Assembly: GCA_013151865.1 (NCBI GenBank)
Contig: JAADHN010000034.1
Span: 1 to 64,000 of the forward strand
Length of the DNA: 64,000 nucleotides
Reading direction: 5' to 3'
DNA from: Kiritimatiellota bacterium
GTDB taxonomy: Bacteria > Verrucomicrobiota > Lentisphaeria > Oligosphaerales > JAADHN01
Shown: piece by piece, positions 1 through 64,000 of the stretch
Numbering within the stretch: position 1 is the stretch's first letter
How the letters are laid out: the number at the start of each line of letters is the position of its first letter
Translations under genes and position numbers: made by a program
Notes under the pieces: generated by a model
What the model was told of the DNA's origin: nothing
Database searches by the model: none
Seen by the model: only the letters and a program-made list of their open reading frames with translations

Positions 1-144
1 GCCCGCCGGGACACCCCAAAAGATGCCGAATACCAGCGCAGGCAATAGTCGGCGCCGAACTTCAGTCGCTGACGGTGTTGAACTCACGATGAGTGCCTCA
101 TCCGGACCGAACCGTCCGTGTAGTCGACAGTCGGGCCGCCGCGC

Positions 145-1023
145 TCAACCCTCGACCGTGGCCACGTAGCGTCGCAGGTTCTCCAGCCCGGTCGCAATGC
201 CGGTCAATACGTCCTCCATCCCTTCGAACTCGATGGACAGAACACCGTCGTACCCGACCCGCTTCAGGGCCCGGAGACAGGCCACAAGCGGAACGTTGCC
301 GTGACCGATGATGGCTCCGCGCCAGTAGTTCCCGCCCCGGCTCACATTCCAGCCGCGCCCCGGGTGAGGGTCGCTGCCGGGCTTGAGGTGAAAATCCTTG
401 GCGTGAGCATGAAAGGCGTACGGTGCGAGACGCCCGACGGCTGTGGCATTGTCTTCGTCCACAACGGAGAAATTGCCGATATCGATCAGAACGCCGAAAT
501 TGGGATTGTCCACACCGTTGATCAGGGCTTCGACCCGCACGCTGTCCTGGCAGAAATAACCGTGGTTTTCGACCATGGTCCGGATACCGAACTCCGCGGC
601 GTACTCGGTCACGGCCCGGCAACCGCGAACCAGCGTCGGCAGGGCGTCGTCGAAACCGCGAGCGCCGCGGTGGGCGCCGCGAAAGCCGCCGGTGGCGTCA
701 TGACGCATTCCGGGCACCCCCAGGATGCGGGCGATTCTCACTTCGCCTTTGAGGCGCTCGGCCTCCGCCTGCCAATCGCCCCCGGATCCGTTGATGAAAT
801 CCGCGCCGACAGTGTAGTTGGTGGGCGCGATTCCGACCCGCTCGCACTCGTCCCGCACCTCTTGTGCAAAGTCCTCGAGGCTCTTTCCCTCCGGAACCGC
901 CAGAGTGGAGAACTCGATCACGTCGAAACCCATTTCTTTGGCTTTGCCGATGACCTCGAGCTGCGTCATGGCGCCGCTGCGGACGAGCCGACTGAAGCTG
1001 TAGGAACTGACGCCGATCTTCAT
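145..1023 (-). CDS. Sugar phosphate isomerase/epimerase (xylose-isomerase-like TIM barrel)
   Basis: This is a 292-residue AP-endonuclease-2/xylose-isomerase-like TIM barrel, probably a cytoplasmic sugar or inositol-type isomerase/epimerase. Metal-site signatures follow the family order: Glu in VENHG, Asp in LIDIGN, His in HAHAKD and Glu in SIEFEG near the C terminus. The ATG at 1023 is chosen because AGGAGG lies about 6 nt upstream and the N terminus MKIGVSSYSF starts the first beta strand; in-frame codons further upstream encode low-complexity residues. It lies in a run of minus-strand carbohydrate genes. The family is clear; the substrate cannot be read from sequence. Confidence 0.88.
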   Translation of the reverse strand: MKIGVSSYSFSRLVRSGAMTQLEVIGKAKEMGFDVIEFSTLAVPEGKSLEDFAQEVRDECERVGIAPTNYTVGADFINGSGGDWQAEAERLKGEVRIARILGVPGMRHDATGGFRGAHRGARGFDDALPTLVRGCRAVTEYAAEFGIRTMVENHGYFCQDSVRVEALINGVDNPNFGVLIDIGNFSVVDEDNATAVGRLAPYAFHAHAKDFHLKPGSDPHPGRGWNVSRGGNYWRGAIIGHGNVPLVACLRALKRVGYDGVLSIEFEGMEDVLTGIATGLENLRRYVATVEG

Positions 1024-1429
1024 GGGAGACCTCCTGGCTGTTGGGCCGGGTTCCCTCGGGACGGGATGACTGCGCACACAACCGTCGTCGGGAACGGATC
1101 GAGAAAAGGCGCCGCCTGCAGGCTGCAGGACGCCGCTGTTGGACTGCCGGCAATATACGTTCGAGGCGGAAAAGTGCACCCCGGGCGCCGGCGGCGCCGG
1201 GGACTGGCTCATGAGTGCGGAGCACCAAAGTAGAAACGGCGTCTCGCCGTTCTTGTCTTCTCAACACCGGCCCCCCGGCCGCTGTGTCAACCAGAAGCCC
1301 CCCCCGAAAAAAACCGCGGATGAACGCGAATGAACGCGGATGCCCCATGAATTATTCGACCCGGAAGCGCAAGCCCAAGCACCTTGCGGCGCGCCGGTCC
1401 GAGGGCTTGCGCGACGATTGCGGAGATCG
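1024..1429. other. Intergenic region with a short direct-repeat tract
   Basis: About 400 bp separate the isomerase start from the end of the upstream GH5-like gene. No coding signal was found. The region contains a C/A-rich stretch followed by a tandem 10-bp repeat, annotated separately. Confidence 0.5.
1315..1342. repeat. Tandem 10-bp repeat, CGCGRATGAA x 2.8
   Basis: Two full copies and one partial copy of CGCGRATGAA stand in a row just after an A-rich run. Similar GCGGATGAACGCG-type tracts are scattered between genes in many PVC-like genomes and are often mis-annotated as proteins with repeated FIRVH/FAFIRG strings. The repeats are seen directly; the family comparison is from memory. Confidence 0.6.
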
Positions 1430-4162
1430 TCATTCGCCGGAGGGCTTGCGCGTCCTGCGCACCCGGTAGATGCGGCTGCGCCACTTGGGCAGACGCACGG
1501 TAAACCCGTTGCGGGCCAATTCGTCCCGTGATCCCTCGAAAACGGCGCGACCGTCCTCGTCCTGCAATTGAACAGGTCCTTCTCGCCGGAGACGGGGAAA
1601 GACGCGCACTTCCCGAGCGCCGTCGCCGGCGCGCCGATAGAGAACGAGATGCTGCGGACCGCGCACGATCTGGATGTCCGCGGGCGTCCTCCGGTCCACG
1701 AACACCCCGGCTCTTTCGAGAAAGGCCGCCAATTCGTCCGGGGAAAGCGTCGCGGGGTCGTCGGTCCACAACACCGGGACCGTCCGCACGTTCCGCAGCA
1801 TCCGTTCGACGCGCGCGTCCAAGTTCCGTCGATCCACGACCAGGGCTTTGGCGGTCAATGCCTCCGCCGCCTCCCGCACTTGTTCGGTGCCGATACTCAT
1901 TCGGATGAGCCCGGTGTCGATGACCTGGTCGTCGGTCAGGTAGCGCACCGGCGCCAAGTGGAGCTGCAGAACCAGGCGGGCGATGGGCACGCAGGCCAAG
2001 TTGTGTCCATTGGCCGTCGGGATCGCCGCAGGGTTCTGGATGAAGACCACCTGCGCAGTGCTCGTGTCGACCGGGCCCGCGGCGTAGACCGGAGCGAAGC
2101 GCCGGTAGAGCCGGGCGTAAATGTCCCGGACCGGCGCGAACACTTGAGGATGTCCCCACAGGCTCCAGTGCAAGCTGCCGGCCATCCCGGCGGCGTAATA
2201 CTGGACCAGGCCGGCTTCGATCATCAGGGAGGTCGCCTCCCGCCGGTCCAGGTCCGGGAGCAGTGCCTGCCAACCGTGTTCCCCGCCTTCTCCGTTGTAC
2301 ATCGGGCGCTCGACCGAAGAAAACGGGAGCAGCACCGCCGCGAGGGACCAGCCGAACGTGGCGTCCACGTCCCGGCACAGCCAGGGCTGTTGCCGGCTTT
2401 CCGCGTCGGGCCGCAACGGCACGGGGCCGTTGGCCAAATAGAAGTGGGGCGCCAGGCCGTCGGCATCGCCGGCAGCCAACCACGTCGACGATGCCGTACA
2501 ATTCTCGTGGCCCCATGAAGCCGAAATGGCGAACGTGAGGCGGTTCGGGTCCTCGTGCTTGACGGCCCGCGCACACGCCGCCGTGATCCGGCGCCAGTTG
2601 GCTTCCACGGACATCCACCGGCGGTGCGGCTCGTTGTACGGCACCTCGAAGCCCATGATGTTCGGGTTGCCCCGGAAATGCCGCGCCATCCATGCATGGG
2701 TTGCGAGAAGCGCGGCAACGTGGCGCGGGTTCGCCGGGTCGAATTGCCCGCGCTGTTCGGGGTCTTTGCACAACCAGGCCATGCCCCCGGTCTGCCAGCG
2801 CTTCGGGTCGACCGGGAAGCCGTGCCAGTCGATGACCGAATAGATCCCGTGCTCACCCGCCAGCTCGACGAAATAATCCAAGGCCTGCAGCCATTCCACG
2901 TTGAGTCCCCGCTCCCGGAACGCCTCTGTCCAGCGCGAATCGTCCGGGAACACGCCCGGTTCCGGCTGTACGAAGCCCATGTTCATGGGTAACCTCACTA
3001 CGCGCAATTGCCATGACGCCAGGGTCGCCACATCCCGGGCAATGCGCTCGTACACGTCCCCCGTGTCCCGCGAAAACGACAGGTTGAAGCCGTTGTAATT
3101 GAACCCGACGAAGCCGAACGGTCGGTTTCCCTGCAACAGGCGGCGACCTTGGGCGCGAAGCGGGGGCAGCATCTTGCCCGTCCGCGCCGGAAACACGAAA
3201 AGGCGCACCGGCAGGCTCGTATCGGCCGCAACATGTGCGCCGGGGGCTTTCGCCGTGAATCGGCAGGCGCGTCCCGCTTCGAGGTCGCCGCGCCGGAATT
3301 CCGCTTGGAACGTCCCGTCCGCGGCTGTCGGTACGGTGCGCTTGGCGATCGGCCCTCCACCGTCTTCCGGCGCTGCGCTCACCTCGACGACGACGTTCGA
3401 GATGCCTTTGCCGGCCCTGCCGGACAAGACCGCCCGATCCTGGTCGAAGAACGCGTGCGGGTCCACCCGGTCCCAGCGGATTCGACGCAGGGAGACGACT
3501 TCCAGGCGTTCCAGTTCGTAGATTCCCGCCGGTTCGAACGCCAGCGTGATTCCGTCCAGGGCGGCCTCGGTCGGTCCCGGCGGCAGGGGCATACGCAGGT
3601 CGGTCCAAGCGCCGGAGGCCAGGCGCATCGTCTGTTTCACCGGAACGCACGGTGCGCGGTCCGCACGCCGCCAGCGCACCGTCAAGGCCGCGTCCCCCGC
3701 TTTCTCGCCCCGGACGCGAATGTGCAGGCGCAGCGTGCGGTCCGATGACCAAGCCCGGAGGCGCAGCGGACGATGCCTCGGGAACCACCAGGTTGCTTGC
3801 ACCGCCTTCTTTTCCGCGTGCAGACGCAGGCCGGCGATCCGCCTCTCCCGAACCGTCTTTTCAGCCGACGTTCCCCGGAATGCCGCCACCCCGCCGCCGC
3901 GGCCGCCGGGAAGCACGGGGAGGAACGTTTCCACGGGCGAGGCGAAGAACTCGGGGCGGACTGCGCCGGCAGGACCGCCCGCCAGAACAAAAGCCAGGAC
4001 CGTGACGCCGACGGAGCGTCCCGCTACGGGAGTGCGGAGGAGTGCGAAAAGAAGCGGGTCATTGCCGAGTCGACGGAGGCATCGATCCAAACAGGAAACC
4101 GTTTTCAGCGTCTCGACTGCACCCGGGGAAAAACTGGGGCACGGTTCGCTACGGGTGGACAT
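1430..4162 (-). CDS. Secreted GH5-like glycoside hydrolase (cellulase-fold)
   Basis: This is a 910-residue protein. A hydrophobic segment near residues 51-67, ending in small residues, is a probable signal or anchor, although the N-region before it is unusually long. Residues about 70-340 look like beta-sandwich domains, and a TIM barrel starts near 350. Clan GH-A motifs are visible: RLPMN, IDWHG, the acid/base Glu511 in YNEPH and the nucleophile Glu625 in YNGEGG. A C-terminal beta domain follows. The ATG at 4162 is chosen over an in-frame upstream codon because AAGAAGGA precedes it. It likely cleaves a beta-linked polysaccharide outside the cytoplasm; the substrate is unknown. Confidence 0.8.
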   Translation of the reverse strand: MSTRSEPCPSFSPGAVETLKTVSCLDRCLRRLGNDPLLFALLRTPVAGRSVGVTVLAFVLAGGPAGAVRPEFFASPVETFLPVLPGGRGGGVAAFRGTSAEKTVRERRIAGLRLHAEKKAVQATWWFPRHRPLRLRAWSSDRTLRLHIRVRGEKAGDAALTVRWRRADRAPCVPVKQTMRLASGAWTDLRMPLPPGPTEAALDGITLAFEPAGIYELERLEVVSLRRIRWDRVDPHAFFDQDRAVLSGRAGKGISNVVVEVSAAPEDGGGPIAKRTVPTAADGTFQAEFRRGDLEAGRACRFTAKAPGAHVAADTSLPVRLFVFPARTGKMLPPLRAQGRRLLQGNRPFGFVGFNYNGFNLSFSRDTGDVYERIARDVATLASWQLRVVRLPMNMGFVQPEPGVFPDDSRWTEAFRERGLNVEWLQALDYFVELAGEHGIYSVIDWHGFPVDPKRWQTGGMAWLCKDPEQRGQFDPANPRHVAALLATHAWMARHFRGNPNIMGFEVPYNEPHRRWMSVEANWRRITAACARAVKHEDPNRLTFAISASWGHENCTASSTWLAAGDADGLAPHFYLANGPVPLRPDAESRQQPWLCRDVDATFGWSLAAVLLPFSSVERPMYNGEGGEHGWQALLPDLDRREATSLMIEAGLVQYYAAGMAGSLHWSLWGHPQVFAPVRDIYARLYRRFAPVYAAGPVDTSTAQVVFIQNPAAIPTANGHNLACVPIARLVLQLHLAPVRYLTDDQVIDTGLIRMSIGTEQVREAAEALTAKALVVDRRNLDARVERMLRNVRTVPVLWTDDPATLSPDELAAFLERAGVFVDRRTPADIQIVRGPQHLVLYRRAGDGAREVRVFPRLRREGPVQLQDEDGRAVFEGSRDELARNGFTVRLPKWRSRIYRVRRTRKPSGE

Positions 4163-4229
4163 GGGCGCATCCTTCTTGTTGATCCTGTTGCAAGAGCCAA
4201 CATAGCGCGGCCTGTCCATTCATTCGGGA

Positions 4230-5750
4230 TCATTTCCCGAGTCCGAGCATCAGGACCCAGTCGTTGCCGCCGGCGGGCTCGCCGGGCGGATCGAATTCGC
4301 GAACGCCGGCCCCGGGACCGGGACCGCTGGGGACCCCCTCCTGGAACGGGGTGCGGTCGCCGAAAGCCCGGCCTTGTCGCCACCACTTGCCGCTGCGGGG
4401 ATCGAACCAGAACGCGGCCATGGCGGGACCGGCCAGACGCTCCATTCGCACACGAATCGCGCGGCCGTTGGCGCTGTAAACCATGGCGTAGTCGCCGCGA
4501 CGTCCCCGGGTCGCCTGGAGCCGGTTCGATCGGACGCCTTCCCCGATTTCCATGGCCCCGGCATCCCCGTCGATCAGCGACGGGTCGGGGACCCGGTCGA
4601 GAAACTGTTCGTCGGTCAGGGACGCCATCAGTTTCAGGAGATACTGCATCTGGCCGGCGCCCGGGTCGTCCAGCGAAGCTTCCCATTTTGCCGGCGCGGC
4701 GGCGTCCCCGGATTTCTTGCGCTTGTCGCCGGCTCCGGGGAAATTGTAGAGGTACATGTTGCCGTAGGTGACGCCGAAGCCGCCCGCAAAGACCGTCTGG
4801 TAGGATTGGTAGCGGATGTGCCAGTCGTTGTAGCGGTCCTGCCGATGTTCGTAACCGCCTTCGAAGAGCCAGGTGGGTTTGGGCGGCCGCAGGCCCCAAT
4901 CGTGTTCGACGGCCGGGACCTGGTCTTTCGGCTGATCCTGAATGGAGTTGAAGGCCAGCCACGGATCGTTGTGAAACCACTCGGACGAATTCGGCGCCCA
5001 CTTTTGCGGGTGATAACTCATCAACGTGGTGCTGAAATCCGTTCGGGAATTCCGGCCGGTCGGCCCGCCGACGCCCGCGGCAATGCCCGCCGCCATGGCC
5101 CGAAAAACCGGGCGGTAATCCCGGGGTCCGTAAACCGCGCTGCGATCTCCCCCCAGCATCCAGAGAAGGTTGGTTTTCGACCGGAACCGGTTTCCGATCC
5201 AGCGCCCGTAACGCCGGGCCTTGTCCACGTCGAAAATGATTTCGTCCGATGGGGCGCCGTTTCCGTATCCGCCCGCCGTGCAGTTTCCCCAGGCGGGGAG
5301 GAGAATCACGTACATGCCGGCGGACCCGGCGGCGTCGATGACGTACTCGAGGTGATCCCAGTAATCGTATTCTTCCGGATGCCCCGGACGGTCCCCCGGA
5401 GTCGTGACGGGGCGCAGCGGGTCGTACCGGTCGCCGTTTGTCCGGAGGAAGGGGCTGTCACCATACGCATTGGCGCAACCGCCCTTCTCTCCGGAGAATG
5501 CGACGATGGCGATCGTATTGAATTTTTGACGTTGACGGCGCCGGATGTATCGGTCCACTTCGCCGCGGTCGAGGCGCCAGGCGATTTCCCAGGCGGTATC
5601 GGCAAGTGCAAAGAAAGGGGAACCATCGGCGCGGACCAGGAATCGTCCGTTTTCACTAACGCGCAACCTCCTCATCTCACCTCCATAACCGGCTGTAATG
5701 CAGAACATTCCTAGAAGCGCGGTCCCTATCGGGCGCCCAAATCGTACCAT
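4230..5750 (-). CDS. Secreted DUF4038/GH140-like (apiosidase-like) glycoside hydrolase
   Basis: The 506-residue protein has an N-terminal signal peptide (residues 1-24, ending AGYGG). The core starts with the DUF4038 pattern FFALADTAWE and continues as a TIM barrel. The C-terminal 90 residues, containing AMVYSANGRAI and FWFDPRSGKWW, resemble the small beta domain called putative collagen-binding domain in this family. The family includes GH140 apiosidases acting on rhamnogalacturonan-II side chains, but substrate cannot be assigned here. The start has no good ribosome site; an ATG 14 codons in has AGGA next to it but would shorten the signal peptide. It follows the GH5-like gene's strand and sits 67 bp upstream of it, so co-transcription is plausible. 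Confidence 0.8.
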   Translation of the reverse strand: MVRFGRPIGTALLGMFCITAGYGGEMRRLRVSENGRFLVRADGSPFFALADTAWEIAWRLDRGEVDRYIRRRQRQKFNTIAIVAFSGEKGGCANAYGDSPFLRTNGDRYDPLRPVTTPGDRPGHPEEYDYWDHLEYVIDAAGSAGMYVILLPAWGNCTAGGYGNGAPSDEIIFDVDKARRYGRWIGNRFRSKTNLLWMLGGDRSAVYGPRDYRPVFRAMAAGIAAGVGGPTGRNSRTDFSTTLMSYHPQKWAPNSSEWFHNDPWLAFNSIQDQPKDQVPAVEHDWGLRPPKPTWLFEGGYEHRQDRYNDWHIRYQSYQTVFAGGFGVTYGNMYLYNFPGAGDKRKKSGDAAAPAKWEASLDDPGAGQMQYLLKLMASLTDEQFLDRVPDPSLIDGDAGAMEIGEGVRSNRLQATRGRRGDYAMVYSANGRAIRVRMERLAGPAMAAFWFDPRSGKWWRQGRAFGDRTPFQEGVPSGPGPGAGVREFDPPGEPAGGNDWVLMLGLGK

Positions 5751-6003
5751 TTTTATTGACCTTCATCCCACGCGGGAGAGGAGAGCGGCCCCCGCGGATT
5801 CTGCGAATGCAGCGACAATCCAAAAACTTTACAGGATTGCGCGGCAGTTTGAAATCGTCTCCACAAGCAACATTCTCCGACGGTCCGGCCCCTGCCCTGT
5901 CGAAATGCGAGAAAACGGCGTCGGTCCGGCGACAAAGGGCCGGGGCCCCACCCGCCGGGTCGGCGAAACGCTCGCAAGCCCTGTTTGTCGGGCCGCCGTA
6001 TCT

Positions 6004-7146
6004 TCAGTTGCGACGCTCGCGCCACCGGGCCATGTAGTTGTGGGTTCGATACTCGGCCGCCATGTGCGGATCCAGGGGATAGCGACCCCATTTGCGTCCG
6101 GCCCGGACCATGGCCCGATAATTCTCCGGGCGCACCGCCGGGTGAATCGAATTGCTCGAGGCCAAAACATGGCCGCCGCCGGGGGCCGCTTTGGCAAGGG
6201 TCTCTTTGACGGCTTCTTCGACTTCCGCCGGCGTGGCGTTCGGGAGCAATTCCGTACAGTCCACGTTGCCCACCACGGCAATTCGGTCGCCGTAGCGCGC
6301 CTTGACCTCCCCGATATCCATGCCCGCGATGGGCTCGATCGGATCGAGGGCGTCGATGCCGGCCTCGACCATGGCGTCGAGCAGGGACCAGACGTTCCCG
6401 TCGGTGTGTTTGATGTAGGGCACGTTCATTTCATGGGCGGCCTCCACGCTCCGGCGCAGGTAAGGCAGAATGAATGTGTTGAAATGAGCCGGGGACATCA
6501 TGGGACCGGTCCGACCCGCGTAATCGTCGCCGGAGACGACCGCGTCCGCGCCCGCCTCAATGGCCCGCCGCATGAGCCGCACCTTGTAATCGATGACGAT
6601 TTCGGCCAGGGCGTGCACCAGGCTCGGGGCCTCGATGTAGTCCATGAGCAGGTGCTCCATGCCGCCGCGCAGGTAGTGGAGGAACTCGAACCCGTCGTGG
6701 GTGAGGAATACGACCGCTTTGCGGCCTTTGAACCGTTGGACCGCCGCCCGCAGGGAAACGAGGCGGTCGTCGAGTTCCGGGTCCGGGGGCTCGAAGCCAC
6801 GCAGGTCGGCCGCAGAGTGGATCGGCCCGGCCACCGGATAGGGAATACCGAACTCGGTCGTGCCCCAGACGCAGCCCCAGGGGTCCACCACGCGGGTGTC
6901 CGCGCCCCCGCCCAGGGTCCGCCCCCGCCATACCAGTTCGCGGGCCTCGTCCGAGCCGAGCGGGCGAAGGGGGACGTCTTCGAAAATGGTCACGGCATCG
7001 AGATCTTCCAGCTCGACCAAATCTTCGAGCGAGGCGGCGCCGCAAGCCGAGAGCGTCGGTTCGTTGATGATCAATTCCCAAATGGGAACGCGATCCGGCT
7101 CTTGGCGTCGAAGCGCCGTCAAGAAACGTTCGCGACCGTTGTTCAT
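6004..7146 (-). CDS. URO-D-like methyltransferase (MtaA/CmuA-type family)
   Basis: This 380-residue protein belongs to the uroporphyrinogen decarboxylase superfamily but not to HemE: it starts NNGRERFLTALRRQEPDRVP, the usual opening of the corrinoid-linked methyltransferase branch. A zinc-type His/Cys pair is visible in KHTDGN and VGNVDC, as in MtaA/CmuA/MtbA proteins. Such proteins are expanded in glycan-degrading PVC bacteria, usually without a known substrate. The ATG at 7146 is preferred because the family N terminus starts there. No corrinoid protein gene is adjacent. Family assignment is sure; activity is not. Confidence 0.8.
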   Translation of the reverse strand: MNNGRERFLTALRRQEPDRVPIWELIINEPTLSACGAASLEDLVELEDLDAVTIFEDVPLRPLGSDEARELVWRGRTLGGGADTRVVDPWGCVWGTTEFGIPYPVAGPIHSAADLRGFEPPDPELDDRLVSLRAAVQRFKGRKAVVFLTHDGFEFLHYLRGGMEHLLMDYIEAPSLVHALAEIVIDYKVRLMRRAIEAGADAVVSGDDYAGRTGPMMSPAHFNTFILPYLRRSVEAAHEMNVPYIKHTDGNVWSLLDAMVEAGIDALDPIEPIAGMDIGEVKARYGDRIAVVGNVDCTELLPNATPAEVEEAVKETLAKAAPGGGHVLASSNSIHPAVRPENYRAMVRAGRKWGRYPLDPHMAAEYRTHNYMARWRERRN

Positions 7147-7252
7147 GAGGTTTTCTTTCCGGTTGCTTGTCCGGGCCGTCACGGCTCGACGCCCCGCCGT
7201 CGGTGCTTCTCAGCCCGCCAACATCCCGGGTATTGAGAGCAGGGGCTCTCTG

Positions 7253-8185
7253 TCACCCGGTTTCCGGCATGAAGGTGGGCATGACAATTCCCTGGAAGGG
7301 CTTGTATGCCCCCCGGGTCTGCGCAAAGTGGGTTTCGCAGTTGCGCGCGCCCCATGCATACGCCTGCCGGACCACGGCCTGCTGCTCGACCGGGAGCAGA
7401 AAGACCGGAGACTGTCCCCGACGCCGATCCAGCTCCGCGGCCAGAAGGGCGACAGCGGCCTCCGCGGTACGCATGACCCCGGGGCCGATCATGTTCACGG
7501 CCGGGTGTGCGCACGAAGCCAGGCAACCTTCGATTGCGCCGTTGTCCGCACTTTCGCACACGGAGACATGCCAAACGCCATCCCGGTCTTCGATGAAGTA
7601 TTCCCAATCTTGGTTGCGGCGGATTCCGCTCACGTCCCATTCAAGGGTCTCGATCTTCATGAGGTCGTCCAGGCGGGCTTGCCGGACTCGGGCGCCGGCA
7701 GGCGTTGCGTCGGGGAGGCCCGCCGCCGGCACTTGGAACATCATGTCCTGAAAGGCCGCATGAGGCGTGAACCCGGCTTTGGTGTACAGCGAAAACGAGT
7801 CCAGGTTCATGGCGCTCGAGACCAGGCGAACCGGCTTGCCCAAGCGGTCCGCCTCCGCCGTGATCGATCCCAGGAGGCGGCGGGCGATCCCCTGGCCGAA
7901 GTAATTCGGATGCACATTCATGATGCCCAGGGAAACGTGGGTCGGACGCACGTGCACGAAACAGGACCCGCCGAGTTCGCCCGTGGCCGGGTGTTCCGCC
8001 ACCAAGCCGTAACTGCCGGGGAGCGCGTGGTAGACGTCGAAATGAAAGGTTGTGCCGTCGGGGCCGCCGGGAAAAATCCTCATGCCCCGGTTGACCTCGT
8101 ACCAGTAATTGGTGGACAGGCAGATCAGGCCGGCCACCTCCCGGCGGTCGGCCGGGGTCATGCGCCGAATCGTCCATTCCGCCAT
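7253..8185 (-). CDS. GNAT-family N-acetyltransferase, probably two GNAT halves
   Basis: The 310-residue protein has acetyl-CoA-binding motif A in the N-terminal half (VHPNYFGQGIARRLL), followed by SLYTKAGF, typical of the GNAT beta6-alpha4 region. The C-terminal half (ARVRQARLDDLMKIETLEWDVSG onward) starts like a second GNAT fold but has a weaker motif A. The ATG at 8185 is preferred over a TTG three codons upstream, because GGAGGG and GGAG lie just before it. The acceptor substrate is unknown. It ends 106 bp beyond the URO-D-like gene's start, on the same strand. Confidence 0.75.
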   Translation of the reverse strand: MAEWTIRRMTPADRREVAGLICLSTNYWYEVNRGMRIFPGGPDGTTFHFDVYHALPGSYGLVAEHPATGELGGSCFVHVRPTHVSLGIMNVHPNYFGQGIARRLLGSITAEADRLGKPVRLVSSAMNLDSFSLYTKAGFTPHAAFQDMMFQVPAAGLPDATPAGARVRQARLDDLMKIETLEWDVSGIRRNQDWEYFIEDRDGVWHVSVCESADNGAIEGCLASCAHPAVNMIGPGVMRTAEAAVALLAAELDRRRGQSPVFLLPVEQQAVVRQAYAWGARNCETHFAQTRGAYKPFQGIVMPTFMPETG

Positions 8186-8240
8186 GATCTCCAACCCTCC
8201 AGTTTCGGCCCGCCGGAAAAGGACCGCGGGCCCGGGGACA

Positions 8241-8888
8241 TCACTCGAACCCGGCCCGGCTGAGACGCTCTGCGGTCACGCCCCCGGACCTGCGGGAAAG
8301 CGCCTGCCGGCGCAGAATGTACTTGCCGACCATGTCCGCCTCGAGGTTCGCCGGGTCGCCGGGACGAAGCTCGTGCAGGCTCGTCGCTTCCCAAGTGTGG
8401 GGGATGATGCGACACTCGAATGCTTCGTCGATCAATCGGGCCACTGTGAGGGAAACGCCCTCCACGGCGATGCTCCCCTTTGGGATCAGCAACTCAGCCA
8501 ATTCCGCCGGGAGTCGAATGCGCAGGACAATGTCGTCGCCCTTTTGCCCCACGTCCAAGACCGGGGCGGCGGCGTCGACGTGTCCGGACACCAAGTGACC
8601 CCCGAGCCGGTCGCCGAGCCTCAAGGCGCGTTCGAGATTCAGGAGCGCCCCTATTGGGCGTGCACCCAGGTTGGTCCGATCCAGGGTCTCCGCCAGCGTG
8701 TGGAATTCGAGCACGCGTCGGGCCGGAAAAACCTGCTCGACCGTGAGGCAGGCCCCGGCGACCGCGATGCTTTCGCCCGGCCGGACGTCCTCGAGCGGCA
8801 GCGCCGTGTCGACCCGCAGTTTGCCGGCCGCACCGGTGCGACGGCGTCCCGTCAGCCGTCCTGTGCCCTCAACGAGTCCCGTAAACAT
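8241..8888 (-). CDS. ribE: Riboflavin synthase, alpha subunit
   Basis: The 215-residue protein has the tandem lumazine-binding repeats of riboflavin synthase, which dismutates two 6,7-dimethyl-8-ribityllumazine molecules to riboflavin. Diagnostic strings are the N terminus MFTGLVEGTG, CLTVE in repeat 1 and LVSGHVD. Length fits the family. The ATG at 8888 is chosen because MFTG is the invariant N terminus, in-frame codons upstream notwithstanding. ribD lies 46 bp upstream on the same strand, so the two form a riboflavin operon. No ribBA or ribH is present in the window. Confidence 0.95.
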   Translation of the reverse strand: MFTGLVEGTGRLTGRRRTGAAGKLRVDTALPLEDVRPGESIAVAGACLTVEQVFPARRVLEFHTLAETLDRTNLGARPIGALLNLERALRLGDRLGGHLVSGHVDAAAPVLDVGQKGDDIVLRIRLPAELAELLIPKGSIAVEGVSLTVARLIDEAFECRIIPHTWEATSLHELRPGDPANLEADMVGKYILRRQALSRRSGGVTAERLSRAGFE

Positions 8889-8934
8889 GCGTATAACCCT
8901 TTCGAACGGCCTCTGCCCGCGGCATGAAACCAAC

Positions 8935-9990
8935 TCAGTTCGGCACGTATCCGCAAACGCGCAGGTCGTCGCCGAGACGCTTCACCGTCACGTCACGCAG
9001 CACCAGGGCGGCGGCCAGCGTGTCGGGGTCCGGGCCGCCCACCACCGGACGACTCCCGCGCCCCCCGAGGATTTTCGGGGCCACATAGAAGACGATTTCG
9101 TTCACCGCCCCCGCGCGCAGGGCCGCGCCGGCCAACTCTCCCCCCCCCTCGAGGAGCAAGGCCGTGACATCCTGCGAGCCCAACGATCCAAGAAAGTCCA
9201 GCCAAGCCGCGGAATGCCGAAGCGTCACGAATTCCGGAGGATTGCCGGGGTCCTGCCAAATCCGATAGTTCCGGGGCAAGGCGCCCCGTCGGGACCAGAC
9301 CAATTTGCGCGGCTGCCGAGGCCAATTCCGCGGGGTCCGCACCGTCAACTCGGGATCGTCCCGGCGAACGGTCTCCGCACCCACCATGATGGCGTCTGCC
9401 CACTGTCGCAGGCGCTGTACATCCCGCCGCGCCTGTTCGCCCGTGATCCACCGGGACGCTCCGGAAGCGGTCGCGATCTTCCCATCGAGCGTCATGGCCA
9501 TCTTCAGGATCACGAACGGCCGACCCGTCACGATCCAGTGAAAAAAAGCTTCGTTCAATCGTTCGCACGCCGCTTGCAGCACTCCGACTCGCACCTCAAT
9601 TCCGTTTCGCCGGAGCAACTCCGCACCTCGGCCGGCGTGTTTCGGATTCGGATCGAGCCCGCCGATCACCACTCGCCGGATGCCGGCAGCCAGGATGGCT
9701 TCGGTGCACGGCGGCGTGCGACCGTGCGTCGAGCAGGGCTCGAGAGTCACGTACAGCGTGGCCCCTCGAGCCAAATCCCCGGCCGCGGCCAGGGCCGCAG
9801 GCTCCGCATGCGGACCGCCCGCCACCCGATGTCGCCCTCGTCCCGCCTCGAGACCGTCCCGGACGACCACTGCGCCGACCATGGGGTTCGGACTCGTCCG
9901 CCCCCAACTCCGGCGCGCCAGCCTTAGGGCAAGGCGCATCCAGCGGGCGTCTTCCGGCGCCCCGGCATTGTCCGCCACCGTCGACTCCAC
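8935..9990 (-). CDS. ribD: Bifunctional pyrimidine deaminase/reductase RibD
   Basis: The 351-residue enzyme carries out two middle steps of riboflavin synthesis: deamination of the diaminopyrimidine, then NADPH reduction of the ribosyl side chain. The N-terminal deaminase half carries the zinc motif HAEPAAL and PCSTHGRTPPC; the reductase half starts near RPFVILKMAMTLDGKIA and contains ASRWITG. Length matches the family. A GTG start at 9990 is chosen; GGAG lies 6 nt upstream. It is followed by ribE. No FMN-riboswitch core was recognised upstream. Confidence 0.95.
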   Translation of the reverse strand: MESTVADNAGAPEDARWMRLALRLARRSWGRTSPNPMVGAVVVRDGLEAGRGRHRVAGGPHAEPAALAAAGDLARGATLYVTLEPCSTHGRTPPCTEAILAAGIRRVVIGGLDPNPKHAGRGAELLRRNGIEVRVGVLQAACERLNEAFFHWIVTGRPFVILKMAMTLDGKIATASGASRWITGEQARRDVQRLRQWADAIMVGAETVRRDDPELTVRTPRNWPRQPRKLVWSRRGALPRNYRIWQDPGNPPEFVTLRHSAAWLDFLGSLGSQDVTALLLEGGGELAGAALRAGAVNEIVFYVAPKILGGRGSRPVVGGPDPDTLAAALVLRDVTVKRLGDDLRVCGYVPN

Positions 9991-10422
9991 ACCCGTCTCC
10001 TTCTGTGGTCCGCGGGCGCCTCACCCAACCGTCGCCCTGTACAAATCATACCATACCGCACAAGTCCGAATAAGCGCGGATTTCGGCCGGGCAAAAACCG
10101 CCGCGACGGCAAACAGGGCCCTCCGGCTTTGCGAAGCGCTTCCCGCACGACTGCTCCGAGTTCGGGGCCGAACGCACCGGGGCGCTCGTTTCGGCGGAGT
10201 TCGCAAACGCAGGACCGAATTCGCGTATCATCAAGGCCGATCCGGATTATATTGGTCGTGGGATCGGGTGAGCCCCTTTATGGCCCGAGGCCATGTGTCC
10301 GGCGCCCGGAACGGACACGACCGCGGTCGGCACACCCGCGGGCGCCCGCCGGCACACGCCCCCCCGGAGGAAATAACGACCGGCGCGGCCCCGCGTTCCC
10401 ACAACCAACAAGGATGCTTTTC
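9991..10422. other. Divergent intergenic region (ribD / secreted protein gene)
   Basis: About 430 bp between two divergent genes. A minus-strand extended -10 element lies near 10045-10053. On the plus strand an AT-rich TATATT near 10244-10249 could be a -10 for the rightward gene, without a convincing -35. No ORF or structured RNA was supported. Confidence 0.4.
10045..10053 (-). promoter_or_regulatory. Extended -10 promoter element for ribD-ribE
   Basis: On the minus strand the sequence reads TGG TATGAT, an extended -10 (TGn plus five of six consensus bases), about 55 bp upstream of the ribD GTG. No good -35 is visible, as expected for extended -10 promoters. This would give a leader of roughly 45-50 nt. 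Confidence 0.45.
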
Positions 10423-11691
10423 ATGACAAACCTGCACGCACTGCCCATCTCCCTCGGCCTGATCGCTCTGGCCGGCGTCACGGCGCCCGCAAGAACGGAC
10501 CGCTTCGTTCAGGATCGGTTCGCCATCGGGTTCTGGGTGGACCCACCCATGGATGCCCGCGCGGATTTTCGGTACCGTCGAATCGCCGAAGCCAATTTCA
10601 CGCTGGTCCTGGGTGGATTCGGCGCCCGGACGTCGGCTCAGATCCGGCGGCAAATCGAGCTGTGCGAGAAATACGGACTCAAGGCCCTTGTCAGCTCGCA
10701 CGGCGATCCGGCCGACCTGCCGGACAGCCCCGCCTGCTGGGGGTACCGACTCAAAGACGAACCCAATGCCGCAGTCTTCAAAGCTCTGCGCGAACGCGCG
10801 GATGCCATACGCGCACAGCGCCCCGGCAAACTGGTTTTCGTCAATTTGTACCCCAATTACGCCAACAAACGACAGCTCGGCGTCGACACCTACGAGGAAC
10901 ATGTGGGCCTGTTCTGCAAGACGTACGATCCGGCGGTCCTGTGCATGGACCACTATCCCGGGTTCCATCCGGGTCGCGGAGACGGTCGGGCCGCGTATTG
11001 CGCCAACTTGGCAGTCCTGCGCAAGTTCGCGCTGCAACGGGGCATTCCGTTTTGGAATTTCTTCAATATCATGCCGTACGGCGGACACACCGATCCCACC
11101 GAGGGTCAAGTGCGATGGCAAATCTTCACGTCGCTGGCTTACGGCGCAAAAGGGGTCCTGTATTTCTGTTATTACACGCCCCGGGGCAGAGAATTCCCCA
11201 AAGGCGGCGCCATTATCGGCCGGGACGACCGCCCGACCCGCCACTACGATCAGGCCCGCCGGATCAACGCGGAACTCAAGGCCATGGGGCCGACGCTGAT
11301 GCGCCTGACCAGCACCGACGTGCGCCACGTGGCCCCGGGAACTGAGCCGGAAAAAACCCTTGCCGGGACCCCGATTCGCCGGCTGGAACGCGCCCGGCAC
11401 GATCCCGAGTTCGACCTGCTCATCGGATGTTTCCGACACGCGGACGGGCGGCGGGCCGTCCTGCTCGCCAATTATCGGTTCGCCTATACCGCCTGGCCCA
11501 CGGTCGAATTCGACGCCGCCCCCGGCGACGTGGTCGAAGTGGACAAGAAAACGGGCCGGGAAGTGCCGGTGATCGACAGCAGTCCCGACATGCCCGGTTT
11601 CCAGATTTCTCTGGACGCCGGCGACGGCCGTCTGTTCCTGCTCCCGGCCACGACTGCGAGTCCCGGTCCGGCCGGAAAAGCGGCGCCGTGA
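10423..11691 (+). CDS. Secreted glycoside-hydrolase-like TIM-barrel protein, unassigned family
   Basis: The 422-residue protein begins with a probable signal peptide (residues 1-22, ending AGVTAPA). The body looks like a TIM barrel: GFWVDPP, repeated beta/alpha segments, the acidic stretch YRLKDEPN (a candidate acid/base position like the NEP of clan GH-A), LCMDHYP, and WQIFTSLAYGAKGVLYFCYYTPRG, which is common in bacterial proteins near GH42-like or beta-agarase-like enzymes. A C-terminal beta domain ends in VVEVDKKTGREVPV and LPA. ATG at 10423 has AAGGA about 9 nt upstream; another ATG lies three codons before. Function is inferred only as secreted carbohydrate-active. Confidence 0.65.
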   Translation: MTNLHALPISLGLIALAGVTAPARTDRFVQDRFAIGFWVDPPMDARADFRYRRIAEANFTLVLGGFGARTSAQIRRQIELCEKYGLKALVSSHGDPADLPDSPACWGYRLKDEPNAAVFKALRERADAIRAQRPGKLVFVNLYPNYANKRQLGVDTYEEHVGLFCKTYDPAVLCMDHYPGFHPGRGDGRAAYCANLAVLRKFALQRGIPFWNFFNIMPYGGHTDPTEGQVRWQIFTSLAYGAKGVLYFCYYTPRGREFPKGGAIIGRDDRPTRHYDQARRINAELKAMGPTLMRLTSTDVRHVAPGTEPEKTLAGTPIRRLERARHDPEFDLLIGCFRHADGRRAVLLANYRFAYTAWPTVEFDAAPGDVVEVDKKTGREVPVIDSSPDMPGFQISLDAGDGRLFLLPATTASPGPAGKAAP

Positions 11692-11763
11692 AGAGAGGCG
11701 CGTCGGCAGAGGCCGGGGCCGTCGGCCGCGGCGTTTCAGGGCTCCCCGAGCGCCCGGCGGGGT

Positions 11764-12414
11764 TCAGCGTTTTCGTCCCTTGACAATCCGGCGGCTTACG
11801 TCCTGTATCTTCTTGTTCCCTAAGAGCTTGATGATCTTGGGATCCTTCATGAGCTGCAGCAGGTTGCCGGACTGTACGGCCCGCTGAATCTCCGGGTCCC
11901 GGAGCACAGCTTGAATGTCCGGGTCCTCCTGCAACGCAGTGATGCTGCGCATGATGTCCGGGTCCCCGGTGATGGCCTGCATCAGGCCCTGGATGTCCAT
12001 GCCGGCCGCCTTGACGTGGAGGGACGGTGCAGTGGGTCGGACTGCGGGGCGATTCGAGCGGAGGCCCCGGCCGGCGCCCCGCGTGCGGGTTGCGCCGCTA
12101 TCGACCGCGCGCCGCCGGCCAGTCAGGTTCGGCGGCGAAAAAACGATGCTTTCCACTGCCGCGGTGGGAACGGTCATGGTCCCGAGCTGCTCCGTCTCGA
12201 CGCTGATCAAGCCGTTTTTCAGGCTCGAGATTCGACCGACCAGGCGGGTGCCGTCCCGCAACGTCACCACGGCCTTCCGCGCCGGTTTTCGAGCCCGGTC
12301 GACCGGCGCGTCGCCGGTCGCCGAACCGGCCCGGACCGGCGTGCCGGCGCGGGACACGCACGGCAGCAACAGGAGAACGGCCAGGATCGAGCCAGCGAGA
12401 CGCGGTCGTTTCAT
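11764..12414 (-). CDS. Small secreted protein with beta-rich domain and STI1/DP-like tail
   Basis: The 216-residue protein has a signal peptide (residues 1-23, ending VSRAG), then a 45-residue beta-type segment (TLRDGTRLVGRISSLKNGLISVE) resembling Sm-like or surface-binding modules. After a basic linker comes a helical C terminus, residues about 140-210, with spaced Asp-Pro pairs: GDPDIMRSI, EDPDIQAVL, RDPEIQRAV, KDPKIIKLL. This is the pattern of STI1/DP domains of Hop/Sti1-type co-chaperones. GGAGG lies 6 nt before the ATG. No partner is evident; the adjacent gene is divergent. The function is unknown. Confidence 0.65.
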   Translation of the reverse strand: MKRPRLAGSILAVLLLLPCVSRAGTPVRAGSATGDAPVDRARKPARKAVVTLRDGTRLVGRISSLKNGLISVETEQLGTMTVPTAAVESIVFSPPNLTGRRRAVDSGATRTRGAGRGLRSNRPAVRPTAPSLHVKAAGMDIQGLMQAITGDPDIMRSITALQEDPDIQAVLRDPEIQRAVQSGNLLQLMKDPKIIKLLGNKKIQDVSRRIVKGRKR

Positions 12415-12761
12415 TTCGGTCCTCCGGGTTTTGCCGAGGCCGGCACGCGCCGGGGCGGCCTGTCATGCGCCGGGAGCGGAAGTCTTGTTTGTTCAACCGT
12501 ATACGCTCTCCACCGGGCGCGCAACTCGGCACGCGCCGGTAGGGCCGTTTTTCGGGAACGACATCGGCATCTACCGGAGTACTCGGAAGGTTTTGTCGGC
12601 CCTCGGGCAGTGACTTGCGTCGGGAGTGTTGCCGGGATATAGACCAGTTGCTCGAGTTGGGCATGAGCGACGGAACCTCCCAGCGATTCCGGGCCCGGGA
12701 GTGTTCCGGACTCTCCGGCCCGACCGTTTGATCCGGCAGGCTTGCCCAGGAGGCGCGAGGC
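12415..12761. other. Divergent intergenic region
   Basis: About 350 bp between the small STI1-tailed gene and the DUF6259-like gene, transcribed away from each other. Short repeats of GGCACGCGCCGG occur near 12450 and 12531. No promoter of convincing quality and no coding sequence were identified. Confidence 0.35.
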
Positions 12762-14942
12762 GTGAAAACATCTTTCCTGACAGTGCTGCTGTTGTTCGTT
12801 GGACGAACTTGCCTTGGGATGCCGTCCGCACCGGGGCTTGAGGTGCGGGTTTTTCTCGGCGATCCGGCGAAACAGGACTTTCGCACTCTTGTCGGCCGAC
12901 CGCTTGAAACGAAACCGACGCCGACAGGGCTGTCGGTGCGTTACGAATTGCGCGATGAATCCGGTGGACTGTGGCGGATCTCCTTCGAGGCGGAGATGAG
13001 TCGCGACGGCGACAGCGTCTCCTGGCGCTATCGCACGGCCAACCAGCAGGCCGGCGCGACCGTGTGCCGGGTCGTTTTTCCCATTGTGAGGGGTGTGCTC
13101 ATCGGGGGGAAATGGGCTGACAACCGAATTCTTTGGCCGGGGAAGTACGTGGGCGCCCGAATCGATGGACTGAAATCGGCGGAAGAATTCGCGCGGCAAT
13201 GTCGCGACGCCTGCAAAGGCGTGTCGCATCTGCACGGCATGTATCAGGGCGATTTGTGTCTGCCCTTCTTCGTTCAGACAGGGAAAGACGCGGCTTTTTC
13301 CGTCATGGTTTGCGACCCGACGCATGAAGTCATTGCACTCGATGGCTACCGGCGCAAGGACGGCATGGAATATCGCGTAACCACGACCCCGCGGGTCCCC
13401 TTTGGGGCCGCGTGGACGTTTGGAGAGGTGAAAGTCATTACACTCGAACAGGCGGACTGGCATGTCGTTGCCGACCGCTACCGAGACTGGCTCGTCCAGC
13501 AGGACTTCCGACCGCCGGTTCGCCATGGGGACATCGCCGCACTGATGTACGGGCGATGGGACGGTTTGAAGACCGGCGAGGCGATCCGGTGGGCCAAGGC
13601 GCTGGATATCCGGGACGTTTGCTTGTGGGTCGTTCTCTACGGCAAAGGCGACCGCTATTACCCGTGCTATTTCCCGCCGCCGGAACTGGGGGTTTCGGGG
13701 TTGAAGGCGAAGTTGGATGTATTGCGAAAAGCGGGTCTCTCGCCGTATTTCTATACGAATCACTACCTGCTCAGCCCGCTCCAGACCGAGGCCGACGCCC
13801 AGGAATGGACAAGCAAGTATCCGGAAAAGTATCCGCGATGGCTCGCAAGGAATGATCATGGATATGCGGAAACGGCCAAACGGTTCAGGGCGCGACACCC
13901 CGGTTTCGCCGGCAAATGGCTTGAAACGCCGGGCGGCATTCTGCCGTTGCGAGTTCGACGTGTCGATTATCACTGGGGAGAATACCCGATGTATTTTTGG
14001 CATCGCCGTCCTTTTTGGGCGGCGTGCGTCGCGACCCCGCAATGGCAAAAACTCTTCGAGGACGTCGCTGCATTGCACGCGCGACTGGGCGCGGGGGGCA
14101 TTTACGTCGACCAAATCGCGGCCATACGTCCCGAATTGTGCTCCGCCGCCGGTCATGGTCACGACACCGACAGTTTTGGTTTCTGGAACCGGGCCTCCCT
14201 GCGATTACTGCGAAGAATACGACGCGAGGGCGAGAAGAATCAGCCCGGTTTCTTCATCGAAGCCGAAGGGGCCACGGATCTGTACGCCAAGTATATCGAC
14301 CGTTACCTCTGCAACTTCAAGATGCCAGACCCGAAAAGCACGTCGTGGCCGAGATTGTTCCGATACACGGTGCCGTGGGCGCGCTTCGACGTCGGCAACT
14401 GCGGATATCAAGACGCCGACAAGATGAAACGACATGTCGAAGAAACGCTGTTGCTGGGCTGCATTTTTCGGGCGTCCGGCGGGACGGCAACCGGCCCGGA
14501 GCCCCGCAACGACCCGCGTCTCAGGAGCGACGCGGTCCAGCTCTTGAAAGCGGCCATACAGACTCGACGACGACTCGGCCCCTTCATCGATAAAGGACGT
14601 TTCATGGATGACGTCGGGTTGAAAACCACGGGCTGCTCGAAGGCTGCCTGGTTCGACGGTGAAAACGGTGTTCTCATCGCGGTGAAAGCGTCAGGCGGCG
14701 ATGCAACCGTCGGGCTGACAACCGACCGAGAGGACCTGAATGTCCGTTCCGCGGCGGCGATCGATTGGCAGACCGGCCGCAAGCGCCGGGCACGTACGAG
14801 CATGACAAACTCGGTTGTCTCAGTGACAGGCCTCGAGGCCGGCTTCAACTTGGTCGTTATCCCGGCGAAATCGACCGAGGTCACACCGGCGCGACAACCG
14901 TCCCGTGTCCGGATGAGGCCCCGACGGTTTCCCGGAGACTGA
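12762..14942 (+). CDS. Secreted DUF6259-like glycoside hydrolase
   Basis: This 726-residue protein has a signal peptide (about residues 1-19), an N-terminal beta-supersandwich like GH-D/GH31-clan accessory domains, then a TIM barrel from about residue 250 (AALMYGRWDGLKTGEAIRWA). Acidic residues on strand ends include GGIYVDQIA and FFIEAEGATD, candidates for nucleophile and acid/base as in DUF6259 and related alpha-galactosidase-clan proteins. A C-terminal beta domain follows. The start is GTG at 12762, with AGGAGG 8 nt upstream. The substrate cannot be assigned; the family assignment is from overall resemblance. Confidence 0.65.
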   Translation: MKTSFLTVLLLFVGRTCLGMPSAPGLEVRVFLGDPAKQDFRTLVGRPLETKPTPTGLSVRYELRDESGGLWRISFEAEMSRDGDSVSWRYRTANQQAGATVCRVVFPIVRGVLIGGKWADNRILWPGKYVGARIDGLKSAEEFARQCRDACKGVSHLHGMYQGDLCLPFFVQTGKDAAFSVMVCDPTHEVIALDGYRRKDGMEYRVTTTPRVPFGAAWTFGEVKVITLEQADWHVVADRYRDWLVQQDFRPPVRHGDIAALMYGRWDGLKTGEAIRWAKALDIRDVCLWVVLYGKGDRYYPCYFPPPELGVSGLKAKLDVLRKAGLSPYFYTNHYLLSPLQTEADAQEWTSKYPEKYPRWLARNDHGYAETAKRFRARHPGFAGKWLETPGGILPLRVRRVDYHWGEYPMYFWHRRPFWAACVATPQWQKLFEDVAALHARLGAGGIYVDQIAAIRPELCSAAGHGHDTDSFGFWNRASLRLLRRIRREGEKNQPGFFIEAEGATDLYAKYIDRYLCNFKMPDPKSTSWPRLFRYTVPWARFDVGNCGYQDADKMKRHVEETLLLGCIFRASGGTATGPEPRNDPRLRSDAVQLLKAAIQTRRRLGPFIDKGRFMDDVGLKTTGCSKAAWFDGENGVLIAVKASGGDATVGLTTDREDLNVRSAAAIDWQTGRKRRARTSMTNSVVSVTGLEAGFNLVVIPAKSTEVTPARQPSRVRMRPRRFPGD

Positions 14943-15156
14943 CGGCTCCCCCGTGCTGCGGATCGTTTCGAGACGGTCGGAATACTCCTCAGCGCCGAAA
15001 AAGCGCCGCCGAACCCCCGTGGGGCCGGGACGCTCGGAAACGATTGGCGAACCGGCCCGGAGCGTGGTACTTTCGGGGATGTGTGGCCCCCCGAAGCGTT
15101 TTTCTGTCAGGGGCCGGGCGGAAGCGGCGCCCCGTTCTTCCGGAGTCGTGCTTTCC

Positions 15157-16293
15157 ATGCGTATCTTTTGTGACGGCAGCGTGATCCGCGCCCCCGTGTC
15201 CGGCGTTCAACTTGCCGTGCGAGAGCAGTTGGTCGCACTGCTCGGGGTCGCTCACGGGCAGGAATTGACCGTATTCGCCCTGGATGCGGCGGTTCGGGCG
15301 GCTGCGGCCCGGGCCGGGGCTGCGCTTGGACCTCTGCCCCGGGGGGTGCGCCGCGTCGGCCGACGAATCCTGTGGCAGCAATTCCGGCTCCCAATGCGAC
15401 TGGACCGAGGTGGGGCCGATGTGCTTTTTGCCCCGGCCTACACCGCTCCGCTCCGCTGTCCGACCCCCTATGTGTTGCAAGTACACGATACGATCGCTTT
15501 CGAACATCCCGAGTACTGCAGTACGTGGAACGTCCGGCACATGCGGGCCCTGGCGCCCGGAAGCATCCGACGCGCCGCCGCCGTGCTTGCTCCGTCCCGG
15601 GTTGTCGCCGACGCCGTTCGTCGCTTGTTCGACATTCCCCCGGAACGGACGCATGTCGTGCCGCTCGGGGTGGATTGCGACCGTTTTTCCCCACCCGCCG
15701 CGGGACATCCGCCTCCCCCCCCTTCGGGTGTGGCGGCGGAAGCCGTGGGCGCGATCCTGTTCGTGGGTAATCTCGAGCCGAAAAAAGGACTCGAAGTGCT
15801 GATTTCGGCCTACGCAAGGTCCGCCGACCGTCTGCACCGCGACCTCGTGCTCGCCGGCCGGCCGGCCTGGAAATCGCACAGAGTGCTCGCGGCGGTCCGG
15901 AGCTATACCGGCCCCGGGCGCGTGCGCCTTCTCGGACGGGTGCCGGACGACGAGCTGCCGGCGCTCTACCGGGGAGCCGATGTTTTCGTTTTCCCCTCTC
16001 TCACCGAGGGATTCGGACTGCCCGTGCTCGAAGCCATGGCTGCCGGCACACCGGTCGTGCACAGCGATGCGCCCGCTTTGGTCGAGACCGCCGGGGGTGC
16101 GGGGACGTGCGTCCCGCGGGGCGATCCGGATGCGCTCGCGGCCGCGCTGGTGCGTCTGCTCGAGTCGCCCGACCTGCGCGCGGAACTGGCTGCCCGGGGA
16201 CGCGCCCACGCACAAACGTTCACCTGGCGTCGCTGGGCCGAAGCGGTCCTGCCCATCCTTCGTCGCGTGGGGACCGCTCGGCCTCCCGGCTGA
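15157..16293 (+). CDS. GT4-family glycosyltransferase (GT-B fold)
   Basis: The 378-residue protein is a retaining GT-B glycosyltransferase of family GT4. Visible are the N-terminal acceptor domain beginning RIFCDGSVIRAPVSGVQLA, the mid-protein hinge sequence FVGNLEPKKGLEVLI, and the donor-binding motif FPSLTEGFGLPVLEAMA with the E-x7-E glutamates, then GTPVVHSDAPALVE. No signal peptide or membrane segment; it probably acts at the cytoplasmic membrane face on a lipid-linked or polysaccharide acceptor. ATG at 15157 has GGAG about 11 nt upstream; the family N terminus supports it over in-frame codons further up. Stand-alone on the plus strand. Confidence 0.85.
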   Translation: MRIFCDGSVIRAPVSGVQLAVREQLVALLGVAHGQELTVFALDAAVRAAAARAGAALGPLPRGVRRVGRRILWQQFRLPMRLDRGGADVLFAPAYTAPLRCPTPYVLQVHDTIAFEHPEYCSTWNVRHMRALAPGSIRRAAAVLAPSRVVADAVRRLFDIPPERTHVVPLGVDCDRFSPPAAGHPPPPPSGVAAEAVGAILFVGNLEPKKGLEVLISAYARSADRLHRDLVLAGRPAWKSHRVLAAVRSYTGPGRVRLLGRVPDDELPALYRGADVFVFPSLTEGFGLPVLEAMAAGTPVVHSDAPALVETAGGAGTCVPRGDPDALAAALVRLLESPDLRAELAARGRAHAQTFTWRRWAEAVLPILRRVGTARPPG

Positions 16294-16581
16294 GGACGGC
16301 AGGCGAATGAAAGGGGACCCGGCGGCCGCCCCCGGGGCTGCGGGCCGGTCGGTGCTCCTCCCTCCCGGGCCGCCCGCCATGCCGGACGCCCCGTCGTCCT
16401 CCGCTTCTTGGGGCGGTCGTCTTGTTCCGGTTCAGGCGCCGAACGGCGTCGCGGTCCCCGGCCTCCGCGGGTTGCCCCCGCCTTCGGACCCGATACGGAC
16501 GGACCGAAACACAAGTGCGATCACGGCCTCTGCAACGCCGCTTGGACAATTCCACGACGCTCAATGAAAGGAAAGACCGCC

Positions 16582-17355
16582 ATGACCACCAACCCCGTCC
16601 GAAAAGCCTTGCTTGAGCGCACCCCCACGTTCGGCACTTGGATCCAGCTCGGCCATGCCGGGATCGCCGAAGTCCTGGCGACTGCCGGGTACGACTGGAT
16701 CGCCGCGGACTGCGAGCATACCGACATCGATGTCCGAGGCTTCACCGAAGTGGCCCGGGGAATGTACGGCCGGGGAAGCGTCCCCATGGTGCGTGTCCGG
16801 GAAAACGACGTGCTCGCCATTCGACAGATGCTGGACGCCGGCGCCCGCGGCGTGATTGTGCCGTTGGTGAATTCGGCGGAGGAAGCCGGGGCTGCGGTGG
16901 CTGCGGCCAAGTATCCGCCGGCCGGAGTTCGGGGGTTCGCCTTTTCACGAATGAACGACTGGGGCGTTCGATTCGACGAGTACTGCCGGCAGGCCAATCG
17001 AGACATCGCCGTGGTCGTGATGATTGAGAGCCGTCGGGCCGTCGAGTGTATCGACGAAATCCTGGCAGTGGACGGCGTGGACGGCGTATTCATCGGCCCA
17101 TACGACCTGAGCGGCTCGTTCGGCATCCCCGGGCAGACCGACCACCCCACGGTCAAAACGGCCTGCGCCGCTGTGCGGGACGCCTGCGTCCGTCACGGGA
17201 AATCCGCCGGCATCCACCTGGTCAGACCGACCTCCGAGGGCATCGCACGGACACTGGCGGAGGGGTTCACGTTCATTGCACTCGGAGTGGACACGGTCTT
17301 CCTCGGACAGGCGGCGCGCGCCGCACTCGATGCGGCCAGGAAGAAATCGGAATAG
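16582..17355 (+). CDS. HpcH/HpaI-family aldolase (class II pyruvate aldolase)
   Basis: The 257-residue protein matches the HpcH/HpaI aldolase/citrate lyase family: GTWIQLGHAGIAEVLATAGYDW at the N terminus, WIAADCEH, the metal-binding Glu in VVMIESRRAVECI, and FIGPYDLSGSFG containing the Asp ligand. Family members split 2-keto-3-deoxy sugar acids or 4-hydroxy-2-oxoacids to pyruvate plus an aldehyde; in this glycan-degrader context a sugar-acid substrate is likely but inferred. ATG at 16582 is preceded by AAAGGA; another in-frame ATG lies six codons upstream. Confidence 0.88.
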   Translation: MTTNPVRKALLERTPTFGTWIQLGHAGIAEVLATAGYDWIAADCEHTDIDVRGFTEVARGMYGRGSVPMVRVRENDVLAIRQMLDAGARGVIVPLVNSAEEAGAAVAAAKYPPAGVRGFAFSRMNDWGVRFDEYCRQANRDIAVVVMIESRRAVECIDEILAVDGVDGVFIGPYDLSGSFGIPGQTDHPTVKTACAAVRDACVRHGKSAGIHLVRPTSEGIARTLAEGFTFIALGVDTVFLGQAARAALDAARKKSE

Positions 17356-17472
17356 CGAGAGGAGCCGACCGCCCCTGCAGAAGCCGTTTGACGAACACCC
17401 GGCATGCGCGCACGAAACACACGTTTCGGCCGGACGAACCTCCGGGCGCCCACAGGGCCACATCTCCGGTTG

Positions 17473-17489
17473 TCTTTTCTTTGAAAAGA
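17473..17489. other. AT-rich perfect hairpin upstream of thiF-like gene
   Basis: TCTTTTC and GAAAAGA form a 7-bp stem around a TTT loop in otherwise GC-rich DNA, about 160 bp before the ThiF-like start. It could be a weak terminator for the aldolase gene or an operator. No TPP-riboswitch core was recognised around it. Confidence 0.35.
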
Positions 17490-17649
17490 GCTAAACTGCA
17501 AATGATGCATGGATCGATGGCAACCTTTTGGGGGGCGTCCCGGAATCCTTCAAACGGTCTGGCCAACGCGGGCCCGCAGTTCGCGCTCGAGGGCAACCGC
17601 GAAAAACGGGCGTTGCCGCCCGACGCACCCGACCGGAAATCCCGAAATC

Positions 17650-18480
17650 ATGAGAATTCTCCTCGATGAAAAAGCGCTGACTGTCCCCGAAGGCGCTTCC
17701 CTCTTTTCGGTTCGGGACCGATTCAAGCCGGGGGCGGACATCGTCGTGCTGAATGGGGCCATCGTCAAGGATGACCGGACACTGTCTCCCGGCGATTCCG
17801 TTTGCCTGATCCGGCGTGGGGAGACGCCGTCCCGGTCCGAACTGGAGGCCCTCCTCGTGGCCCGTCACACCCCGGGGGTCCACGCCGTGGCGAAACGCGC
17901 CGCCGTGGGCATTGCGGGCCTGGGGGGGTTGGGCTCGACCGTGGCCGTGGCCCTGGTCCGAACCGGTATCGGGAAACTCGTGCTGGCCGATTTCGACGTG
18001 GTCGAACCCAGCAACCTCAACCGGCAGCAGTATACCGTAGAACAGATCGGACTGTACAAAACCGACGCTCTCCGGGAAGTCCTGGGGAAGATCAACCCGT
18101 ATGTCGAAATCGAGACGCACTGTGTGCGTCTGGACGACCGAAACGTGCCGGAGGTGTTCGGACGGGTCGACGTGATGGTCGAGGCGTTCGATGCCGTGGC
18201 GGCCAAGGCGATGCTGGTGCGTTCGTTCCGGAAGGCATGCCCGGGCGTCCCGCTGGTGACCGCCAGCGGTCTTGCCGGGTATGGTCCATCCAACCGGATT
18301 CGGACACGGCGAGTCCTGCCGAACCTGTACTTGGTCGGCGACGAGGAGAGTGAAGCACGCCCCGGTGTGGGGCTGATGGCGCCGCGGGTGGGCATTGCCG
18401 CCTCGCACCAGGCCAATGCCGTCCTGCGCCTGCTGCTGGGCGAACCGGTCGGGGACGACGAACCTCTCAAGCCGGCATAA
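17650..18480 (+). CDS. thiF: ThiF-family adenylyltransferase with N-terminal ThiS-like domain
   Basis: The 276-residue protein starts with a ubiquitin-fold ThiS-like domain (residues 1-60: MRILLDEKALTVPEGASL, VVLNGAIV), followed by an E1-like Rossmann domain. The nucleotide loop is GIAGLGGLGSTVA and the adenylation arginine lies in SNLNRQQY. It lacks the two CxxC zinc pairs and the catalytic cysteine of E. coli ThiF/MoeB, fitting the ThiF family-2 type found in Clostridia and others. The attached ThiS-like domain has no C-terminal GG tail, so it is likely structural or regulatory. No thiS, thiG or thiH is nearby. ATG at 17650 gives the family N terminus. Confidence 0.8.
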   Translation: MRILLDEKALTVPEGASLFSVRDRFKPGADIVVLNGAIVKDDRTLSPGDSVCLIRRGETPSRSELEALLVARHTPGVHAVAKRAAVGIAGLGGLGSTVAVALVRTGIGKLVLADFDVVEPSNLNRQQYTVEQIGLYKTDALREVLGKINPYVEIETHCVRLDDRNVPEVFGRVDVMVEAFDAVAAKAMLVRSFRKACPGVPLVTASGLAGYGPSNRIRTRRVLPNLYLVGDEESEARPGVGLMAPRVGIAASHQANAVLRLLLGEPVGDDEPLKPA

Positions 18481-18591
18481 GGTTGGGAAGCAGCGACGAA
18501 CCCGGCGTGGCCGTCGGCTCGCAACCGGACGCGTGGCACTCGAGGAGCGGTCGGACCGCGGGGAAAGGGAGACAGCGACGCGGAAGGGCCG

Positions 18592-19755
18592 TCAACACCG
18601 CTCACTATCGGGAGATTCGACCGGGAGGCGGTCCGGGCGCACGCGCACCGACGCGGCGGGAAACCCGACCCGGACGACGACACCGGGCCCCAAACCCGCT
18701 TCTTGGGCCTGGCTGCGCGGAACATAGAAGAACAAGCGCAGACGGCCGACCGCCAAAGTCGCCCGGTACATGGGACCGGCCTCGTCGAGGCGGGTCACCC
18801 CTCCCTCAATCACGTTGTCCGGCGGCGATTCGCCCGAACGGAGGACGCGAACGGCTTCCGGCGGGATCCGGCAGAGGACCGGCCCCGCGGGCAATTCCTC
18901 CGAAACCCGCAACGTGAGGTCACCCGGCCCCACGCGGACGCAGCCGCGGCCCGGATCGCTTCGCCCGGCAAGGTAGTTGGGCAGACGCAGGAAAGAAACC
19001 ACGCCGCGGTCGACCGGGGCCCGAGCCAGCGCCGCCCATGGGCCGGACTGAACGATTCTCCCGGCTCGCAGCAGCAGGATCCGGTCCGCCACGGCCTTGG
19101 CCTCTTCGAGCGAATGGCACACATGCACGACGGAAACGCCGGTGCGGTCCGGCAGTCTGCGGAGTTCGCAACAGACCGTCTCGCGGTTCTCCTCGTCGAG
19201 GGCACTGACCGGTTCGTCCAGGAGCAGGAGTCGGGGTTCGGTGACCAGGGCGCGGGCGAGAGCCACCCGTTGTTTCTCTCCGCCGGAGAGGGACCGGATA
19301 TCGCGATCGAGCAGGGCCGCAATACCGAGCATATCAGTATATTGCCTCACCAACTCCCGGCGTTTTTCCCCGGGGAGTCGCCGCAGGCGCAGAGCAAACT
19401 CGATGTTCCGTCGGGCGGACAAATGCGGAAAAAGGGCATAATCCTGCGGAACATACCCAATGGTCCGCTTCCGGGGCGGGCTTTCCGACACGTCCAATCC
19501 GCCGAGCCGCACCCTGCCGGTCCCGGTGCGAACTCCGCAGATCCGTTCGAGCAGGGCCGTCTTGCCGGCCCCTGTCGGCCCCAGGATCACGACGTACTCG
19601 CCGCGGTGCACGACAAACGAGCAGTGCAGGCTGAAGCCGCCCGCCTGCCAAGTGAGGTCGTCGACCTCGAGCAGGGAGCGCGCCGGCGGCGTCTCCGGGG
19701 CGTCCGGGATAGGGCGGAGCGCTGCCTCACAACTGAATGCCGTATCGGACTGCAT
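18592..19755 (-). CDS. ABC transporter ATPase, molybdate/sulfate (ModC/CysA) type
   Basis: The 387-residue protein has Walker A GPTGAGKT, Q-loop VPQDYALFP, signature LSGGEKQR, Walker B LLLLDEP and the H-loop VCHSLEEA. After residue about 265 it carries a C-terminal TOBE/MOP-type domain, as in ModC, CysA and PotA importer ATPases, that can sense oxyanions or stabilise the dimer. It is an orphan here: no permease or binding protein is adjacent, and its neighbour is a convergent ThiF-like gene. An N-terminal extension of about 27 residues precedes the core. Import substrate is therefore unassigned. Confidence 0.85.
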   Translation of the reverse strand: MQSDTAFSCEAALRPIPDAPETPPARSLLEVDDLTWQAGGFSLHCSFVVHRGEYVVILGPTGAGKTALLERICGVRTGTGRVRLGGLDVSESPPRKRTIGYVPQDYALFPHLSARRNIEFALRLRRLPGEKRRELVRQYTDMLGIAALLDRDIRSLSGGEKQRVALARALVTEPRLLLLDEPVSALDEENRETVCCELRRLPDRTGVSVVHVCHSLEEAKAVADRILLLRAGRIVQSGPWAALARAPVDRGVVSFLRLPNYLAGRSDPGRGCVRVGPGDLTLRVSEELPAGPVLCRIPPEAVRVLRSGESPPDNVIEGGVTRLDEAGPMYRATLAVGRLRLFFYVPRSQAQEAGLGPGVVVRVGFPAASVRVRPDRLPVESPDSERC

Positions 19756-19812
19756 TCGCTACTCGAATTCCGGACCCACGTCGGTCCCGACCCGCCGCGT
19801 CCACACCGGCCC

Positions 19813-20868
19813 TCAGAGCCGCGACAGCGGATTCTGGCGATGACATTCCTCGATCACGGCGACCTGAAGGCGCACATGCTCGGGTTGGACGACCAAGGGG
19901 GCGCCGGTGGTCAGCGCGTCGTACAAGTTGTCGTAAAACCGGGCCGCCATCGAGTTGAACAAGTCTTTCTGGGATTCGGGGACATCCCATGATTCTTCGT
20001 ACCACGCGAGTTTTTCGGAACAGTACGACGGACCCGGCAGGGGCTCCCGGATCAGTTGCCGAGGCGGGGCTTCTTCGGGTTTGAAGTACTTCCAGTCGAT
20101 GTGCGTCATGTTTCCGCTGAGCCCGCCGCACGAGCCGTAAACCTGGTATGTGTAAACCGGGTAAGCACAGCAGGAAGAAATCTCGAGGTCGATGGTCGGG
20201 CGGTCCTTGCCGGAAAGCAGCAGTTTCACGTGGTCTTCGGCGTCGCCGAATGTGTTGACGCGGTCGAACCGACACCAGACTTCGGGCATTTGGTCCGTCC
20301 CGAAGAGCTGCAGGGCCTGATCCAAGGGGTGCGGCCCGGTATTCAGGAGGTTGCCGCCGTTCATGTCCTGAAGCGTCTGCCAGTCCCAGCGCCGGGAAAA
20401 GCCGTTGAAAGCGACCTTGACCATCACGATCCGGCCGAGCACGCCGGAATCGACGACCTTCCGGACCTGCTCGAAGTACGGAGCGAAGCGGGATTGCTGG
20501 TAGATGGCCAGCAGTTTTCCGGTCCGGCGCGAAACGGCGATGAGGTCGTCCACGTCCGCGGCCCGTCGGGCCAGCGGTTTTTCGCACAGTACGTTGAACC
20601 CCGTTTCGAGCGCCTCGCGGGTGACAGGGACGTGGAGGTGACTGGGGGTGGCGTTGACAATCAGGTCCAGGTCATTCCGCTTGAACAGGTCGCGGTAGTC
20701 GGCGTACGTATCGCAGCCGTACTCCTTGGCGGCGCGGTCGCGCCGGTCCGCAAGGGGGTCTACGACCGCCGCAATGCGGAATTTCTCGGGCACGTGAATC
20801 AGCCACTGCGCATGGATGTTCCGGCCGCTTCGTCCCTGGCCGATGATCCCGACCTGAAGAGTTCTCAT
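19813..20868 (-). CDS. Gfo/Idh/MocA-family oxidoreductase
   Basis: The 351-residue protein has the N-terminal NAD(P)-binding Rossmann motif VGIIGQGRSGRN, then the family signatures VNATPSHLHVPV and the catalytic lysine region VLCEKPLA, with the C-terminal half containing MNGGNLLNTGPHPLDQAL. This places it among dehydrogenases acting on sugars, inositols or amino-sugars, including unusual NAD-dependent glycosidase-type members. ATG at 20868 is chosen for the family N terminus and an upstream AAGGA-like element. It is immediately downstream of no clear operon partner; the ABC ATPase lies 57 bp further on. Confidence 0.88.
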   Translation of the reverse strand: MRTLQVGIIGQGRSGRNIHAQWLIHVPEKFRIAAVVDPLADRRDRAAKEYGCDTYADYRDLFKRNDLDLIVNATPSHLHVPVTREALETGFNVLCEKPLARRAADVDDLIAVSRRTGKLLAIYQQSRFAPYFEQVRKVVDSGVLGRIVMVKVAFNGFSRRWDWQTLQDMNGGNLLNTGPHPLDQALQLFGTDQMPEVWCRFDRVNTFGDAEDHVKLLLSGKDRPTIDLEISSCCAYPVYTYQVYGSCGGLSGNMTHIDWKYFKPEEAPPRQLIREPLPGPSYCSEKLAWYEESWDVPESQKDLFNSMAARFYDNLYDALTTGAPLVVQPEHVRLQVAVIEECHRQNPLSRL

Positions 20869-21189
20869 GCCTGATTTCCTTCTCCGGTTGTTCCCATGCC
20901 CCTCGAGGCCCCCTGCATTCGCCCACCACGACCTGTCCCAAGTACGGCACGGACCGTGTTGGACGCGGGGGGGGCGGCCTCGAGAGGCGAATGCACCGAT
21001 CGTCTCGATTCGAAGTACGGACGACGCGGCCGGAGTGCCGCGTTCGTCCGTGCAATTTCGAAGCGCACTGTAAAGGCGCAGCAAGAAACATCAAGCGGCA
21101 CATTGTGCCGGGCGTCCCGGGCCCCGGCCCGGCCTCCCGCGGTTTCCGGGTTGCCCAGCGGCGGCAGGCGGCGCCCTCGCCCCGAGACT
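20869..21189. other. Intergenic region, no feature recognised
   Basis: About 320 bp between two minus-strand genes. The sequence is GC-rich with a G-run near 20968-20977. No coding sequence, RNA or terminator was supported. Confidence 0.3.
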
Positions 21190-23007
21190 CTACTCGGGCG
21201 ATTTGGAGACAGTCGACGACGCGGGTCCGACAGGAAAGGGTTTGACTCGTCTGAGCCTTCCCTGCGCCTTTTCCAGGACCTGTCGGGCCCGATCCATCCG
21301 GCCCATGGCCGCCAGAGTGCGAGCCAGATTCAAGAGAGGTTCGGGGCGCTCCGGGCGAAAGGCGGCGGCCGCTCGAAAATCATCGGCTGCCGCCGCGTAC
21401 TTTCCGAGCGTGAAGCGCACGGCCCCGCGGTTGAGGCGCACGTTGTAGTTGGGGCGTTGGACATTGAGCGCGAGGGAGTAGAAGGTTTCGGCTTTGTTTG
21501 GCGCACCCGTGTCCCGGTAGCAGTCGGCGACCGCGGCATAGAAATCGGCGTCATCGAGTTTCCCGATCAACCGTTCGTAGACTTTCAGCGCTTCTTTCTT
21601 TCGGCCCAAACGCGCGAGGCACCGGGCCCGAATGAAGCGGAAGCGTGGGTCTCCCGGATGTCGTCGGATGCCCTGCTCCGCGACGACCAGGGCGTCATGG
21701 ACACGTCCCAGGCGGATGAGACATTTCGCCCAAGCCACGGCGGCGACCGGGTTCGGGTCGGCTGCGGCAGCGGCGGTGCCGAACAGGGTCTCGATGTCCT
21801 GCCACGTATAGCACGTCCAGTAGGTGGTCAGTCCCAGCCCGATAGCCGCAAGTGCGGTCGCGGCAAGGACGCGCAGTCGGCCGAACCGGACGCGAAGTCG
21901 TATGACCGCCGCCCCCGCCAAAAGGAAGAAGGGCACGGTGGGCAGGTAGGTGTAGCGGTCGGCGTAATCGATGCCGCCGAGGGGCACGATCCCGGAGACC
22001 GGCAGGAGCATCAGGCCGTAGGCGGCGAACGCGGGAGCCAGGGTCCGCAGGAGGAAGTGTCTGCGAAACCTCCAAAGGAGGGCGATCCCGAGCGCCGCCG
22101 CCGCGCTCGCCGCCGCGATCCAGGCGATGGTTCGAGCCTCGAACCGAACCAACGGGTAAATGGGATTCAGGGCCGCGGGCGCCGCCGTCATTCCCGCATA
22201 CCGGAAAAGGTTCGACCAAGCGACGCCCGCCTGCCGCAGGACGTTCCAATGGGTACGGACGCCGTGCTCGGAGGCCTGGGCGAAGAAGGTCAACGGGCCC
22301 CACACCCCCAGCACGAAGGCATACGGCCAAAACGCTCTCAGGCGCCGTCGCACTCTTTCCAGACCGCCTTTATGCCAATCGAGGCAAAGCAGGACAAAGG
22401 GAAAACTCACGGCCATGGCTTTGCCGAGCACGGCGAACACGAAAAAGAAAAAGGGGATCGTCTGGTGCTCGGGCGGCTTGGTTTCCCTGGCGGCCCAGGC
22501 AAGTCCCCACACGTAGAACGCGCCGCAGATCACGTCCTTGCGCTCGGACACCCAGACCACGGACTCGACCCTCAGGGGGTGGATGGCCCAAAGCAGGGCG
22601 GCAGTCAGGGCCCCGAGCGGATCGAGATGCAAGGCACGGGCCAAACCATAAACCCCGAGAGCGGCGACCGTGTGCCACAACAGGTTTTGCAGATGATACC
22701 CCGGTCCCCACAGGTCCCACAGCCGCAGGTCGACCATGTACGTCAGCATGGTCAGCGGATGGTAGTTGGCGAAAAACGGAGCCGTAAACCACCGAGCCAC
22801 ATTGGCCCGGGAGAAACGCAAGGCCTCGACATTGTTCAGGACGTAGATCGGATCGTCCCAAGCCTGGAGTAGGTCGAAACCGAGGCACGGGAGGAACGCC
22901 GCGAAACAGGCCGCGACCAGCAACAGTCCCGGTGCAAAGCGGGCCGCCGCGTGCAGCAGTGGACGGGCACGGGGGTCGGCCCCGGCGCTTGTTCGCGGGT
23001 TTGTCAC
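21190..23007 (-). CDS. TMTC/PMT-like membrane glycosyltransferase with C-terminal TPRs
   Basis: This 605-residue protein has about ten transmembrane segments in the first 420 residues and TPR-type helices after that (DPRFRFIRARCLARLGRKKEA, NVRLNRGAVRFTLGKYAAAA). An acidic pair in the first periplasmic loop (AWDDPIYV) resembles the catalytic DD/DE motif of GT-C enzymes such as PMT and TMTC proteins, and the combination of membrane GT-C core plus TPRs is the TMTC/DUF1736 architecture. It may O-glycosylate exported proteins; this is inferred. It starts at GTG 23007 without a strong ribosome site, 121 bp after cimA. Confidence 0.72.
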   Translation of the reverse strand: MTNPRTSAGADPRARPLLHAAARFAPGLLLVAACFAAFLPCLGFDLLQAWDDPIYVLNNVEALRFSRANVARWFTAPFFANYHPLTMLTYMVDLRLWDLWGPGYHLQNLLWHTVAALGVYGLARALHLDPLGALTAALLWAIHPLRVESVVWVSERKDVICGAFYVWGLAWAARETKPPEHQTIPFFFFVFAVLGKAMAVSFPFVLLCLDWHKGGLERVRRRLRAFWPYAFVLGVWGPLTFFAQASEHGVRTHWNVLRQAGVAWSNLFRYAGMTAAPAALNPIYPLVRFEARTIAWIAAASAAAALGIALLWRFRRHFLLRTLAPAFAAYGLMLLPVSGIVPLGGIDYADRYTYLPTVPFFLLAGAAVIRLRVRFGRLRVLAATALAAIGLGLTTYWTCYTWQDIETLFGTAAAAADPNPVAAVAWAKCLIRLGRVHDALVVAEQGIRRHPGDPRFRFIRARCLARLGRKKEALKVYERLIGKLDDADFYAAVADCYRDTGAPNKAETFYSLALNVQRPNYNVRLNRGAVRFTLGKYAAAADDFRAAAAFRPERPEPLLNLARTLAAMGRMDRARQVLEKAQGRLRRVKPFPVGPASSTVSKSPE

Positions 23008-23128
23008 GGCATTGCGGACTCCGCACCCGGCGGGGGACGCCGCACAGTGCCTGCCGCCGGGGAGACCCCGACCGGTACGGCGTCGTCGGGCCGGGGGGGG
23101 CGCGTCTCAGGCGCGGCTTCGGGACCGG

Positions 23129-24757
23129 TCAACTCGAACGGCGGGGCTTGGCGTCCGAAGCGTTGCCGTCCGCCCTCTTCTTGTAGAGGACGTACTCGAC
23201 CGAATCCACGAGGGCTTGCCATGAGGCTTCGATGATATTCTCGCTGACGCCCACCGTTCCCCAGATGTCTTTGCCGTCTCCGGACTCGATGAGCACCCGC
23301 GTCTTGGCGGCCGTCCCGGACTCGCTGCCCAGGATTCGGACCTTGAAATCCCGCAGTCGGACGTCGGCGATCTCCGGGTAGAAAGCGGTCAGCACCTTGC
23401 GCAGGGCCTGGTCGAGTGCGTTGACGGGGCCGTCGCCCTCAGCAGCGGCGATTTCGGTGACGCCGCCCACGGCGACCTTGATGGTCGCTTCTGCGAGGCA
23501 GGGGGCTTCGGGGCCGCGCTTCTCCACGATGACCCGAAATCCCTCAAGAGTGAAGAAGGGCTGATATTTCTCGAGTTTCTTTTGTACCAGGAGCTTGAAC
23601 GAGCCGTCGGCGGCTTCGTATTCATAGCCCAGGGATTCGAGGCGTTTGAGTTCTTCGAGAATGCGGCGCACTTCGGGGCTGCGGCTGTCCAGATCGATGT
23701 TGTGCTCCGCCGCCTTGAGTACGATGTTGCTGCCGCCGGCGAGTTCGGAGATCAGGATGCGGCGCTCATTGCCCACGCTCCCCGGCTCAAGGTGCTCGAA
23801 ACTCCGCGGGTTCTTGTTGACGGCATTGACATGCATTCCTCCTTTGTGAGCAAAGGCGCTGCGCCCCACGTAGGGGAGGTTGTTGGCGGGCCGCAGGTTG
23901 GCCAGGTCGTACACGAACCGACTGAGGTCAGTCAGGCGCCGCACTTGACCGTCGCCCACGCAGCGCACCCCGACCTTGAGTTCGAGCGCCGGGATGATGG
24001 AGCAAAGGTTCGCGTTGCCGCAGCGCTCCCCGAACCCGTTGATGGTACCCTGGATATGGTTGGCGCCGACTTCCACCGCCATCAGGGAATTGGCCACGGC
24101 GCATTCCGCGTCATTGTGACAATGAATCCCCAGTCCCACTTCATCGGGCAGTCGTTTCCGGACGACCCGGCAGACGCGGGCGAGCGGCCCCGGCAGGACT
24201 CCGCCGTTTGTGTCGCAGAGCACCACGGTGGAGGCCCCGTTTTCGACTGCCGCCATCAGGGTCGCCAGGGCGTAATCCGGGTCGTCGTTGTAGCCGTCGA
24301 AGAAGTGCTCGGCGTCGTAGATGACCTCGCGGCCATGGTCCTTGAGGAAGCGGCAGGAAGAACCGATCATGGCGAGGTTGTCGTCGGGGCCGACGCGGAG
24401 CACGTCGTGGACGTGCAGCAACCATGATTTCCCGAATATGGTCACCGCCGGCGTTTCCGCTTCGAGAAGGGTGCACAGGTTCACGTCCTCTTCGGCGCTG
24501 TTCCTGGCGCGGCGTGTGCTGCCGAACGCCACGAGCTTGGCGTGCGTGAACTTGCGGCCGCGCATGGTCTCGAAAAAAGCCATGTCCTTGGGATTCGACC
24601 CAGGCCAGCCGCCCTCGATGTAGCTGATGCCGAATGCATCCAACCGTTCAGCGATGCGGATCTTGTCCGCGCCGGAGAAAGAGACACCTTCGCCCTGGCT
24701 GCCGTCGCGGAGTGTCGTATCGTAAAGCGCTATCCGATCAGGTGTTTCAGCGTGCAT
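23129..24757 (-). CDS. cimA: (R)-citramalate synthase
   Basis: The 542-residue enzyme condenses acetyl-CoA and pyruvate to (R)-citramalate, feeding 2-oxobutanoate formation for isoleucine synthesis without threonine deaminase. The HMGL-like TIM barrel starts DTTLRDGSQGEGVSFS; the second site is GIHCHNDAECAVAN; the C-terminal LeuA dimer/regulatory domain follows (residues about 400-520). Length and EGGWPGSNPKD are characteristic of the citramalate rather than LeuA subgroup. ATG at 24757 has AAAGG 7 nt upstream. It is the third gene of hom-lysC-cimA, 28 bp after lysC. Confidence 0.93.
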   Translation of the reverse strand: MHAETPDRIALYDTTLRDGSQGEGVSFSGADKIRIAERLDAFGISYIEGGWPGSNPKDMAFFETMRGRKFTHAKLVAFGSTRRARNSAEEDVNLCTLLEAETPAVTIFGKSWLLHVHDVLRVGPDDNLAMIGSSCRFLKDHGREVIYDAEHFFDGYNDDPDYALATLMAAVENGASTVVLCDTNGGVLPGPLARVCRVVRKRLPDEVGLGIHCHNDAECAVANSLMAVEVGANHIQGTINGFGERCGNANLCSIIPALELKVGVRCVGDGQVRRLTDLSRFVYDLANLRPANNLPYVGRSAFAHKGGMHVNAVNKNPRSFEHLEPGSVGNERRILISELAGGSNIVLKAAEHNIDLDSRSPEVRRILEELKRLESLGYEYEAADGSFKLLVQKKLEKYQPFFTLEGFRVIVEKRGPEAPCLAEATIKVAVGGVTEIAAAEGDGPVNALDQALRKVLTAFYPEIADVRLRDFKVRILGSESGTAAKTRVLIESGDGKDIWGTVGVSENIIEASWQALVDSVEYVLYKKRADGNASDAKPRRSS

Positions 24758-24785
24758 GATCGTACCTTTCAGCCGGGACGGGGCC

Positions 24786-26027
24786 TCACTCGTCGGAGGC
24801 GCCGCGGTCATCCCGCCCCAATCCGAACGCCGTATGCAGAGCGCGCACGGCGTGTTCCGCGGCGTGTTCGCGAATGACGCAACTGATTTTTATTTCACTC
24901 GTTGCAATCATTTCGATATTGATGTCGCGCTCGGCGAGGATGGTGAACATCCGCGCGGCAATGCCGGAATGGCTGCGCATACCGATGCCCACGGCGGAAA
25001 TTTTGGCGATTCTCTCGTCGTAGAGGATCTCCTCCGCCTGCACCTCTTTTTGTATCCGATCGGCCAAGCGCCGCCGGATCTTGTCCAGATCGGCTCGGGG
25101 CACGGTGAACGATATGTCGGTGAATCCGTCCGCGCTGACGTTCTGGACGATCATGTCCACATTGATGGCGGCGGCGGCCAGGATTTGGAACAGTCGGGCC
25201 GCTCGACCGGGACGGTCCGGAATATGCGTCACGGTCAGTTTTGCCTCGGTCCGGTCGGCGCTGACGCCGCGAATGACCACGTCTTCCATGTCTTTGGTCT
25301 CCTTGGTGATCAGGGTGCCGGGCCGGTCGTTGAGACTGGACCGGACCTCGAGATCCACACCGAATTTTTTGGCGAACTCGATCGAGCGGGCCTGCATCAC
25401 TTTGGCGCCCAGACTGGCCAGTTCGAGCATTTCATCGTGGCTGATCCGGTCGATCTTCCGGGCGTCGGGCGCCAGACGCGGGTCGGCCGTATACACGCCG
25501 TCCACGTCGGTGAATATCTGGCAAAGGTCGGCCTTGAGCGCAGCGGCCAAAGCCACGGCGGTGAGGTCGCTCCCGCCGCGTCCCAATGTGGTAATGGCAT
25601 CGTCGTCGCCACGGCCCTGGAACCCGGCCACGATAACGACCTTTCCCTGCTCGAGCCTCTCGCGGATGCGCCGGGGTTGGATACTCCGGATTCGGGCTTT
25701 CGAGTGGGTGTCGTCGGTTTCGATCCCCGCCTGGGCCCCGGTGAAAGAAATGGCCGGACACCCCAAACCGTGGAGGGCCAGGGCGAGCAAGGCGACGCTC
25801 TGTTGCTCCCCGGTGGCGAGCAGCATGTCCATCTCGCGCTCGTTGGGGTCCGGATTGACCTCTTTTGCGAGCGCGATGAGCCGGTCCGTGACCCCGCCCA
25901 TGGCCGAGACCACCACGATGAGGTCGTCGCCCCGGTCCCGACATTGCTTGATTCGGCGGGCCACGGACAGGATTCGGTCCGTATCCCGTACGGAGCTGCC
26001 GCCGTATTTTTGTACGATCCTTGCCAT
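24786..26027 (-). CDS. lysC: Aspartate kinase
   Basis: The 413-residue enzyme phosphorylates aspartate at the entry of the lysine/methionine/threonine pathway. Seen are the N terminus IVQKYGGSSV, the nucleotide-region GRGGSDLTAVALAAALKAD, and two C-terminal ACT domains from about residue 270 (LTVTHIPDRPGRAARLFQIL and ISAVGIGMRSHSGIAARMF), which carry feedback inhibition. ATG at 26027 gives the invariant N terminus. It lies 80 bp after hom and 28 bp before cimA, all on the minus strand. Confidence 0.95.
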   Translation of the reverse strand: MARIVQKYGGSSVRDTDRILSVARRIKQCRDRGDDLIVVVSAMGGVTDRLIALAKEVNPDPNEREMDMLLATGEQQSVALLALALHGLGCPAISFTGAQAGIETDDTHSKARIRSIQPRRIRERLEQGKVVIVAGFQGRGDDDAITTLGRGGSDLTAVALAAALKADLCQIFTDVDGVYTADPRLAPDARKIDRISHDEMLELASLGAKVMQARSIEFAKKFGVDLEVRSSLNDRPGTLITKETKDMEDVVIRGVSADRTEAKLTVTHIPDRPGRAARLFQILAAAAINVDMIVQNVSADGFTDISFTVPRADLDKIRRRLADRIQKEVQAEEILYDERIAKISAVGIGMRSHSGIAARMFTILAERDINIEMIATSEIKISCVIREHAAEHAVRALHTAFGLGRDDRGASDE

Positions 26028-26107
26028 TCGATCAGTCCCGTTTTTTTCCTGAATTCGGTTCGGGCTGTTTTCGCGCCTCGGGCGCACAGCGCCCGCCGGA
26101 GACGTCG

Positions 26108-27409
26108 TCAACCCCGGGGCAGGTCCTCAATGCGAATCAGCACCGGCGGTTCGTCGACGACCGGCAGGGCGCGGATTTCGTCGAGGGCCTGCTGCATATC
26201 GGCTTCTCGTGCGGCATGCGTCAAGATGACGAGGGGCACGGTGTTCTGGGAGACTTCCTGCTGAGTCACGCTGGCGATGCTGATGTCTTTTCGGCCGAAT
26301 ATGGCCGCGATCATGGCCAATACGCCCGGACGGTCGGCGACCTGCAACCGCAGGTAATAGCGGGTCCGCACTTCGGACATGGGCACGATCTGCGCGTAGC
26401 CCCGATGGGCTCGAAAACCCGGCACACGCCGGTGCGAACCGAATTTCAGGTTCAGGCCCACATCCACGATGTCGGCCACCACGGCGCTCGAGGTCGCGGC
26501 GCGGCCGGCGCCGCGTCCGTAATACAGGGTTTCGCCCACCGGGACCCCCCGGATCCAAACCGCATTGAACACGCCTTCGACATGCCCCAGCAGCGACGTG
26601 GCCGGAACCAGGGCGGGATGAACCCGCATCTGGACGTTCGAGTCGTCTTGTTTGATAATGGCGAGCAGTTTGATCTTGTAGCCGAGGGCCCGGGCGTAGC
26701 CGATGTCCTGCAGCGCGATTCCGCGGATGCCTTCGATGTACAGCGGGTCCATCCCGAACCATTCCCCGTACGCCAATGACGCCAGAATGGTGGCTTTGTG
26801 GGCCGTATCGACACCGTCGATATCCAGGGACGGGTCTGCTTCCGCATAGCCTTTGGCCTGGGCCTCGGCGAGGACTTCCGCGAATGGTACCTGCTCCTTT
26901 TCCATCCGGGTGAGGATGTAGTTGCAGGTGCCGTTCAGAATGCCGAGGATCTGTTCGGTCCGATTGCCCACGAGCCCCTCACGCACGGCTTTGATCACCG
27001 GGATGCCGCCGCCCACGCTGCCTTCGTAATAGACGTCCGCCGACGATTGTTCCGCAGCGGCAAAGATTTCGTCGCCGTGCTCGGCAAGCAGTGCTTTGTT
27101 CGCCGTCACAACCGGCTTGCCGCTGCGCAGGGCTCGGAGGATAAAATCGCGTGCCACGGTGGTGCCGCCCACCAATTCGACCACGACATCGATGTCGCCG
27201 GCCTCGATCACCGCCCGCGCATCGGGAGTCAGGATGCCGGCGGGGAGCGAGACGCCGCGGTCGGAGGAAACGTCCAGGTCGGCGACGCGTTTGAGCACCG
27301 GTTCGACCCCGGTGCGTTCGCCGATCAACCGACCGTTGATCAGCAGGCATTCGGCGACACCGGCGCCCACAGTGCCGAACCCGACGATTCCGACGTTGAT
27401 CTGTTTCAT
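26108..27409 (-). CDS. hom: Homoserine dehydrogenase with ACT domain
   Basis: The 433-residue enzyme reduces aspartate semialdehyde to homoserine. NAD(P) motif VGFGTVGAGV is at the N terminus; catalytic-domain signatures include VTANKALLAEHG, GGGIPVIKA and NGTCNYILTRM; an ACT domain ends the protein (YYLRLQVADRPGVLAMIAAI), as in threonine-inhibited enzymes. ATG at 27409 is fixed by the conserved N terminus; the ribosome site is weak. It heads the hom-lysC-cimA operon and is preceded by a promoter, a leader peptide and a terminator (see separate entries). Confidence 0.95.
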   Translation of the reverse strand: MKQINVGIVGFGTVGAGVAECLLINGRLIGERTGVEPVLKRVADLDVSSDRGVSLPAGILTPDARAVIEAGDIDVVVELVGGTTVARDFILRALRSGKPVVTANKALLAEHGDEIFAAAEQSSADVYYEGSVGGGIPVIKAVREGLVGNRTEQILGILNGTCNYILTRMEKEQVPFAEVLAEAQAKGYAEADPSLDIDGVDTAHKATILASLAYGEWFGMDPLYIEGIRGIALQDIGYARALGYKIKLLAIIKQDDSNVQMRVHPALVPATSLLGHVEGVFNAVWIRGVPVGETLYYGRGAGRAATSSAVVADIVDVGLNLKFGSHRRVPGFRAHRGYAQIVPMSEVRTRYYLRLQVADRPGVLAMIAAIFGRKDISIASVTQQEVSQNTVPLVILTHAAREADMQQALDEIRALPVVDEPPVLIRIEDLPRG

Positions 27410-27496
27410 AATGATACGTCCCGTTCCACTCGATCTGCGCTCGCCCCGCGGCCCCCGACGAGTCGGTCCCGTGAAAAAGCGTGCACGGCCACGACC

Positions 27497-27541
27497 AAAA
27501 AGAACGCCCTTCAAGCCTCCGTCGGCGTGGCGTGAAGGGCG
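27497..27541 (-). terminator. Intrinsic terminator in the hom leader (attenuator stem 3:4)
   Basis: On the minus strand, CGCCCTTCA (27541-27533) and TGAAGGGCG (27513-27505) form a perfect 9-bp stem with a 19-nt loop, followed at once by TTCTTTTT (27504-27497). This is a canonical Rho-independent terminator, about 90 nt upstream of the hom start and directed toward hom, so it must be bypassed for operon expression. Confidence 0.8.
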
Positions 27542-27569
27542 CATCCAAGTCGGACCTGTATCCGTCCGC

Positions 27570-27641
27570 TTACCCCCCAGCGCGCAGACCGCGCGTGGGG
27601 ATCGTAATGCCGAGCAGATGGTGTGTCCGGTTGTTTTTCAT
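27570..27641 (-). CDS. Leader peptide of the hom-lysC-cimA operon (23 aa, Ile/Thr-rich)
   Basis: A short ORF runs from ATG at 27641 to TAA at 27570, between the predicted promoter and the terminator. Residues 9-16 are LLGITIPT; over all there are three Thr, two Ile and three Leu. Codons 12-16 (ATT ACG ATC CCC ACG) overlap the 5' arm of hairpin 1:2. The downstream genes make threonine and isoleucine precursors, so these are the expected control codons. No strong ribosome site is visible (GGAA about 11 nt upstream). The same reading frame is open further upstream, but the promoter position makes the short form likely. Confidence 0.62.
   Translation of the reverse strand: MKNNRTHHLLGITIPTRGLRAGG
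27575..27600 (-). promoter_or_regulatory. Attenuator hairpin 1:2, with alternative anti-terminator pairing
   Basis: On the minus strand CCCCACGCGC (27600-27591) pairs with GCGCG-C-TGGGG (27585-27575), ten base pairs with one bulged base and a 5-nt loop. The 3' arm extended to TGGGGGG (27579-27573) can instead pair with CCCTTCA (27539-27533) in the 5' arm of the terminator, seven pairs including two G-U. Opening hairpin 1:2 could therefore block termination. Confidence 0.6.
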
Positions 27642-27713
27642 GGGAGAGCGAGTTCCGATTGTCCGCCGCCGGAATGCGATCGCGGGCAAAGTACATTCGT
27701 CGTAACGCAGCAT

Positions 27714-27742
27714 AGTATACACGGTATCGACTGTCGGCGCAA
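27714..27742 (-). promoter_or_regulatory. Promoter of the hom-lysC-cimA operon
   Basis: Minus strand: -35 TTGCGC (27742-27737), 17-bp spacer, -10 TATACT (27719-27714; five of six consensus). Predicted start near 27707 gives a leader of about 300 nt that begins roughly 65 nt before the leader peptide. Confidence 0.55.
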
Positions 27743-27768
27743 CCCGCTCAATCGGCCCGGTCCGGTGA

Positions 27769-28030
27769 CGCGACCACAACCACATTTGTGCCGAGAACGA
27801 CGCCGATCTGCTCGCGGAAACCGATCCACTAAGGAATACCGCCAATGACACCTACGACGCCGTGGGGCGCCTGACGAAACACACCATGCCCGACGCCGCC
27901 CACGAACACTTCACCCACGACCCCGCGCCATGCTTGCCAAACCCGACCGCGCCTGCCACGTCGCAACCGCCGACGGCCTCTTCGGGGGCAAGAACCGCAC
28001 CGACGATGCGGCGAATGTTTTCTCCAGACA
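27769..28030 (+). pseudogene. Decayed Rhs/YD-repeat fragment
   Basis: In one frame the plus strand encodes LLAETDPLRNT followed by DTYDAVGRLTKHTMPD, matching the YD-repeat consensus (TDPLGNT...YDAxGRLTxxTxPDG). Around 27930 the similarity seems to continue in another frame (MLAKPDRACHVATADG, compare LLAKTDRAG in Rhs proteins). Stops lie just before the fragment, and no start, remaining core or toxin tip is present. It is a remnant of an Rhs-type protein gene, now lying in the region upstream of the hom promoter. Confidence 0.55.
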
Positions 28031-28258
28031 AGTCGCAATTCTTCTTCCCGAGGTCCTAACGCAGCGGGTTGTGCCCCGGCGTCGCGTCGATCAGCCGCCT
28101 TTGCCCTTGCGGGGGTTTGGCTTGCAATTGGCAAACCCCCGGAAGTATGTGGGGCTTGCATGCGGCGGTGCCGGTATTTTTGCGAATGTCCTGCAGAGGG
28201 GGGAACTGCAAAAACGACCGGCAACGACGGCCCCCAACTGTCGCCCGTGCCGTTGACC
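28031..28258. other. Noncoding tail with a 9-bp palindrome
   Basis: Between the Rhs remnant and the aldo/keto reductase end. GGGGGTTTG (28111-28119) and CAAACCCCC (28132-28140) form a perfect 9-bp inverted repeat with a 12-nt spacer, without a T-run on either side. It lies about 120 nt downstream of the reductase and might aid transcript 3' end stability. Confidence 0.4.
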
Positions 28259-29386
28259 TCAGAGAAACGCCGGTGATTCGCCACGCAGTTTCGCCAGAGC
28301 CAATCGAGTCTTGCGCGCCACGTCGATGCCATAGGGGCATTTCATCCGTCCGGCGGTCTCCACAAATGTGCGGGCGTCCCGGTCCTTCGCCCGGAACCGT
28401 TCTTTTGCGATGTCACCCAACCCGAACCAGCCGGCCAGTCGAACGCGCAGCGCGTAATCGGCCGGGTTGTGGGGCAGGTAGTCGATCATTTGGCGGTCGC
28501 AATAACCTTCGAGGCGGAACAGTTCCATGAGCTGCTCGGGGCAGACGCCGCACTGCCGACATACATATCGGCCCAATTCCGGCGCGTCGCGCAAGATCGC
28601 CTCGATCTCCGCTGTTTCCGCCGGACCGCGGCACACCGCCGCTGCCGCCTGGTGGATGTGCTCCGGCGCATTCATACCGCAGACCGCCACTTCGGCGCCC
28701 GCCGCCAACACATAGCGCAGGGCCGACTCTGCCGAACGATACAGAAAGCCGTCGGCCAGCGGCTTCATGGCCGTGATACCGACACCGCGCTCGCGAGCCA
28801 ACGGAAACACTTTTTGCCGGATCTCGGGAAGATACAGATCCTCGAGGAAGTTGCACCAGATCAAGATGAGCGACAGCGGGAGGCGCCTAATCCCCTCGAT
28901 GTACATGGGCACGCGATGACTGCTCATCCCAATACCCCTGACCAGGCCTTCGTCGAGCGCCTTCAGCATCCCGTCCAGGGCACCGCCCGGCGCTGTAATG
29001 CGCTCGAGCTTTTCCATCGTGTTAAGCCCGTGGAACAGATAGAAATCCAGGTAGTCCGTGTCGAGAGCCTCCAGGGATGCCTCCAGTTCGCGACGGAGAT
29101 CGTCGGCCGTTGCCGCTCCCGTCTTGCTGCACAGAACAACCCGGTCTCGCCGTCCCGCGAGGGCCCGGCCCAGCTTTTCTTCCGAGGCGCCCCCACCGTA
29201 GCTCCGAGCCGTCTCGATATAATTGCCGCCGACGCGGAGAAAAATGTCGACGAGTTCTGCGACCACCTCCGCGGAAATCTCGACTTGATGGAAGCCGCCC
29301 AAAGCGAGTCGGCTGAGTTCCACGCCCGTTTTTCCAAGCGCGACGCGCGGTAACTGCTGTCCCTGAAACTCCGATATTCGGTCCAC
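28259..29386 (-). CDS. Aldo/keto reductase with degenerate C-terminal Fe-S-type region
   Basis: The 375-residue protein has the AKR barrel pattern: RVALGKTGVELSRLALGGF, YIETARSYG with the catalytic Tyr, LDFYLFHG and GIGMSS. Beyond residue about 280 it carries a Cys-containing extension (YVCRQCGVCPEQLM ... CDRQ ... KCPYGIDV) like the ferredoxin-type tail of some bacterial AKRs, though spacing is not a full 4Fe-4S CxxCxxC-x3-C-P set. GTG at 29386 is preferred since GGAGGA lies 6 nt upstream; another GTG lies four codons before. It is transcribed divergently from the sulfatase. Substrate unknown. Confidence 0.75.
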   Translation of the reverse strand: MDRISEFQGQQLPRVALGKTGVELSRLALGGFHQVEISAEVVAELVDIFLRVGGNYIETARSYGGGASEEKLGRALAGRRDRVVLCSKTGAATADDLRRELEASLEALDTDYLDFYLFHGLNTMEKLERITAPGGALDGMLKALDEGLVRGIGMSSHRVPMYIEGIRRLPLSLILIWCNFLEDLYLPEIRQKVFPLARERGVGITAMKPLADGFLYRSAESALRYVLAAGAEVAVCGMNAPEHIHQAAAAVCRGPAETAEIEAILRDAPELGRYVCRQCGVCPEQLMELFRLEGYCDRQMIDYLPHNPADYALRVRLAGWFGLGDIAKERFRAKDRDARTFVETAGRMKCPYGIDVARKTRLALAKLRGESPAFL

Positions 29387-29962
29387 GGCTTCCTCCACGT
29401 TGCTGTCGGCAAATACTGGTGGGCTGGAAACGACATGAAGGGCAAGCGTCCCTCAACAGAACCTCGAGCACCTTGCGAGTAGTCCTGAAACGCACCGAAA
29501 CCTGGAATGTTCGACGCGTGATCGTCTACTGTGGTGCAAGCGGGCGCCGTGAGCGTCGTTTGAAAGACAGGCGCCTCGCCCGTGGAGAGCGGACGGACAT
29601 TGCCGGCGGGGGGGACCCCACCGCATACTGTAACGCCCCGTTGCCGTCGCGTCTTTGCTGAATCCGAATGGGTGAAACGTCGTTTCGCGCCACATGCTCG
29701 CGCGCTCGAAGCAAGCAAGTCGCAAGTCGGCCGCTTGAACGGAAATCTATGTTGGACACGACCCCGTGAGTGGCGCCGGGGACGAGGGACGACTGCGGGG
29801 ACGAACACGGACACAGCGAAGGCACTGAAAATGAACGTTCGGTTATGTCGTCCGCCGGAGTGAAATCACCGAGTTCAGGCACACACATCGGCCCGATCAT
29901 GGGTATATTGCGGAACGTTCCACCTGTCGCTGTCACGGATTTCGAAACAAGGAAACGCCGCC
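29387..29962. other. Divergent intergenic region (aldo/keto reductase / sulfatase)
   Basis: About 575 bp. An AT-rich TATATT at 29911-29916 in GGTATATTGCGG, about 50 bp before the sulfatase start, is a candidate -10. Short open frames here show no recognisable protein. No RNA or mobile element was recognised. Confidence 0.4.
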
Positions 29963-31372
29963 ATGCGCCGTCGGAAGCAGCCGAACATCCTGTATATCAT
30001 GACCGACGACCACGCCGCGCACGCCATGTCCTGCTACGGCAGTCGGATCAACGAGACCGTGAACCTGGACCGCATCGCGTCCGAAGGGATGCGATTCGAC
30101 AACTGCTTCTGCACCAACTCGATCTGCACGCCTAGCCGAGCCACCATCCTCACCGGAACCTGGAACCACGTCAACGGCGTCACCACCCTCGCCACGCCCA
30201 TGGACAACCGGTTGACGACCTTCCCGAAGCTTCTGCGAGAACAGGGGTACCAGACCGCCGTCATCGGCAAGTGGCACTTGGGCCGGGGCCCGGCCCACCA
30301 GCCCACCGGTTTCGATTACTGGAACGTGCTGCCCGGCCAGGGACTTTACCACGACCCGATCATGATCGAGCAGGGAGAAGAGAAACGATTCCAGGGCTAT
30401 GTGACCGACCGAATCACCGACTTCTGTCTGGACTGGCTCGAACACCGGGACCCATCGCGTCCATTCTGTTTGCTCTGTCACCACAAAGCACCGCACCGCC
30501 CTTGGCAGCCGGCTGAACGCCACGCCGCCCTGTACGAGGACATCGATATCCCAGCGCCGGAAACTTTCGACGACGACTATTCACATCGTTCCCGTGCCGC
30601 CGCCGAGGCCAAAATGCGCGTCGACCGCGACCTGAACGAAACCGACCTGAAGCAACCCGTACCCGAGGGGCTTTCCCCCGAAAAAGAGCGGCACTGGAAA
30701 TACCAGCGTTACATCAAAGACTATCTGCGTTGCATCGCCGCCGTGGACGAGAGCACCGGCCGACTACTGAATTACTTGGATCGCAATGGGTTGTATGACG
30801 ATACCATTGTGGTCTACACCTCGGACCAGGGGTTCTTCCTCGGCGATCACGGCTGGTACGACAAACGCTTCATGTACGAAGAGTCCCTGCGAATGCCGTT
30901 CCTGGTCCGGTACCCCCGTGAGGTCGTCCCGGGGTCGGTTTGCCGCGATATTGCTCTCAATGCGGACTTCGGCCCGACCTTTCTCGATTTCGCCGGGATC
31001 GATGTGCCCGGCGAGATGCAGGGGCGCTCCATCCGCCCCCTGCTGCAAGGGCGGCGGCCGCCCGATTGGCGAACCTCCTTTTACTACCGTTACTGGATGC
31101 ACTTGTCGCACCATTACGTTTGGGCCCATTACGGCATCCGCACCGAGCGGTACAAACTCATCTACTATTACGGCGAGGCGCTGGGTCAGAAGGGGGCCGT
31201 CGATGAATCGAAAGAACCGGAATGGGAACTTTTCGACCTCGACCTGGATCCGTATGAGTTGAACAGCGTGTACGGCGACCCGCGGTATGCACAGACGGTC
31301 CGGGACCTCAAAGATGAACTCCATCGTCTTCAGGCCGAGGTGCGCGACGCGCCGGTGGCGGAGATCGGGTAG
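29963..31372 (+). CDS. Sulfatase (S1 family)
   Basis: The 469-residue protein is a type I sulfatase. The N terminus QPNILYIMTDDHAAHAMSCYG provides the two metal-binding Asp residues; the formylglycine motif is CTPSRATILTG (Cys-type, needing activation by formylglycine-generating enzyme or anSME); WHLGRGPAHQPTGFDYW and YTSDQGFFLGDHGWYDKRF complete the site. No signal peptide is visible, unlike most glycan sulfatases of such bacteria, so it may act in the cytoplasm on imported sulfated oligosaccharides. ATG at 29963 has AAGGAA upstream. It is followed 140 bp later by a URO-D-like gene on the same strand. Confidence 0.92.
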   Translation: MRRRKQPNILYIMTDDHAAHAMSCYGSRINETVNLDRIASEGMRFDNCFCTNSICTPSRATILTGTWNHVNGVTTLATPMDNRLTTFPKLLREQGYQTAVIGKWHLGRGPAHQPTGFDYWNVLPGQGLYHDPIMIEQGEEKRFQGYVTDRITDFCLDWLEHRDPSRPFCLLCHHKAPHRPWQPAERHAALYEDIDIPAPETFDDDYSHRSRAAAEAKMRVDRDLNETDLKQPVPEGLSPEKERHWKYQRYIKDYLRCIAAVDESTGRLLNYLDRNGLYDDTIVVYTSDQGFFLGDHGWYDKRFMYEESLRMPFLVRYPREVVPGSVCRDIALNADFGPTFLDFAGIDVPGEMQGRSIRPLLQGRRPPDWRTSFYYRYWMHLSHHYVWAHYGIRTERYKLIYYYGEALGQKGAVDESKEPEWELFDLDLDPYELNSVYGDPRYAQTVRDLKDELHRLQAEVRDAPVAEIG

Positions 31373-31512
31373 CCCGATCCCGGAGTGCCGCGGAATCGAA
31401 TCTCTCGGGCAATACTCCGGCAGCGGGTCCCCTTACGCGGCAGCCGCTTTCGCGGCGAGCGCGGGTCGGGCACAAGACGGTCCGATCAAGCGCGACACCG
31501 GGAGCAGATTGG

Positions 31513-32658
31513 ATGACTTCCAAAGAACGTGTGCGGACCGCTGTGGCAGGCGGGCGTCCCGATAAGACGCCGCTCGGATTCTACGTAGTCGATTACGACA
31601 TCATCGAGTCTGTCATCGGGCGGCCGACTTTTGTTCGCAATAAAGTCAAGGCCCAGCTCGCACTATGGGAAGGCCGGCGGGACGAAGTGGTGGAAAGTTA
31701 CAAGCACGACACGGTCGACTTTTACCGCAAGATCGACGTGTGCGACGTGATTTGCTTCAAAGAGGCCCCGATCGTGCCGCCGAAAGACGCCGATCCCGGA
31801 CCGCCGCCCAGACGCATTGCAGACGACAAATGGGAAGACGTCCATGGGCGCATCTACCAGGTCAGTACGATCAGCAATGAACTGGTGTGCGTTCGCGACC
31901 CGGAAAAGGGTGTCCGGCGGTTCAGGGTCGAGCAGTTCTCGGGTCCGGTCGAGGTGAAACCGCCCGATCCCTCCATCTTCGAAGCCTGCGACTATCTGAT
32001 CGATCACCTCGGGTCGGACCGTTATATCGCGGGGCGTTCCGGGGCGCTGGTGGGCATGCTCATGCTCGGGGGAATGGAGCAGGGCTTAATGGAATACCTG
32101 CTCCACCCGGAGGTGGTTCGGGCCGCGATCCGCCGGGCGGTAGCCGTTGCCGATTTGCAAGACAGTTTCTACATCCGGCCGGGACAAGACGGCGTTCTGT
32201 TCGAGCAGGACATGGCCAGCACCCGCGGACCGCACATGTCGCCGGCCATGTTCGACGAATTCTGCCTGCCGGCCATACGCGAGCGCGTGGCCAGCGTCAA
32301 GCGACACGGCATGCAGGTGCTGTTGCACAACTGCGGGAACAACCGTGTGTTGATGGATCGGTTCGCCGCCGCGGGGATTCAGTGTTACCAGTCCCTGCAG
32401 ACCAACGCGGACATGGATGTGGCTTCGCTCAAGGCCGAGTTCGGCGGCCGCATGGCGTTTTGGGGCGGCGTGGACGTGGCGGTCCTGATCTCCGGCACGC
32501 CCGCCGAGGTGCGACGCGAAGTGCGCAACGCACTCGAAGCCGGCGCCCCGGGCGGCGGCTTCATCCTCGGCCCGAGCCATTCCATCGCGCACGGCACGCC
32601 GTACGATAATTTCATGGCCATGCTCGACGAGTTCGCACGGCTCCGTGACCGGTATTGA
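31513..32658 (+). CDS. URO-D-like methyltransferase, second copy
   Basis: The 381-residue protein belongs to the same superfamily as the product encoded at 6004-7146, but is clearly diverged. It begins TSKERVRTAVAGGRPDKTP, carries SFYIRPGQDGVLFEQDMAST and HMSPAMFDEF, and HNCGNN at the metal-site strand. The second site is GGVDVAVL, without the Cys seen in GNVDC of the first copy, so zinc coordination may differ. GGAG lies 8 nt before ATG 31513. Pairing with a sulfatase suggests a link to glycan or one-carbon metabolism, which is inference. Confidence 0.78.
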   Translation: MTSKERVRTAVAGGRPDKTPLGFYVVDYDIIESVIGRPTFVRNKVKAQLALWEGRRDEVVESYKHDTVDFYRKIDVCDVICFKEAPIVPPKDADPGPPPRRIADDKWEDVHGRIYQVSTISNELVCVRDPEKGVRRFRVEQFSGPVEVKPPDPSIFEACDYLIDHLGSDRYIAGRSGALVGMLMLGGMEQGLMEYLLHPEVVRAAIRRAVAVADLQDSFYIRPGQDGVLFEQDMASTRGPHMSPAMFDEFCLPAIRERVASVKRHGMQVLLHNCGNNRVLMDRFAAAGIQCYQSLQTNADMDVASLKAEFGGRMAFWGGVDVAVLISGTPAEVRREVRNALEAGAPGGGFILGPSHSIAHGTPYDNFMAMLDEFARLRDRY

Positions 32659-33148
32659 ATTGCCGCTGTTCGGGCCGACTGCCCGGGGGGTCGAGTTGGC
32701 CGTTCGTCGGGGGGACCGACGGCCAAGACCAGAGGGCAGGTCGCGGTCCGTCAAGGCCCCCGCCGGCGATTGCTTTTTCCGCGGCGGCGGCTAGTGTACT
32801 GTTCCTCGATTTTTATCTGCCGGGCTGCCTCCGTTCACGCCAGTGAGCGCCCCGAACAGGGGGCGAAAAGGGGGGGGACAGGGCGGGACGGCAGGAACGA
32901 ACGCGACCGGGAAGCCGTCGGAGGCCTATTCCCGGCGTTGCCCGGGCTGAATCATTCACGAGCCGTCTGCTCCGATGACGCATCTCACACACCTTCGGAA
33001 CATTGCCGCCAACCGCCGACCGAGCCGGTGTTTCAATGCACCCTCGCCCGCCGTTCGACGCAATGATCCGAGTCCGTGCAAGCTGCGCCCTCTCGCGACG
33101 ACAACGTTCACACATGTTCCGGGTTAGCTTGCGGAAGGACCGCCTGCC
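32659..33148. other. Intergenic region with terminator-like hairpin
   Basis: About 490 bp between the URO-D-like gene and lpxA. TTGGCCG...TCGG and CCGACGGCCAA (about 32695-32726) form an 11-bp stem with a 4-nt bulge and 5-nt loop shortly after the stop codon, but no T-run follows. The rest contains G-runs near 32870 and no supported gene. Confidence 0.4.
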
Positions 33149-33946
33149 ATGAGCCGCCAGATTCATCCCACGGCCGTGATCGCATCGGGCGCCGAGATCG
33201 GCGACAACTGCGTGATCGGCCCCCACTGCGTCATCGGCGACCGGGTACGGATCGGCCCCGGGACTCGTCTTCATTCGCATGTGGCGATCGAAGGTTCGAC
33301 GACCCTCGGCGCGGAGTGCGAGATCTTCCCGTTCGCCGCGGTCGGCTGCCAGACGCAGGACCTCAAGTATCGCGGCGGGGAGAGTTTCGTCGAGATCGGG
33401 GACCACACCACCCTTCGCGAATACGTGACGGTGAACGCGGCGACCGGGGAGGGCGACAAAACAGTGGTGGGCAGCCATTGCCACATCCTGGCCTACTGCC
33501 ACATCGCCCACGACTGCCGGTTGGGCAATGGGGTGATCATGAGCAACAACACGCAGCTTGCCGGTCACGTGATCGTCGAAGACCGGGCCGTGTTCGGAGG
33601 CATGGGCGGCGTTCACCAGTTCGTGCGGATCGGGACGCTGGCCATGGTCAGCGGCATGGCTCGAGTGGGGCAAGACGTGGCCCCGTACTGCCTGGCCGCG
33701 GGAATTCCGGCGGGCGCGGTCACCATCAACCGGATCGGCATGGAACGTAATGGGCTTCAGGCCGATTGCATTGCCGCGGTGTCCCGGGCCTACCGTATCC
33801 TTTTCCGCTCCGGTCTGCCGGTGGCGGAGGCCGTGGAGCGGCTTCGGCGCGAATTCGCCGACGTCCCGGAAGTCCAACGCCTTGCGGAATTCGCAGAAAG
33901 CAGCGAACGCGGTCTCGCCCGCCCGAAAGGACGTGCTGAATCATGA
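33149..33946 (+). CDS. lpxA: UDP-N-acetylglucosamine acyltransferase LpxA
   Basis: The 265-residue protein catalyses the first step of lipid A synthesis, transfer of a 3-hydroxyacyl chain to the 3-OH of UDP-GlcNAc. It has the left-handed beta-helix hexapeptide repeats (IHPTAVIASGAEIGDN, VIGPHCVIGDRVRIG), TQDLKYRGG, the catalytic His at about 121 in CHIAHDC, and the C-terminal helical domain. Length is the family's. It overlaps serS by four bases (ATGA), indicating translational coupling. It shows the organism has an LPS-type outer membrane. Confidence 0.96.
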   Translation: MSRQIHPTAVIASGAEIGDNCVIGPHCVIGDRVRIGPGTRLHSHVAIEGSTTLGAECEIFPFAAVGCQTQDLKYRGGESFVEIGDHTTLREYVTVNAATGEGDKTVVGSHCHILAYCHIAHDCRLGNGVIMSNNTQLAGHVIVEDRAVFGGMGGVHQFVRIGTLAMVSGMARVGQDVAPYCLAAGIPAGAVTINRIGMERNGLQADCIAAVSRAYRILFRSGLPVAEAVERLRREFADVPEVQRLAEFAESSERGLARPKGRAES

Positions 33947-35187
33947 TCGACATCCGCCTGCTCCGAGAAAACCCCGAAAAGGTCCGCGAAAACTGCCGAC
34001 GACGCGGCAGCAATGCGGACGTGGACGCCATTTTGGCGCGAGACGCCGAGTACCGTCGCCTGTTGCGCGAGACCGAAGATCTGCGTGCAAGTCGCAAGAG
34101 GTTGAGTCAACAGGCGCGGACAGACCCCGCGGCCAGGGAAAAGGTTCGGGGCATGAAACCCCGGATTGCCGAAAACGAAAAGCGCATCGGCGAACTCCGC
34201 GCGGAAATCCACGACCTCATGGCATGGTTGCCCAATTTCCTGGCTGAGGACGTGCCCCCGGGACACAGCGATCAGGACAACGAGGTCGTGCGCCTTTGGG
34301 GTGAAAAGCGAGAATTCGATTTTGAACCCCAGCCGCACGATGTGATCGGGGAACGGCTCGGGATCATCGACACGGCCCGCGGCGCCAAGGTGGCCCAGGC
34401 CGGGTTTTATTTCTGGTGCGGTGCGGGCGCGCAACTCGCCACGGCGCTCTTTTTCTGGGCTCAACAGGAGCTGGTGAAACGCGGCTTCCGGCTCATGATA
34501 CCGCCGTGCGCCGCCAAACCCCGCACCCTGTTCGGCACGGGCTACCTGCCATTCGCTTCGGATCAGATTTACCGCATTCAAGGCGAGGACTTGGCTCTCG
34601 TCGGAACGTCCGAGCAGACGTTGGTGGGCTATCACGCCGACGAACTGTTGAACAGCGACGACTTGCCCCTGCGCTACACGGCGTTCAGTCCCTGTTTCCG
34701 GACCGAAGCCGGCAGCTATGGTCGCGAAGTCCGCGGCATCTTCCGGGTCCACCAGTTCCACAAGGTCGAGCAAATCGTCTTTTGCCTGCCCCAGGCCTCC
34801 CCCGAATTGCACGAAGAATGCCAGCGGAACGAGGAGGAGCTGGTCCGGGCGCTCGGCGTCCCGTACCGCGTCGTCAACGTTTGCGTGGGCGACATGGGCG
34901 CACCCGGCTACAAGAAGTACGATGTCGAGGCGTGGTTTCCCGGGTACGGGGGCTACCGCGAGGTGACCTCCAACACGAACCTCACCGATTTCCAGGCCCG
35001 GCGTCTCGGGATCCGGTTCCGCCGGGGCACCGAAAAAGGCTTTGTCCATACCATCTCCGCCACGGGGGTTACAGACCGACTTGTGTGCGCCGTCCTCGAG
35101 AACTTCCAGCAGGCCGACGGCAGTGTCGTCGTGCCGCCGCCCCTGCGTCCGTACACCGGCTTCGACCGAATTGCCTTCCCCGGATGA
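33943..35187 (+). CDS. serS: Seryl-tRNA synthetase
   Basis: The 414-residue class II synthetase starts MIDIRLLRENPEKVRENCRRRG, then an antiparallel coiled-coil arm (about residues 30-105) that binds the tRNA long variable arm. Catalytic motifs seen are motif 2 in PCFRTEAGSYGREVRGIFRVHQF and the serine pocket region TSEQTLVG; motif 3 is at the C terminus. The start overlaps the lpxA stop. Length is slightly below the E. coli enzyme (430). Confidence 0.96.
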   Translation: MIDIRLLRENPEKVRENCRRRGSNADVDAILARDAEYRRLLRETEDLRASRKRLSQQARTDPAAREKVRGMKPRIAENEKRIGELRAEIHDLMAWLPNFLAEDVPPGHSDQDNEVVRLWGEKREFDFEPQPHDVIGERLGIIDTARGAKVAQAGFYFWCGAGAQLATALFFWAQQELVKRGFRLMIPPCAAKPRTLFGTGYLPFASDQIYRIQGEDLALVGTSEQTLVGYHADELLNSDDLPLRYTAFSPCFRTEAGSYGREVRGIFRVHQFHKVEQIVFCLPQASPELHEECQRNEEELVRALGVPYRVVNVCVGDMGAPGYKKYDVEAWFPGYGGYREVTSNTNLTDFQARRLGIRFRRGTEKGFVHTISATGVTDRLVCAVLENFQQADGSVVVPPPLRPYTGFDRIAFPG

Positions 35188-35285
35188 GCCCGTCGCGCCG
35201 ATCTCGCCCTCCCGCGTCCGTTCGGGCGGCTTGTTCCCTGCCGCAATCGCCCTTCGATCCTGCACTCCGCTTTTTTGGCTCAATA

Positions 35286-35301
35286 ATACCATATGTAGTG
35301 C
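35286..35301 (+). promoter_or_regulatory. NrdR box 1
   Basis: ATACCATATGTAGTGC fits the NrdR consensus acaCwAtATaTwGtgt at the conserved core positions with a few mismatches. It ends just before the predicted -35 and lies exactly 32 bp (three helical turns) from box 2. Confidence 0.7.
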
Positions 35302-35329
35302 TTGCGGCTTCGATGCACCACTATATATT
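35302..35329 (+). promoter_or_regulatory. Predicted nrdJ promoter
   Basis: -35 TTGCGG (35302-35307), 16-bp spacer, -10 TATATT (35324-35329). The -10 lies within NrdR box 2, the usual arrangement for NrdR repression. Confidence 0.5.
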
Positions 35330-35333
35330 GTGT
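35318..35333 (+). promoter_or_regulatory. NrdR box 2
   Basis: CCACTATATATTGTGT matches the NrdR consensus almost fully (CTATATATTGTGT core) and overlaps the -10. Together with box 1 at 32-bp phasing it makes a typical paired NrdR operator. NrdR represses ribonucleotide reductase genes when (d)ATP is high; nrdR itself is not in the window. Confidence 0.85.
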
Positions 35334-35550
35334 TTCCTGCGTACAAAAAAGGGAGAAGAAGGGGACGCCTGCGCACGTCCTCGCATCCCCGTCCGACGCC
35401 TGCCCCAGTCCCATGGCGGGCAGGGGACAGCACGGCGCATTGTTTCACGAAACCTCCGGAGCAATGGGTGGAAGATCGTTCGGGTTCGCCCGAATCGGGC
35501 CCGCGACAAGGATTCCTGCGGCAGGGGCCGCAACAATGGGAGCTGATTCC

Positions 35551-37818
35551 ATGCAGATCGATATGCCGGCGGTCTCCCGGCACATCTGGGAGACCAAGTA
35601 TCGTTATTTCGACGAGAACGGTCCGAAAGACCGGACAGTGTCCGATACATGGCGCCGCGTCGCTCGAGCGGCTGCAGGAGTGGAAAAAGATCCCAAGCGT
35701 TGGGAGAAGGTTTTTTACGGTTTGCTCGACGGGTTCCGTTTCTTGCCCGGCGGCCGTATTCTGGCCAACGCCGGCACGGAGCGACGGGCCACGACCATGT
35801 TCAATTGTTACGTCATGGGTACGATCGCGGACTCGATCGACGGGATCTTCACTGCGGTCAAGGAAGCCGCTCTCACTCAAAAACAGGGGGGCGGAGTCGG
35901 TTTCGACTTTTCGACGATCCGACCGCGCGGGAGCTTCATCAACGGCGTGGATTCGGCCGCTTCCGGTCCTCTGAGTTTCATGCGGGTACTGGACGCCACC
36001 TGCCGCACGATCATGAGCGCGGGGCAGCGTCGTGGGGCGCAAATGGGCATCATGCGATGCGACCACCCGGACATAGACAGCTTCGTCGTTGCCAAGCGCG
36101 AGGACGATGCCCTGCGGATGTTCAACCTGTCCGTGGCGGTCACGGACGCATTCATGACCGCCGTGCGCGAAGACGCGGACTGGGACCTGGTTTTCGAGGG
36201 GCGGGTCCACCGGACCGTGAAGGCCCGGGCCATTTGGGAAAAGATCATGCGCTCGACATACGAGTTTGCCGAACCCGGAGTCTTCATGGTCGACCGCGTC
36301 AACGAATGGAACAACCTGTATTACTGCGAGGAAATCCGGGCCACCAACCCCTGCGGCGAACAGCCGCTGCCGCCCTACGGTGCGTGCCTGCTCGGCTCGC
36401 TGAATCTGACCCGATTCGTCGTCAAACCGTTCGAGCCGGATGCCTCGATCGACCTCGACGCCATAGCGACCGCCACTCGTGCGGCCGTGCGGTTCCTGGA
36501 CAACATCATCGAGATCAGTCGGTATCCCCTGAAGAAGCAGGAAGAGGAGGCCCGGGCCAAACGTCGCATGGGGATCGGCATCACGGGGCTCGCGGACATG
36601 CTCATCCTCCTGGGGCTGCGTTACGGGAGTCGTGAAGCCATACGGACGGCCACCCGGGTGATGCGCACCATCACCCATGCCGCTTATGAGGCCTCGGTCG
36701 ACTTGGCCGCCGAGAAGGGCGCGTTTCCCGTATTCGACGCGGGCAAGTACCTCGAGGGCAAGTTCATCCAAGGACTCCCGATACGAACCCGGAACAAGAT
36801 CGCCCGGCACGGAATCCGCAATTCGCACTTGACCAGCATCGCCCCCACCGGGACCATTTCACTATTGGCCGGAAACGTGAGCAGCGGCATCGAACCCGTC
36901 TTCGCGTGGCATTACGTCCGCAAAATCCGACGCACCGAAGAAGACGATACAGAAAACCACGAAGTGATGGACTACGCTTACCACGAATACTGCAGACGGT
37001 TCGGTCGGCCGGAACGGGACGAAGATCTCCCCCCGGCGTTCGTGACCGCCGCAGACATTCCGGCCCGCAAGCACATCGACATGCAGGCCGCCCTGCAGAA
37101 GTACGTCGACAGCGCCATATCCAAGACGATCAACGTCCCCGAAGAGCTGCCCTTCGAGCAATTCAAGGACATCTACCTGTACGCTTACGACAAAGGGCTC
37201 AAAGGCTGCACCACCTTCCGGCCCAATCCGCGAATCACCGGGGTACTGCGGCGGAAGCCCGACAAAAAGACGTCTTCCCCGACCGTCCCCGGTATTGCGC
37301 CCCCGGTCCGACCGCCGGTCCTCCACGGTACCACCTACAAGATCAAGACGCCGATGACGCCCAATGCCCTGTATGTGACGATCAACGACATCGAAGAGAA
37401 CGGAACGCGGCGGCCCTACGAGATCTTTATCAACACGAAGAACCTTCAGCATTTCGGGTGGATCGTGGCCATGACTCGGCTGATCTCGGCAGTCTTCCGG
37501 CGGGAGCCGAACCCGTCGTTCCTGGTCGAGGAACTGACTTCCATCTACGATCCGTCCGGCGGATACTTCAGTGCGGGGGAATACGTCCCGTCGCTGCCGG
37601 CCGAGTTAGGGCGAGTGATTCGCACGCACCTCGAGCGTCTGGGGATCCTGACCGCTGCCTCGAGCGGCAACGGGAAGCCGGCGCCCGCAACGAATGGCGC
37701 CGTCTCCAGCAACGGCGCCCCCGGTTTGATGTTCTGTCCGGTGTGCCAACAGCCTGCCCTCTACGCCGAGGAAGGCTGTCTGAAATGTCGAGCCTGCGGC
37801 TACAGCAAGTGCGGTTGA
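35551..37818 (+). CDS. nrdJ: Adenosylcobalamin-dependent (class II) ribonucleotide reductase
   Basis: The 755-residue enzyme reduces ribonucleotides to deoxyribonucleotides using a B12-derived thiyl radical, independent of oxygen. Seen are FLPGGRILANAG, MFNCYVMG with a redox Cys, QKQGGGVGFDFS, the radical-site NPCGEQPLPPYGACLLGSLNL, and APTGTISLLAG. The C terminus ends with a zinc-ribbon-like pair (CPVCQQ and CLKCRACGYSKCG) typical of this subgroup, probably passing electrons from thioredoxin. ATG at 35551 is chosen because GGAG lies 8 nt upstream; an ATG five codons earlier overlaps that site. Two NrdR boxes precede it. No class I or III genes are in the window. Confidence 0.95.
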   Translation: MQIDMPAVSRHIWETKYRYFDENGPKDRTVSDTWRRVARAAAGVEKDPKRWEKVFYGLLDGFRFLPGGRILANAGTERRATTMFNCYVMGTIADSIDGIFTAVKEAALTQKQGGGVGFDFSTIRPRGSFINGVDSAASGPLSFMRVLDATCRTIMSAGQRRGAQMGIMRCDHPDIDSFVVAKREDDALRMFNLSVAVTDAFMTAVREDADWDLVFEGRVHRTVKARAIWEKIMRSTYEFAEPGVFMVDRVNEWNNLYYCEEIRATNPCGEQPLPPYGACLLGSLNLTRFVVKPFEPDASIDLDAIATATRAAVRFLDNIIEISRYPLKKQEEEARAKRRMGIGITGLADMLILLGLRYGSREAIRTATRVMRTITHAAYEASVDLAAEKGAFPVFDAGKYLEGKFIQGLPIRTRNKIARHGIRNSHLTSIAPTGTISLLAGNVSSGIEPVFAWHYVRKIRRTEEDDTENHEVMDYAYHEYCRRFGRPERDEDLPPAFVTAADIPARKHIDMQAALQKYVDSAISKTINVPEELPFEQFKDIYLYAYDKGLKGCTTFRPNPRITGVLRRKPDKKTSSPTVPGIAPPVRPPVLHGTTYKIKTPMTPNALYVTINDIEENGTRRPYEIFINTKNLQHFGWIVAMTRLISAVFRREPNPSFLVEELTSIYDPSGGYFSAGEYVPSLPAELGRVIRTHLERLGILTAASSGNGKPAPATNGAVSSNGAPGLMFCPVCQQPALYAEEGCLKCRACGYSKCG

Positions 37819-38084
37819 CAGGCCTCTTCCGACCGAGTACACTTCTTCGCTCCGGGGCGGAGACCGTCCACCTGGGTCGTCATGCCTGGGGGGGCGGTCG
37901 TTTCTGCCTTTGGCCTCCATGCCCTGTGGCCGGGCTCGCCGCGCCCGCACGTCGGCCCGGCTTCCGGCTCGTCGCGGGGCGCCGGGGTCCGGGCCGATGC
38001 GTTACCGCTTTTCGGATAGGGAGGCGGTTCTGGGCACTGCCCGAGGCGGCCGCCGACACTTCGAACCTATTTGGAGTCCGACGC

Positions 38085-38924
38085 GTGAAACAGACGACCC
38101 TGCGCGGTCCCGCGGTCATTTCGGGCATCGCCCTGCACACGGGCAATCGGGTCTCTCTGGCGCTTCAACCGGCGCCGGCCGGCACGGGCATCCGGTTTCG
38201 GCGCACGGACCTGCCTTCCGGGCCCACGGTCGCGGCCCGGGTGGAAAACGTTGTGGATGTGCAGCGCGGCACGACCATTGCCGCGGGCAAAGCCTGTGTT
38301 CACACCGTCGAGCACCTGCTGGCGGCGCTCTATGCCCGGGGAGTGACGAATGCCTTCGTGGAAATGGCCGGTCCCGAGCCGCCGGTCGGGGACGGCAGCA
38401 GTGTGCCTTTCCTCGAGATGATCGACCGCGCCGGGGTCCGCACTCTCAAGGCATCCGCTCCCGAGGTGACTGTCGACCACCCGCTGTACCTCGAAGAAGG
38501 CGAGACGCGCATGGTCGTCGTGCCGGATGCCGAGTTTCGCATCAGTTGCACGGTTAAGTACGGCGGATCCGCCTTGTACTGTCAGTATCTTTCCATTCCG
38601 ATCACCGCGGAGACGTTTGACCGGGAGCTGTCCAAAGCGCGGACGTTTTGCCTTTACGAAGAAATCGAGGCCCTGATGAAGGCCAACCTGATCGTGGGCG
38701 GCAGTTTGGACAATGCCGTCGTCATCAAGGGCGATGCCGTACTGAGCAAGGAAGGCCTCCGGTATCCGGACGAATTCGTTCGACACAAGATGCTGGACAT
38801 CGTGGGCGACCTTTCTTTGGTGGGGGCTCGGTTGCGGGCCCATGTGATTGCGGTCAGACCGGGGCACCCGTCGAACGTGGCCCTGGCCCGGATGATTCGT
38901 GAAGCCGTGCACGTGACTGCGTGA
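38085..38924 (+). CDS. lpxC: UDP-3-O-acyl-N-acetylglucosamine deacetylase LpxC
   Basis: The 279-residue zinc amidase catalyses the committed step of lipid A synthesis. Zinc ligands and neighbours are visible: HTVEHLLAALYA, then the later DEFVRHKMLDIVGDL carrying His and Asp, with SLDNAVVI between. The N terminus KQTTLRGPAVISGIALHTG is typical. GTG at 38085 has GGAG 9 nt upstream. Many related bacteria fuse LpxC to FabZ; here a separate tandem FabZ-like gene follows after 149 bp, keeping that functional pairing. Confidence 0.95.
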   Translation: MKQTTLRGPAVISGIALHTGNRVSLALQPAPAGTGIRFRRTDLPSGPTVAARVENVVDVQRGTTIAAGKACVHTVEHLLAALYARGVTNAFVEMAGPEPPVGDGSSVPFLEMIDRAGVRTLKASAPEVTVDHPLYLEEGETRMVVVPDAEFRISCTVKYGGSALYCQYLSIPITAETFDRELSKARTFCLYEEIEALMKANLIVGGSLDNAVVIKGDAVLSKEGLRYPDEFVRHKMLDIVGDLSLVGARLRAHVIAVRPGHPSNVALARMIREAVHVTA

Positions 38925-39073
38925 CGACAACCCGGGGAGAGGGCCGGTTGCGCCGTGCCCGGCACGTTCTCGTCGGGTGGATTCGAGTGTAGTCGAAGGC
39001 CCCGAGGCGGGGACGATGCCCAGGGCCGGCAATCACCAGTGATTATGATTATGAAAACACGAGGGGTTTCACT

Positions 39074-40033
39074 ATGGCCGAGATCCTGACCTATGCCGAT
39101 ATGGAGGAACTCATCCCGGAACGGCCGCCGTTGTTGATGCTGGATCGGGTCCAGTTGGACACAGAGGGGCGGCGCGCAGTCGGCCTGAAGAACGTTTCAG
39201 TGAACGAAGCGTTCTTCACAGGGCATTTCCCGAACGCACCGATCATGCCGGGTGTGCTGCAGGTGGCTGCCATGGTCCAGGTCGGCGGCCTGCTGTTGGG
39301 GCGGCTGCTCGGGGATCGGGCACGGGGGTTTCCCGTTTGCACCAGCATTCGGCGCCTGAAATTCCGCAACCCCGTCCTGCCGGGCGACCGTCTCCTGGTC
39401 GAGGTGGAACTCGCCGAGGACGATACGCCGCCCGATCCGGCGGGAACGACCTTGCGGGCGGTTGTCCGCAAGAACGGCGTGGTGACCTCCCAGGGCGCCA
39501 TTCGGGTGACGTTTCTGGATGCGAGTGTGCTGCCGTCTCGCCCGGCCGAACTCGTTCCCGCAGATCCGGAGTTGCCATGGTTGCCTGCTTCGGACGATCT
39601 GCAGCCGGTGGACGTCGGGGGAATCATGCAGCTGATCCCGCATCGTTTTCCTTTCCTCTTGGTGGACGGGCTGATGCATCTCGACGGCGAGAATCAGCGG
39701 GTGGTCGGATTCAAGAACGTGACCGGAAACGAGCCCTTCTTCGCCGGGTGCCCACTTCCGATGGTGCCGCCCTACCTGCTGATCGAGATGGCGGCCCAGA
39801 CAGGTTGCGCCTTGGCCCTCAGCACCCCCAAAAACCAGGGGAAGCTCGGTTACTTCATGGCCATCGATGAGGCGACGTTCTCCGTGCCCGTCGTTCCCGG
39901 CGACCAACTCGTAATCGACATCCAAACGACCGGTCGCGGCCGGTTCGGCAAAGCCCACGGCAGGCTCTGGGTCGGAAACCGGGAAGTGGCCGTCGGTGTG
40001 CTGAAATTTGCCGTGATCGATCGCGAAAAGTGA
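39074..40033 (+). CDS. Tandem FabZ-like hot-dog dehydratase with split catalytic residues
   Basis: The 319-residue protein contains two FabZ-type hot-dog domains. Domain 1 (residues 1-150) keeps the catalytic His51 in FFTGHFP but has Ala65 where FabZ has its catalytic Glu (PGVLQVAAMVQ). Domain 2 (about 180-319) lacks the His (FFAGCPLP, Cys226) but keeps Glu238 (LLIEMAAQ). FabZ active sites form across the dimer from the His of one subunit and the Glu of the other, so the fusion could build one composite site. It may dehydrate 3-hydroxyacyl-ACP, sharing the acyl pool with LpxA/LpxC. GAGGGG lies 7 nt before the ATG. Confidence 0.85.
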   Translation: MAEILTYADMEELIPERPPLLMLDRVQLDTEGRRAVGLKNVSVNEAFFTGHFPNAPIMPGVLQVAAMVQVGGLLLGRLLGDRARGFPVCTSIRRLKFRNPVLPGDRLLVEVELAEDDTPPDPAGTTLRAVVRKNGVVTSQGAIRVTFLDASVLPSRPAELVPADPELPWLPASDDLQPVDVGGIMQLIPHRFPFLLVDGLMHLDGENQRVVGFKNVTGNEPFFAGCPLPMVPPYLLIEMAAQTGCALALSTPKNQGKLGYFMAIDEATFSVPVVPGDQLVIDIQTTGRGRFGKAHGRLWVGNREVAVGVLKFAVIDREK

Positions 40034-40046
40034 GGCGGGTCCGGAA

Positions 40047-40331
40047 ATGGCGGTACCCCTCAGGGAATTGGAAGGCAAGCGCTTTTGCGTGGTTTTTGTC
40101 AAGGTGCTCGATCCGGTCGGGGAACGGGTGAAGCTCCAATGTCTTCACGGTCGGGCCAGTATCGAGCGCGGACGCCTCAACGTGGTGCACGAGAGCGGAG
40201 CGGTCTTTACCGTGCCGGGTTCGGCCCTCCCGAACGTCTTGCCCAATGACGGGACGCAAATGCTGCGGGACGCCGACTACTTTGTGTTCGTGAAAACGGA
40301 CGAGGACATTGAATTCATGTCGCCGAATTGA
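40047..40331 (+). CDS. Small protein of unknown function (94 aa)
   Basis: A 94-residue, predicted mainly beta protein (FCVVFVKVLDPVGERVKLQCLH, RLNVVHESGAVFTVPGSALPNV) ending in an acidic segment (YFVFVKTDEDIEF). No signal peptide, membrane segment or cysteine cluster is seen. It starts 13 bp after the tandem FabZ-like gene, so the two are probably co-transcribed. I do not recognise the family. Codon usage and position make it a likely real gene. Confidence 0.6.
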   Translation: MAVPLRELEGKRFCVVFVKVLDPVGERVKLQCLHGRASIERGRLNVVHESGAVFTVPGSALPNVLPNDGTQMLRDADYFVFVKTDEDIEFMSPN

Positions 40332-40392
40332 CGGGTGCGTGGATCGCCGCGCGGCGCCCCCAGTTCCGGCTTTTCGAAGGAGTTCTCTTGCC

Positions 40393-41481
40393 ATGCACCG
40401 TGTCTCGAACCGAGTATCCGCTCTTTTCCGCCGCTGTCGGGTCCCGGTCGCTTTTCTCGGCTTCTTTCTGACGGCGTCCTGCGGACGTCGATCCGCAACG
40501 TCGGACCGTGCCGCGGACGGCGCTGCCGGCCCCCTCCCGGGCGGGGTCCGTTTCGTGAGCATCGGTACGGGCGGCGTCACCGGCGTCTACTACCAAGTGG
40601 GCGGTGCGCTGATGAAGCTGATGAATCGAGAATGCGGCGGCCGGATCAAGACATCTTTCCAGTCCACGGGCGGGTCGGTGTACAACATCAACGCCGTATT
40701 GGCGGGCGACCTTGATTTCGGCTTGGCCCAGGCCGACCGCCAGTACCAGGCCGTGCACGGACTCGCCGAGTGGAAAAAAGCGGGACCGCAACGCCGGCTC
40801 CGGTCGGTGTGCAGTCTGTACCCGGAGTGCGTGACCCTGGTGGCCGCCGAGGATTCCGGCATCCGCCGGATCGAAGATCTCCGCGGCAAGCGGGTCAACA
40901 TCGGCAACCCCGGTTCGGGACAGCGCTACAACGCGATCCAGATCCTCGAGGCGGTCGGGATCGATTGGAAACGGGACCTGCACGCCGAAGGCGTCAAGGC
41001 TGCGGAGTCCGCAAAGTTGCTTCAGGACGGTCGGATCGACGCCTTTTTCTACACGGTCGGCCACCCGGCGGGGCTCATCACGGAGGCCACGGCGGGACGG
41101 CGGCCGGTGCGGTTCGTCCCCATCACCGGGATCGAAGCGCTCACGGCGGCATATCCGTATTACGCACGCGCCGTGGTTCCGGGCGGGCTTTATCCCAAGG
41201 CAATCAACAGCCAAGACATCCCGACCGTCGCTGTTCTTACGGTGCTGCTGACTTCGGCGGACGAGCCGGACGGGGTGGTGTATGCATTGGCGAAGTCGCT
41301 GTTCGAGAACCTTGAGGAGTTTCGGACGATGCATCCGGCGTTTGCAGGACTCGACCCCAAGCAGATGGTCACGGCAGGCCTGTCGGCCCCGCTGCATCCG
41401 GGCGCCCTGCGCTACTACCGTGAAGCGGGCCTGATTTCGGAAGCCGATCCCGGCGCGGCCGGGACTGCGGCCGGGAAGTAA
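40393..41481 (+). CDS. TAXI-family TRAP transporter solute-binding lipoprotein
   Basis: The 362-residue protein has an N-terminal lipoprotein signal (FLTASC lipobox at about residue 30) and a TAXI-type periplasmic binding fold: SIGTGGVTGVYYQVGGAL, STGGSVYNINAVLAGDLDFGLAQ, GKRVNIGNPGSGQRYNA and FFYTVGHPAG. This family binds small carboxylates such as glutamate or related acids and delivers them to TRAP permeases. ATG at 40393 has AAGGAG 10 nt upstream. The fused permease gene follows, completing a transporter. Confidence 0.93.
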   Translation: MHRVSNRVSALFRRCRVPVAFLGFFLTASCGRRSATSDRAADGAAGPLPGGVRFVSIGTGGVTGVYYQVGGALMKLMNRECGGRIKTSFQSTGGSVYNINAVLAGDLDFGLAQADRQYQAVHGLAEWKKAGPQRRLRSVCSLYPECVTLVAAEDSGIRRIEDLRGKRVNIGNPGSGQRYNAIQILEAVGIDWKRDLHAEGVKAAESAKLLQDGRIDAFFYTVGHPAGLITEATAGRRPVRFVPITGIEALTAAYPYYARAVVPGGLYPKAINSQDIPTVAVLTVLLTSADEPDGVVYALAKSLFENLEEFRTMHPAFAGLDPKQMVTAGLSAPLHPGALRYYREAGLISEADPGAAGTAAGK

Positions 41482-41686
41482 TGCTTTTTCCCGGGCAGAG
41501 AGTGCTTGCCTGAACTATTGAGTCGACAGCGTTGTGTCGATCCACACTGGAAGGAAAGCGGTTGCGGACGATGCTGCGACAGAACTCGATTCCCCGCGCT
41601 TGCCTCGGAAGAGCGGCAATACGGTTCACCTTCCGGGCGGCGCTCTCCAGTCCGACAATCGCGGGAGACGGGACTCACCGAACTCT

Positions 41687-43759
41687 ATGGAAATTGTTAC
41701 GCCAGCGCCGAACGAGGACGCCTCGCCCGGCCGTTTTCCCCCGCAGGTTGCGGAAGTCGAGTACGACCGACGCCCGGTACACGGCTGGGCGCGCTTCCTG
41801 ATACCCACCGTGGCCGGCGGTTGGTCGCTCTTCCAACTCAGCCTGCCGTATGTCCTGACTCTGAACAGTGATATTGTCAGGGCGGTGCATCTGGCCTTTG
41901 CCGTCGCGCTCGCCTATCTGTGTTTTCCGGCTCGACGCCGGGCCTGGCGAGGGGGCGGCAAGGGCGGGTGCAGTTCCGTCTTCTCGGCCAGGGACCGCAT
42001 CCCGGGCATGGATGTCTTCCTTGCCGGACTCGCCGCCCTGTGTGCCGCCTATTACGCGCTCGATTATCAGGGGATCGCCGCGCGACAGGGGTTGCCCGTG
42101 GCCCGGGACTTCGTGTTTGGGGGCCTGCTCGTGGTGCTCCTGCTCGAGGCGGCTCGGCGTACCCTCGGCCCTGCCCTGCCCATCGTTGCCGCGTCCTTCA
42201 TCGCCATCTGTTTCTTGGGGCCGAACCTGCCGGGCTTTATTGCGTTCAAGCGCGTCTCGGTTACTCAGGCGTTGAATCAACTGGTGCTCTCGACGGAAGG
42301 CATTTACGGCGTACCGCTGTACGTATCTGCGACCACCGTTTTTCTCTTCGTGCTGTTCGGGACCATGCTCGAGAAATCGGGCGGCGGCCGTTACTTCGTG
42401 CAGTTGGCGTTCAGTTTGCTCGGTCGATTTCGGGGCGGACCGGCCAAGGCGGCGGTGCTGGCCAGCGGCCTCACGGGCCTGGTTTCCGGTTCGAGCATCG
42501 CGAATACCGTGACGACAGGCACCTTCACGATCCCGCTGATGAAGAAAAGCGGATACCCCCCGGAAAAAGCAGCGGCTATCGAAGTGGCCGCCAGTACCAA
42601 CGGTCAGCTCATGCCGCCGATCATGGGGGCCGCGGCATTCATCATCGCGGAGCGCTGCAACATCCCGTACTTGAGTGTGGTCCGTGCCGCCTTCATTCCT
42701 GCCGTGATTTCGTACGTGGCCCTGTTATACATCACCCACCTCGAGGCCTGCAAGCTGGGCCTGCGGCGTCTGGATCCCGACGAACTGCCGCGATTCGGGC
42801 CCACCTTGGTGGGCGGCCTCCATTTCATGCTCCCTCTCGGGCTTCTTATCATACTGCTTTTTCGCCGATTCTCGCCTGAATTCGCCGCGTTCTGGGCAAC
42901 CGTTGCGTTGGTCGGACTCATCTTCTGCCGTGAGATGATCGGTGTGTCCGGGTGGGGCGACCGGCGCCGGGCTTGCAGGCGTGCGTCCCGGATCATTCTG
43001 TCGAGTCTGGTGGCCGGCGGCAGGGCCATGACAGGGATCGGCGTGGCTGTGGCGACTGCCGGCATCATTGTCGGGGTCATGACGCTGGGCCCCGGCGGCC
43101 TGGTCACGGCGGTGATCGGCAAACTCTCCGGCGGATACCTTCTGCCCATGCTCGTTTTCACGGCATTGGCCTCGCTGGTTCTGGGCATGGGCCTGCCCAC
43201 CACGGCCAATTACATCGTCATGTCCACCCTTACCGCCCCCGCGATTCTGACTCTGGCCGGGGACGTGGGCGTGGCCATTCCACTGATCGCCGCACACCTT
43301 TTCTGTTTCTTTTTCGGCATACTGGCCGACGATACTCCTCCGGTCGGCTTGGCCGCCTATGCGGCGGCGGCCATCGCACGGTCGGACCCGATCCGCACAG
43401 GGATCCAGGGGTTCACGTACGACATGCGCACCGCCCTGTTGCCGTTCATGTTCATTTTCAATACCGATCTCCTCCTGCTGAATATCCAACACTGGTGGCA
43501 GCCGCCTGTCGTCTTCGGGACCGCGGTCATCGCCATGCTGGCCTTTGCCTCGCTCGTCCAGAATTGGGTACTCACGCGCAATCGCTTCGTTGAGAGCGTG
43601 CTGCTGATTGCCGTCGTGTTTCTCCTCTTCCGCCCGGATGCCTTCGCCGGGCGGTTCGGGGGCGGACGATACGCCTGGCAGTGCGTCGGCGTTCTTCTCT
43701 ACGGCGCTGTGTGGGGGCTTCAGTGGCGCCGGGTGCGCGCGGCCGACCGCCCGACCTGA
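41687..43759 (+). CDS. TRAP transporter fused permease (DctQM type)
   Basis: The 690-residue integral membrane protein combines the small (four-helix, DctQ-like) and large (DctM-like) TRAP subunits, as usual for TAXI systems. Signatures include PALPIVAASFIAICFLGP, GLVSGSSIANTVTTG, SGYPPEKAAAIEVAASTNGQ (shorter: STNGQLMPPIMGAAAFI) and LGMGLPTTANYIVMSTL. It uses the Na+ or H+ gradient to import the substrate caught by the neighbouring lipoprotein. ATG at 41687 has no strong ribosome site; an in-frame upstream start at 41534 would add 51 unlike residues. Confidence 0.93.
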   Translation: MEIVTPAPNEDASPGRFPPQVAEVEYDRRPVHGWARFLIPTVAGGWSLFQLSLPYVLTLNSDIVRAVHLAFAVALAYLCFPARRRAWRGGGKGGCSSVFSARDRIPGMDVFLAGLAALCAAYYALDYQGIAARQGLPVARDFVFGGLLVVLLLEAARRTLGPALPIVAASFIAICFLGPNLPGFIAFKRVSVTQALNQLVLSTEGIYGVPLYVSATTVFLFVLFGTMLEKSGGGRYFVQLAFSLLGRFRGGPAKAAVLASGLTGLVSGSSIANTVTTGTFTIPLMKKSGYPPEKAAAIEVAASTNGQLMPPIMGAAAFIIAERCNIPYLSVVRAAFIPAVISYVALLYITHLEACKLGLRRLDPDELPRFGPTLVGGLHFMLPLGLLIILLFRRFSPEFAAFWATVALVGLIFCREMIGVSGWGDRRRACRRASRIILSSLVAGGRAMTGIGVAVATAGIIVGVMTLGPGGLVTAVIGKLSGGYLLPMLVFTALASLVLGMGLPTTANYIVMSTLTAPAILTLAGDVGVAIPLIAAHLFCFFFGILADDTPPVGLAAYAAAAIARSDPIRTGIQGFTYDMRTALLPFMFIFNTDLLLLNIQHWWQPPVVFGTAVIAMLAFASLVQNWVLTRNRFVESVLLIAVVFLLFRPDAFAGRFGGGRYAWQCVGVLLYGAVWGLQWRRVRAADRPT

Positions 43760-43970
43760 CTTTCCGTCCACGCGAGACGGATCGGAAGAAACGGGGCTCC
43801 CGGGTCGGGGGCGGCAAAGGACGAGGCGTCAACTGCCGGTGACCCGGCACTCGCACGGAGAGGACACTTCCTGACGCGAACGCACCCGGAAGAAGAAGGA
43901 CATGAATCGGCCCCTGATGCATGTGGGAAGTCGGCGGGGGCCGGGGCGGACAGAACGAGGAGATATGCCG

Positions 43971-46829
43971 ATGGGACCGATTCATCCGACGAGAGTGTGT
44001 CTCATGTCGTTGACCTTGGGCGCTGCCGGCCTTTTTTCCGCTCCCCTGGTTCTGCACGTGTCCCCCGGCGGCGACGACCGGGCCCCGGGGGATGGGGCCC
44101 GGCCCTTGGCCACGCTCCGCGGCGCCCGCGATCGTCTGCGTGAATTGCGGCCGGCGGGCGGGGCGGAGGTGCTCGTGCACGGCGGTGACTTTCTACTGAG
44201 CGAGACCTTCGTCCTGGGCGAGCAGGACTCGCCTCCGCCAGGCGTTCGAACGGTCTACCGGGCGGCCGCCGGCGAGCGCGTGCGTTTGATCGGCGGGGTC
44301 GAGATCCGGGGATTCGTCCCCTTTCGTGGCGAGATCCTCCGCGCCGACGTCGCGGGGCTCGGTCTCGAGCGGGTCGAACCCGTGCGACAGAATCGCTACG
44401 CCGGCAAGGCCCCTGGGTTCGAGGTTTTTTTCCGCGGCAAACGCCTGCCGCTGGCCCGCTGGCCGAACAAGATCGACGGAGATCCGCGCTGGGGGGAATG
44501 GGCCTACATCCCCAAGACCACCGAAAAGACCAAGGCCTGGTTCTACTACGGCGGGAATCGGCCCGACACGTGGTCCCGGCCGGCGGAAGCCCAGGTGCAC
44601 TGGTTTCCGTGGTACAACTACATGGACCAGTACATCGGCATCCGTTCCATCGATCCGGCGAAGAAGGTGATTCACCTCGACGGCCGGGCTGTTTACCAGA
44701 TTCAGCCGGGCAGGCGTTACTACATTCGCAACGTATTCGAGGAATTGGATGCACCCGGAGAGTGGTATTTCGACCGAGAGGCGAAGGTCCTCTACCTGTG
44801 GCCCCCGGGGCCCTTGTCCACCGGCCGGGTGGTCGCCTCCCGGCTGGGCACGATCATACGGATGGACGGAGTCAGCAGGACGACCGTGCGCGGGTTCGTC
44901 ATCGAATCCTGCACCCGCGACGCGGTGGTGATCAGCGGCGGCACCGGAAACGTGGTCGGCGGTTGCGAAATCCGCAACGCTCTGCTGGACGGAGTCCAGG
45001 TCACCGGCGGCAGCGATCACACGGTGATCGGCAACGACATTCACGACGTAGGACGGCGGGGGATCCTGCTCCAAGGAGGGGACCGAAAAACACTCACGCC
45101 CGGTCGCAACCGGGCGGTCAACAACCACATCCATCACATGAGCCGGATGCTGCACACCTATGCTCCGGCCGTACAGGTGAACGGCTGCGGGAACCAAGTG
45201 CAGCATAACCTGATCCACGACGGTCCTCACATGGTTGTCGGGGTCAGCGGCAACGACCACCTCTTCGAGTACAACGAGATTCATCACGCCATGTTGATTT
45301 CGAGTCACGGCGGGGCGTTCTACGCCGGGCGCGATTTCACGGCTCGAGGCAACGTGGTGCGCTACAATCGGTTTCATGATATCAACGGCTACGGCATCGA
45401 CCGGGTGGACCGAACCCGCGGGGTATTCGTCTATTCCTCTCCGGTGCGTCATCTTCCCGGCGCGTTCGGCATCCATCTCGACGACCAGATCAGCGGCTTT
45501 CACATTTACGGCAACTTGTTCTATCGGTTTGGGCACGGGGTCATTCGCACCGGCGGCGGACGGGACACGGTGATCGAGAACAACATCTTCGTGGATGCCG
45601 GTTGGGCCGTGCATCTCGACAACCGAGGCATGGGCTGGCAGAAGAAGGCTACCCGCGCGGGCACCCTGATGAGGCGGTTGAAAGCAATCGATTATCGGAG
45701 TCCGCCCTGGTCGGAGCGCTACCCGGAGCTGGTGGATATCCTCGAGGACAGACTTGGCGAGCCGGTTGACAACATTGTTCGCCGCAACATCTTCAGCCAA
45801 AAAGGGGTGCTCTACAATTTCTCTCGGGTCCCCGCCGATCGATTCACCTGCGACTTCAATGTAATTTGGCGGGGCGGAGCGCCGGTGGAAGTCACCGGTC
45901 GGACGTTCAGGCCCAACCAAGGCGGCGTGATCCCGTTCCGCAAGTGGCAGGAGATGGGTTTCGACCGGAATTCCGTGATTGCCGATCCGCGTTTTGTGGA
46001 TGCCGCCCGCGACGACTACCGCCTGCGTCCCGATTCCCCCGCGCTGGCCTTGGGTTTCAAGCCCATTCCCGTGGAGAAGATCGGGCTGGTCGTCGACGAG
46101 TATCGGCGCGGCCCGTTGCCCCCTCCCGACCCGCGCAAAGAGAGCGGCGAACAAGTCATCGAAGAGTTCCCCATCCCCGGCTGGACCCCGCCCGCGATCC
46201 CCGTGCGCGAGGCCGCAATCCCCCAAAGCAGGGGCGAGATCGTCCTGGACGGACGCATCCACGTCGAGGAGTGGGGCCCCGAAGAGGCCCCCAACGCCCT
46301 GCCCATGGAGGTGGATTACGCCGGACGGAAGATCGCCCACCCAAGCCGTGCCTGGGTGAGCCATGACGGCGTCAGCCTGTACGTGGCGATCCGCAACCGG
46401 GTCTCTCCGGAGCAACCGGTTGCGGAAACGGCGAACTGGGGCCGGGACGATGCCGTGGAGGTGGCATTACAAGACGTGAGCGGCACAACTCCCGGCCCGG
46501 TCATCGTCTTGCGCGGATACCCTTCCGGGGCGTGGACGGTCTCCCCCGTCGGCGGCGCGCCGGCCGCCCTGGTGCGTAAACTGCGCGATACCGTGACCTA
46601 CGCCGCCGCACCGGGCGCGCCGGGGACCTGGGAAGCCGAATGGCGGATTCCCCTGGCTGCCATCGGGGTTGCCCCGCCCCGGCCGGCGGCCGAACCCAGA
46701 CTGCGTTTCAACGTGACCGCGTTCAAGGCTGCCGGCCGGGAATGGGCCATGTGGCACGCCACCGGCGGCAACAGCTTCCGGGTGGAGAACGCGGGGTTCA
46801 TCCGGCTCGCCCTTCCCGGCGGCGGCTGA
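43971..46829 (+). CDS. Secreted right-handed beta-helix protein with C-terminal CBM9-like domain
   Basis: The 952-residue protein has a signal peptide in the first 25 residues or so, then a long parallel beta-helix with pectate-lyase-like coils (NHIHHMSRMLHTYAPAVQVN, GNDIHDVGRRGILL, YNRFHDINGYG, NNIFVDAGWAVHLDN). Residues about 760-950 form a beta-sandwich resembling family-9 carbohydrate-binding modules (IVLDGRIHVEEWG, WGRDDAVEVAL, WEAEWRIPLAAIG). It probably acts on a uronic-acid or other plant/algal polysaccharide, as lyase or hydrolase; the exact family is not determined. ATG at 43971 has GAGGAG 8 nt upstream; another ATG two codons before is too close to it. Confidence 0.75.
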   Translation: MGPIHPTRVCLMSLTLGAAGLFSAPLVLHVSPGGDDRAPGDGARPLATLRGARDRLRELRPAGGAEVLVHGGDFLLSETFVLGEQDSPPPGVRTVYRAAAGERVRLIGGVEIRGFVPFRGEILRADVAGLGLERVEPVRQNRYAGKAPGFEVFFRGKRLPLARWPNKIDGDPRWGEWAYIPKTTEKTKAWFYYGGNRPDTWSRPAEAQVHWFPWYNYMDQYIGIRSIDPAKKVIHLDGRAVYQIQPGRRYYIRNVFEELDAPGEWYFDREAKVLYLWPPGPLSTGRVVASRLGTIIRMDGVSRTTVRGFVIESCTRDAVVISGGTGNVVGGCEIRNALLDGVQVTGGSDHTVIGNDIHDVGRRGILLQGGDRKTLTPGRNRAVNNHIHHMSRMLHTYAPAVQVNGCGNQVQHNLIHDGPHMVVGVSGNDHLFEYNEIHHAMLISSHGGAFYAGRDFTARGNVVRYNRFHDINGYGIDRVDRTRGVFVYSSPVRHLPGAFGIHLDDQISGFHIYGNLFYRFGHGVIRTGGGRDTVIENNIFVDAGWAVHLDNRGMGWQKKATRAGTLMRRLKAIDYRSPPWSERYPELVDILEDRLGEPVDNIVRRNIFSQKGVLYNFSRVPADRFTCDFNVIWRGGAPVEVTGRTFRPNQGGVIPFRKWQEMGFDRNSVIADPRFVDAARDDYRLRPDSPALALGFKPIPVEKIGLVVDEYRRGPLPPPDPRKESGEQVIEEFPIPGWTPPAIPVREAAIPQSRGEIVLDGRIHVEEWGPEEAPNALPMEVDYAGRKIAHPSRAWVSHDGVSLYVAIRNRVSPEQPVAETANWGRDDAVEVALQDVSGTTPGPVIVLRGYPSGAWTVSPVGGAPAALVRKLRDTVTYAAAPGAPGTWEAEWRIPLAAIGVAPPRPAAEPRLRFNVTAFKAAGREWAMWHATGGNSFRVENAGFIRLALPGGG

Positions 46830-46934
46830 GGCCGGCAGAGAGTACGTGGGATCCGGCCCGGGAGGCCGGAACGGAAGACATGTCCGCAACCTCTTTCGAT
46901 TCGGGCTGTCCCGTGCTCCCACTTTCCCGGGACC

Positions 46935-47798
46935 TCAGGGCGTTTCGAGAGATTTGAGGTATTCGATGGCGTCGGCGAGTTTTTCCTCGGCGGGCGCGGG
47001 TCGGAAATCCTCGACCGAAATGAAATGGCGATACTCGATTCGTTCGAGGAGAGCGATCAGTTCCGCGAAATTGAAGAGTCCTTTGCGCATGGGGCAGGCC
47101 TGCCAAGTCCATCGGATCGTGCCGCGCGCGTCCGGTTCGCTCGGCGCCGGGCGATGGCCGCCGACGTGGCAGTGGGCGAGGTAGGCCCCCAGCAGGTCGA
47201 GAGCGAGAGCGGTGGTTTCGTAGCCGTCTCGGACCATGTTCTGCGGGTCGTAGATCACGCCGACCGCCGCAGGATCGAAGTTGCTCACGATGCGGTATGC
47301 CAGGGACGCACTGGGGTGAATCGTGCCCCCGTGGATTTCGAGAACGATCTTGATTCCTGTTCCCCGACTCATCTCGAGCACGCGGGCGTATCCGGCGACG
47401 GTTTCGCCGTAAACCCGTCGGTAATCCAAACTGCCGTCCGGGCGATATCCGGCGGCGGCCCCGACTCGGATGAAGGGCGCCCCGGCCGCCGCGGCCCCTT
47501 CCAACAAAAGCTTGACCTGTTCGGTATCGGTGCAGGGGGCATTCGAGGCGATCCCGGCAAGTTCGAGGCCGTGGTCGATCAGGGTCTGGCGGATATCGGA
47601 AGCTTTCCGGGCAAAGTTCTCCGGTGTGATATCGTTGAGGTGGTACCCCCAGTTGCTCGGTTCGGCCGCCGCACGTTGTTCTGTGCTGATTCTCCGGACT
47701 CTCAGCTCAATGCCGTCGTACCCGAGGCGAGCGAGCAATTCGGCCTGTTCCTCCATGCTCAAGTGGGGCAGTGCGACGGTGGTGGCGGAGTATTTCAT
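46935..47798 (-). CDS. Sugar phosphate isomerase/epimerase, second copy
   Basis: The 287-residue TIM barrel belongs to the same superfamily as the product encoded at 145-1023. Metal-binding pattern: Glu in VLEIHGG, Asp in VIYDPQN, His in CHVGGH and Glu in ISVEDF. The ATG at 47798 gives the normal first strand (MKYSATTVALPHLS). It lies 41 bp downstream of dsbD on the same strand. Substrate unknown; a hexose or inositol derivative is likely. Confidence 0.88.
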   Translation of the reverse strand: MKYSATTVALPHLSMEEQAELLARLGYDGIELRVRRISTEQRAAAEPSNWGYHLNDITPENFARKASDIRQTLIDHGLELAGIASNAPCTDTEQVKLLLEGAAAAGAPFIRVGAAAGYRPDGSLDYRRVYGETVAGYARVLEMSRGTGIKIVLEIHGGTIHPSASLAYRIVSNFDPAAVGVIYDPQNMVRDGYETTALALDLLGAYLAHCHVGGHRPAPSEPDARGTIRWTWQACPMRKGLFNFAELIALLERIEYRHFISVEDFRPAPAEEKLADAIEYLKSLETP

Positions 47799-47839
47799 GG
47801 GGCAAGTTCTCCCCTCCATGCGGCGGCGGGTCGTCTCGG

Positions 47840-49612
47840 TCATGGGCGCGACACCGGACCGGGCGGTGGTTTCAGGAGCAGATACGTCGGCAAGCCCTGC
47901 ACCTTGAAATACTGAAGAACGGCACGGGTTTCCGGATCTTTGGGTTGTTCGGCCTGGAACTTGAGGCGGATGTAGGCCGCGAGTCGGTCGCGGACCTCCG
48001 GGGCCCGAAACGTGGTCGCTTCCATGGCTCGGCAGTTCTTACACCATGTGGCCCAGAAATCGACGAACAGCGGCCGGCCGGTCGTGCGGGACGCCAGCAG
48101 GGCCTCGTCCAGCGAAGTAAGCCAGCCGCCGCTGCTGTCGTCCGGGGCGCCGGCCGCGCCGACTGTGGTCTCGTGGGCGGGGTGCGGGGTCAGCAGCTGA
48201 ATCCCGGTCCAGGCGTAATAGCCGGCCAGGAGCAGGATCAGCACTCCGAGTCCGTTCCGAACATAGGTCATCCATCGTCCGGGCTTGGGCAACAGTGCAA
48301 TGCCCGCACCGGCGAACGGCCACGGCAGGGCCATGCCCAATCCCAGGACAAACGGCAGGGCGAGTCCGATCACGATACCGTCGGCGTAGAGCTTGGCTGA
48401 GAACAACAGCACGGCGATGACCGCTGGTGCGACACACGCGCCCGCGAGCAAAGCGGACACACCGCCCATGAACAGGGCCAACCCCACGGTACCCGACTTG
48501 CCGCCGGCCCCGAGTCCGGCCCCGATCCGGGAGAAATCGATGAGAAAGACATCGAACATGGCTAGGGCAAGCACCACGAACAGGGCGGCGATTCCGAGAT
48601 TGAACCATGGTGAAGCGTTGATGGCGCCGAACGTCGATCCGGTCAGTACGACGAGCAATCCCAGCAGACCGTAGACCGCGGCAATGGCCAATCCATACAC
48701 GGTCCCGAGCAGCAGGCCGCGCGTTCGCGAACCCGCCCGCGCTCCCGCGCCGATGATGGCGAGATTGACGGGGACCATGGGCAGCACGCACGGCGTCAGA
48801 TTGAGCGCGAGCCCCCAGACCAGAATGATGAGCAGCATCCACACCATCCCGTGTCCCTGGAGTCGCGCCAGCAACGGAGACCGGGTCCCGGCGGCGCGGC
48901 CTGACTCGGCCCGGTCCAGAAAAGCCAGAAACGCAGCTTTACGCAGGTATCCGGTGGTCCGCCCCATCACCTGGAAGCCTTTGACGGCCCGGGCCCAGTC
49001 CTCTTTTCCCGAACCTGCCGGCGCGGCGGAGCTTGCCGCCAAGGGTTCCGGTTCGGCGTTGCTGCGGCCGATGATGCCGCTCAGCGCGAAAGGGACTTCT
49101 TGCGGCATGAAGCAGGTGTTGTCCGAACAGGCCTGAAAGCCCACCACGCCTTGGTACGACCAGGGCTCGCCGTCTTTCCCGGTGGGTTGGCGCTCGATCC
49201 GAATCTCGACCTCTCCGGCAAAGACTTCCACCGTGGCGTCCGGTTTGCCGGCCACTGCGTCCGAAATGGTCTTGGAAGGCGGAAGCACGATCCGGGCCGG
49301 GCCAAGGTTCTGGCTGCTGCGCTCGTCGATCCTGAAGAATCGATCTTTGCCCCGGTAAACGTGCAGGCCTTTCGGGATGTGGAAACGCACCGCGGCCACC
49401 AGCGGCTGCCGGGCGGCAGGCGGTTGGAGCAGCACGACCTCCACGGTAACGGCCTTCTCGCGTCCGTCGGCGCTCGGGCAGGAAAAGATCCCCGCGAAGC
49501 CGGCCAGGATCGCGGCAATGCAATAAGACCGCGCCGCCCGGACGCCCCATATCTCCGAACGAATCGGAAGACGGCCGGCGAGGCACGGCCGAGTGCGGCA
49601 CTCCTGGCTCAT
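47840..49612 (-). CDS. dsbD: Thiol:disulfide interchange protein DsbD
   Basis: The 590-residue protein carries reducing power from cytoplasmic thioredoxin across the inner membrane. It has a signal segment (about residues 25-45), a periplasmic alpha domain with the Cys pair in FQACSDNTCFMPQE, an eight-helix beta domain with conserved membrane cysteines (LNLTPCVLPMVP and AGACVAPAV), and a C-terminal thioredoxin-like gamma domain (FVDFWATWCKNC, LPTYLLL). AAGGA lies 8 nt before the ATG. The isomerase gene follows after 41 bp. Confidence 0.93.
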   Translation of the reverse strand: MSQECRTRPCLAGRLPIRSEIWGVRAARSYCIAAILAGFAGIFSCPSADGREKAVTVEVVLLQPPAARQPLVAAVRFHIPKGLHVYRGKDRFFRIDERSSQNLGPARIVLPPSKTISDAVAGKPDATVEVFAGEVEIRIERQPTGKDGEPWSYQGVVGFQACSDNTCFMPQEVPFALSGIIGRSNAEPEPLAASSAAPAGSGKEDWARAVKGFQVMGRTTGYLRKAAFLAFLDRAESGRAAGTRSPLLARLQGHGMVWMLLIILVWGLALNLTPCVLPMVPVNLAIIGAGARAGSRTRGLLLGTVYGLAIAAVYGLLGLLVVLTGSTFGAINASPWFNLGIAALFVVLALAMFDVFLIDFSRIGAGLGAGGKSGTVGLALFMGGVSALLAGACVAPAVIAVLLFSAKLYADGIVIGLALPFVLGLGMALPWPFAGAGIALLPKPGRWMTYVRNGLGVLILLLAGYYAWTGIQLLTPHPAHETTVGAAGAPDDSSGGWLTSLDEALLASRTTGRPLFVDFWATWCKNCRAMEATTFRAPEVRDRLAAYIRLKFQAEQPKDPETRAVLQYFKVQGLPTYLLLKPPPGPVSRP

Positions 49613-50212
49613 AATCGCTTCCTTCGACGTCACGGGAAAAGACCGGTGCGAGTCGGTCGGGACTCGAGAGCACGGCTGTTTTGACCGTTCGACATGGGTT
49701 CGGGTTCCCGGGGCGGAATGATTCGGGCCGGTGTCTGTCCCCCGACGCCCCCGACAGTTTCATCTTGAATCTCACGGGGAGCGCCGGGAGAGCAGGCAGG
49801 TTTCTCACGCGGAGCCGCAAGAAATGCAGAGATCATGCCAGTCGCGAGAGCGGCAATGTGCTTCACCCTCCGGGCGTACGCCTGCCTGTCGGGCCGTAGT
49901 CTTGGCGAAGGCCGGCACTGTATCTGGTTTCGCGGCTGCAAGTTGGCGTTCTCCGCCTGAGGCGGATCACTCCGCCCCGGTGGGCGGCCGTCTCGGCTAC
50001 GCCTCGACTGGAGTGGTCACGACACCGGCGTCTTGCCGCGAAACCAAATGCGGCACAGGCGACGCGTCAAAAGTTCAGGTTAGTCCAAGTTAGTCCGTTG
50101 CCGTGCTCTTTTGGCCAAACGAAGTCCTCCCCGGCGCGTTCGATACCGAGACGGATACTGAGGTCGATACATCGTTTCCTCCACCCCCGCCACTGCCGTC
50201 GCCTTCCGTAAA
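49613..50212. other. 600-bp noncoding region with a MITE-like element
   Basis: No supported gene. It contains the inverted-repeat element at 49922-50049, a CACGCGGAGCCGCAAGAAATGC tract-like stretch near 49809 resembling dispersed intergenic repeats, and near 50074-50093 a direct repeat of TTAGTCC. Confidence 0.5.
49922..50049. mobile_element. Possible MITE-like element with 15-bp terminal inverted repeats
   Basis: ATCTGGTTTCGCGGC (49922-49936) is repeated in inverse orientation as GCCGCGAAACCAAAT (50035-50049), 14 of 15 positions matching. The 128-bp span contains a perfect hairpin, TCCGCC-TGA-GGCGGA (49952-49966), with a further TCCGCC at 49971. No ORF lies inside. It could be a non-autonomous element or a REP/BIME-type structure. 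Confidence 0.4.
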
Positions 50213-53161
50213 CTATCGGAATCGAAGTTGCCCAAAGAATGCTTTGGTGTGAAACCGATTGCCCTTGGTCGGCGACCAGGCGGACTGCTGCTTCTCGGCC
50301 AGCAACTGCCGAAAGAAATTCGCGCGCCAGACAGTACCGGGCTTTACCGGCGCCTCGATCACCGGCCCCAAAGACGTGAAGGGGATGGCCACTTCCGCAC
50401 TCCAGACCTTCGTCTCTCGGTGTACGGCGACCCGCCATTTCGGGTCCCATGCCAGATGGAGGCCCAGCCCGAACTCGGCGTCCCACCGGTTGCCGGCGCT
50501 GTCGAAGACCAACTGAGCATAGGCACCTTTTTCGCCCTGCAGAAACACCTCGATCAGGTCGTCGGAGGCGGCCCACAGGTTCCGGTCGCGTTCGACCCGT
50601 ACCACTTTCTTCAACGGTACTGTGCGCTGGGCGCGGAAGCCCAAGTAGAGGTGTCCGGCGTCGTACGTGATCCGGCACCAGGCCGGTGAGATCGGTTCTT
50701 TTTTCCCGGAGACGGGGCGGAAATCGAAGAGCGCGGCATTCTGCCAGGAGGCGTCGTCGAGTCGTCCGTCCAGCACGGGCGGAGTGGTGATGCGCGGCAC
50801 GTCCAATGCCGGAACAACCACCTGGAATTGGGCGCGCAACGACCGAAGCCTTCGCCGGATCTGGTGCATGCTCCAACCTTGCCCGGCCATGGTTTTGGAC
50901 AACGCATCGAGTTCGTCCAGCAGCTTCAAGGCCTTCTCTCGCTCTGGCGCTTCGCCGGTCAACTCCGCGTAGTCGGCCATGAAACGCTCCGCCGGGCCGG
51001 CGGTCCCGGGGCCGTACATCTTTTCGACGGCATCCCGAAACGAGGCCGCCGGATCGTAGGCCTTCGGGTCCCACAGGTAATCGCTGGTCGCGATGCCGAA
51101 CGAGAGACGGTAGGACTTGCCGAACGGGTCGCCGTTGATGAAGATAACGCCCTGGCTGTCCGCGTCGAAACCATCGTAGAAGGTCGTATCCCAGCGGGAG
51201 ATGGGCGCAGGGCCCGCGGAGTTGTCCCAGAGATACGAACGGTGGTTGTTCACAAGACTCTCCCACAGCAGAAAATCCTGCCGGGTTACTTTCCGACTGC
51301 GGATATTGGGGCCGGTCCAGACGATGTACACGTCGTCGGGCAGTTCCGCGGCAAGGTCCCGCAGATAGCGTTGGTGCGACGGTTTGTCCGGCACGCCGTG
51401 ACTGTAGATCGAGTACGGGGCCGGGACGAACGCGAGGTCGAGATCGGGAAAACGTGCTTTGAGCGCATCGTGCAGGCGGCGCATCAGGGTCCCGTGCGCC
51501 CGACCCACGGAATCATGAAAGCGTTTGCGTTCGGCCGGATAGGGACACACGTAGCGCCCGTTGGTGAGCGGCGTCCAGTCATCGGCGCAGACCATGATGT
51601 GATCGAAGCCCTGCCCTGCGGCAAAAGCACACGCCTCGATGAGTTGGGCGATATGCTTCTCGTTCGTGATGTCCAGCATGGGAAGCGTGCGCTTGCCGGA
51701 AGCGTAGATGTGCAGGGCGAGTTGGTAGTCCAACAGGTCGTAGCGATCCTTGAAATCTTTGTATACGCGCATGACGTGGGCCCAGTTTTTCCATTTCCGG
51801 CCGGCCCATTGCGGCTTGCCGTCGGGTCGTATGTTGCGCCATTCCTCTCGCTGCTGAAGGGCGATGCCCCGAACCTTATGCACGGCCAGCCACAGGAGGC
51901 CCCGTTCGTCCGGGATCGAATAGACCGACTGGTACCAGCGCTGCCACACCGGCCAGTCGTCCAGGTCGGCGCAACGCAGGAGCAGTTTGCCGTCGGGCGC
52001 CCCAATGGACTGAACCAGCGTCATGGCCGCATAAAAGGCGCCCCGGTGGTCCACGCCGCCCGCCAGAATCGTGTTGCCCCGGCAGCGGATGACGTACCCC
52101 TGCGGTTGCAGGACGACCCCGCGCAGGTCGAATCCCAAGCGCGCGGCCGCGCCGCGGATGAGATCGGACTCCAACAGGCCCAGGTACACGGTAACCGGTT
52201 CTCCGGAATCGTTGCCTGCCGTTTTCGACAGATCGGCCACGCGGGTAAGCAACAGGTCGCGTGCGAGCCGGATGGCATTGTGCGCGCCGGAATCGATTTC
52301 GACGTTCAGTCCGTTCGGCGCCATGCGAAGCGTGCGCCATGCTCCCAGCACCCGCCGGGGAACGGGCGTGACGCGGCCGGTGTAATGGATCGGGTACAAC
52401 GGTCGGAGCACGTCGATCGGCGTCTGTGCGGAGTTCGCGGCCGGCGTTTCGTGAGCGGTCGCCGGGAGGGCTGCGCGCTCCGGCGCTCCGGCGCGGAACG
52501 CAAGGTTATCGATTGCGCGCCCTGTGAGTCCGCCGTCGGCGATGTTCCACCAGCCGGGGCCGACGTACTCGGCGTCCGTCACGTCGATGACCGGTTTCCG
52601 TGTGTCGTCAATGAACACGCGGTGCCGCTCGCCTTCGACCTGGAGACGAACCCGCGAGGTCACGTTCCAGCGGTTCCCCACCTGTACGTTGGCCGCGGCC
52701 AGCGAGGTATCCGCTTTGGTGTGTCCGGCACTCTCTTTGAGCAAACGGAGACGCAGCACCGCGCGCGCCGGACGCTCAATGCTCAGTACGTACCCGCCGG
52801 TATACCCGCCGTCGCTCAACCGGGCATTGGCATACCGGCCTTGCAAGCGGTAATTCACCGTGAGGCTCCGGGCATAATGTCGGCTCAGGTAGGTATAATC
52901 GAACGCGAGGTCGAAGTCCCGCTGCCGCATGTCGGTATGAGCGATGTACATCACGCCCGCGGAACCGTTGAAGACAATGCGACCGTCTTTGGTGACGATC
53001 TTCGCCTGGACCTGCTTTGGGAAGACGGCCCACGTGTACCTGCCGTCGGAAGTACGGCCGCCGTGTACCGGCCCTTCCCGGTTGAAATCATCCGCAAACT
53101 GCACCGCCGCCGCCGACAGTGCGAGTCCCAGCGCCAGTTCGGCGATCCGGGAAACCTTCAT
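50213..53161 (-). CDS. Secreted GH84/GH20-like beta-N-acetylglucosaminidase with CBM9-like tail
   Basis: The 982-residue protein has a signal peptide (1-20), an N-terminal concanavalin-like domain (22-225), a GH20b-type alpha/beta domain (about 260-395) and a TIM barrel (about 400-700) with Asp527-Asp528 in MVCADDWTPL, the position and pair used in substrate-assisted GH84 catalysis. A helical segment follows, then a CBM9-like domain (about 785-982: PPVLDGRLDDASW, DLIEVFLQGEKGAY). It would release N-acetylhexosamine residues outside the cytoplasm. ATG 53161 gives the signal peptide. The C-terminal domain resembles that of the beta-helix protein at 43971-46829. Confidence 0.75.
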   Translation of the reverse strand: MKVSRIAELALGLALSAAAVQFADDFNREGPVHGGRTSDGRYTWAVFPKQVQAKIVTKDGRIVFNGSAGVMYIAHTDMRQRDFDLAFDYTYLSRHYARSLTVNYRLQGRYANARLSDGGYTGGYVLSIERPARAVLRLRLLKESAGHTKADTSLAAANVQVGNRWNVTSRVRLQVEGERHRVFIDDTRKPVIDVTDAEYVGPGWWNIADGGLTGRAIDNLAFRAGAPERAALPATAHETPAANSAQTPIDVLRPLYPIHYTGRVTPVPRRVLGAWRTLRMAPNGLNVEIDSGAHNAIRLARDLLLTRVADLSKTAGNDSGEPVTVYLGLLESDLIRGAAARLGFDLRGVVLQPQGYVIRCRGNTILAGGVDHRGAFYAAMTLVQSIGAPDGKLLLRCADLDDWPVWQRWYQSVYSIPDERGLLWLAVHKVRGIALQQREEWRNIRPDGKPQWAGRKWKNWAHVMRVYKDFKDRYDLLDYQLALHIYASGKRTLPMLDITNEKHIAQLIEACAFAAGQGFDHIMVCADDWTPLTNGRYVCPYPAERKRFHDSVGRAHGTLMRRLHDALKARFPDLDLAFVPAPYSIYSHGVPDKPSHQRYLRDLAAELPDDVYIVWTGPNIRSRKVTRQDFLLWESLVNNHRSYLWDNSAGPAPISRWDTTFYDGFDADSQGVIFINGDPFGKSYRLSFGIATSDYLWDPKAYDPAASFRDAVEKMYGPGTAGPAERFMADYAELTGEAPEREKALKLLDELDALSKTMAGQGWSMHQIRRRLRSLRAQFQVVVPALDVPRITTPPVLDGRLDDASWQNAALFDFRPVSGKKEPISPAWCRITYDAGHLYLGFRAQRTVPLKKVVRVERDRNLWAASDDLIEVFLQGEKGAYAQLVFDSAGNRWDAEFGLGLHLAWDPKWRVAVHRETKVWSAEVAIPFTSLGPVIEAPVKPGTVWRANFFRQLLAEKQQSAWSPTKGNRFHTKAFFGQLRFR

Positions 53162-53320
53162 TCGGTGTTGTCCTTTCTGGAGGGCTTGGACGAGACGGAC
53201 GGATTCGGATGCCGTGTTTTCTTATCCGCCTGTCGACAAGCCGGATTGATTTCGTCCTGGATTTCGCGTGTCCGCTGCAACCCCGTCACAACCGGCAGCA
53301 GGCGCGAACTTCGTCCCGGC

Positions 53321-56300
53321 TCAATGGGTCGCCGGGGCGGTTGCGGCTCGCCCTGTCCAGGCCGCCAAGCCGTAAGGGGCCAGCGTCACCGTCCGGCGCC
53401 GAGCCTCGTCCTTGGGACGGGGCGAATCTCCTATGGGGGCGAGGTCGACTCCGGGCGGGAGAGCGATACGGCGGGCTCGACGGTCGGGGTTGACGGCGTA
53501 GATCCAGAGCAGGCCGTCCCGAGTGCACGTGCGGACCACGGGAGCGTCCGCCGTTTCGCCGCTCCCGGCCACTGTGTTCCAGCGACCGGACGGCAGGCTC
53601 CGGAAAACTCGCGCGAAACGCTCGACATCCGCCTCGTGTCCGACAGTGCCGTTGGTGAACCCGCCGACGGCCAGCAATTCCGGGTCGAACAGGCACATGG
53701 CACGAGCATAGTACTCCATGAATTGCGAGCCGGCCGGTACGACGGCGGTGGCCCGCCAACCAATACCGCCGTACCAGTCGCAGGTCATGGGGTGCTTCCG
53801 GCCCACATCGCTCTCGAAATACCGGTTGTAAAGGAACACGCCGAACTCCGGGGTCGTGCGGTACTCGGCGGTTAGCCGCGGATCCAGGTCCATGGTCCGG
53901 ATCGCCTGCACGCTCTCGAGGGTCGGCGCGGCGGCCGCGCCCCAACGGGCCCGATCCAGGCCGAAAGTCAGACGTTTCATCTTGGCCGAGGGACCCATTC
54001 GTTTCTGGATGACGAGGTTCGGGATTCTCGCCAAAAGTTGGGGGTCGATCCCGGCGGCCCGCGAGAGTTCCACTTGGGGCGTGCCGCTGCGCCACGCCTC
54101 CCGCTGGGGGTCGATGATGGACATGGGCGGTTCGAGCAAGGTTACCACGAGTTTCAGGTCGGCGCGTTTTTCACGTAACGCGCTTGCCACCCGCCCGTAG
54201 AAGTCGGCGGTCCGCCGACAGCGCCAAGCCACCCATTTATCCGCCGCATGTTCCTGAATCCAGTTGCGGCGCTGACCGAACCTATCGGGAGCGCGAACCG
54301 GGATCGGGACGTGGACGCCGGTGTCTTTCTCGAATTCCGCCACGGTCCAGTCGTCGTAGCTCACCTCGATGGACCCGGGCTGCAGCAGGGACGCCAGCGT
54401 CAGGTGAAAGCCGACGCCGCCAAAGGCCGAGGACTTCCCGTAGCGTCCGGCAATTTCCCGGACCAAGGCCAGAACGCGCGCCTGGACCACGGGATGCAGG
54501 GCGTTGAACATCGGCAGACGGTGATGCCAGGTCTTGGCAAAGACCTCATTGGCCCCGGACACCGTGTTGAACGTGGGGTCGCCGGCCCGAACCCGGGCGA
54601 GATCGGCATTCATGTCCCGAACCAGCGATGGCAATTGTTGGACGTTGAACAGTCCGAAAAACTTGAAGCCGCGCTGCTCGAACCGCTCCAGCAGGATATC
54701 CACCCAGCCGTCGGTGGGGAAATAAAAACCGCCCTTGCCGCCCCTGCTTTCCACGAGGGAGTTGTAGATCGGGCCTTCGTACCAGACCAAAGGGTGCATA
54801 ACCAGGTTTTGGCCGGTGAAATCCAAGTAATCGCAGAGGTTGCGGGTCATGCGGTCGAAATCGGCGTATTCCGGGTACGTCCCGCCGAAACAGCGCGAGA
54901 GCGGTTGCGCGTCTTCCCAGTATTGGCCGATCCAGCGACGGGACGGCCCCAGTGCGGCGGGGCGGGCGGGCAGACGGCCGTCGATCTCGAAGACTGCGAC
55001 CGAAGCGGCGGCCGCGGGTCGGTTGTCGAGCCATGTGGTGAACACCAGCACCTGGCGGACGTCCCGGGCCCACATGATGAACTCAAAGGTTTGCACGCGG
55101 TGCGAGAGCGGGGTGTCCGCGTCGGTGAAATAACCCGAGTGACAGTTGTAGCGGTCGGCGGGGGCAGGGGACCACGCGGCGATTTCGCATGTTCGAGGTT
55201 TGTCGTCCGGATAGCGCACGCGCACCAGATGCAGTCCGGTCCGCCGCAGCGGCAATCGGACGGCGAATCGGGAGAACTTTTTGGGGCCGGCCTCCCGGTA
55301 GGCGCCGACGGGGGTTTGGACAATCCGACTCGACCCGTCGTCCAGGAAGACATCCGGTCCCAGGGGCTGCGTCAAATCGCGAACGAGGACCGGCCGGAGT
55401 TTCAGCTCGTCGGCGTCAGCCCGGGTCGCCGGGGGCATTACATACACCGAAATGTCGGAAGGGCGCCAATTGCCTACGGTCAGACGCAATGTGTACGTGC
55501 CGGGTGCAAAGCGGTCGCCGGGGACCTGAATGACCCGCAGTTTGCCGGGATCGATCCGGAGCGCCATGCGTCGGTCGACGGCCCCGGCCCCGGCGTCGGC
55601 CCCGGTCGATTTCACTTCGATTCGGGCGGGGCCGGCGAATGTGGTCCGTGCGCCGTTGAACACACCGACCGTGAAGGGCACGTCGCGGGCGGGGGGCAGC
55701 ACGGCGCGGATCGGATATGCGTAGAGTGTACGTTCCGGCCCGAGCTGTTGCAGGATCGCGGCCCGATGTTCGGTTGCCGCCGCCCGCAAGGTGTCTGCGG
55801 CGAGGGCTCGGCCCCAAATGCGGACCTCGTCCAAAGTCCCGTGAAACGCCTCCCGCAGGACGTAGGTGCGCTGCTGCGGTCCCCGACTGCGCCGCGCCCG
55901 GACCTGGGCCGCGGCCAACGTCATGTTTCGGCCCGTGCCGATGGATCCGGAAACGGGCTCGGAAGCATCGAGGCGACTGTCAACGTAGATTCGTCGGGTC
56001 GTCCCGTCATAGACACAAGCCACGAAATGCCAGCGTCCGGATTCGAGCACCGTTTGCCCGAGCAACCAGTTGCCGGCCCAATTCCCGTCGAGGTTGAGTT
56101 GGAATTGGACGCGATGACCGCCTTTGGCCTTGACCAAGGCGAGGCGATAGGCGTACTCATGGTTTACGATCATGGCGCGCCGGTCTCCTCCGTCGGTGGG
56201 ACGGACCCACGCGCTGATCGTGACCTGCCGCGTGCAGTTCAAGTCTGCGGTCTTGGTCACGGACAGTGCGGTTTGTCCTCGGCATTCGAGAGCGGCCCCG

Positions 56301-56524
56301 TAGCGGCCAGGGACCCAATTCGGCTCGAGAATGCGCGCCTCGGCCCGGTTGCCGAACAGGTCCGGCGCCGGATGGACCACGTCCCGGGCCCGATCTCCGG
56401 CGTTTTCATCCAGGGGCCAGTAGCCCGCCAGTCCGTCGACGGTGGACTCGCCCCGGGCAAAACCGACCAGGCCGGCGGCCAGGACCGCGCAGGCCGCCAG
56501 AAAAGAACGCAACGCCGTTTGCAT
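53321..56524 (-). CDS. Very large secreted protein with LamG domain and putative TIM-barrel hydrolase
   Basis: The 1067-residue protein has a signal peptide (1-23), a LamG/concanavalin-type domain (about 25-235: GLAGYWPLDENAGD, VTISAWVRPTDGGDRRAM, GTLDEVRIWGRAL), several beta domains, then a region from about residue 510 that reads as a TIM barrel (FGGTYPEYADFDRMTRNLCD, NLVMHPLVWYEGPIYN, FKFFGLFNVQQL, GVGFHLTLASL) and a C-terminal beta domain ending in APYGLAAW. I do not recognise a named glycoside hydrolase family. ATG at 56524 is chosen for the signal peptide. It lies just upstream of the GH84-like gene, same strand, 159 bp apart. Confidence 0.7.
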   Translation of the reverse strand: MQTALRSFLAACAVLAAGLVGFARGESTVDGLAGYWPLDENAGDRARDVVHPAPDLFGNRAEARILEPNWVPGRYGAALECRGQTALSVTKTADLNCTRQVTISAWVRPTDGGDRRAMIVNHEYAYRLALVKAKGGHRVQFQLNLDGNWAGNWLLGQTVLESGRWHFVACVYDGTTRRIYVDSRLDASEPVSGSIGTGRNMTLAAAQVRARRSRGPQQRTYVLREAFHGTLDEVRIWGRALAADTLRAAATEHRAAILQQLGPERTLYAYPIRAVLPPARDVPFTVGVFNGARTTFAGPARIEVKSTGADAGAGAVDRRMALRIDPGKLRVIQVPGDRFAPGTYTLRLTVGNWRPSDISVYVMPPATRADADELKLRPVLVRDLTQPLGPDVFLDDGSSRIVQTPVGAYREAGPKKFSRFAVRLPLRRTGLHLVRVRYPDDKPRTCEIAAWSPAPADRYNCHSGYFTDADTPLSHRVQTFEFIMWARDVRQVLVFTTWLDNRPAAAASVAVFEIDGRLPARPAALGPSRRWIGQYWEDAQPLSRCFGGTYPEYADFDRMTRNLCDYLDFTGQNLVMHPLVWYEGPIYNSLVESRGGKGGFYFPTDGWVDILLERFEQRGFKFFGLFNVQQLPSLVRDMNADLARVRAGDPTFNTVSGANEVFAKTWHHRLPMFNALHPVVQARVLALVREIAGRYGKSSAFGGVGFHLTLASLLQPGSIEVSYDDWTVAEFEKDTGVHVPIPVRAPDRFGQRRNWIQEHAADKWVAWRCRRTADFYGRVASALREKRADLKLVVTLLEPPMSIIDPQREAWRSGTPQVELSRAAGIDPQLLARIPNLVIQKRMGPSAKMKRLTFGLDRARWGAAAAPTLESVQAIRTMDLDPRLTAEYRTTPEFGVFLYNRYFESDVGRKHPMTCDWYGGIGWRATAVVPAGSQFMEYYARAMCLFDPELLAVGGFTNGTVGHEADVERFARVFRSLPSGRWNTVAGSGETADAPVVRTCTRDGLLWIYAVNPDRRARRIALPPGVDLAPIGDSPRPKDEARRRTVTLAPYGLAAWTGRAATAPATH

Positions 56525-57008
56525 GAACCATACTCGCACTGGTGAAAGGAGTTGATCGGCAATGCCGGACGAACGAGGAGGGGCCGGCGGACCGGGCACC
56601 GACCGGTTCGCCCCCGGGCTCGGGCCGGGGCCACGCACGCAGGCAGAATCGCCCCGAGTATGTTAGTGTCCGTTTCCCGGAAAACGAGCGGACGCCAAGC
56701 GCTTTCTTCCTGCGCGCCCCGGGGCGGGCGGAGATGTTGGGCAAGCCCGTCGGGCCCCGTTGCGCCTGGGGAGCGCCCGGCCGACGCGACCCTCTCCATC
56801 GACCAGATCATATCGACAGTCTTGGAGGCGTCCCGCGCTGGGCAGCGGCGTTGCGTTTCGGGCGCCGACGCGGTATGTTGTGGGGCTTTCAGGCGGACCG
56901 GCGCAGGCACAGACGGTCCCCGCATCGGGCCGGCCGCGGCCGCGCCTGAATGAACATTCCACCGGCGCCGCGACCGGCAGCGGAATGCCGACCAGGTGAA
57001 ATCGTCGC
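56525..57008. other. Divergent intergenic region
   Basis: About 480 bp between the large LamG protein gene and the GT2 gene. No convincing promoter or RNA; overlapping short open frames are GC-rich artefacts. Confidence 0.3.
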
Positions 57009-57764
57009 ATGAGCACACCCGCATTGTCCTCCCCCCGTGTGAGCGTCGTGGTCCCCGTGATGAACGAAGAAGAGTCGGCCCCGGACCTGGCCGCGGAGGT
57101 CACCGAGGCCCTGGACGGGGCCGGGCTTTCCTGGGAGTGCGTCTGGGTCAATGACGGCTCGACCGACCGGACGCTGGACGTCCTGGTGGCGAAAGCCGTC
57201 GAGCGCTGGCCCGGCAAGCATCGAGTTTTGGACCTGGACCGCAATTACGGCCAGTCCGCCGCGCTTGCCGCCGGGTTTCGCCATGCCCGGGGTGAAATCC
57301 TTGCGACCTTGGACGGGGACGGGCAAAACGACCCCCACGACATTCCACGTCTGATCGAGGCACTTGATGCCCAGGGGGTGGACATGGTCAACGGCGTACG
57401 CGCCCGGCGCCGGGACAGCGCGGTGCGGCGGATTTCGTCCCGGCTTGCGAACGGGTTCCGAAATTGGCTTACGCGGGAAAGCGTCTCCGACGTGGGCTGT
57501 GCCATTCGTGTATTCCGCCGGCAGTGCGTGCAGGACATCCTGGTCTTCAAAGGAATGCATCGTTTTCTGCCGACTTTGGCCCGCCTGCAGGGCGCACGTA
57601 TCGCGGAAATGCCGGTAAACCATCGACCCCGGACCCGGGGCCAAACCAAGTACGGCATCTCCAATCGACTTTGGGTGGGGTTGGCCGATGTGTTCGCCGT
57701 GCGTTGGATGCAATGGCGGATGGTCCGGCCCCGGGTGCGTGCGGAGTTCGGCGGCGTCGACTGA
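57009..57764 (+). CDS. GT2 glycosyltransferase, polyprenyl-phosphate type (ArnC/DPM1-like)
   Basis: The 251-residue protein is an inverting GT-A enzyme: VSVVVPVMNEEESAP, the nucleotide-binding VNDGSTD, and the DxD-type motif LDGDGQNDP, followed by SDVGCAIRVFRR and HRPRTRGQTKYG, all typical of dolichyl/undecaprenyl-phosphate sugar transferases. No C-terminal membrane helices, like short DPM1-type members. It probably loads a sugar onto undecaprenyl phosphate for the GT39 enzyme two genes on. AGGTGA precedes the ATG. First gene of a GT2-LAB_N-GT39 set. Confidence 0.9.
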   Translation: MSTPALSSPRVSVVVPVMNEEESAPDLAAEVTEALDGAGLSWECVWVNDGSTDRTLDVLVAKAVERWPGKHRVLDLDRNYGQSAALAAGFRHARGEILATLDGDGQNDPHDIPRLIEALDAQGVDMVNGVRARRRDSAVRRISSRLANGFRNWLTRESVSDVGCAIRVFRRQCVQDILVFKGMHRFLPTLARLQGARIAEMPVNHRPRTRGQTKYGISNRLWVGLADVFAVRWMQWRMVRPRVRAEFGGVD

Positions 57765-57897
57765 GTCTCGGACAGTCAATGGTCCGGCACGCCGGCAGGG
57801 CGACGCTTTGAAACGGCCCCGCTCGGTGGACGAGCCGTGATTTGCGCGGCCAGTGTGCGGCCTTGCAAACGGGGCCGAACCAAGGAGACGCCGAAAC

Positions 57898-58206
57898 GTG
57901 CAGTTTTGGAATTGGCTCGGTAGAGTAAACTGGTGGCTGGTTCTCGGGTTTGGCGCGCAGGCCCTGTTTTCGGCCCGGTTCATCGTGCAATGGATTGCCA
58001 GCGAACGCGCCGGACGCAGTGTGGTTCCGCTTCTTTTCTGGTACCTGAGCCTCAGCGGTTCGACGTTGCTGCTGTTGTATGCCGTTCACCGAAAGGACCC
58101 GGTGTTTATTCTCGGACAGGGCACGGGGGTGGCGATCTACTTGCGAAACCTCCACCTGATCTACCGAGAGAAGCGCAGGGAGACCCCGCCGGAAGCGTTC
58201 GGCTGA
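57898..58206 (+). CDS. Lipid-A-disaccharide synthase N-terminal-domain (LAB_N) membrane protein
   Basis: The 102-residue protein matches the LAB_N domain found at the N terminus of some LpxB proteins and as a free small protein: VLGFGAQALFSARFIVQWIASER, FWYLSLSGSTLLLLYA, DPVFILGQGTGVAIYLRNL. Three membrane helices are predicted. Free LAB_N proteins commonly accompany GT2 and GT39 genes of lipid A decoration, possibly as an undecaprenyl-sugar flippase-like or scaffold part. GTG at 57898 has AAGGAG 10 nt upstream. Confidence 0.9.
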   Translation: MQFWNWLGRVNWWLVLGFGAQALFSARFIVQWIASERAGRSVVPLLFWYLSLSGSTLLLLYAVHRKDPVFILGQGTGVAIYLRNLHLIYREKRRETPPEAFG

Positions 58207-58439
58207 GGGCGATCATGCTGCCGAAGACGCGTCTCTCGCCTTGAAAGCGCCTGAACCCCGGCCGAAGCTCAATCTCCCCCGACTCCCCGAGACTGTTCTG
58301 CGGGGCGCCGCAAGTTCAATGTCGCTCGAGGCGGGGCAAGGACGGACGCTCGGGAGAATCGCCACCGACGCCGTGGGGCAGTCGGATGCCGCCGACGCCG
58401 TTCGGAAGAATCGCCTCTTGGGGCTGGAAGGTATTCGAC

Positions 58440-59966
58440 ATGAAGATGACGACATTGCGGCCGGTGCTTGTCATATTGGCCCTCGCGCTGGTCATCGGGA
58501 TTGCTTTTCAGGGGAGTCGCGGCCTGTACGAGAGCACCGAGGGACGGTACGCTCTCTGCGCTCGGGAGATGCTCGATACGGGCAAGTGGCTTGAGCCCAC
58601 TTTATTCGGAGAGCCCCACTGGACCAAGCCCCCGCTGACTTATTGGGCCATTGCCGCAGGGGTGCGCGTATTGGGTCGCAACGCCTGGGGCGCCCGCCTG
58701 CCCAATGCCCTGTTTTTCGCCCTGACCGCGCTGGCCGTGGCCGGGATCGGGGCTCGGATGTGGGACAAACGCACCGGCTTCCTGGCGGGGGTGATTTACG
58801 CCACGTCGCTTTTTCCGGCAGGTGTGGCGTTTTCATTGAACACCGACACGCTGCTCGCCATGTGGGAAACGCTGGCCATCTTCAGCTTCTGGAGCGCGGA
58901 CCGGGCGCCGGACCGGTCCCGGTCCCGGCGCTGGATGCTCGGCATGTGGTTGGCCTTGGGTTTGGGGTTTGCAACCAAAGGGCCGCCCGCCCTGATTGCT
59001 CTCGTGCCGGTGCTTGTCTACCGCCGACGAGATCCGGCGCGCAAGCGGAAAGCCCCGGTGTTCGATTGGGCCGGCTTGGTCCTGTTCTGCCTTGTCGGTC
59101 TGTCATGGTACGTGTACGAATGCCTCAGGAATCCGACGCTGCTGGCCTATTTTCTGGGTGATGAAATCGTGGGTCGAGTTGCCGGCAACGAGTTCGGGCG
59201 AAACCCGGAGTGGTACCGGCCGTTTACGCTGTACCTGCCGTTCCTTCTTGCCGGTGCAGGGCTTTGGTCGTGGTATTTGTGGCGTGCGCTCGCCGAGGCA
59301 CGACTGCACTGCGCCGCGGGGTGGCGTGCGTTGGTCGAGCGCCACGGTCCCGGCTTTTTCCTGGCGACGTGGCTGTTGCTGCCGTTTCTCCTTTTTTCGT
59401 TAAGCACCAGCCGAATGATTACGTATGTCCTGCCGCTCTTTCCCGCAGTGGCCCTGATCGCGGCGCGACGGGCGGGGAAGGAGTGGCGGTCGGACGCTTT
59501 CCCGCGAAAGTTTCTGGCCGTTGCCGTGGTGATGTTCCTTCTTATCGTGACCGGCAAAGCCGTCGCTGCGTATCGTCCCCCCCCCCGGGACGACATGGGG
59601 GCGCTTTATCGTCTCTGCCGGTTCGACGACAAGGTGTCCCGGAACCTGTTCGTGCTTTTTCAGGAGCATCGACAGCTGGGGTTGAATTTCTACGCCCACA
59701 GTCGTGTGGTTCGGGCCGGGCTCGAGCCCAGAGGGCGCATGGTCGGCTTGGAGCGCGTATTCGGCGAAATGCGGGCGCCGTTCGGATTCGACTGGCAGGT
59801 GGTTTTCATCTGTCGGCGTTCCACAAACCGAGATCTGCTCATGGCCACCTTGAAGCGCGAGGGGTTCGTGCCGAGCGAAACATGGGGAGATGCGAATTGG
59901 TTCCTGGCGCGCGTCGAGTTGCGCGCCCCACCGCAGAAGGAAGGCGAAAACGCGCCGGCCCACTGA
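58440..59966 (+). CDS. GT39/ArnT-like membrane glycosyltransferase
   Basis: The 508-residue protein has about ten transmembrane helices and the first periplasmic-loop motif YESTEGRYALCAREML, the acidic catalytic site of PMT/ArnT GT-C enzymes, followed by WTKPPLTYWAIA. It would transfer a sugar from undecaprenyl phosphate to lipid A or another periplasmic acceptor. GGAAGG lies 8 nt before the ATG. It follows GT2 and LAB_N genes, forming an ArnC/ArnT-like set but without arnA, arnB or arnD. Confidence 0.9.
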   Translation: MKMTTLRPVLVILALALVIGIAFQGSRGLYESTEGRYALCAREMLDTGKWLEPTLFGEPHWTKPPLTYWAIAAGVRVLGRNAWGARLPNALFFALTALAVAGIGARMWDKRTGFLAGVIYATSLFPAGVAFSLNTDTLLAMWETLAIFSFWSADRAPDRSRSRRWMLGMWLALGLGFATKGPPALIALVPVLVYRRRDPARKRKAPVFDWAGLVLFCLVGLSWYVYECLRNPTLLAYFLGDEIVGRVAGNEFGRNPEWYRPFTLYLPFLLAGAGLWSWYLWRALAEARLHCAAGWRALVERHGPGFFLATWLLLPFLLFSLSTSRMITYVLPLFPAVALIAARRAGKEWRSDAFPRKFLAVAVVMFLLIVTGKAVAAYRPPPRDDMGALYRLCRFDDKVSRNLFVLFQEHRQLGLNFYAHSRVVRAGLEPRGRMVGLERVFGEMRAPFGFDWQVVFICRRSTNRDLLMATLKREGFVPSETWGDANWFLARVELRAPPQKEGENAPAH

Positions 59967-60176
59967 TCCGGACCGTCCCTGAGCCGCCCGCAATGGCCCG
60001 CTGTCGCGTTCTCGACTTGTGCGAAGTGCCGGGATGGAACCCGCGGCCGCGGCACGGCCGGGCGGCCCGGTATGGCAGACGCGGCGGCCGCGTTGATTTC
60101 ACGCCCACCGAGGGTATGTTGTACGCCTTTTCGCGAGAATGAGTTGAACGAACGATGTGAACGAGGCTCGAGATTC

Positions 60177-60767
60177 ATGAACCGCACCGCAGCAATCGCC
60201 CGGACCACGGGGGAGACTCAGGTCGAAGTCCGGCTCGACCTCGACGCCGCCGGCCGTTGTGAAATCGATACCGGCCTCCCGTTCCTGGACCACATGCTCG
60301 GGGCTTTTTCCCGGCACGGGTACTTCAAGCTTGTGCTCACCGCCCGGGGCGACCTCGAGGTCGATCCGCACCACACGGTCGAAGACGTGGGTCTGGCGCT
60401 CGGCCAAGCCCTGAAAGAGGCGGCCGGCGACCGGACCGGCGTCCAGCGTTTCGGAGCGAGTCTCGTGCCCATGGACGACGCCCTGGTCCGGGCCGTGATC
60501 GACCTGTCCGGACGCCCCTTTCTCGCGTATGATCTCGGGGTCGGCGCCGGCGCCGTCGGCGGCATTCCTATTCTGCTGTTCCGCGAGTTCTTCCGAGCCC
60601 TCGCCACGGAGGCCCGTTTGAACCTTCACTTGACGCGTCTGGCCGGCGAGGAGCCCCATCACGTTGTCGAGGCCGCCTTCAAGGCGTTCGGTCGGGCGCT
60701 GGACCGGGCCCTCGGCCCCGAACCCCGCAGTCCGGGAGTGCCCTCGACCAAAGGCGTTCTTGCCTAG
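60177..60767 (+). CDS. hisB: Imidazoleglycerol-phosphate dehydratase
   Basis: The 196-residue enzyme carries out the sixth step of histidine synthesis. The Mn-binding motifs are clear: DTGLPFLDHMLGAFSRHG, DPHHTVEDVGLALG and EPHHVVEAAFKAFGRAL. It is the monofunctional bacterial form, without the phosphatase domain. The ATG at 60177 gives the normal N terminus (NRTAAIARTTGETQVEV), with GAGG upstream. No other his gene is in the window; thrS follows after 46 bp, perhaps co-transcribed. Confidence 0.95.
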   Translation: MNRTAAIARTTGETQVEVRLDLDAAGRCEIDTGLPFLDHMLGAFSRHGYFKLVLTARGDLEVDPHHTVEDVGLALGQALKEAAGDRTGVQRFGASLVPMDDALVRAVIDLSGRPFLAYDLGVGAGAVGGIPILLFREFFRALATEARLNLHLTRLAGEEPHHVVEAAFKAFGRALDRALGPEPRSPGVPSTKGVLA

Positions 60768-60813
60768 GGCCACCCTCATCTCGACACCGCGTTTCTGAAA
60801 AGGTCCATGCTTC

Positions 60814-62541
60814 ATGGCAGACATCCCGCTGGAAACTCTCAGACACAGTACGGCCCACGTCATGGCTGCGGCCGTATCGCGCCTTTTTCCCGACGTGCAG
60901 CTCGACATTGGGCCGGCGACGGCAGACGGGTTCTACTACGATTTCGAACTGGAACACCGATTCACGCCCGAGGACTTGCCCGCGATCGAAAAGGAAATGC
61001 GCCGGATCGTGAATGCCCGTCTCCCGTTTACCCGGCTCGAGCTTTCGCGGGACGAGGCGGTGAAACTGCTCGAAAGTCGGAGGCAACAGTACAAGCTCGA
61101 GCGGCTCCAAGACATCCCCGAGGGGGAGGCGATTTCGTTCTATGAATGCGGCGACTTCATCGATTTGTGCCGAGGGCCGCACCTGGAGCACAGCGGCCAG
61201 ATAAAGGCGTTCAAGTTGTTGTCCATCGCCGGCTCGTATTACCGAGGCATCGAGACGAACCCCATGCTGCAGCGCTTGTACGGAACGGCGTTCCGGACCA
61301 AACAGGAATTGGCCGAATACCTGCAGGGGCTGGCCCAGGCCCGCAAACGCGACCACCGCAAGCTCGGACGTGAACTCGATCTGTTCAGCGTGGCCGAGGC
61401 CGTGGGACCGGGATTGATCTGCTGGCACCCGAACGGCGCCCGGGTTCGCCACATCATCGAGACTTTCTGGAGGGAGGCGCACTACGAACACGGTTATGAG
61501 CTGCTGTACACACCGCACATCGGCAGGGCGGAACTGTGGCGTCGCAGCGGACACCTGGATTTCTACCGGGACGCCATGTACGCCCCCATGGACATCGACG
61601 ACCAGGAATACTTCGTCAAACCCATGAACTGCCCCTTTCATATCCAGGTTTATCAAACGCGGAGTCGTTCCTACCGGGAATTGCCGCTGCGCTGGGCGGA
61701 ACTGGGAACGGTTTACCGGTACGAAAAAGGCGGCGTCCTCCACGGCCTGTTGCGTGTCCGGGGCTTTACCCAGGACGACGCCCACATCATCTGCACCCCG
61801 GAGCAGATCGAGGACGAAATCCGCGAGGTCCTGCGCTTCAGTCTGTTCATGTGGCACAGCTTCGGTTTCGACGATGTGAAAGCCTACCTGGCGACGCGTC
61901 CGGAGAAGGCGGTGGGCGAGCCGGAACGCTGGGAACAGGCGCAGCGTTCGCTCGAAAAAGCCATCGAGACCGAAGGGCTCGATTGCGAAGTGGACGAGGG
62001 CGGCGGGGCGTTTTACGGCCCGAAGATCGATCTCAAGATCCGGGACGCTCTCGGGCGCGAGTGGCAGACCACCACGATCCAATTCGATTTCAACCTGCCT
62101 GAACGGTTCGACATGACCTACGTCGGGACGGACGGTGCGCGGCACCGGCCTTACATGGTGCACCGGGCCTTGCTCGGCTCTCTCGAGCGGTTCTTCGGTA
62201 TCCTGATCGAACACTATGCCGGGGCTTTTCCGTTGTGGCTGGCGCCGGAGCAGGTGCGGCTTCTGCCCCTGAGCGACCGTTTTATCCCGTACGCGCGCAA
62301 AGTGGCCGACCGCTTGCGCACCGAGCACCTCCGGGTCGCCGTCGACGCCGAAGCGGACACTGTCGGGGCCAAGATCCGCCGGGGGCGGAACCAGCGTGTT
62401 CCATACCTGCTGATCGTGGGAGAACGCGAAGCAGAGGCCGAAACCGTCGCGGTACGGAGCCGCAATCGGGGCGACGAAGGCCCATGTCCGGTCCAGACCT
62501 TTGTTGCAAGAGTCTTGCAGGAAATTGCCGAGAAAAAGTGA
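60814..62541 (+). CDS. thrS: Threonyl-tRNA synthetase lacking the TGS domain
   Basis: The 575-residue class II synthetase starts directly with the editing (N2) domain (HSTAHVMAAAVSRLFP), so the about 60-residue TGS domain of E. coli ThrRS (642 residues) is missing. The zinc ligands are Cys in KPMNCPFHIQ, His in DDAHIICT and the later MVHRALLGS; motif 2 is WAELGTVYRYEKGG; the anticodon-binding domain covers the last 110 residues. The ATG has AAAGG 11 nt upstream, and there is no room for TGS before hisB ends. It leads the thrS-infC-rpmI-rplT cluster. Confidence 0.95.
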   Translation: MADIPLETLRHSTAHVMAAAVSRLFPDVQLDIGPATADGFYYDFELEHRFTPEDLPAIEKEMRRIVNARLPFTRLELSRDEAVKLLESRRQQYKLERLQDIPEGEAISFYECGDFIDLCRGPHLEHSGQIKAFKLLSIAGSYYRGIETNPMLQRLYGTAFRTKQELAEYLQGLAQARKRDHRKLGRELDLFSVAEAVGPGLICWHPNGARVRHIIETFWREAHYEHGYELLYTPHIGRAELWRRSGHLDFYRDAMYAPMDIDDQEYFVKPMNCPFHIQVYQTRSRSYRELPLRWAELGTVYRYEKGGVLHGLLRVRGFTQDDAHIICTPEQIEDEIREVLRFSLFMWHSFGFDDVKAYLATRPEKAVGEPERWEQAQRSLEKAIETEGLDCEVDEGGGAFYGPKIDLKIRDALGREWQTTTIQFDFNLPERFDMTYVGTDGARHRPYMVHRALLGSLERFFGILIEHYAGAFPLWLAPEQVRLLPLSDRFIPYARKVADRLRTEHLRVAVDAEADTVGAKIRRGRNQRVPYLLIVGEREAEAETVAVRSRNRGDEGPCPVQTFVARVLQEIAEKK

Positions 62542-62566
62542 CAAGCAGGGCAGGTTGTGCTACAAT
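62538..62566 (+). promoter_or_regulatory. Strong predicted promoter of infC-rpmI-rplT
   Basis: -35 GTGACA (62538-62543, five of six), 17-bp spacer, -10 TACAAT (62561-62566, five of six). The -35 overlaps the thrS stop codon. It would yield a leader of about 220 nt before infC. Confidence 0.65.
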
Positions 62567-62792
62567 AGTACCGGTTCGAAGCCCATCCTGTCCGTGCACC
62601 CGCCCGTTTGAGGGCACGGAAAAGACCCCGGAGCGCTCGCTTCGGGTCGAGTGCTGAACTCGGTCGCCCCACCCCCTGCTCGGGGGGGACGCACGCAGTG
62701 TCCGGTTCGAGTCCGCCTCCCCCGCGGGTGCGGGAGGAGTCGGCGCCCGGTCCGCAAGGGCAGATGAGGAAACAAGAGAGGAGGACGGAACC
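62567..62792 (+). promoter_or_regulatory. Structured infC leader RNA candidate
   Basis: The 5' leader contains several stable hairpins, including CCGTGC...GCACGG near 62592-62619 and CTCC.../...GGAG near 62718-62741. Leaders of infC operons are sites of control by IF3 or ribosomal protein L20 in other bacteria; here only the structure and position are seen. No T-run follows the hairpins. Confidence 0.4.
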
Positions 62793-63320
62793 ATCGCACG
62801 CCCACTTCGTCCGTACGATCGGCATCTCCGAGGAAGAATGGTGCGCCTGATCGGCGCAAACGGTGAACAAGTCGGCATCGTGACCTTCGACGAGGCCCTG
62901 ACCCGTGCTCGCGACGCGGATCTCGATCTCGTGGAGATTGCGCGGAACGCCAATCCGCCCGTTTGCCGAATCATGGATTACGGCAAGTTCCAGTACGAAC
63001 AGAGCAAGAAAGAGCGTGAAGCCAAGAAGAAGCAGCACCAGCACAAACTCAAAGAGATCAAGTTCCACCCCAACATCGGCGACCATGATTATACCACAAA
63101 GCTCAAACACCTCGTTGCGTTTCTCGAAAAAGGGTTTAAAGTAAAGGTTTCCATGTTTTTTCGAGGACGTGAGATGGCCCACACCGAGCGTGGGCTTGCA
63201 GTAATGAACCGGGTGGTCGAAGACACCCGGGAGGTGGCGACGGTGGAATCACCGGTGCGTCGGGCCGGCCGCAGTCTTTTGCTTTACTTGGCCCCGGCAA
63301 AACATAAGCCGGGCCAGTAA
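62793..63320 (+). CDS. infC: Translation initiation factor IF-3, AUC start
   Basis: The 175-residue factor prevents subunit joining and checks the start codon. N-domain: ARPLRPYDRHLRGRMVRLIG aligned with the usual ARPNRINxxIRxxxVRLIG; then PPVCRIMDYGKFQYEQSKK, the linker, and C-domain FFRGREMAHTERG. The ATG at 62838 would lose the N-terminal residues. An ATC at 62793 restores them and has AGGAGG exactly 8 nt upstream (62779-62784). infC is known for AUU/AUC/AUA starts that allow autoregulation. rpmI follows after 156 bp. Confidence 0.93.
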   Translation: MARPLRPYDRHLRGRMVRLIGANGEQVGIVTFDEALTRARDADLDLVEIARNANPPVCRIMDYGKFQYEQSKKEREAKKKQHQHKLKEIKFHPNIGDHDYTTKLKHLVAFLEKGFKVKVSMFFRGREMAHTERGLAVMNRVVEDTREVATVESPVRRAGRSLLLYLAPAKHKPGQ

Positions 63321-63476
63321 CGTCCCACCTCCGGCAGCCCTCGCACCTGCAGCGTGCCCAACGTTTGGCGCGAAATCCTGCCCGTGGCGCCCGGGCGCGG
63401 AGTCTGTCGTTTTCCCGATTGATGCCCTTCAGGCGACCGTTGCCGTCACCCACAGAACAAATACGGACTTTTCGAC

Positions 63477-63677
63477 ATGCCAAAACTCAAGACACGCAAG
63501 TCCGCAGCCAAGCGACTCAAGCAGACCGGAACGGGCAAGTTCCGTCACTACAAAGCGGGCGCACGTCACATCCTGACCAAGAAAAGCGCCAAACGCAAAC
63601 GGCGTCTCGGTCAGGACGCGGAAGTGAAAAAGAGCGAGATGAAACGGATCAAAGCGGCCCTGCCCTACGGGTTGTGA
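63477..63677 (+). CDS. rpmI: 50S ribosomal protein L35
   Basis: The 66-residue basic protein starts MPKLKTRKSAAKRLKQTGTG and contains HILTKKSAKRKRRL, the L35 signature. It lies in the conserved infC-rpmI-rplT order. The ribosome site is weak. Its length matches the family. Confidence 0.97.
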   Translation: MPKLKTRKSAAKRLKQTGTGKFRHYKAGARHILTKKSAKRKRRLGQDAEVKKSEMKRIKAALPYGL

Positions 63678-63828
63678 TCGGTCGTCGATACGCTGCGTGC
63701 GCTGTGGATTCACTGCGTGTCCGCGTGTGAGGAGCCCCCGACCGAATGTCCGAGGTCCTCGGTCGAGGCCGAACGTCGCGTCCATGTTCACGAATTGAAC
63801 CAGAGACAGCCGGGAGTGGTTTGCCAGT

Positions 63829-64000
63829 ATGCGTACCAGGAACATAGTTGCCTCCAGAAAACGGCGGAAAGCGGTCCTGAAAAGCGTGCGGGGGTTTCGG
63901 GGTCCGCGCGGCAAGCTCATTCGCCAGGCATACGGTGCGGCGGACCGTGCCATGGCCGCTGCTTACGTGGGACGGAAGCAGAAGAAACGCCAATATCGCC
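63829..64000 (+). CDS. rplT: 50S ribosomal protein L20 (partial, runs off window end)
   Basis: The first 57 codons are present: MRTRNIVASRKRRKAVLKSV, then GFRGPRGKLIRQAY, matching L20 (KGYRGARSRLYRVA type), which binds 23S rRNA early in assembly. The ATG at 63829 is preceded by GGGAG about 12 nt upstream. It follows rpmI by 151 bp and is cut by the window end. In other bacteria L20 represses infC-rpmI-rplT. Confidence 0.95.
   Translation, partial: MRTRNIVASRKRRKAVLKSVRGFRGPRGKLIRQAYGAADRAMAAAYVGRKQKKRQYR

Follow-up and report, generated by a model that had tools for sequence, protein, structure and literature searches.

The locus examined here raises the question of what a helical tail resembling the STI1/DP domains of eukaryotic co-chaperones would do in a small bacterial protein, P0001, that appears to be exported. 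The sequence-only reading of this DNA had proposed such a protein and had seen a paradox in it, as no Hsp70/Hsp90 partner is expected outside the cytoplasm. In this bacterium, a relative of the Lentisphaerae, the helical tail is shared with further proteins of the cell envelope, a hint that a folding helper has gone unrecognised outside the cytoplasm. The open reading frame was recovered on the minus strand with exactly the boundaries given before, encoding 216 amino acids from an ATG preceded by GGAGG, and the gene is real, since a search with the P0001 sequence alone matched relatives in 10/98 genomes of the order/class. One of these matches, L009 (G043), was discarded as spurious, its frame being antisense to a long ORF.

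12421..12425, minus strand: Shine-Dalgarno-like GGAGG, 5' of the ATG, seen in the sequence
11764..12414, minus strand: coding sequence of P0001, exported two-domain protein of 216 aa, from the ORF and from relatives by sequence
12346..12414, minus strand: signal peptide, residues 1-23, likely cut between SRA and G (hydrophobic stretch; cleavage site by eye)

The hydrophobic, signal-like N terminus, in agreement with the signal peptide proposed before, is common to 11/11 two-domain proteins examined (the ten rows of profile A1 and L083). P0001 has no Cys past the signal region and consequently no thiol chemistry of its own.

How widespread is this protein? When A1, a profile of ten two-domain members, was run over 197 genomes of the class, 39/197 matched at E up to 1e-3, and the complete two-domain protein was present in nine of the 197 (10 places, two of them in G063); all ten were already A1 rows, no new two-domain member was found in these genomes, and the remaining matches were partial, mostly barrel only. 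Such a patchy distribution (9/197) argues against an essential chaperone. Moreover, a search of the wider contig collection with alignment A4 recovered four of these loci (Lentisphaerae RIFOXYA12_64_32 and SI037_bin151; Verrucomicrobia OFTM198 and OFTM167) and, in addition, a locus outside the phylum, where a two-domain protein (L083:8441-8959) lies on a contig of a Nitrospirae MAG, binning unchecked. The P0001 sequence alone retrieved no relatives from the wider contig collection, nor from viral contigs and plasmids. As for the alignments, the CvpA-like L011 is outside A1 and inside A2, the DP-only profile, and L014 is outside A6 and inside A1 and A2.

Our computations show that P0001 is built of two domains. 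AlphaFold2, run with ten family sequences, placed both confidently with a disordered linker between them; the overall pTM of only 0.36 is expected because the linker is loose. The small beta domain noticed in the sequence is thus borne out, at residues 46-92 of the model.

12136..12279, minus strand: Sm/Hfq-fold five-strand barrel, residues 46-93 (AlphaFold2, Foldseek, VIA)
12007..12126, minus strand: disordered Arg-rich linker, residues 97-136 (pLDDT under 50)
11767..12003, minus strand: DP-capped helical domain, residues 138-216, seven short helices (AlphaFold2; homology to CvpA tails)

The barrel strands lie at residues 47-52, 57-66, 69-74, 78-83 and 87-92 (pLDDT about 91-95), and the tail helices at 141-150, 152-162, 165-171, 174-182, 185-190, 192-198 and 201-213; the DP domain has a pLDDT of about 90 in the full protein and, modelled alone, of 86.7 with a pTM of 0.62. 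Residues 96-137, which span the linker, hold 10 K/R vs 1 D/E. The barrel resembles Hfq (Foldseek E 3.3e-4; VIA Z 7.4) and the Hfq-like 'nose' of Kustd1711 (VIA Z 8.1, rmsd 1.9, 54 aligned), and it has the five strands of the Sm fold; Z values of 7-8 are in the tool's 'common' range, but the Hfq chains form a coherent set. Both Hfq and the nose share the five-strand Sm/Hfq fold with P0001 and neither has a DP tail; Kustd1711 also works outside the cytoplasm, with the fold inserted in a cytochrome c, and Hfq is an RNA-binding ring, unlike P0001. No Hfq family was found in P0001 by Pfam or NCBIfam scans. An RNA chaperone reading of the barrel is not favoured, given the missing family match and the export of the protein, and its exported location makes RNA binding unlikely.

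The barrel could nonetheless be the working part, an extracytoplasmic Hfq-like domain engaged in ligand or envelope sensing, as DUF481 proteins and Kustd1711 might suggest, with the tail as a tether. In L024 the barrel precedes a DUF481 domain (Pfam E 2.1e-26; L024 was the one locus scanned with Pfam), similar ORFs occur among the other partial matches, and the Kustd1711 nose is described as an Hfq-like fold within an anammox-organelle protein (PMC11791136). We hold this unlikely, as the tail also occurs on CvpA without the barrel and hence has a role of its own. The same barrel stands ahead of DUF481-like outer-membrane ORFs in L025-L028, L030-L041, L043 and L044.

What, then, is the tail? 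Four Asp-Pro motifs had been read in it, and all are there; their supposed even spacing is not, the real intervals being 13, 9 and 18 residues.

11959..11964, minus strand: Asp-Pro 1, DPDI, residue 151 (sequence)
11920..11925, minus strand: Asp-Pro 2, DPDI, residue 164 (sequence)
11893..11898, minus strand: Asp-Pro 3, DPEI, residue 173 (sequence)
11839..11844, minus strand: Asp-Pro 4, DPKI, residue 191 (sequence)

The third is the most conserved cap, with P174 in at least 90% of alignment A6. Four DP in the 79-residue tail arise in 4.5e-5 of shuffles of the tail composition and in 0.0057 of whole-protein shuffles. The tails of the other ten two-domain proteins carry 0-2 DP and 0-2 NP, so the four DPs of P0001 are an extreme and homologues do not keep the repeated four-DP pattern. 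Short helices capped by DP or NP, by which STI1/DP domains are judged, are present in P0001 (seven helices, with DP at 151, 164, 173 and 191).

Relatives of the tail were also found on membrane proteins. A2, which includes one CvpA-like row (L011), matched 29/387 sampled genomes of the phylum; 21 of the matched loci were inspected, none of them was two-domain, and the DP-bearing frames were, by eye, membrane proteins of about 265-430 aa. Colicin_V (PF02674) was detected in five of the six CvpA-like proteins scanned (L049, L050, L063, L011 and L055; above the cut-off in L050, L011 and L055), and the sixth, L068, had no Pfam match. A7, an alignment of twelve CvpA tails that is nearly gapless over 91 residues, excludes the two-domain proteins and picks P0001 out of the P0001 genome at E 1.3e-9; the A7 members were originally found with A2, which holds that CvpA-like row. 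Furthermore, the A7 profile matched 44/387 genomes of the phylum (E up to 1e-4) and 14/197 of the class (E up to 0.01), and hhalign aligned A7 with A2 at a probability of 99.0. On this profile evidence, the DP domain of P0001 and the C-terminal tails that CvpA-like proteins carry across the phylum are homologous; the CvpA-like proteins are anchored by four membrane segments where P0001 has an exported barrel. Such proteins with a 91-residue DP tail are found at L049-L073 and L104-L133, and some CvpA-like tails hold two DP-type segments in tandem (L055:961-1917 in G152; L139 in G097). No curated Pfam or NCBIfam model above its cut-off was found for the tail, and literature searches on CvpA with Akkermansia or envelope, and on PAC-HIT, yielded nothing on a DP-tail domain. 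In the genome of P0001 itself there is no other convincing DP domain (next match E 0.27), and Pfam detects no CvpA there at E up to 1e-3.

Three predictions bear out the placement of the module outside the cytoplasm, which the sequence-only reading had assumed: the signal peptides in all eleven two-domain proteins, a DsbD fusion and the topology of the CvpA tails. The fusion, shown in one genome (L085:2848-5196, G005:C221), is a single 783-aa ORF with barrel and DP module before DsbD_N, DsbD_TM and a thioredoxin domain, an arrangement that places the module in the periplasm. For the CvpA-like proteins, a crude hydropathy and positive-inside count over 31 proteins, four of them three-segment, put the tail outside in 23/27 four-segment proteins (K/R 0.21 vs 0.09 per residue), with L106, L109, L122 and L132 against it; a smaller run of 20 proteins at another threshold favoured an outside tail in 13/17 four-segment ones. 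Moreover, the membrane part of the CvpA type matches the model of MarP, at E 5.4e-6 in L011 and weakly in L049 and L050. The C-terminal domain of MarP is reported to be periplasmic (PMC6628586, PMC4992679) and is thus outside in both, being a protease where CvpA-DP proteins have the DP domain. The architecture, the tail homology and the location, taken by themselves, are in our judgement very probably correct.

The resemblance of the tail to STI1/DP domains calls for more caution. STI1-HOP_DP (PF17830) is the top Pfam family of P0001 (E 1.8e-4), but its 21.8 bits stay below the curated cut-off of 29.1. The family matches 7/10 A1 members and 12/12 CvpA tails (the tails at E up to 1; best 1.8e-6, 28.2 bits), and it never exceeds its curated cut-off in the class (0/197 genomes). 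It also gives matches in B. subtilis and, in other proteins of the class, scores two sulfatase-like proteins at 18.7-23.2 bits (18.7-23.7 bits off the family once a short Met-rich ORF is added; all named by eye). A single-protein Pfam score was therefore rejected as proof of STI1 membership, the sulfatase-like proteins and the Met-rich ORF scoring alike. In the PDB, the first three matches of the A1 profile were Sgt2 (E 0.00099), Sti1 DP2 (0.015) and human STIP1 (0.016), the first two of A2 were Sgt2 (0.0026) and Sti1 (0.0039), and A7 placed a designed KDPV bundle first (0.0023) with Sti1 behind (0.078). The design, a helix bundle with KDPV loops (PDB 9u78; E 0.06 vs the A2 profile), mimics DP domains in profile searches and serves well as a negative control where STI1 membership is claimed.

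Against five eukaryotic STI1 fragments, hhalign scored A2 at 40.3 (probability 95.1) and A7 at 41.0 (probability 95.0). Controls for the A2 score gave 13.1 as the maximum over 100 column shuffles, 12.7 and 14.2 with the profiles reversed, and 21.6 with the KDPV design. A harder control kept the DP columns fixed and shuffled only within hydrophobic and within polar columns, giving means of 33.0 for A2 (5/150 at or above the real score) and 32.1 for A7 (0/150). These means are near the real scores, so the resemblance consists mostly of helix caps and an amphipathic pattern, with little specific sequence. What had been called a hallmark of STI1/DP domains thus stands as a reproducible profile-level resemblance, with top places in Pfam and PDB, while membership fails (21.8 < 29.1 bits) and specificity finds no clear support. 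Homology of the DP tail to STI1 is possible, unproven by these comparisons.

Common descent of the eukaryotic STI1/DP domain and the bacterial DP domain from one ancestor would explain the matches of PF17830 to members and CvpA tails and the gap between the hhalign probabilities and the column shuffles. Conversely, the cut-off was never reached in the class, alignment registers vary between single members, and the pattern-preserving control recovers much of the score; we regard descent from one ancestor as possible but rather doubtful, and it is compatible with the adaptor or holdase reading set out below. The opposite case, a bundle for structure or oligomerisation that converged with STI1, in which DP serves as a strong helix N-cap and the bundle is stable without a ligand, would fit the E values of the KDPV design against A2 and, as best match, A7, and also the shuffles that preserve DP columns and pattern and account for most of the STI1 score. 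However, the conservation of the domain over deep divergence and its reuse on three unrelated envelope architectures suggest a specific function, and DP domains are enriched in Met (38/764 residues vs 5/500 in the barrels, summed), which makes a mere bundle unlikely in our view.

Would such a domain need a partner that the periplasm lacks? Hop/Sti1 docks to Hsp70/Hsp90 via its TPR domains. No TPR was matched in P0001, nor among the families listed for the ten A1 members, and a co-chaperone of Hsp70/Hsp90 was rejected as a reading of P0001, with no TPR and an exported protein. The paradox raised earlier rests on a confusion: what the STI1/DP domain of Hop/Sti1 and Sgt2 takes hold of is a client helix, and domains that hold client helices in a groove make a missing periplasmic Hsp70/90 no paradox. 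Indeed, the STI1/DP domain of Sgt2 is reported to grip client helices (PMC8010706), and Hop DP2 to hold a helix of the glucocorticoid receptor, with Dsk2 likewise helix-holding (PMC13083955); together with ubiquilin, these helical hands are described as holding amphipathic or transmembrane helices (PMC8010706, PMC13083955, PMC13083928), and Met-rich grooves as marking helix-binding STI1 domains (PMC13083928). Bacterial STI1 domains receive no mention in the available excerpts of PMC8010706, PMC13083955 and PMC13083928.

By comparison, the known STI1/DP domains (Sti1/Hop DP2, 2LLW and 7KW7; Sgt2-C, 9LLV; Dsk2/ubiquilin STI1, 9CKX; Tic40) likewise have short helices with DP or NP caps at similar intervals, and share with the P0001 tail the top profile matches in Pfam and PDB and the Met enrichment. 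P0001 differs in being below the Pfam cut-off and extracytoplasmic, with TPR, UBL and UBA not found; its tail has seven predicted helices vs five or six. By analogy, the DP domain probably works like an STI1/DP domain, without passing as a member.

We tentatively prefer to read P0001 as an exported adaptor or holdase, in which the barrel anchors or assembles and the DP bundle grips helices, and would rate the whole statement somewhat short of an even chance. The signal peptide would carry P0001 over the inner membrane, the Sm/Hfq-fold barrel would anchor or assemble it, and the flexible linker would present the DP-capped bundle of short helices, which would hold proteins of the envelope, or proteins just translocated, by their exposed amphipathic or transmembrane helices in STI1/DP fashion, such holding needing no ATPase partner. 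In CvpA-DP proteins CvpA would anchor the DP domain, and in the fusion DsbD would bring it to disulfide reduction. We infer the groove, the helix binding and the chaperone-like use of the DP domain by analogy with STI1/DP domains. The confident model of both domains, the tail homology, the extracytoplasmic placement, the Met enrichment, the STI1 resemblance and a yajC-secDF neighbour at one locus count in favour of an adaptor or holdase; counting against it are fold searches in which no solved STI1 structure came up (no STI1 chain being among those compared), the amphipathicity of the tail, significant in only three of the seven helices when taken per helix, the single yajC-secDF locus, the single genome with the DsbD fusion, the uninformative surroundings of the P0001 gene and the patchy distribution.

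Genomic context was searched for conserved neighbours or export partners. In the window (the whole stretch of 64,000 nucleotides analysed) the P0001 gene is solitary, with both flanking genes on the opposite strand, and it has no informative neighbour.

10129-11691, strand opposite to P0001: flanking gene without a Pfam match (Pfam scan)
12762-14942, strand opposite to P0001: flanking gene encoding a DUF6259 protein (Pfam scan)

A conserved operon was sought at the loci of ten relatives, with Pfam on selected neighbours, and L084 gave the only informative link: at L084:2862-6555 (G063:C281), one locus of ten, yajC and secDF follow the two-domain gene directly downstream on the same strand. Beyond L084 and the DsbD fusion, no recognised neighbour was common to the remaining loci among the ten compared. 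L084 is reminiscent of Tic40, a membrane-anchored protein of the chloroplast inner envelope with STI1-type domains, reported to act at the protein translocon (PMC5296341). Tic40 differs in working with Hsp93 in the plant stroma, and its structure 2lnm is only a weak PDB match of A7 (E 0.97). At another locus, the two-domain gene is followed, after about 300 bases, by one for a TerB plus DnaJ-domain protein (L081:10767-11690).

DP modules attached to specific membrane proteins, and in one case next to them, would also suit a docking module. Its DP domain would be specific for one particular helix in a dedicated membrane partner (e.g., in complexes of SecDF/YajC, DsbD or CvpA), general chaperoning would be absent, and the barrel would act as effector. 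Foldseek gave 13 matches for the DP-only model, none of them significant (best E 4.6), and among 16 chains aligned by VIA the best was ZNHIT3 in complex with NUFIP1 (Z 5.2, rmsd 3.0-3.1, 63 aligned), a weak match within the tool's 'common' range. The ZNHIT3 domain grips one helix of one partner, NUFIP1. STI1 chains are absent from the 13 Foldseek matches and the VIA rows listed, so the fold searches do not count against an STI1 fold. The best structural match, weak as it is, points toward docking, but its Z stays in that common range, no partner is conserved and the neighbours vary across the ten loci; we consider docking a possibility of low probability.

If the tail grips helices like STI1, as the adaptor or holdase reading has it, a whole bacterial phylum would have an unrecognised helper for envelope folding or sorting. 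CvpA is described as an envelope protein of unclear role on which enteric pathogens depend for resistance to bile salts (PMC6705877), and in DP-tail bacteria it would gain a testable client-binding domain. The reading would also bear on the origin of the eukaryotic STI1 domain. In its boldest form, which we think quite improbable, the client-holding STI1/DP domain would predate eukaryotes and have an extracytoplasmic bacterial branch, and P0001 barrels would form a purely conjectural ring from which several DP grooves hang on their linkers, the whole acting in the periplasm as a jellyfish-like holdase at the exit of the Sec translocon (yajC-secDF) and with DsbD, with CvpA-DP proteins as its membrane-bound counterpart.

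Elsewhere in the window, an ORF at 17509-18480 resembles a ThiS-ThiF fusion, and two ORFs at 8241-9990 on the minus strand resemble the riboflavin genes ribE and ribD, both by eye.

Follow-up and report, generated by a model that had tools for sequence, protein, structure and literature searches.

We have found a tandem FabZ protein whose two halves have lost complementary parts of the active site. Its gene lies in a 64,000-nucleotide stretch of DNA (the window; contig JAADHN010000034.1 of assembly GCA_013151865.1) from a Kiritimatiellota bacterium of the class Lentisphaeria. On the evidence of residue conservation and a predicted fold, the protein is very probably the housekeeping dehydratase FabZ of a type II system, in the form of a fused pseudo-heterodimer with one His51/Glu238 site per chain. 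An active site of FabA or FabZ combines a His from one subunit with an Asp/Glu from the other: in FabA the two residues come from separate subunits, and the Glu-His dyad of FabZ, an enzyme that normally forms a trimer of dimers, corresponds to this pair (PMC2698920). In the arrangement that we propose, the two hotdog domains of one chain would pack like the subunits of an ordinary FabZ dimer. Domain 1 would give the His loop GHFPxxPxxPG, domain 2 would give the Glu helix ExxAQ and the PHRxPF loop, so that every chain would contain a single complete site. Its mirror image, at the positions of Cys226 and Ala65, would be dead. Coordinates of the gene, its domains and its key codons are collected in Table 1.

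Table 1. The tandem FabZ gene, its key residues and its neighbours in the window
Feature	Position	Strand	Basis or observation
lpxA, about 5 kb upstream	33149..33946	+	TIGR01852, 326 bits (cut-off 231)
lpxC, upstream neighbour	38079..38924	+	TIGR00325, 233 bits (cut-off 187); PF03331
Tandem FabZ gene	39074..40033	+	319 aa, stop-free ORF; PF07977 and TIGR01750 matches
Domain 1, about residues 8-148	39095..39517	+	Pfam FabA match at residues 14-115; hotdog in model; predicted to supply GHFPxxPxxPG
His51 codon CAT, predicted catalytic base	39224-39226	+	His in 70/70 tandem proteins
Ala65 codon GCT, position of the FabZ Glu	39266-39268	+	70 proteins: A 33, E 32, G 2, S, M, T
Gln69 codon, Gln of domain-1 ExxAQ	39278-39280	+	Invariant, 64/64 in Lentisphaeria
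Domain 2, about residues 180-317	39611..40024	+	PF07977 match at 39635-39991; model; predicted to supply PHRxPF and ExxAQ
Domain-2 PHRFPF loop, residues 189-194	39638..39655	+	P, H, R, P and F each 63/63; domain-1 equivalents variable
Cys226 codon TGC, position of the FabZ catalytic His	39749-39751	+	His in 8/70 only
Glu238 codon GAG, predicted catalytic acid	39785-39787	+	Glu in 70/70 tandem proteins
94-aa protein, directly downstream	40047-40331	+	47-67% identity, 30/31 genomes searched

The Pfam family PF07977 (FabA) matches the protein twice (whole-protein E 5.9e-42, 143 bits against a cut-off of 23), and the protein reaches 214 bits with the NCBIfam fabZ model TIGR01750, whose cut-off is 155. 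The two domains share 34% identity over 102 residues. PF01575 (MaoC) stays under its cut-off (22.8 bits against 27), and no type I PKS/FAS dehydratase family of Pfam matches at E 0.01. The score for the bifunctional LpxC-FabZ protein PRK13188 is also under the cut-off; lpxC ends at 38924 and the FabZ ORF starts at 39074. Taken singly, neither domain holds both the His and the Glu expected of a FabZ domain, and the pair is found only when both domains are pooled. A preliminary description of this DNA had assigned His51 to domain 1 with Ala65 in place of Glu, and both codons lie exactly there. It had also described domain 2 as lacking the His and keeping Glu238; Cys226 and Glu238 confirm this, with the refinement that the entire His loop of domain 2 has been lost, GHFPxxPxxPG having become GC-PLP-VPPY, two residues shorter.

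The split of catalytic residues is conserved among homologues. The His and Glu positions of domains 1 and 2 are referred to below as His1, Glu1, His2 and Glu2. Already in the first 47 sequences aligned, His1 and Glu2 were invariant and Glu1 and His2 variable. Our main count covers 70 tandem proteins from two classes, or 52 clusters when grouped at 70% identity. Every one of them has His1 and Glu2 (70/70 each), against 32/70 with Glu1 and 8/70 with His2. Both Glu1 and His2 have been lost in 38 of the 70 proteins, only His2 in 24, and both are kept in eight; loss of Glu1 with His2 kept was seen in none (0/70). Counted by cluster, the numbers are 27, 20 and five. The working pair is therefore invariant and only the opposite pair decays, which agrees with the reciprocal pattern proposed earlier; random residues at both positions were not what the homologues held. 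The motifs around these residues follow suit. Among 64 Lentisphaeria proteins, G50, H51, F52, P53, P59 and G60 of domain 1 are each present in 64/64, their domain-2 equivalents in at most 48/64, and in domain 2 E238 is found in 64/64 and A241 and Q242 each in 63/64. PHRxPF, complete in 63/63 in domain 2, is degenerate in domain 1. GHFPxxPxxPG is thus invariant in domain 1 only, and PHRxPF and ExxAQ are conserved in domain 2 only. This pattern lies far beyond chance. A broken FabZ or pseudogene was considered as well and ruled out by the pattern conserved in 70 proteins and by the sole gene copy.

The eight proteins with His2 are six symmetric proteins of Kiritimatiellia and two from Lentisphaeria (L136 and L153). 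In the latter two, the domain-2 His is kept and the Phe-Pro that follows it is gone; their second sites are possibly half-decayed, and the loss of His2 is accordingly not strictly universal in Lentisphaeria. Another protein, L037, has the domain-1 Glu although it sits inside the clade that lacks Glu1, which, like these two, counts against our preferred explanation. So does Gln69 of domain 1, which is invariant in Lentisphaeria despite the loss of the neighboring Glu and appears to be left unexplained by a simply dead half-site. Conceivably, although we think it unlikely, the mirror face has been reused for holding the acyl chain, docking ACP or regulating the working site, and the fusion has been kept for that purpose. 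The invariance of Gln69 would fit such reuse, as would the domain-2 loop, which is still partly Pro-rich (P232 in 48/64 in Lentisphaeria), and the precedent of HadAB, where one half binds substrate and the other catalyses (PMC4491049). The mirror loop is, however, free to vary in sequence and length between families, and no conserved new motif was found in it. Any role for the dead face is speculation.

An AlphaFold2 model of the window protein, built from a 46-row alignment, has a pLDDT of 94 and a pTM of 0.93 and contains two hotdogs, each with a central helix. Over the whole length, its best Foldseek match was 2cf2_C (TMq 0.76); single FabZ chains reached 0.40-0.43 and PKS dehydratases 0.53-0.63. 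The 2cf2_C entry is the 342-residue DH chain of a low-resolution mammalian FAS model, which we read, from its length (2 x 171) and its own matches, as two copies of FabA. Since this chain matched best and single chains lower, the domains are predicted to sit as a FabA-type dimer. The monomer model suggested in the preliminary description thus returned two hotdogs in FabA-dimer-like packing (TM 0.76 to 2cf2_C), and this packing, along with the invariant His1 and Glu2, supports the proposal that the halves pair into one working and one dead site. The symmetric tandem of Kiritimatiellia gave a weaker model (pLDDT 73), whose best match was likewise 2cf2_C. A viral structure search returned a weak thioesterase match and nothing else.

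In the window's order, where Glu1 is gone, two first domains from separate chains would lack one member of the dyad; only a first with a second domain can complete it. Such a pair could also form between chains, domain 1 of one meeting domain 2 of another in a swapped or higher oligomer, with the fusion serving as a tether. This arrangement would conserve the same residues, could be permitted by the linker of 25-33 residues, and would suit an enzyme that normally forms a trimer of dimers (PMC2698920). The single-chain model, however, already packs both domains in the FabA-dimer-like manner with high confidence, and we regard a site between chains as quite improbable. From conservation and the model together, we infer catalysis and a pairing of His51 with Glu238 inside each chain.

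The genome of the window contains both fabF and lpxA, so that fatty acid synthesis in this cell is very likely of type II and needs a dehydratase. The tandem gene is the sole PF07977 gene in this genome, which is 97% complete. No MaoC gene was found in it or in the seven relatives tested, and an overlooked MaoC dehydratase was ruled out by this result across the eight genomes. A pseudoenzyme or regulator, acting in ACP docking or as a partner of LpxC while another enzyme performs the dehydration, would be in keeping with domains that are each incomplete alone and with the lpxC gene that adjoins the tandem in about 30 examined loci. Such a role is nevertheless highly improbable in our judgement, given the sole PF07977 gene, the lack of MaoC and the strict conservation of His1 and Glu2 in 70/70 proteins, which a non-catalytic protein would not need. 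lpxC lies directly upstream of the tandem in those loci and in none of family f8, and its adjacency is common but not universal. In one relative (L012), lpxA directly follows the tandem FabZ gene. In the window, the neighbors of lpxA are genes for seryl-tRNA synthetase and a B12-dependent ribonucleotide reductase. Directly downstream of the tandem FabZ gene lies the 94-aa protein of Table 1, which was searched for in the window's own genome and relatives of its order; without a match in Pfam or NCBIfam, it is a nameless conserved family.

Homologues of the tandem were found in 51 of 60 relatives, a few of the matches being partial. Full-length tandems occur in 48 of the 50 Lentisphaeria genomes sampled, the window's own included, and this frequency rules out an assembly artefact or chance fusion. 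Outside Lentisphaeria, one sampled genome of the phylum (G192, Kiritimatiellia) has a tandem, and FabZ in the remaining sampled genomes is single or fused to LpxC. None was found among 119 genomes around a Singulisphaera record, and a scan of genome contigs returned overwhelmingly ordinary FabZ and one named tandem. A few Lentisphaeria genomes, such as G023 and G024, gave no PF07977 match at all, a further point against our explanation; either such species can do without the gene or their assemblies have gaps. Three genomes of family f12 (G049, G053 and G058) contain ORFs some 2300 codons long, each of which matches FabA-type domains four times, alternately strongly and weakly, in the manner of PUFA synthase dehydratases.

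In one Kiritimatiellia family, six genomes (L155-L160) encode a tandem whose two sites are both complete: each half has GHFP and the Glu, except that one of the proteins has GHFQ in its second half. Five of these genomes additionally contain a separate match to a single FabZ. At another locus (L135), the symmetric tandem adjoins a LolA-like gene, which suggests an accessory lipid role. The degree of symmetry changes with taxonomy: the Kiritimatiellia family is symmetric, Lentisphaeria orders other than the window's lack His2 alone, and in the window's order Glu1 is missing as well. In a careful domain tree covering the two classes, all first domains group together (100/90) and so do all second domains (99/95); the tandems are therefore explained by a single fusion, or by transfer of an already fused gene.

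With the tandem tree rooted on the symmetric family, we infer the direction of the losses. This tree requires three changes of Glu1, namely its loss basally in the window's order (clade 100/96), its loss in family f11 and an apparent regain in L037; His2 is already missing in nearly all Lentisphaeria. The simplest order suggested by these sequences is stepwise, His2 going first, almost class-wide, and Glu1 later, at least twice. The series would have begun with a FabZ-FabZ fusion in which both sites worked, a form that the Kiritimatiellia family still shows. The domain-2 His loop of this fusion would then have been lost in the Lentisphaeria ancestor or early in the class, and the domain-1 Glu, made useless and so freed by that loss, would have disappeared later, once in the window's order and independently in one other family.

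The preliminary description had proposed duplication, fusion and reciprocal loss. Reciprocal loss is upheld, as a stepwise process with His2 first. On duplication the evidence speaks neither way, and we give an even chance to an origin by the joining of two different FabZ genes, with domain 2 derived from the Verrucomicrobiota LpxC-FabZ lineage, rather than by internal duplication. Domain 2 does group with the LpxC-fused FabZ of Verrucomicrobiota (91/79), with domain 1 apart, but neither AU test rejects a single clade of both domains (p 0.11 for the careful tree; p 0.78), and the alignment offers only about 140 columns. A clear separate origin of the two domains, taken from a quick tree, was dropped when the AU test found a better tree with both together.

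The window protein shares with the FabZ homodimer or hexamer of type II systems its sequence family and fold, the motifs GHFP and ExxAQ, the reaction expected and the place beside lpxC and lpxA. It differs in having two domains per chain, each without one catalytic residue, and in its single predicted site where an ordinary pair has two. In this it recalls the PKS dehydratase, where one half of a double hotdog gives the His and the other the acid, for one site per chain (PMC3422181). As in type I FAS/PKS dehydratases, the N-terminal half of the window protein has the His and the C-terminal half the acid (H51/E238). The spacing from acid to Gln is equal in erythromycin DH4 (Asp206/Gln210) and the window protein (Glu238/Gln242), and a Pro-Gly follows the His in both (Pro53-Gly54 and Pro59-Gly60; PMC3422181). 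The window protein, however, is a stand-alone type II protein of 319 aa with no megasynthase, it has Glu rather than Asp, and its halves are still recognizable as FabZ. Hydratase 2 and HadAB are pseudo- or heterodimers with a single site and both catalytic residues in one half (PMC4491049). A single shared site is thus common to hydratase 2, MFE-2, HadAB and, by prediction, the window protein, which differs in having one residue per half and no MaoC match over the cut-off; NCBIfam also includes a fused HadA-HadB, a MaoC-type double hotdog. The FabA-like DH tandems of PUFA synthases combine a pseudo-domain missing one residue with a core domain that has both (PMC9667614). They differ in lying within megasynthases and in a loss that is not reciprocal. 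The LpxC-FabZ fusion (PRK13188), long known (PMC516016), likewise couples FabZ to lpxC, and domain 2 groups near its Verrucomicrobiota members, but in the window LpxC is a separate ORF and FabZ is joined to a second FabZ. By its sequence, we therefore file the window protein as a FabZ, one that would function in the manner of a type I dehydratase. Solutions of this kind are already known from type I FAS/PKS dehydratases, and no description of a stand-alone FabZ version was found in the open literature. Open papers likewise yielded nothing on tandem or fused FabZ, or on FabZ in Lentisphaerae or Kiritimatiellae, and among solved structures no naturally tandem FabZ chain was found.

To our knowledge, multidomain enzymes with one live and one dead half are many, and the intermediate steps have usually gone. 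Here the symmetric, half-decayed and fully reciprocal forms of one fused enzyme survive in related bacteria, so that ordinary enzymology can test in which order the parts were lost and whether losing them was neutral or useful. On balance, we favor reading these forms, from Lentisphaeria and one Kiritimatiellia family, as surviving stages of one history: a homodimeric type II FabZ would have been fused, at first keeping both sites, and would then have shed its half-sites one after the other. Free-standing enzymes would thereby have repeated independently the route by which type I FAS/PKS dehydratases became single-site pseudo-heterodimers, and the resulting protein would today serve most of the class as its main or sole dehydratase of fatty acids. 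The finding also carries a warning for annotation: each domain, taken singly, looks like a broken FabZ, although the whole tandem probably serves many of these species as their only dehydratase for making fatty acids.
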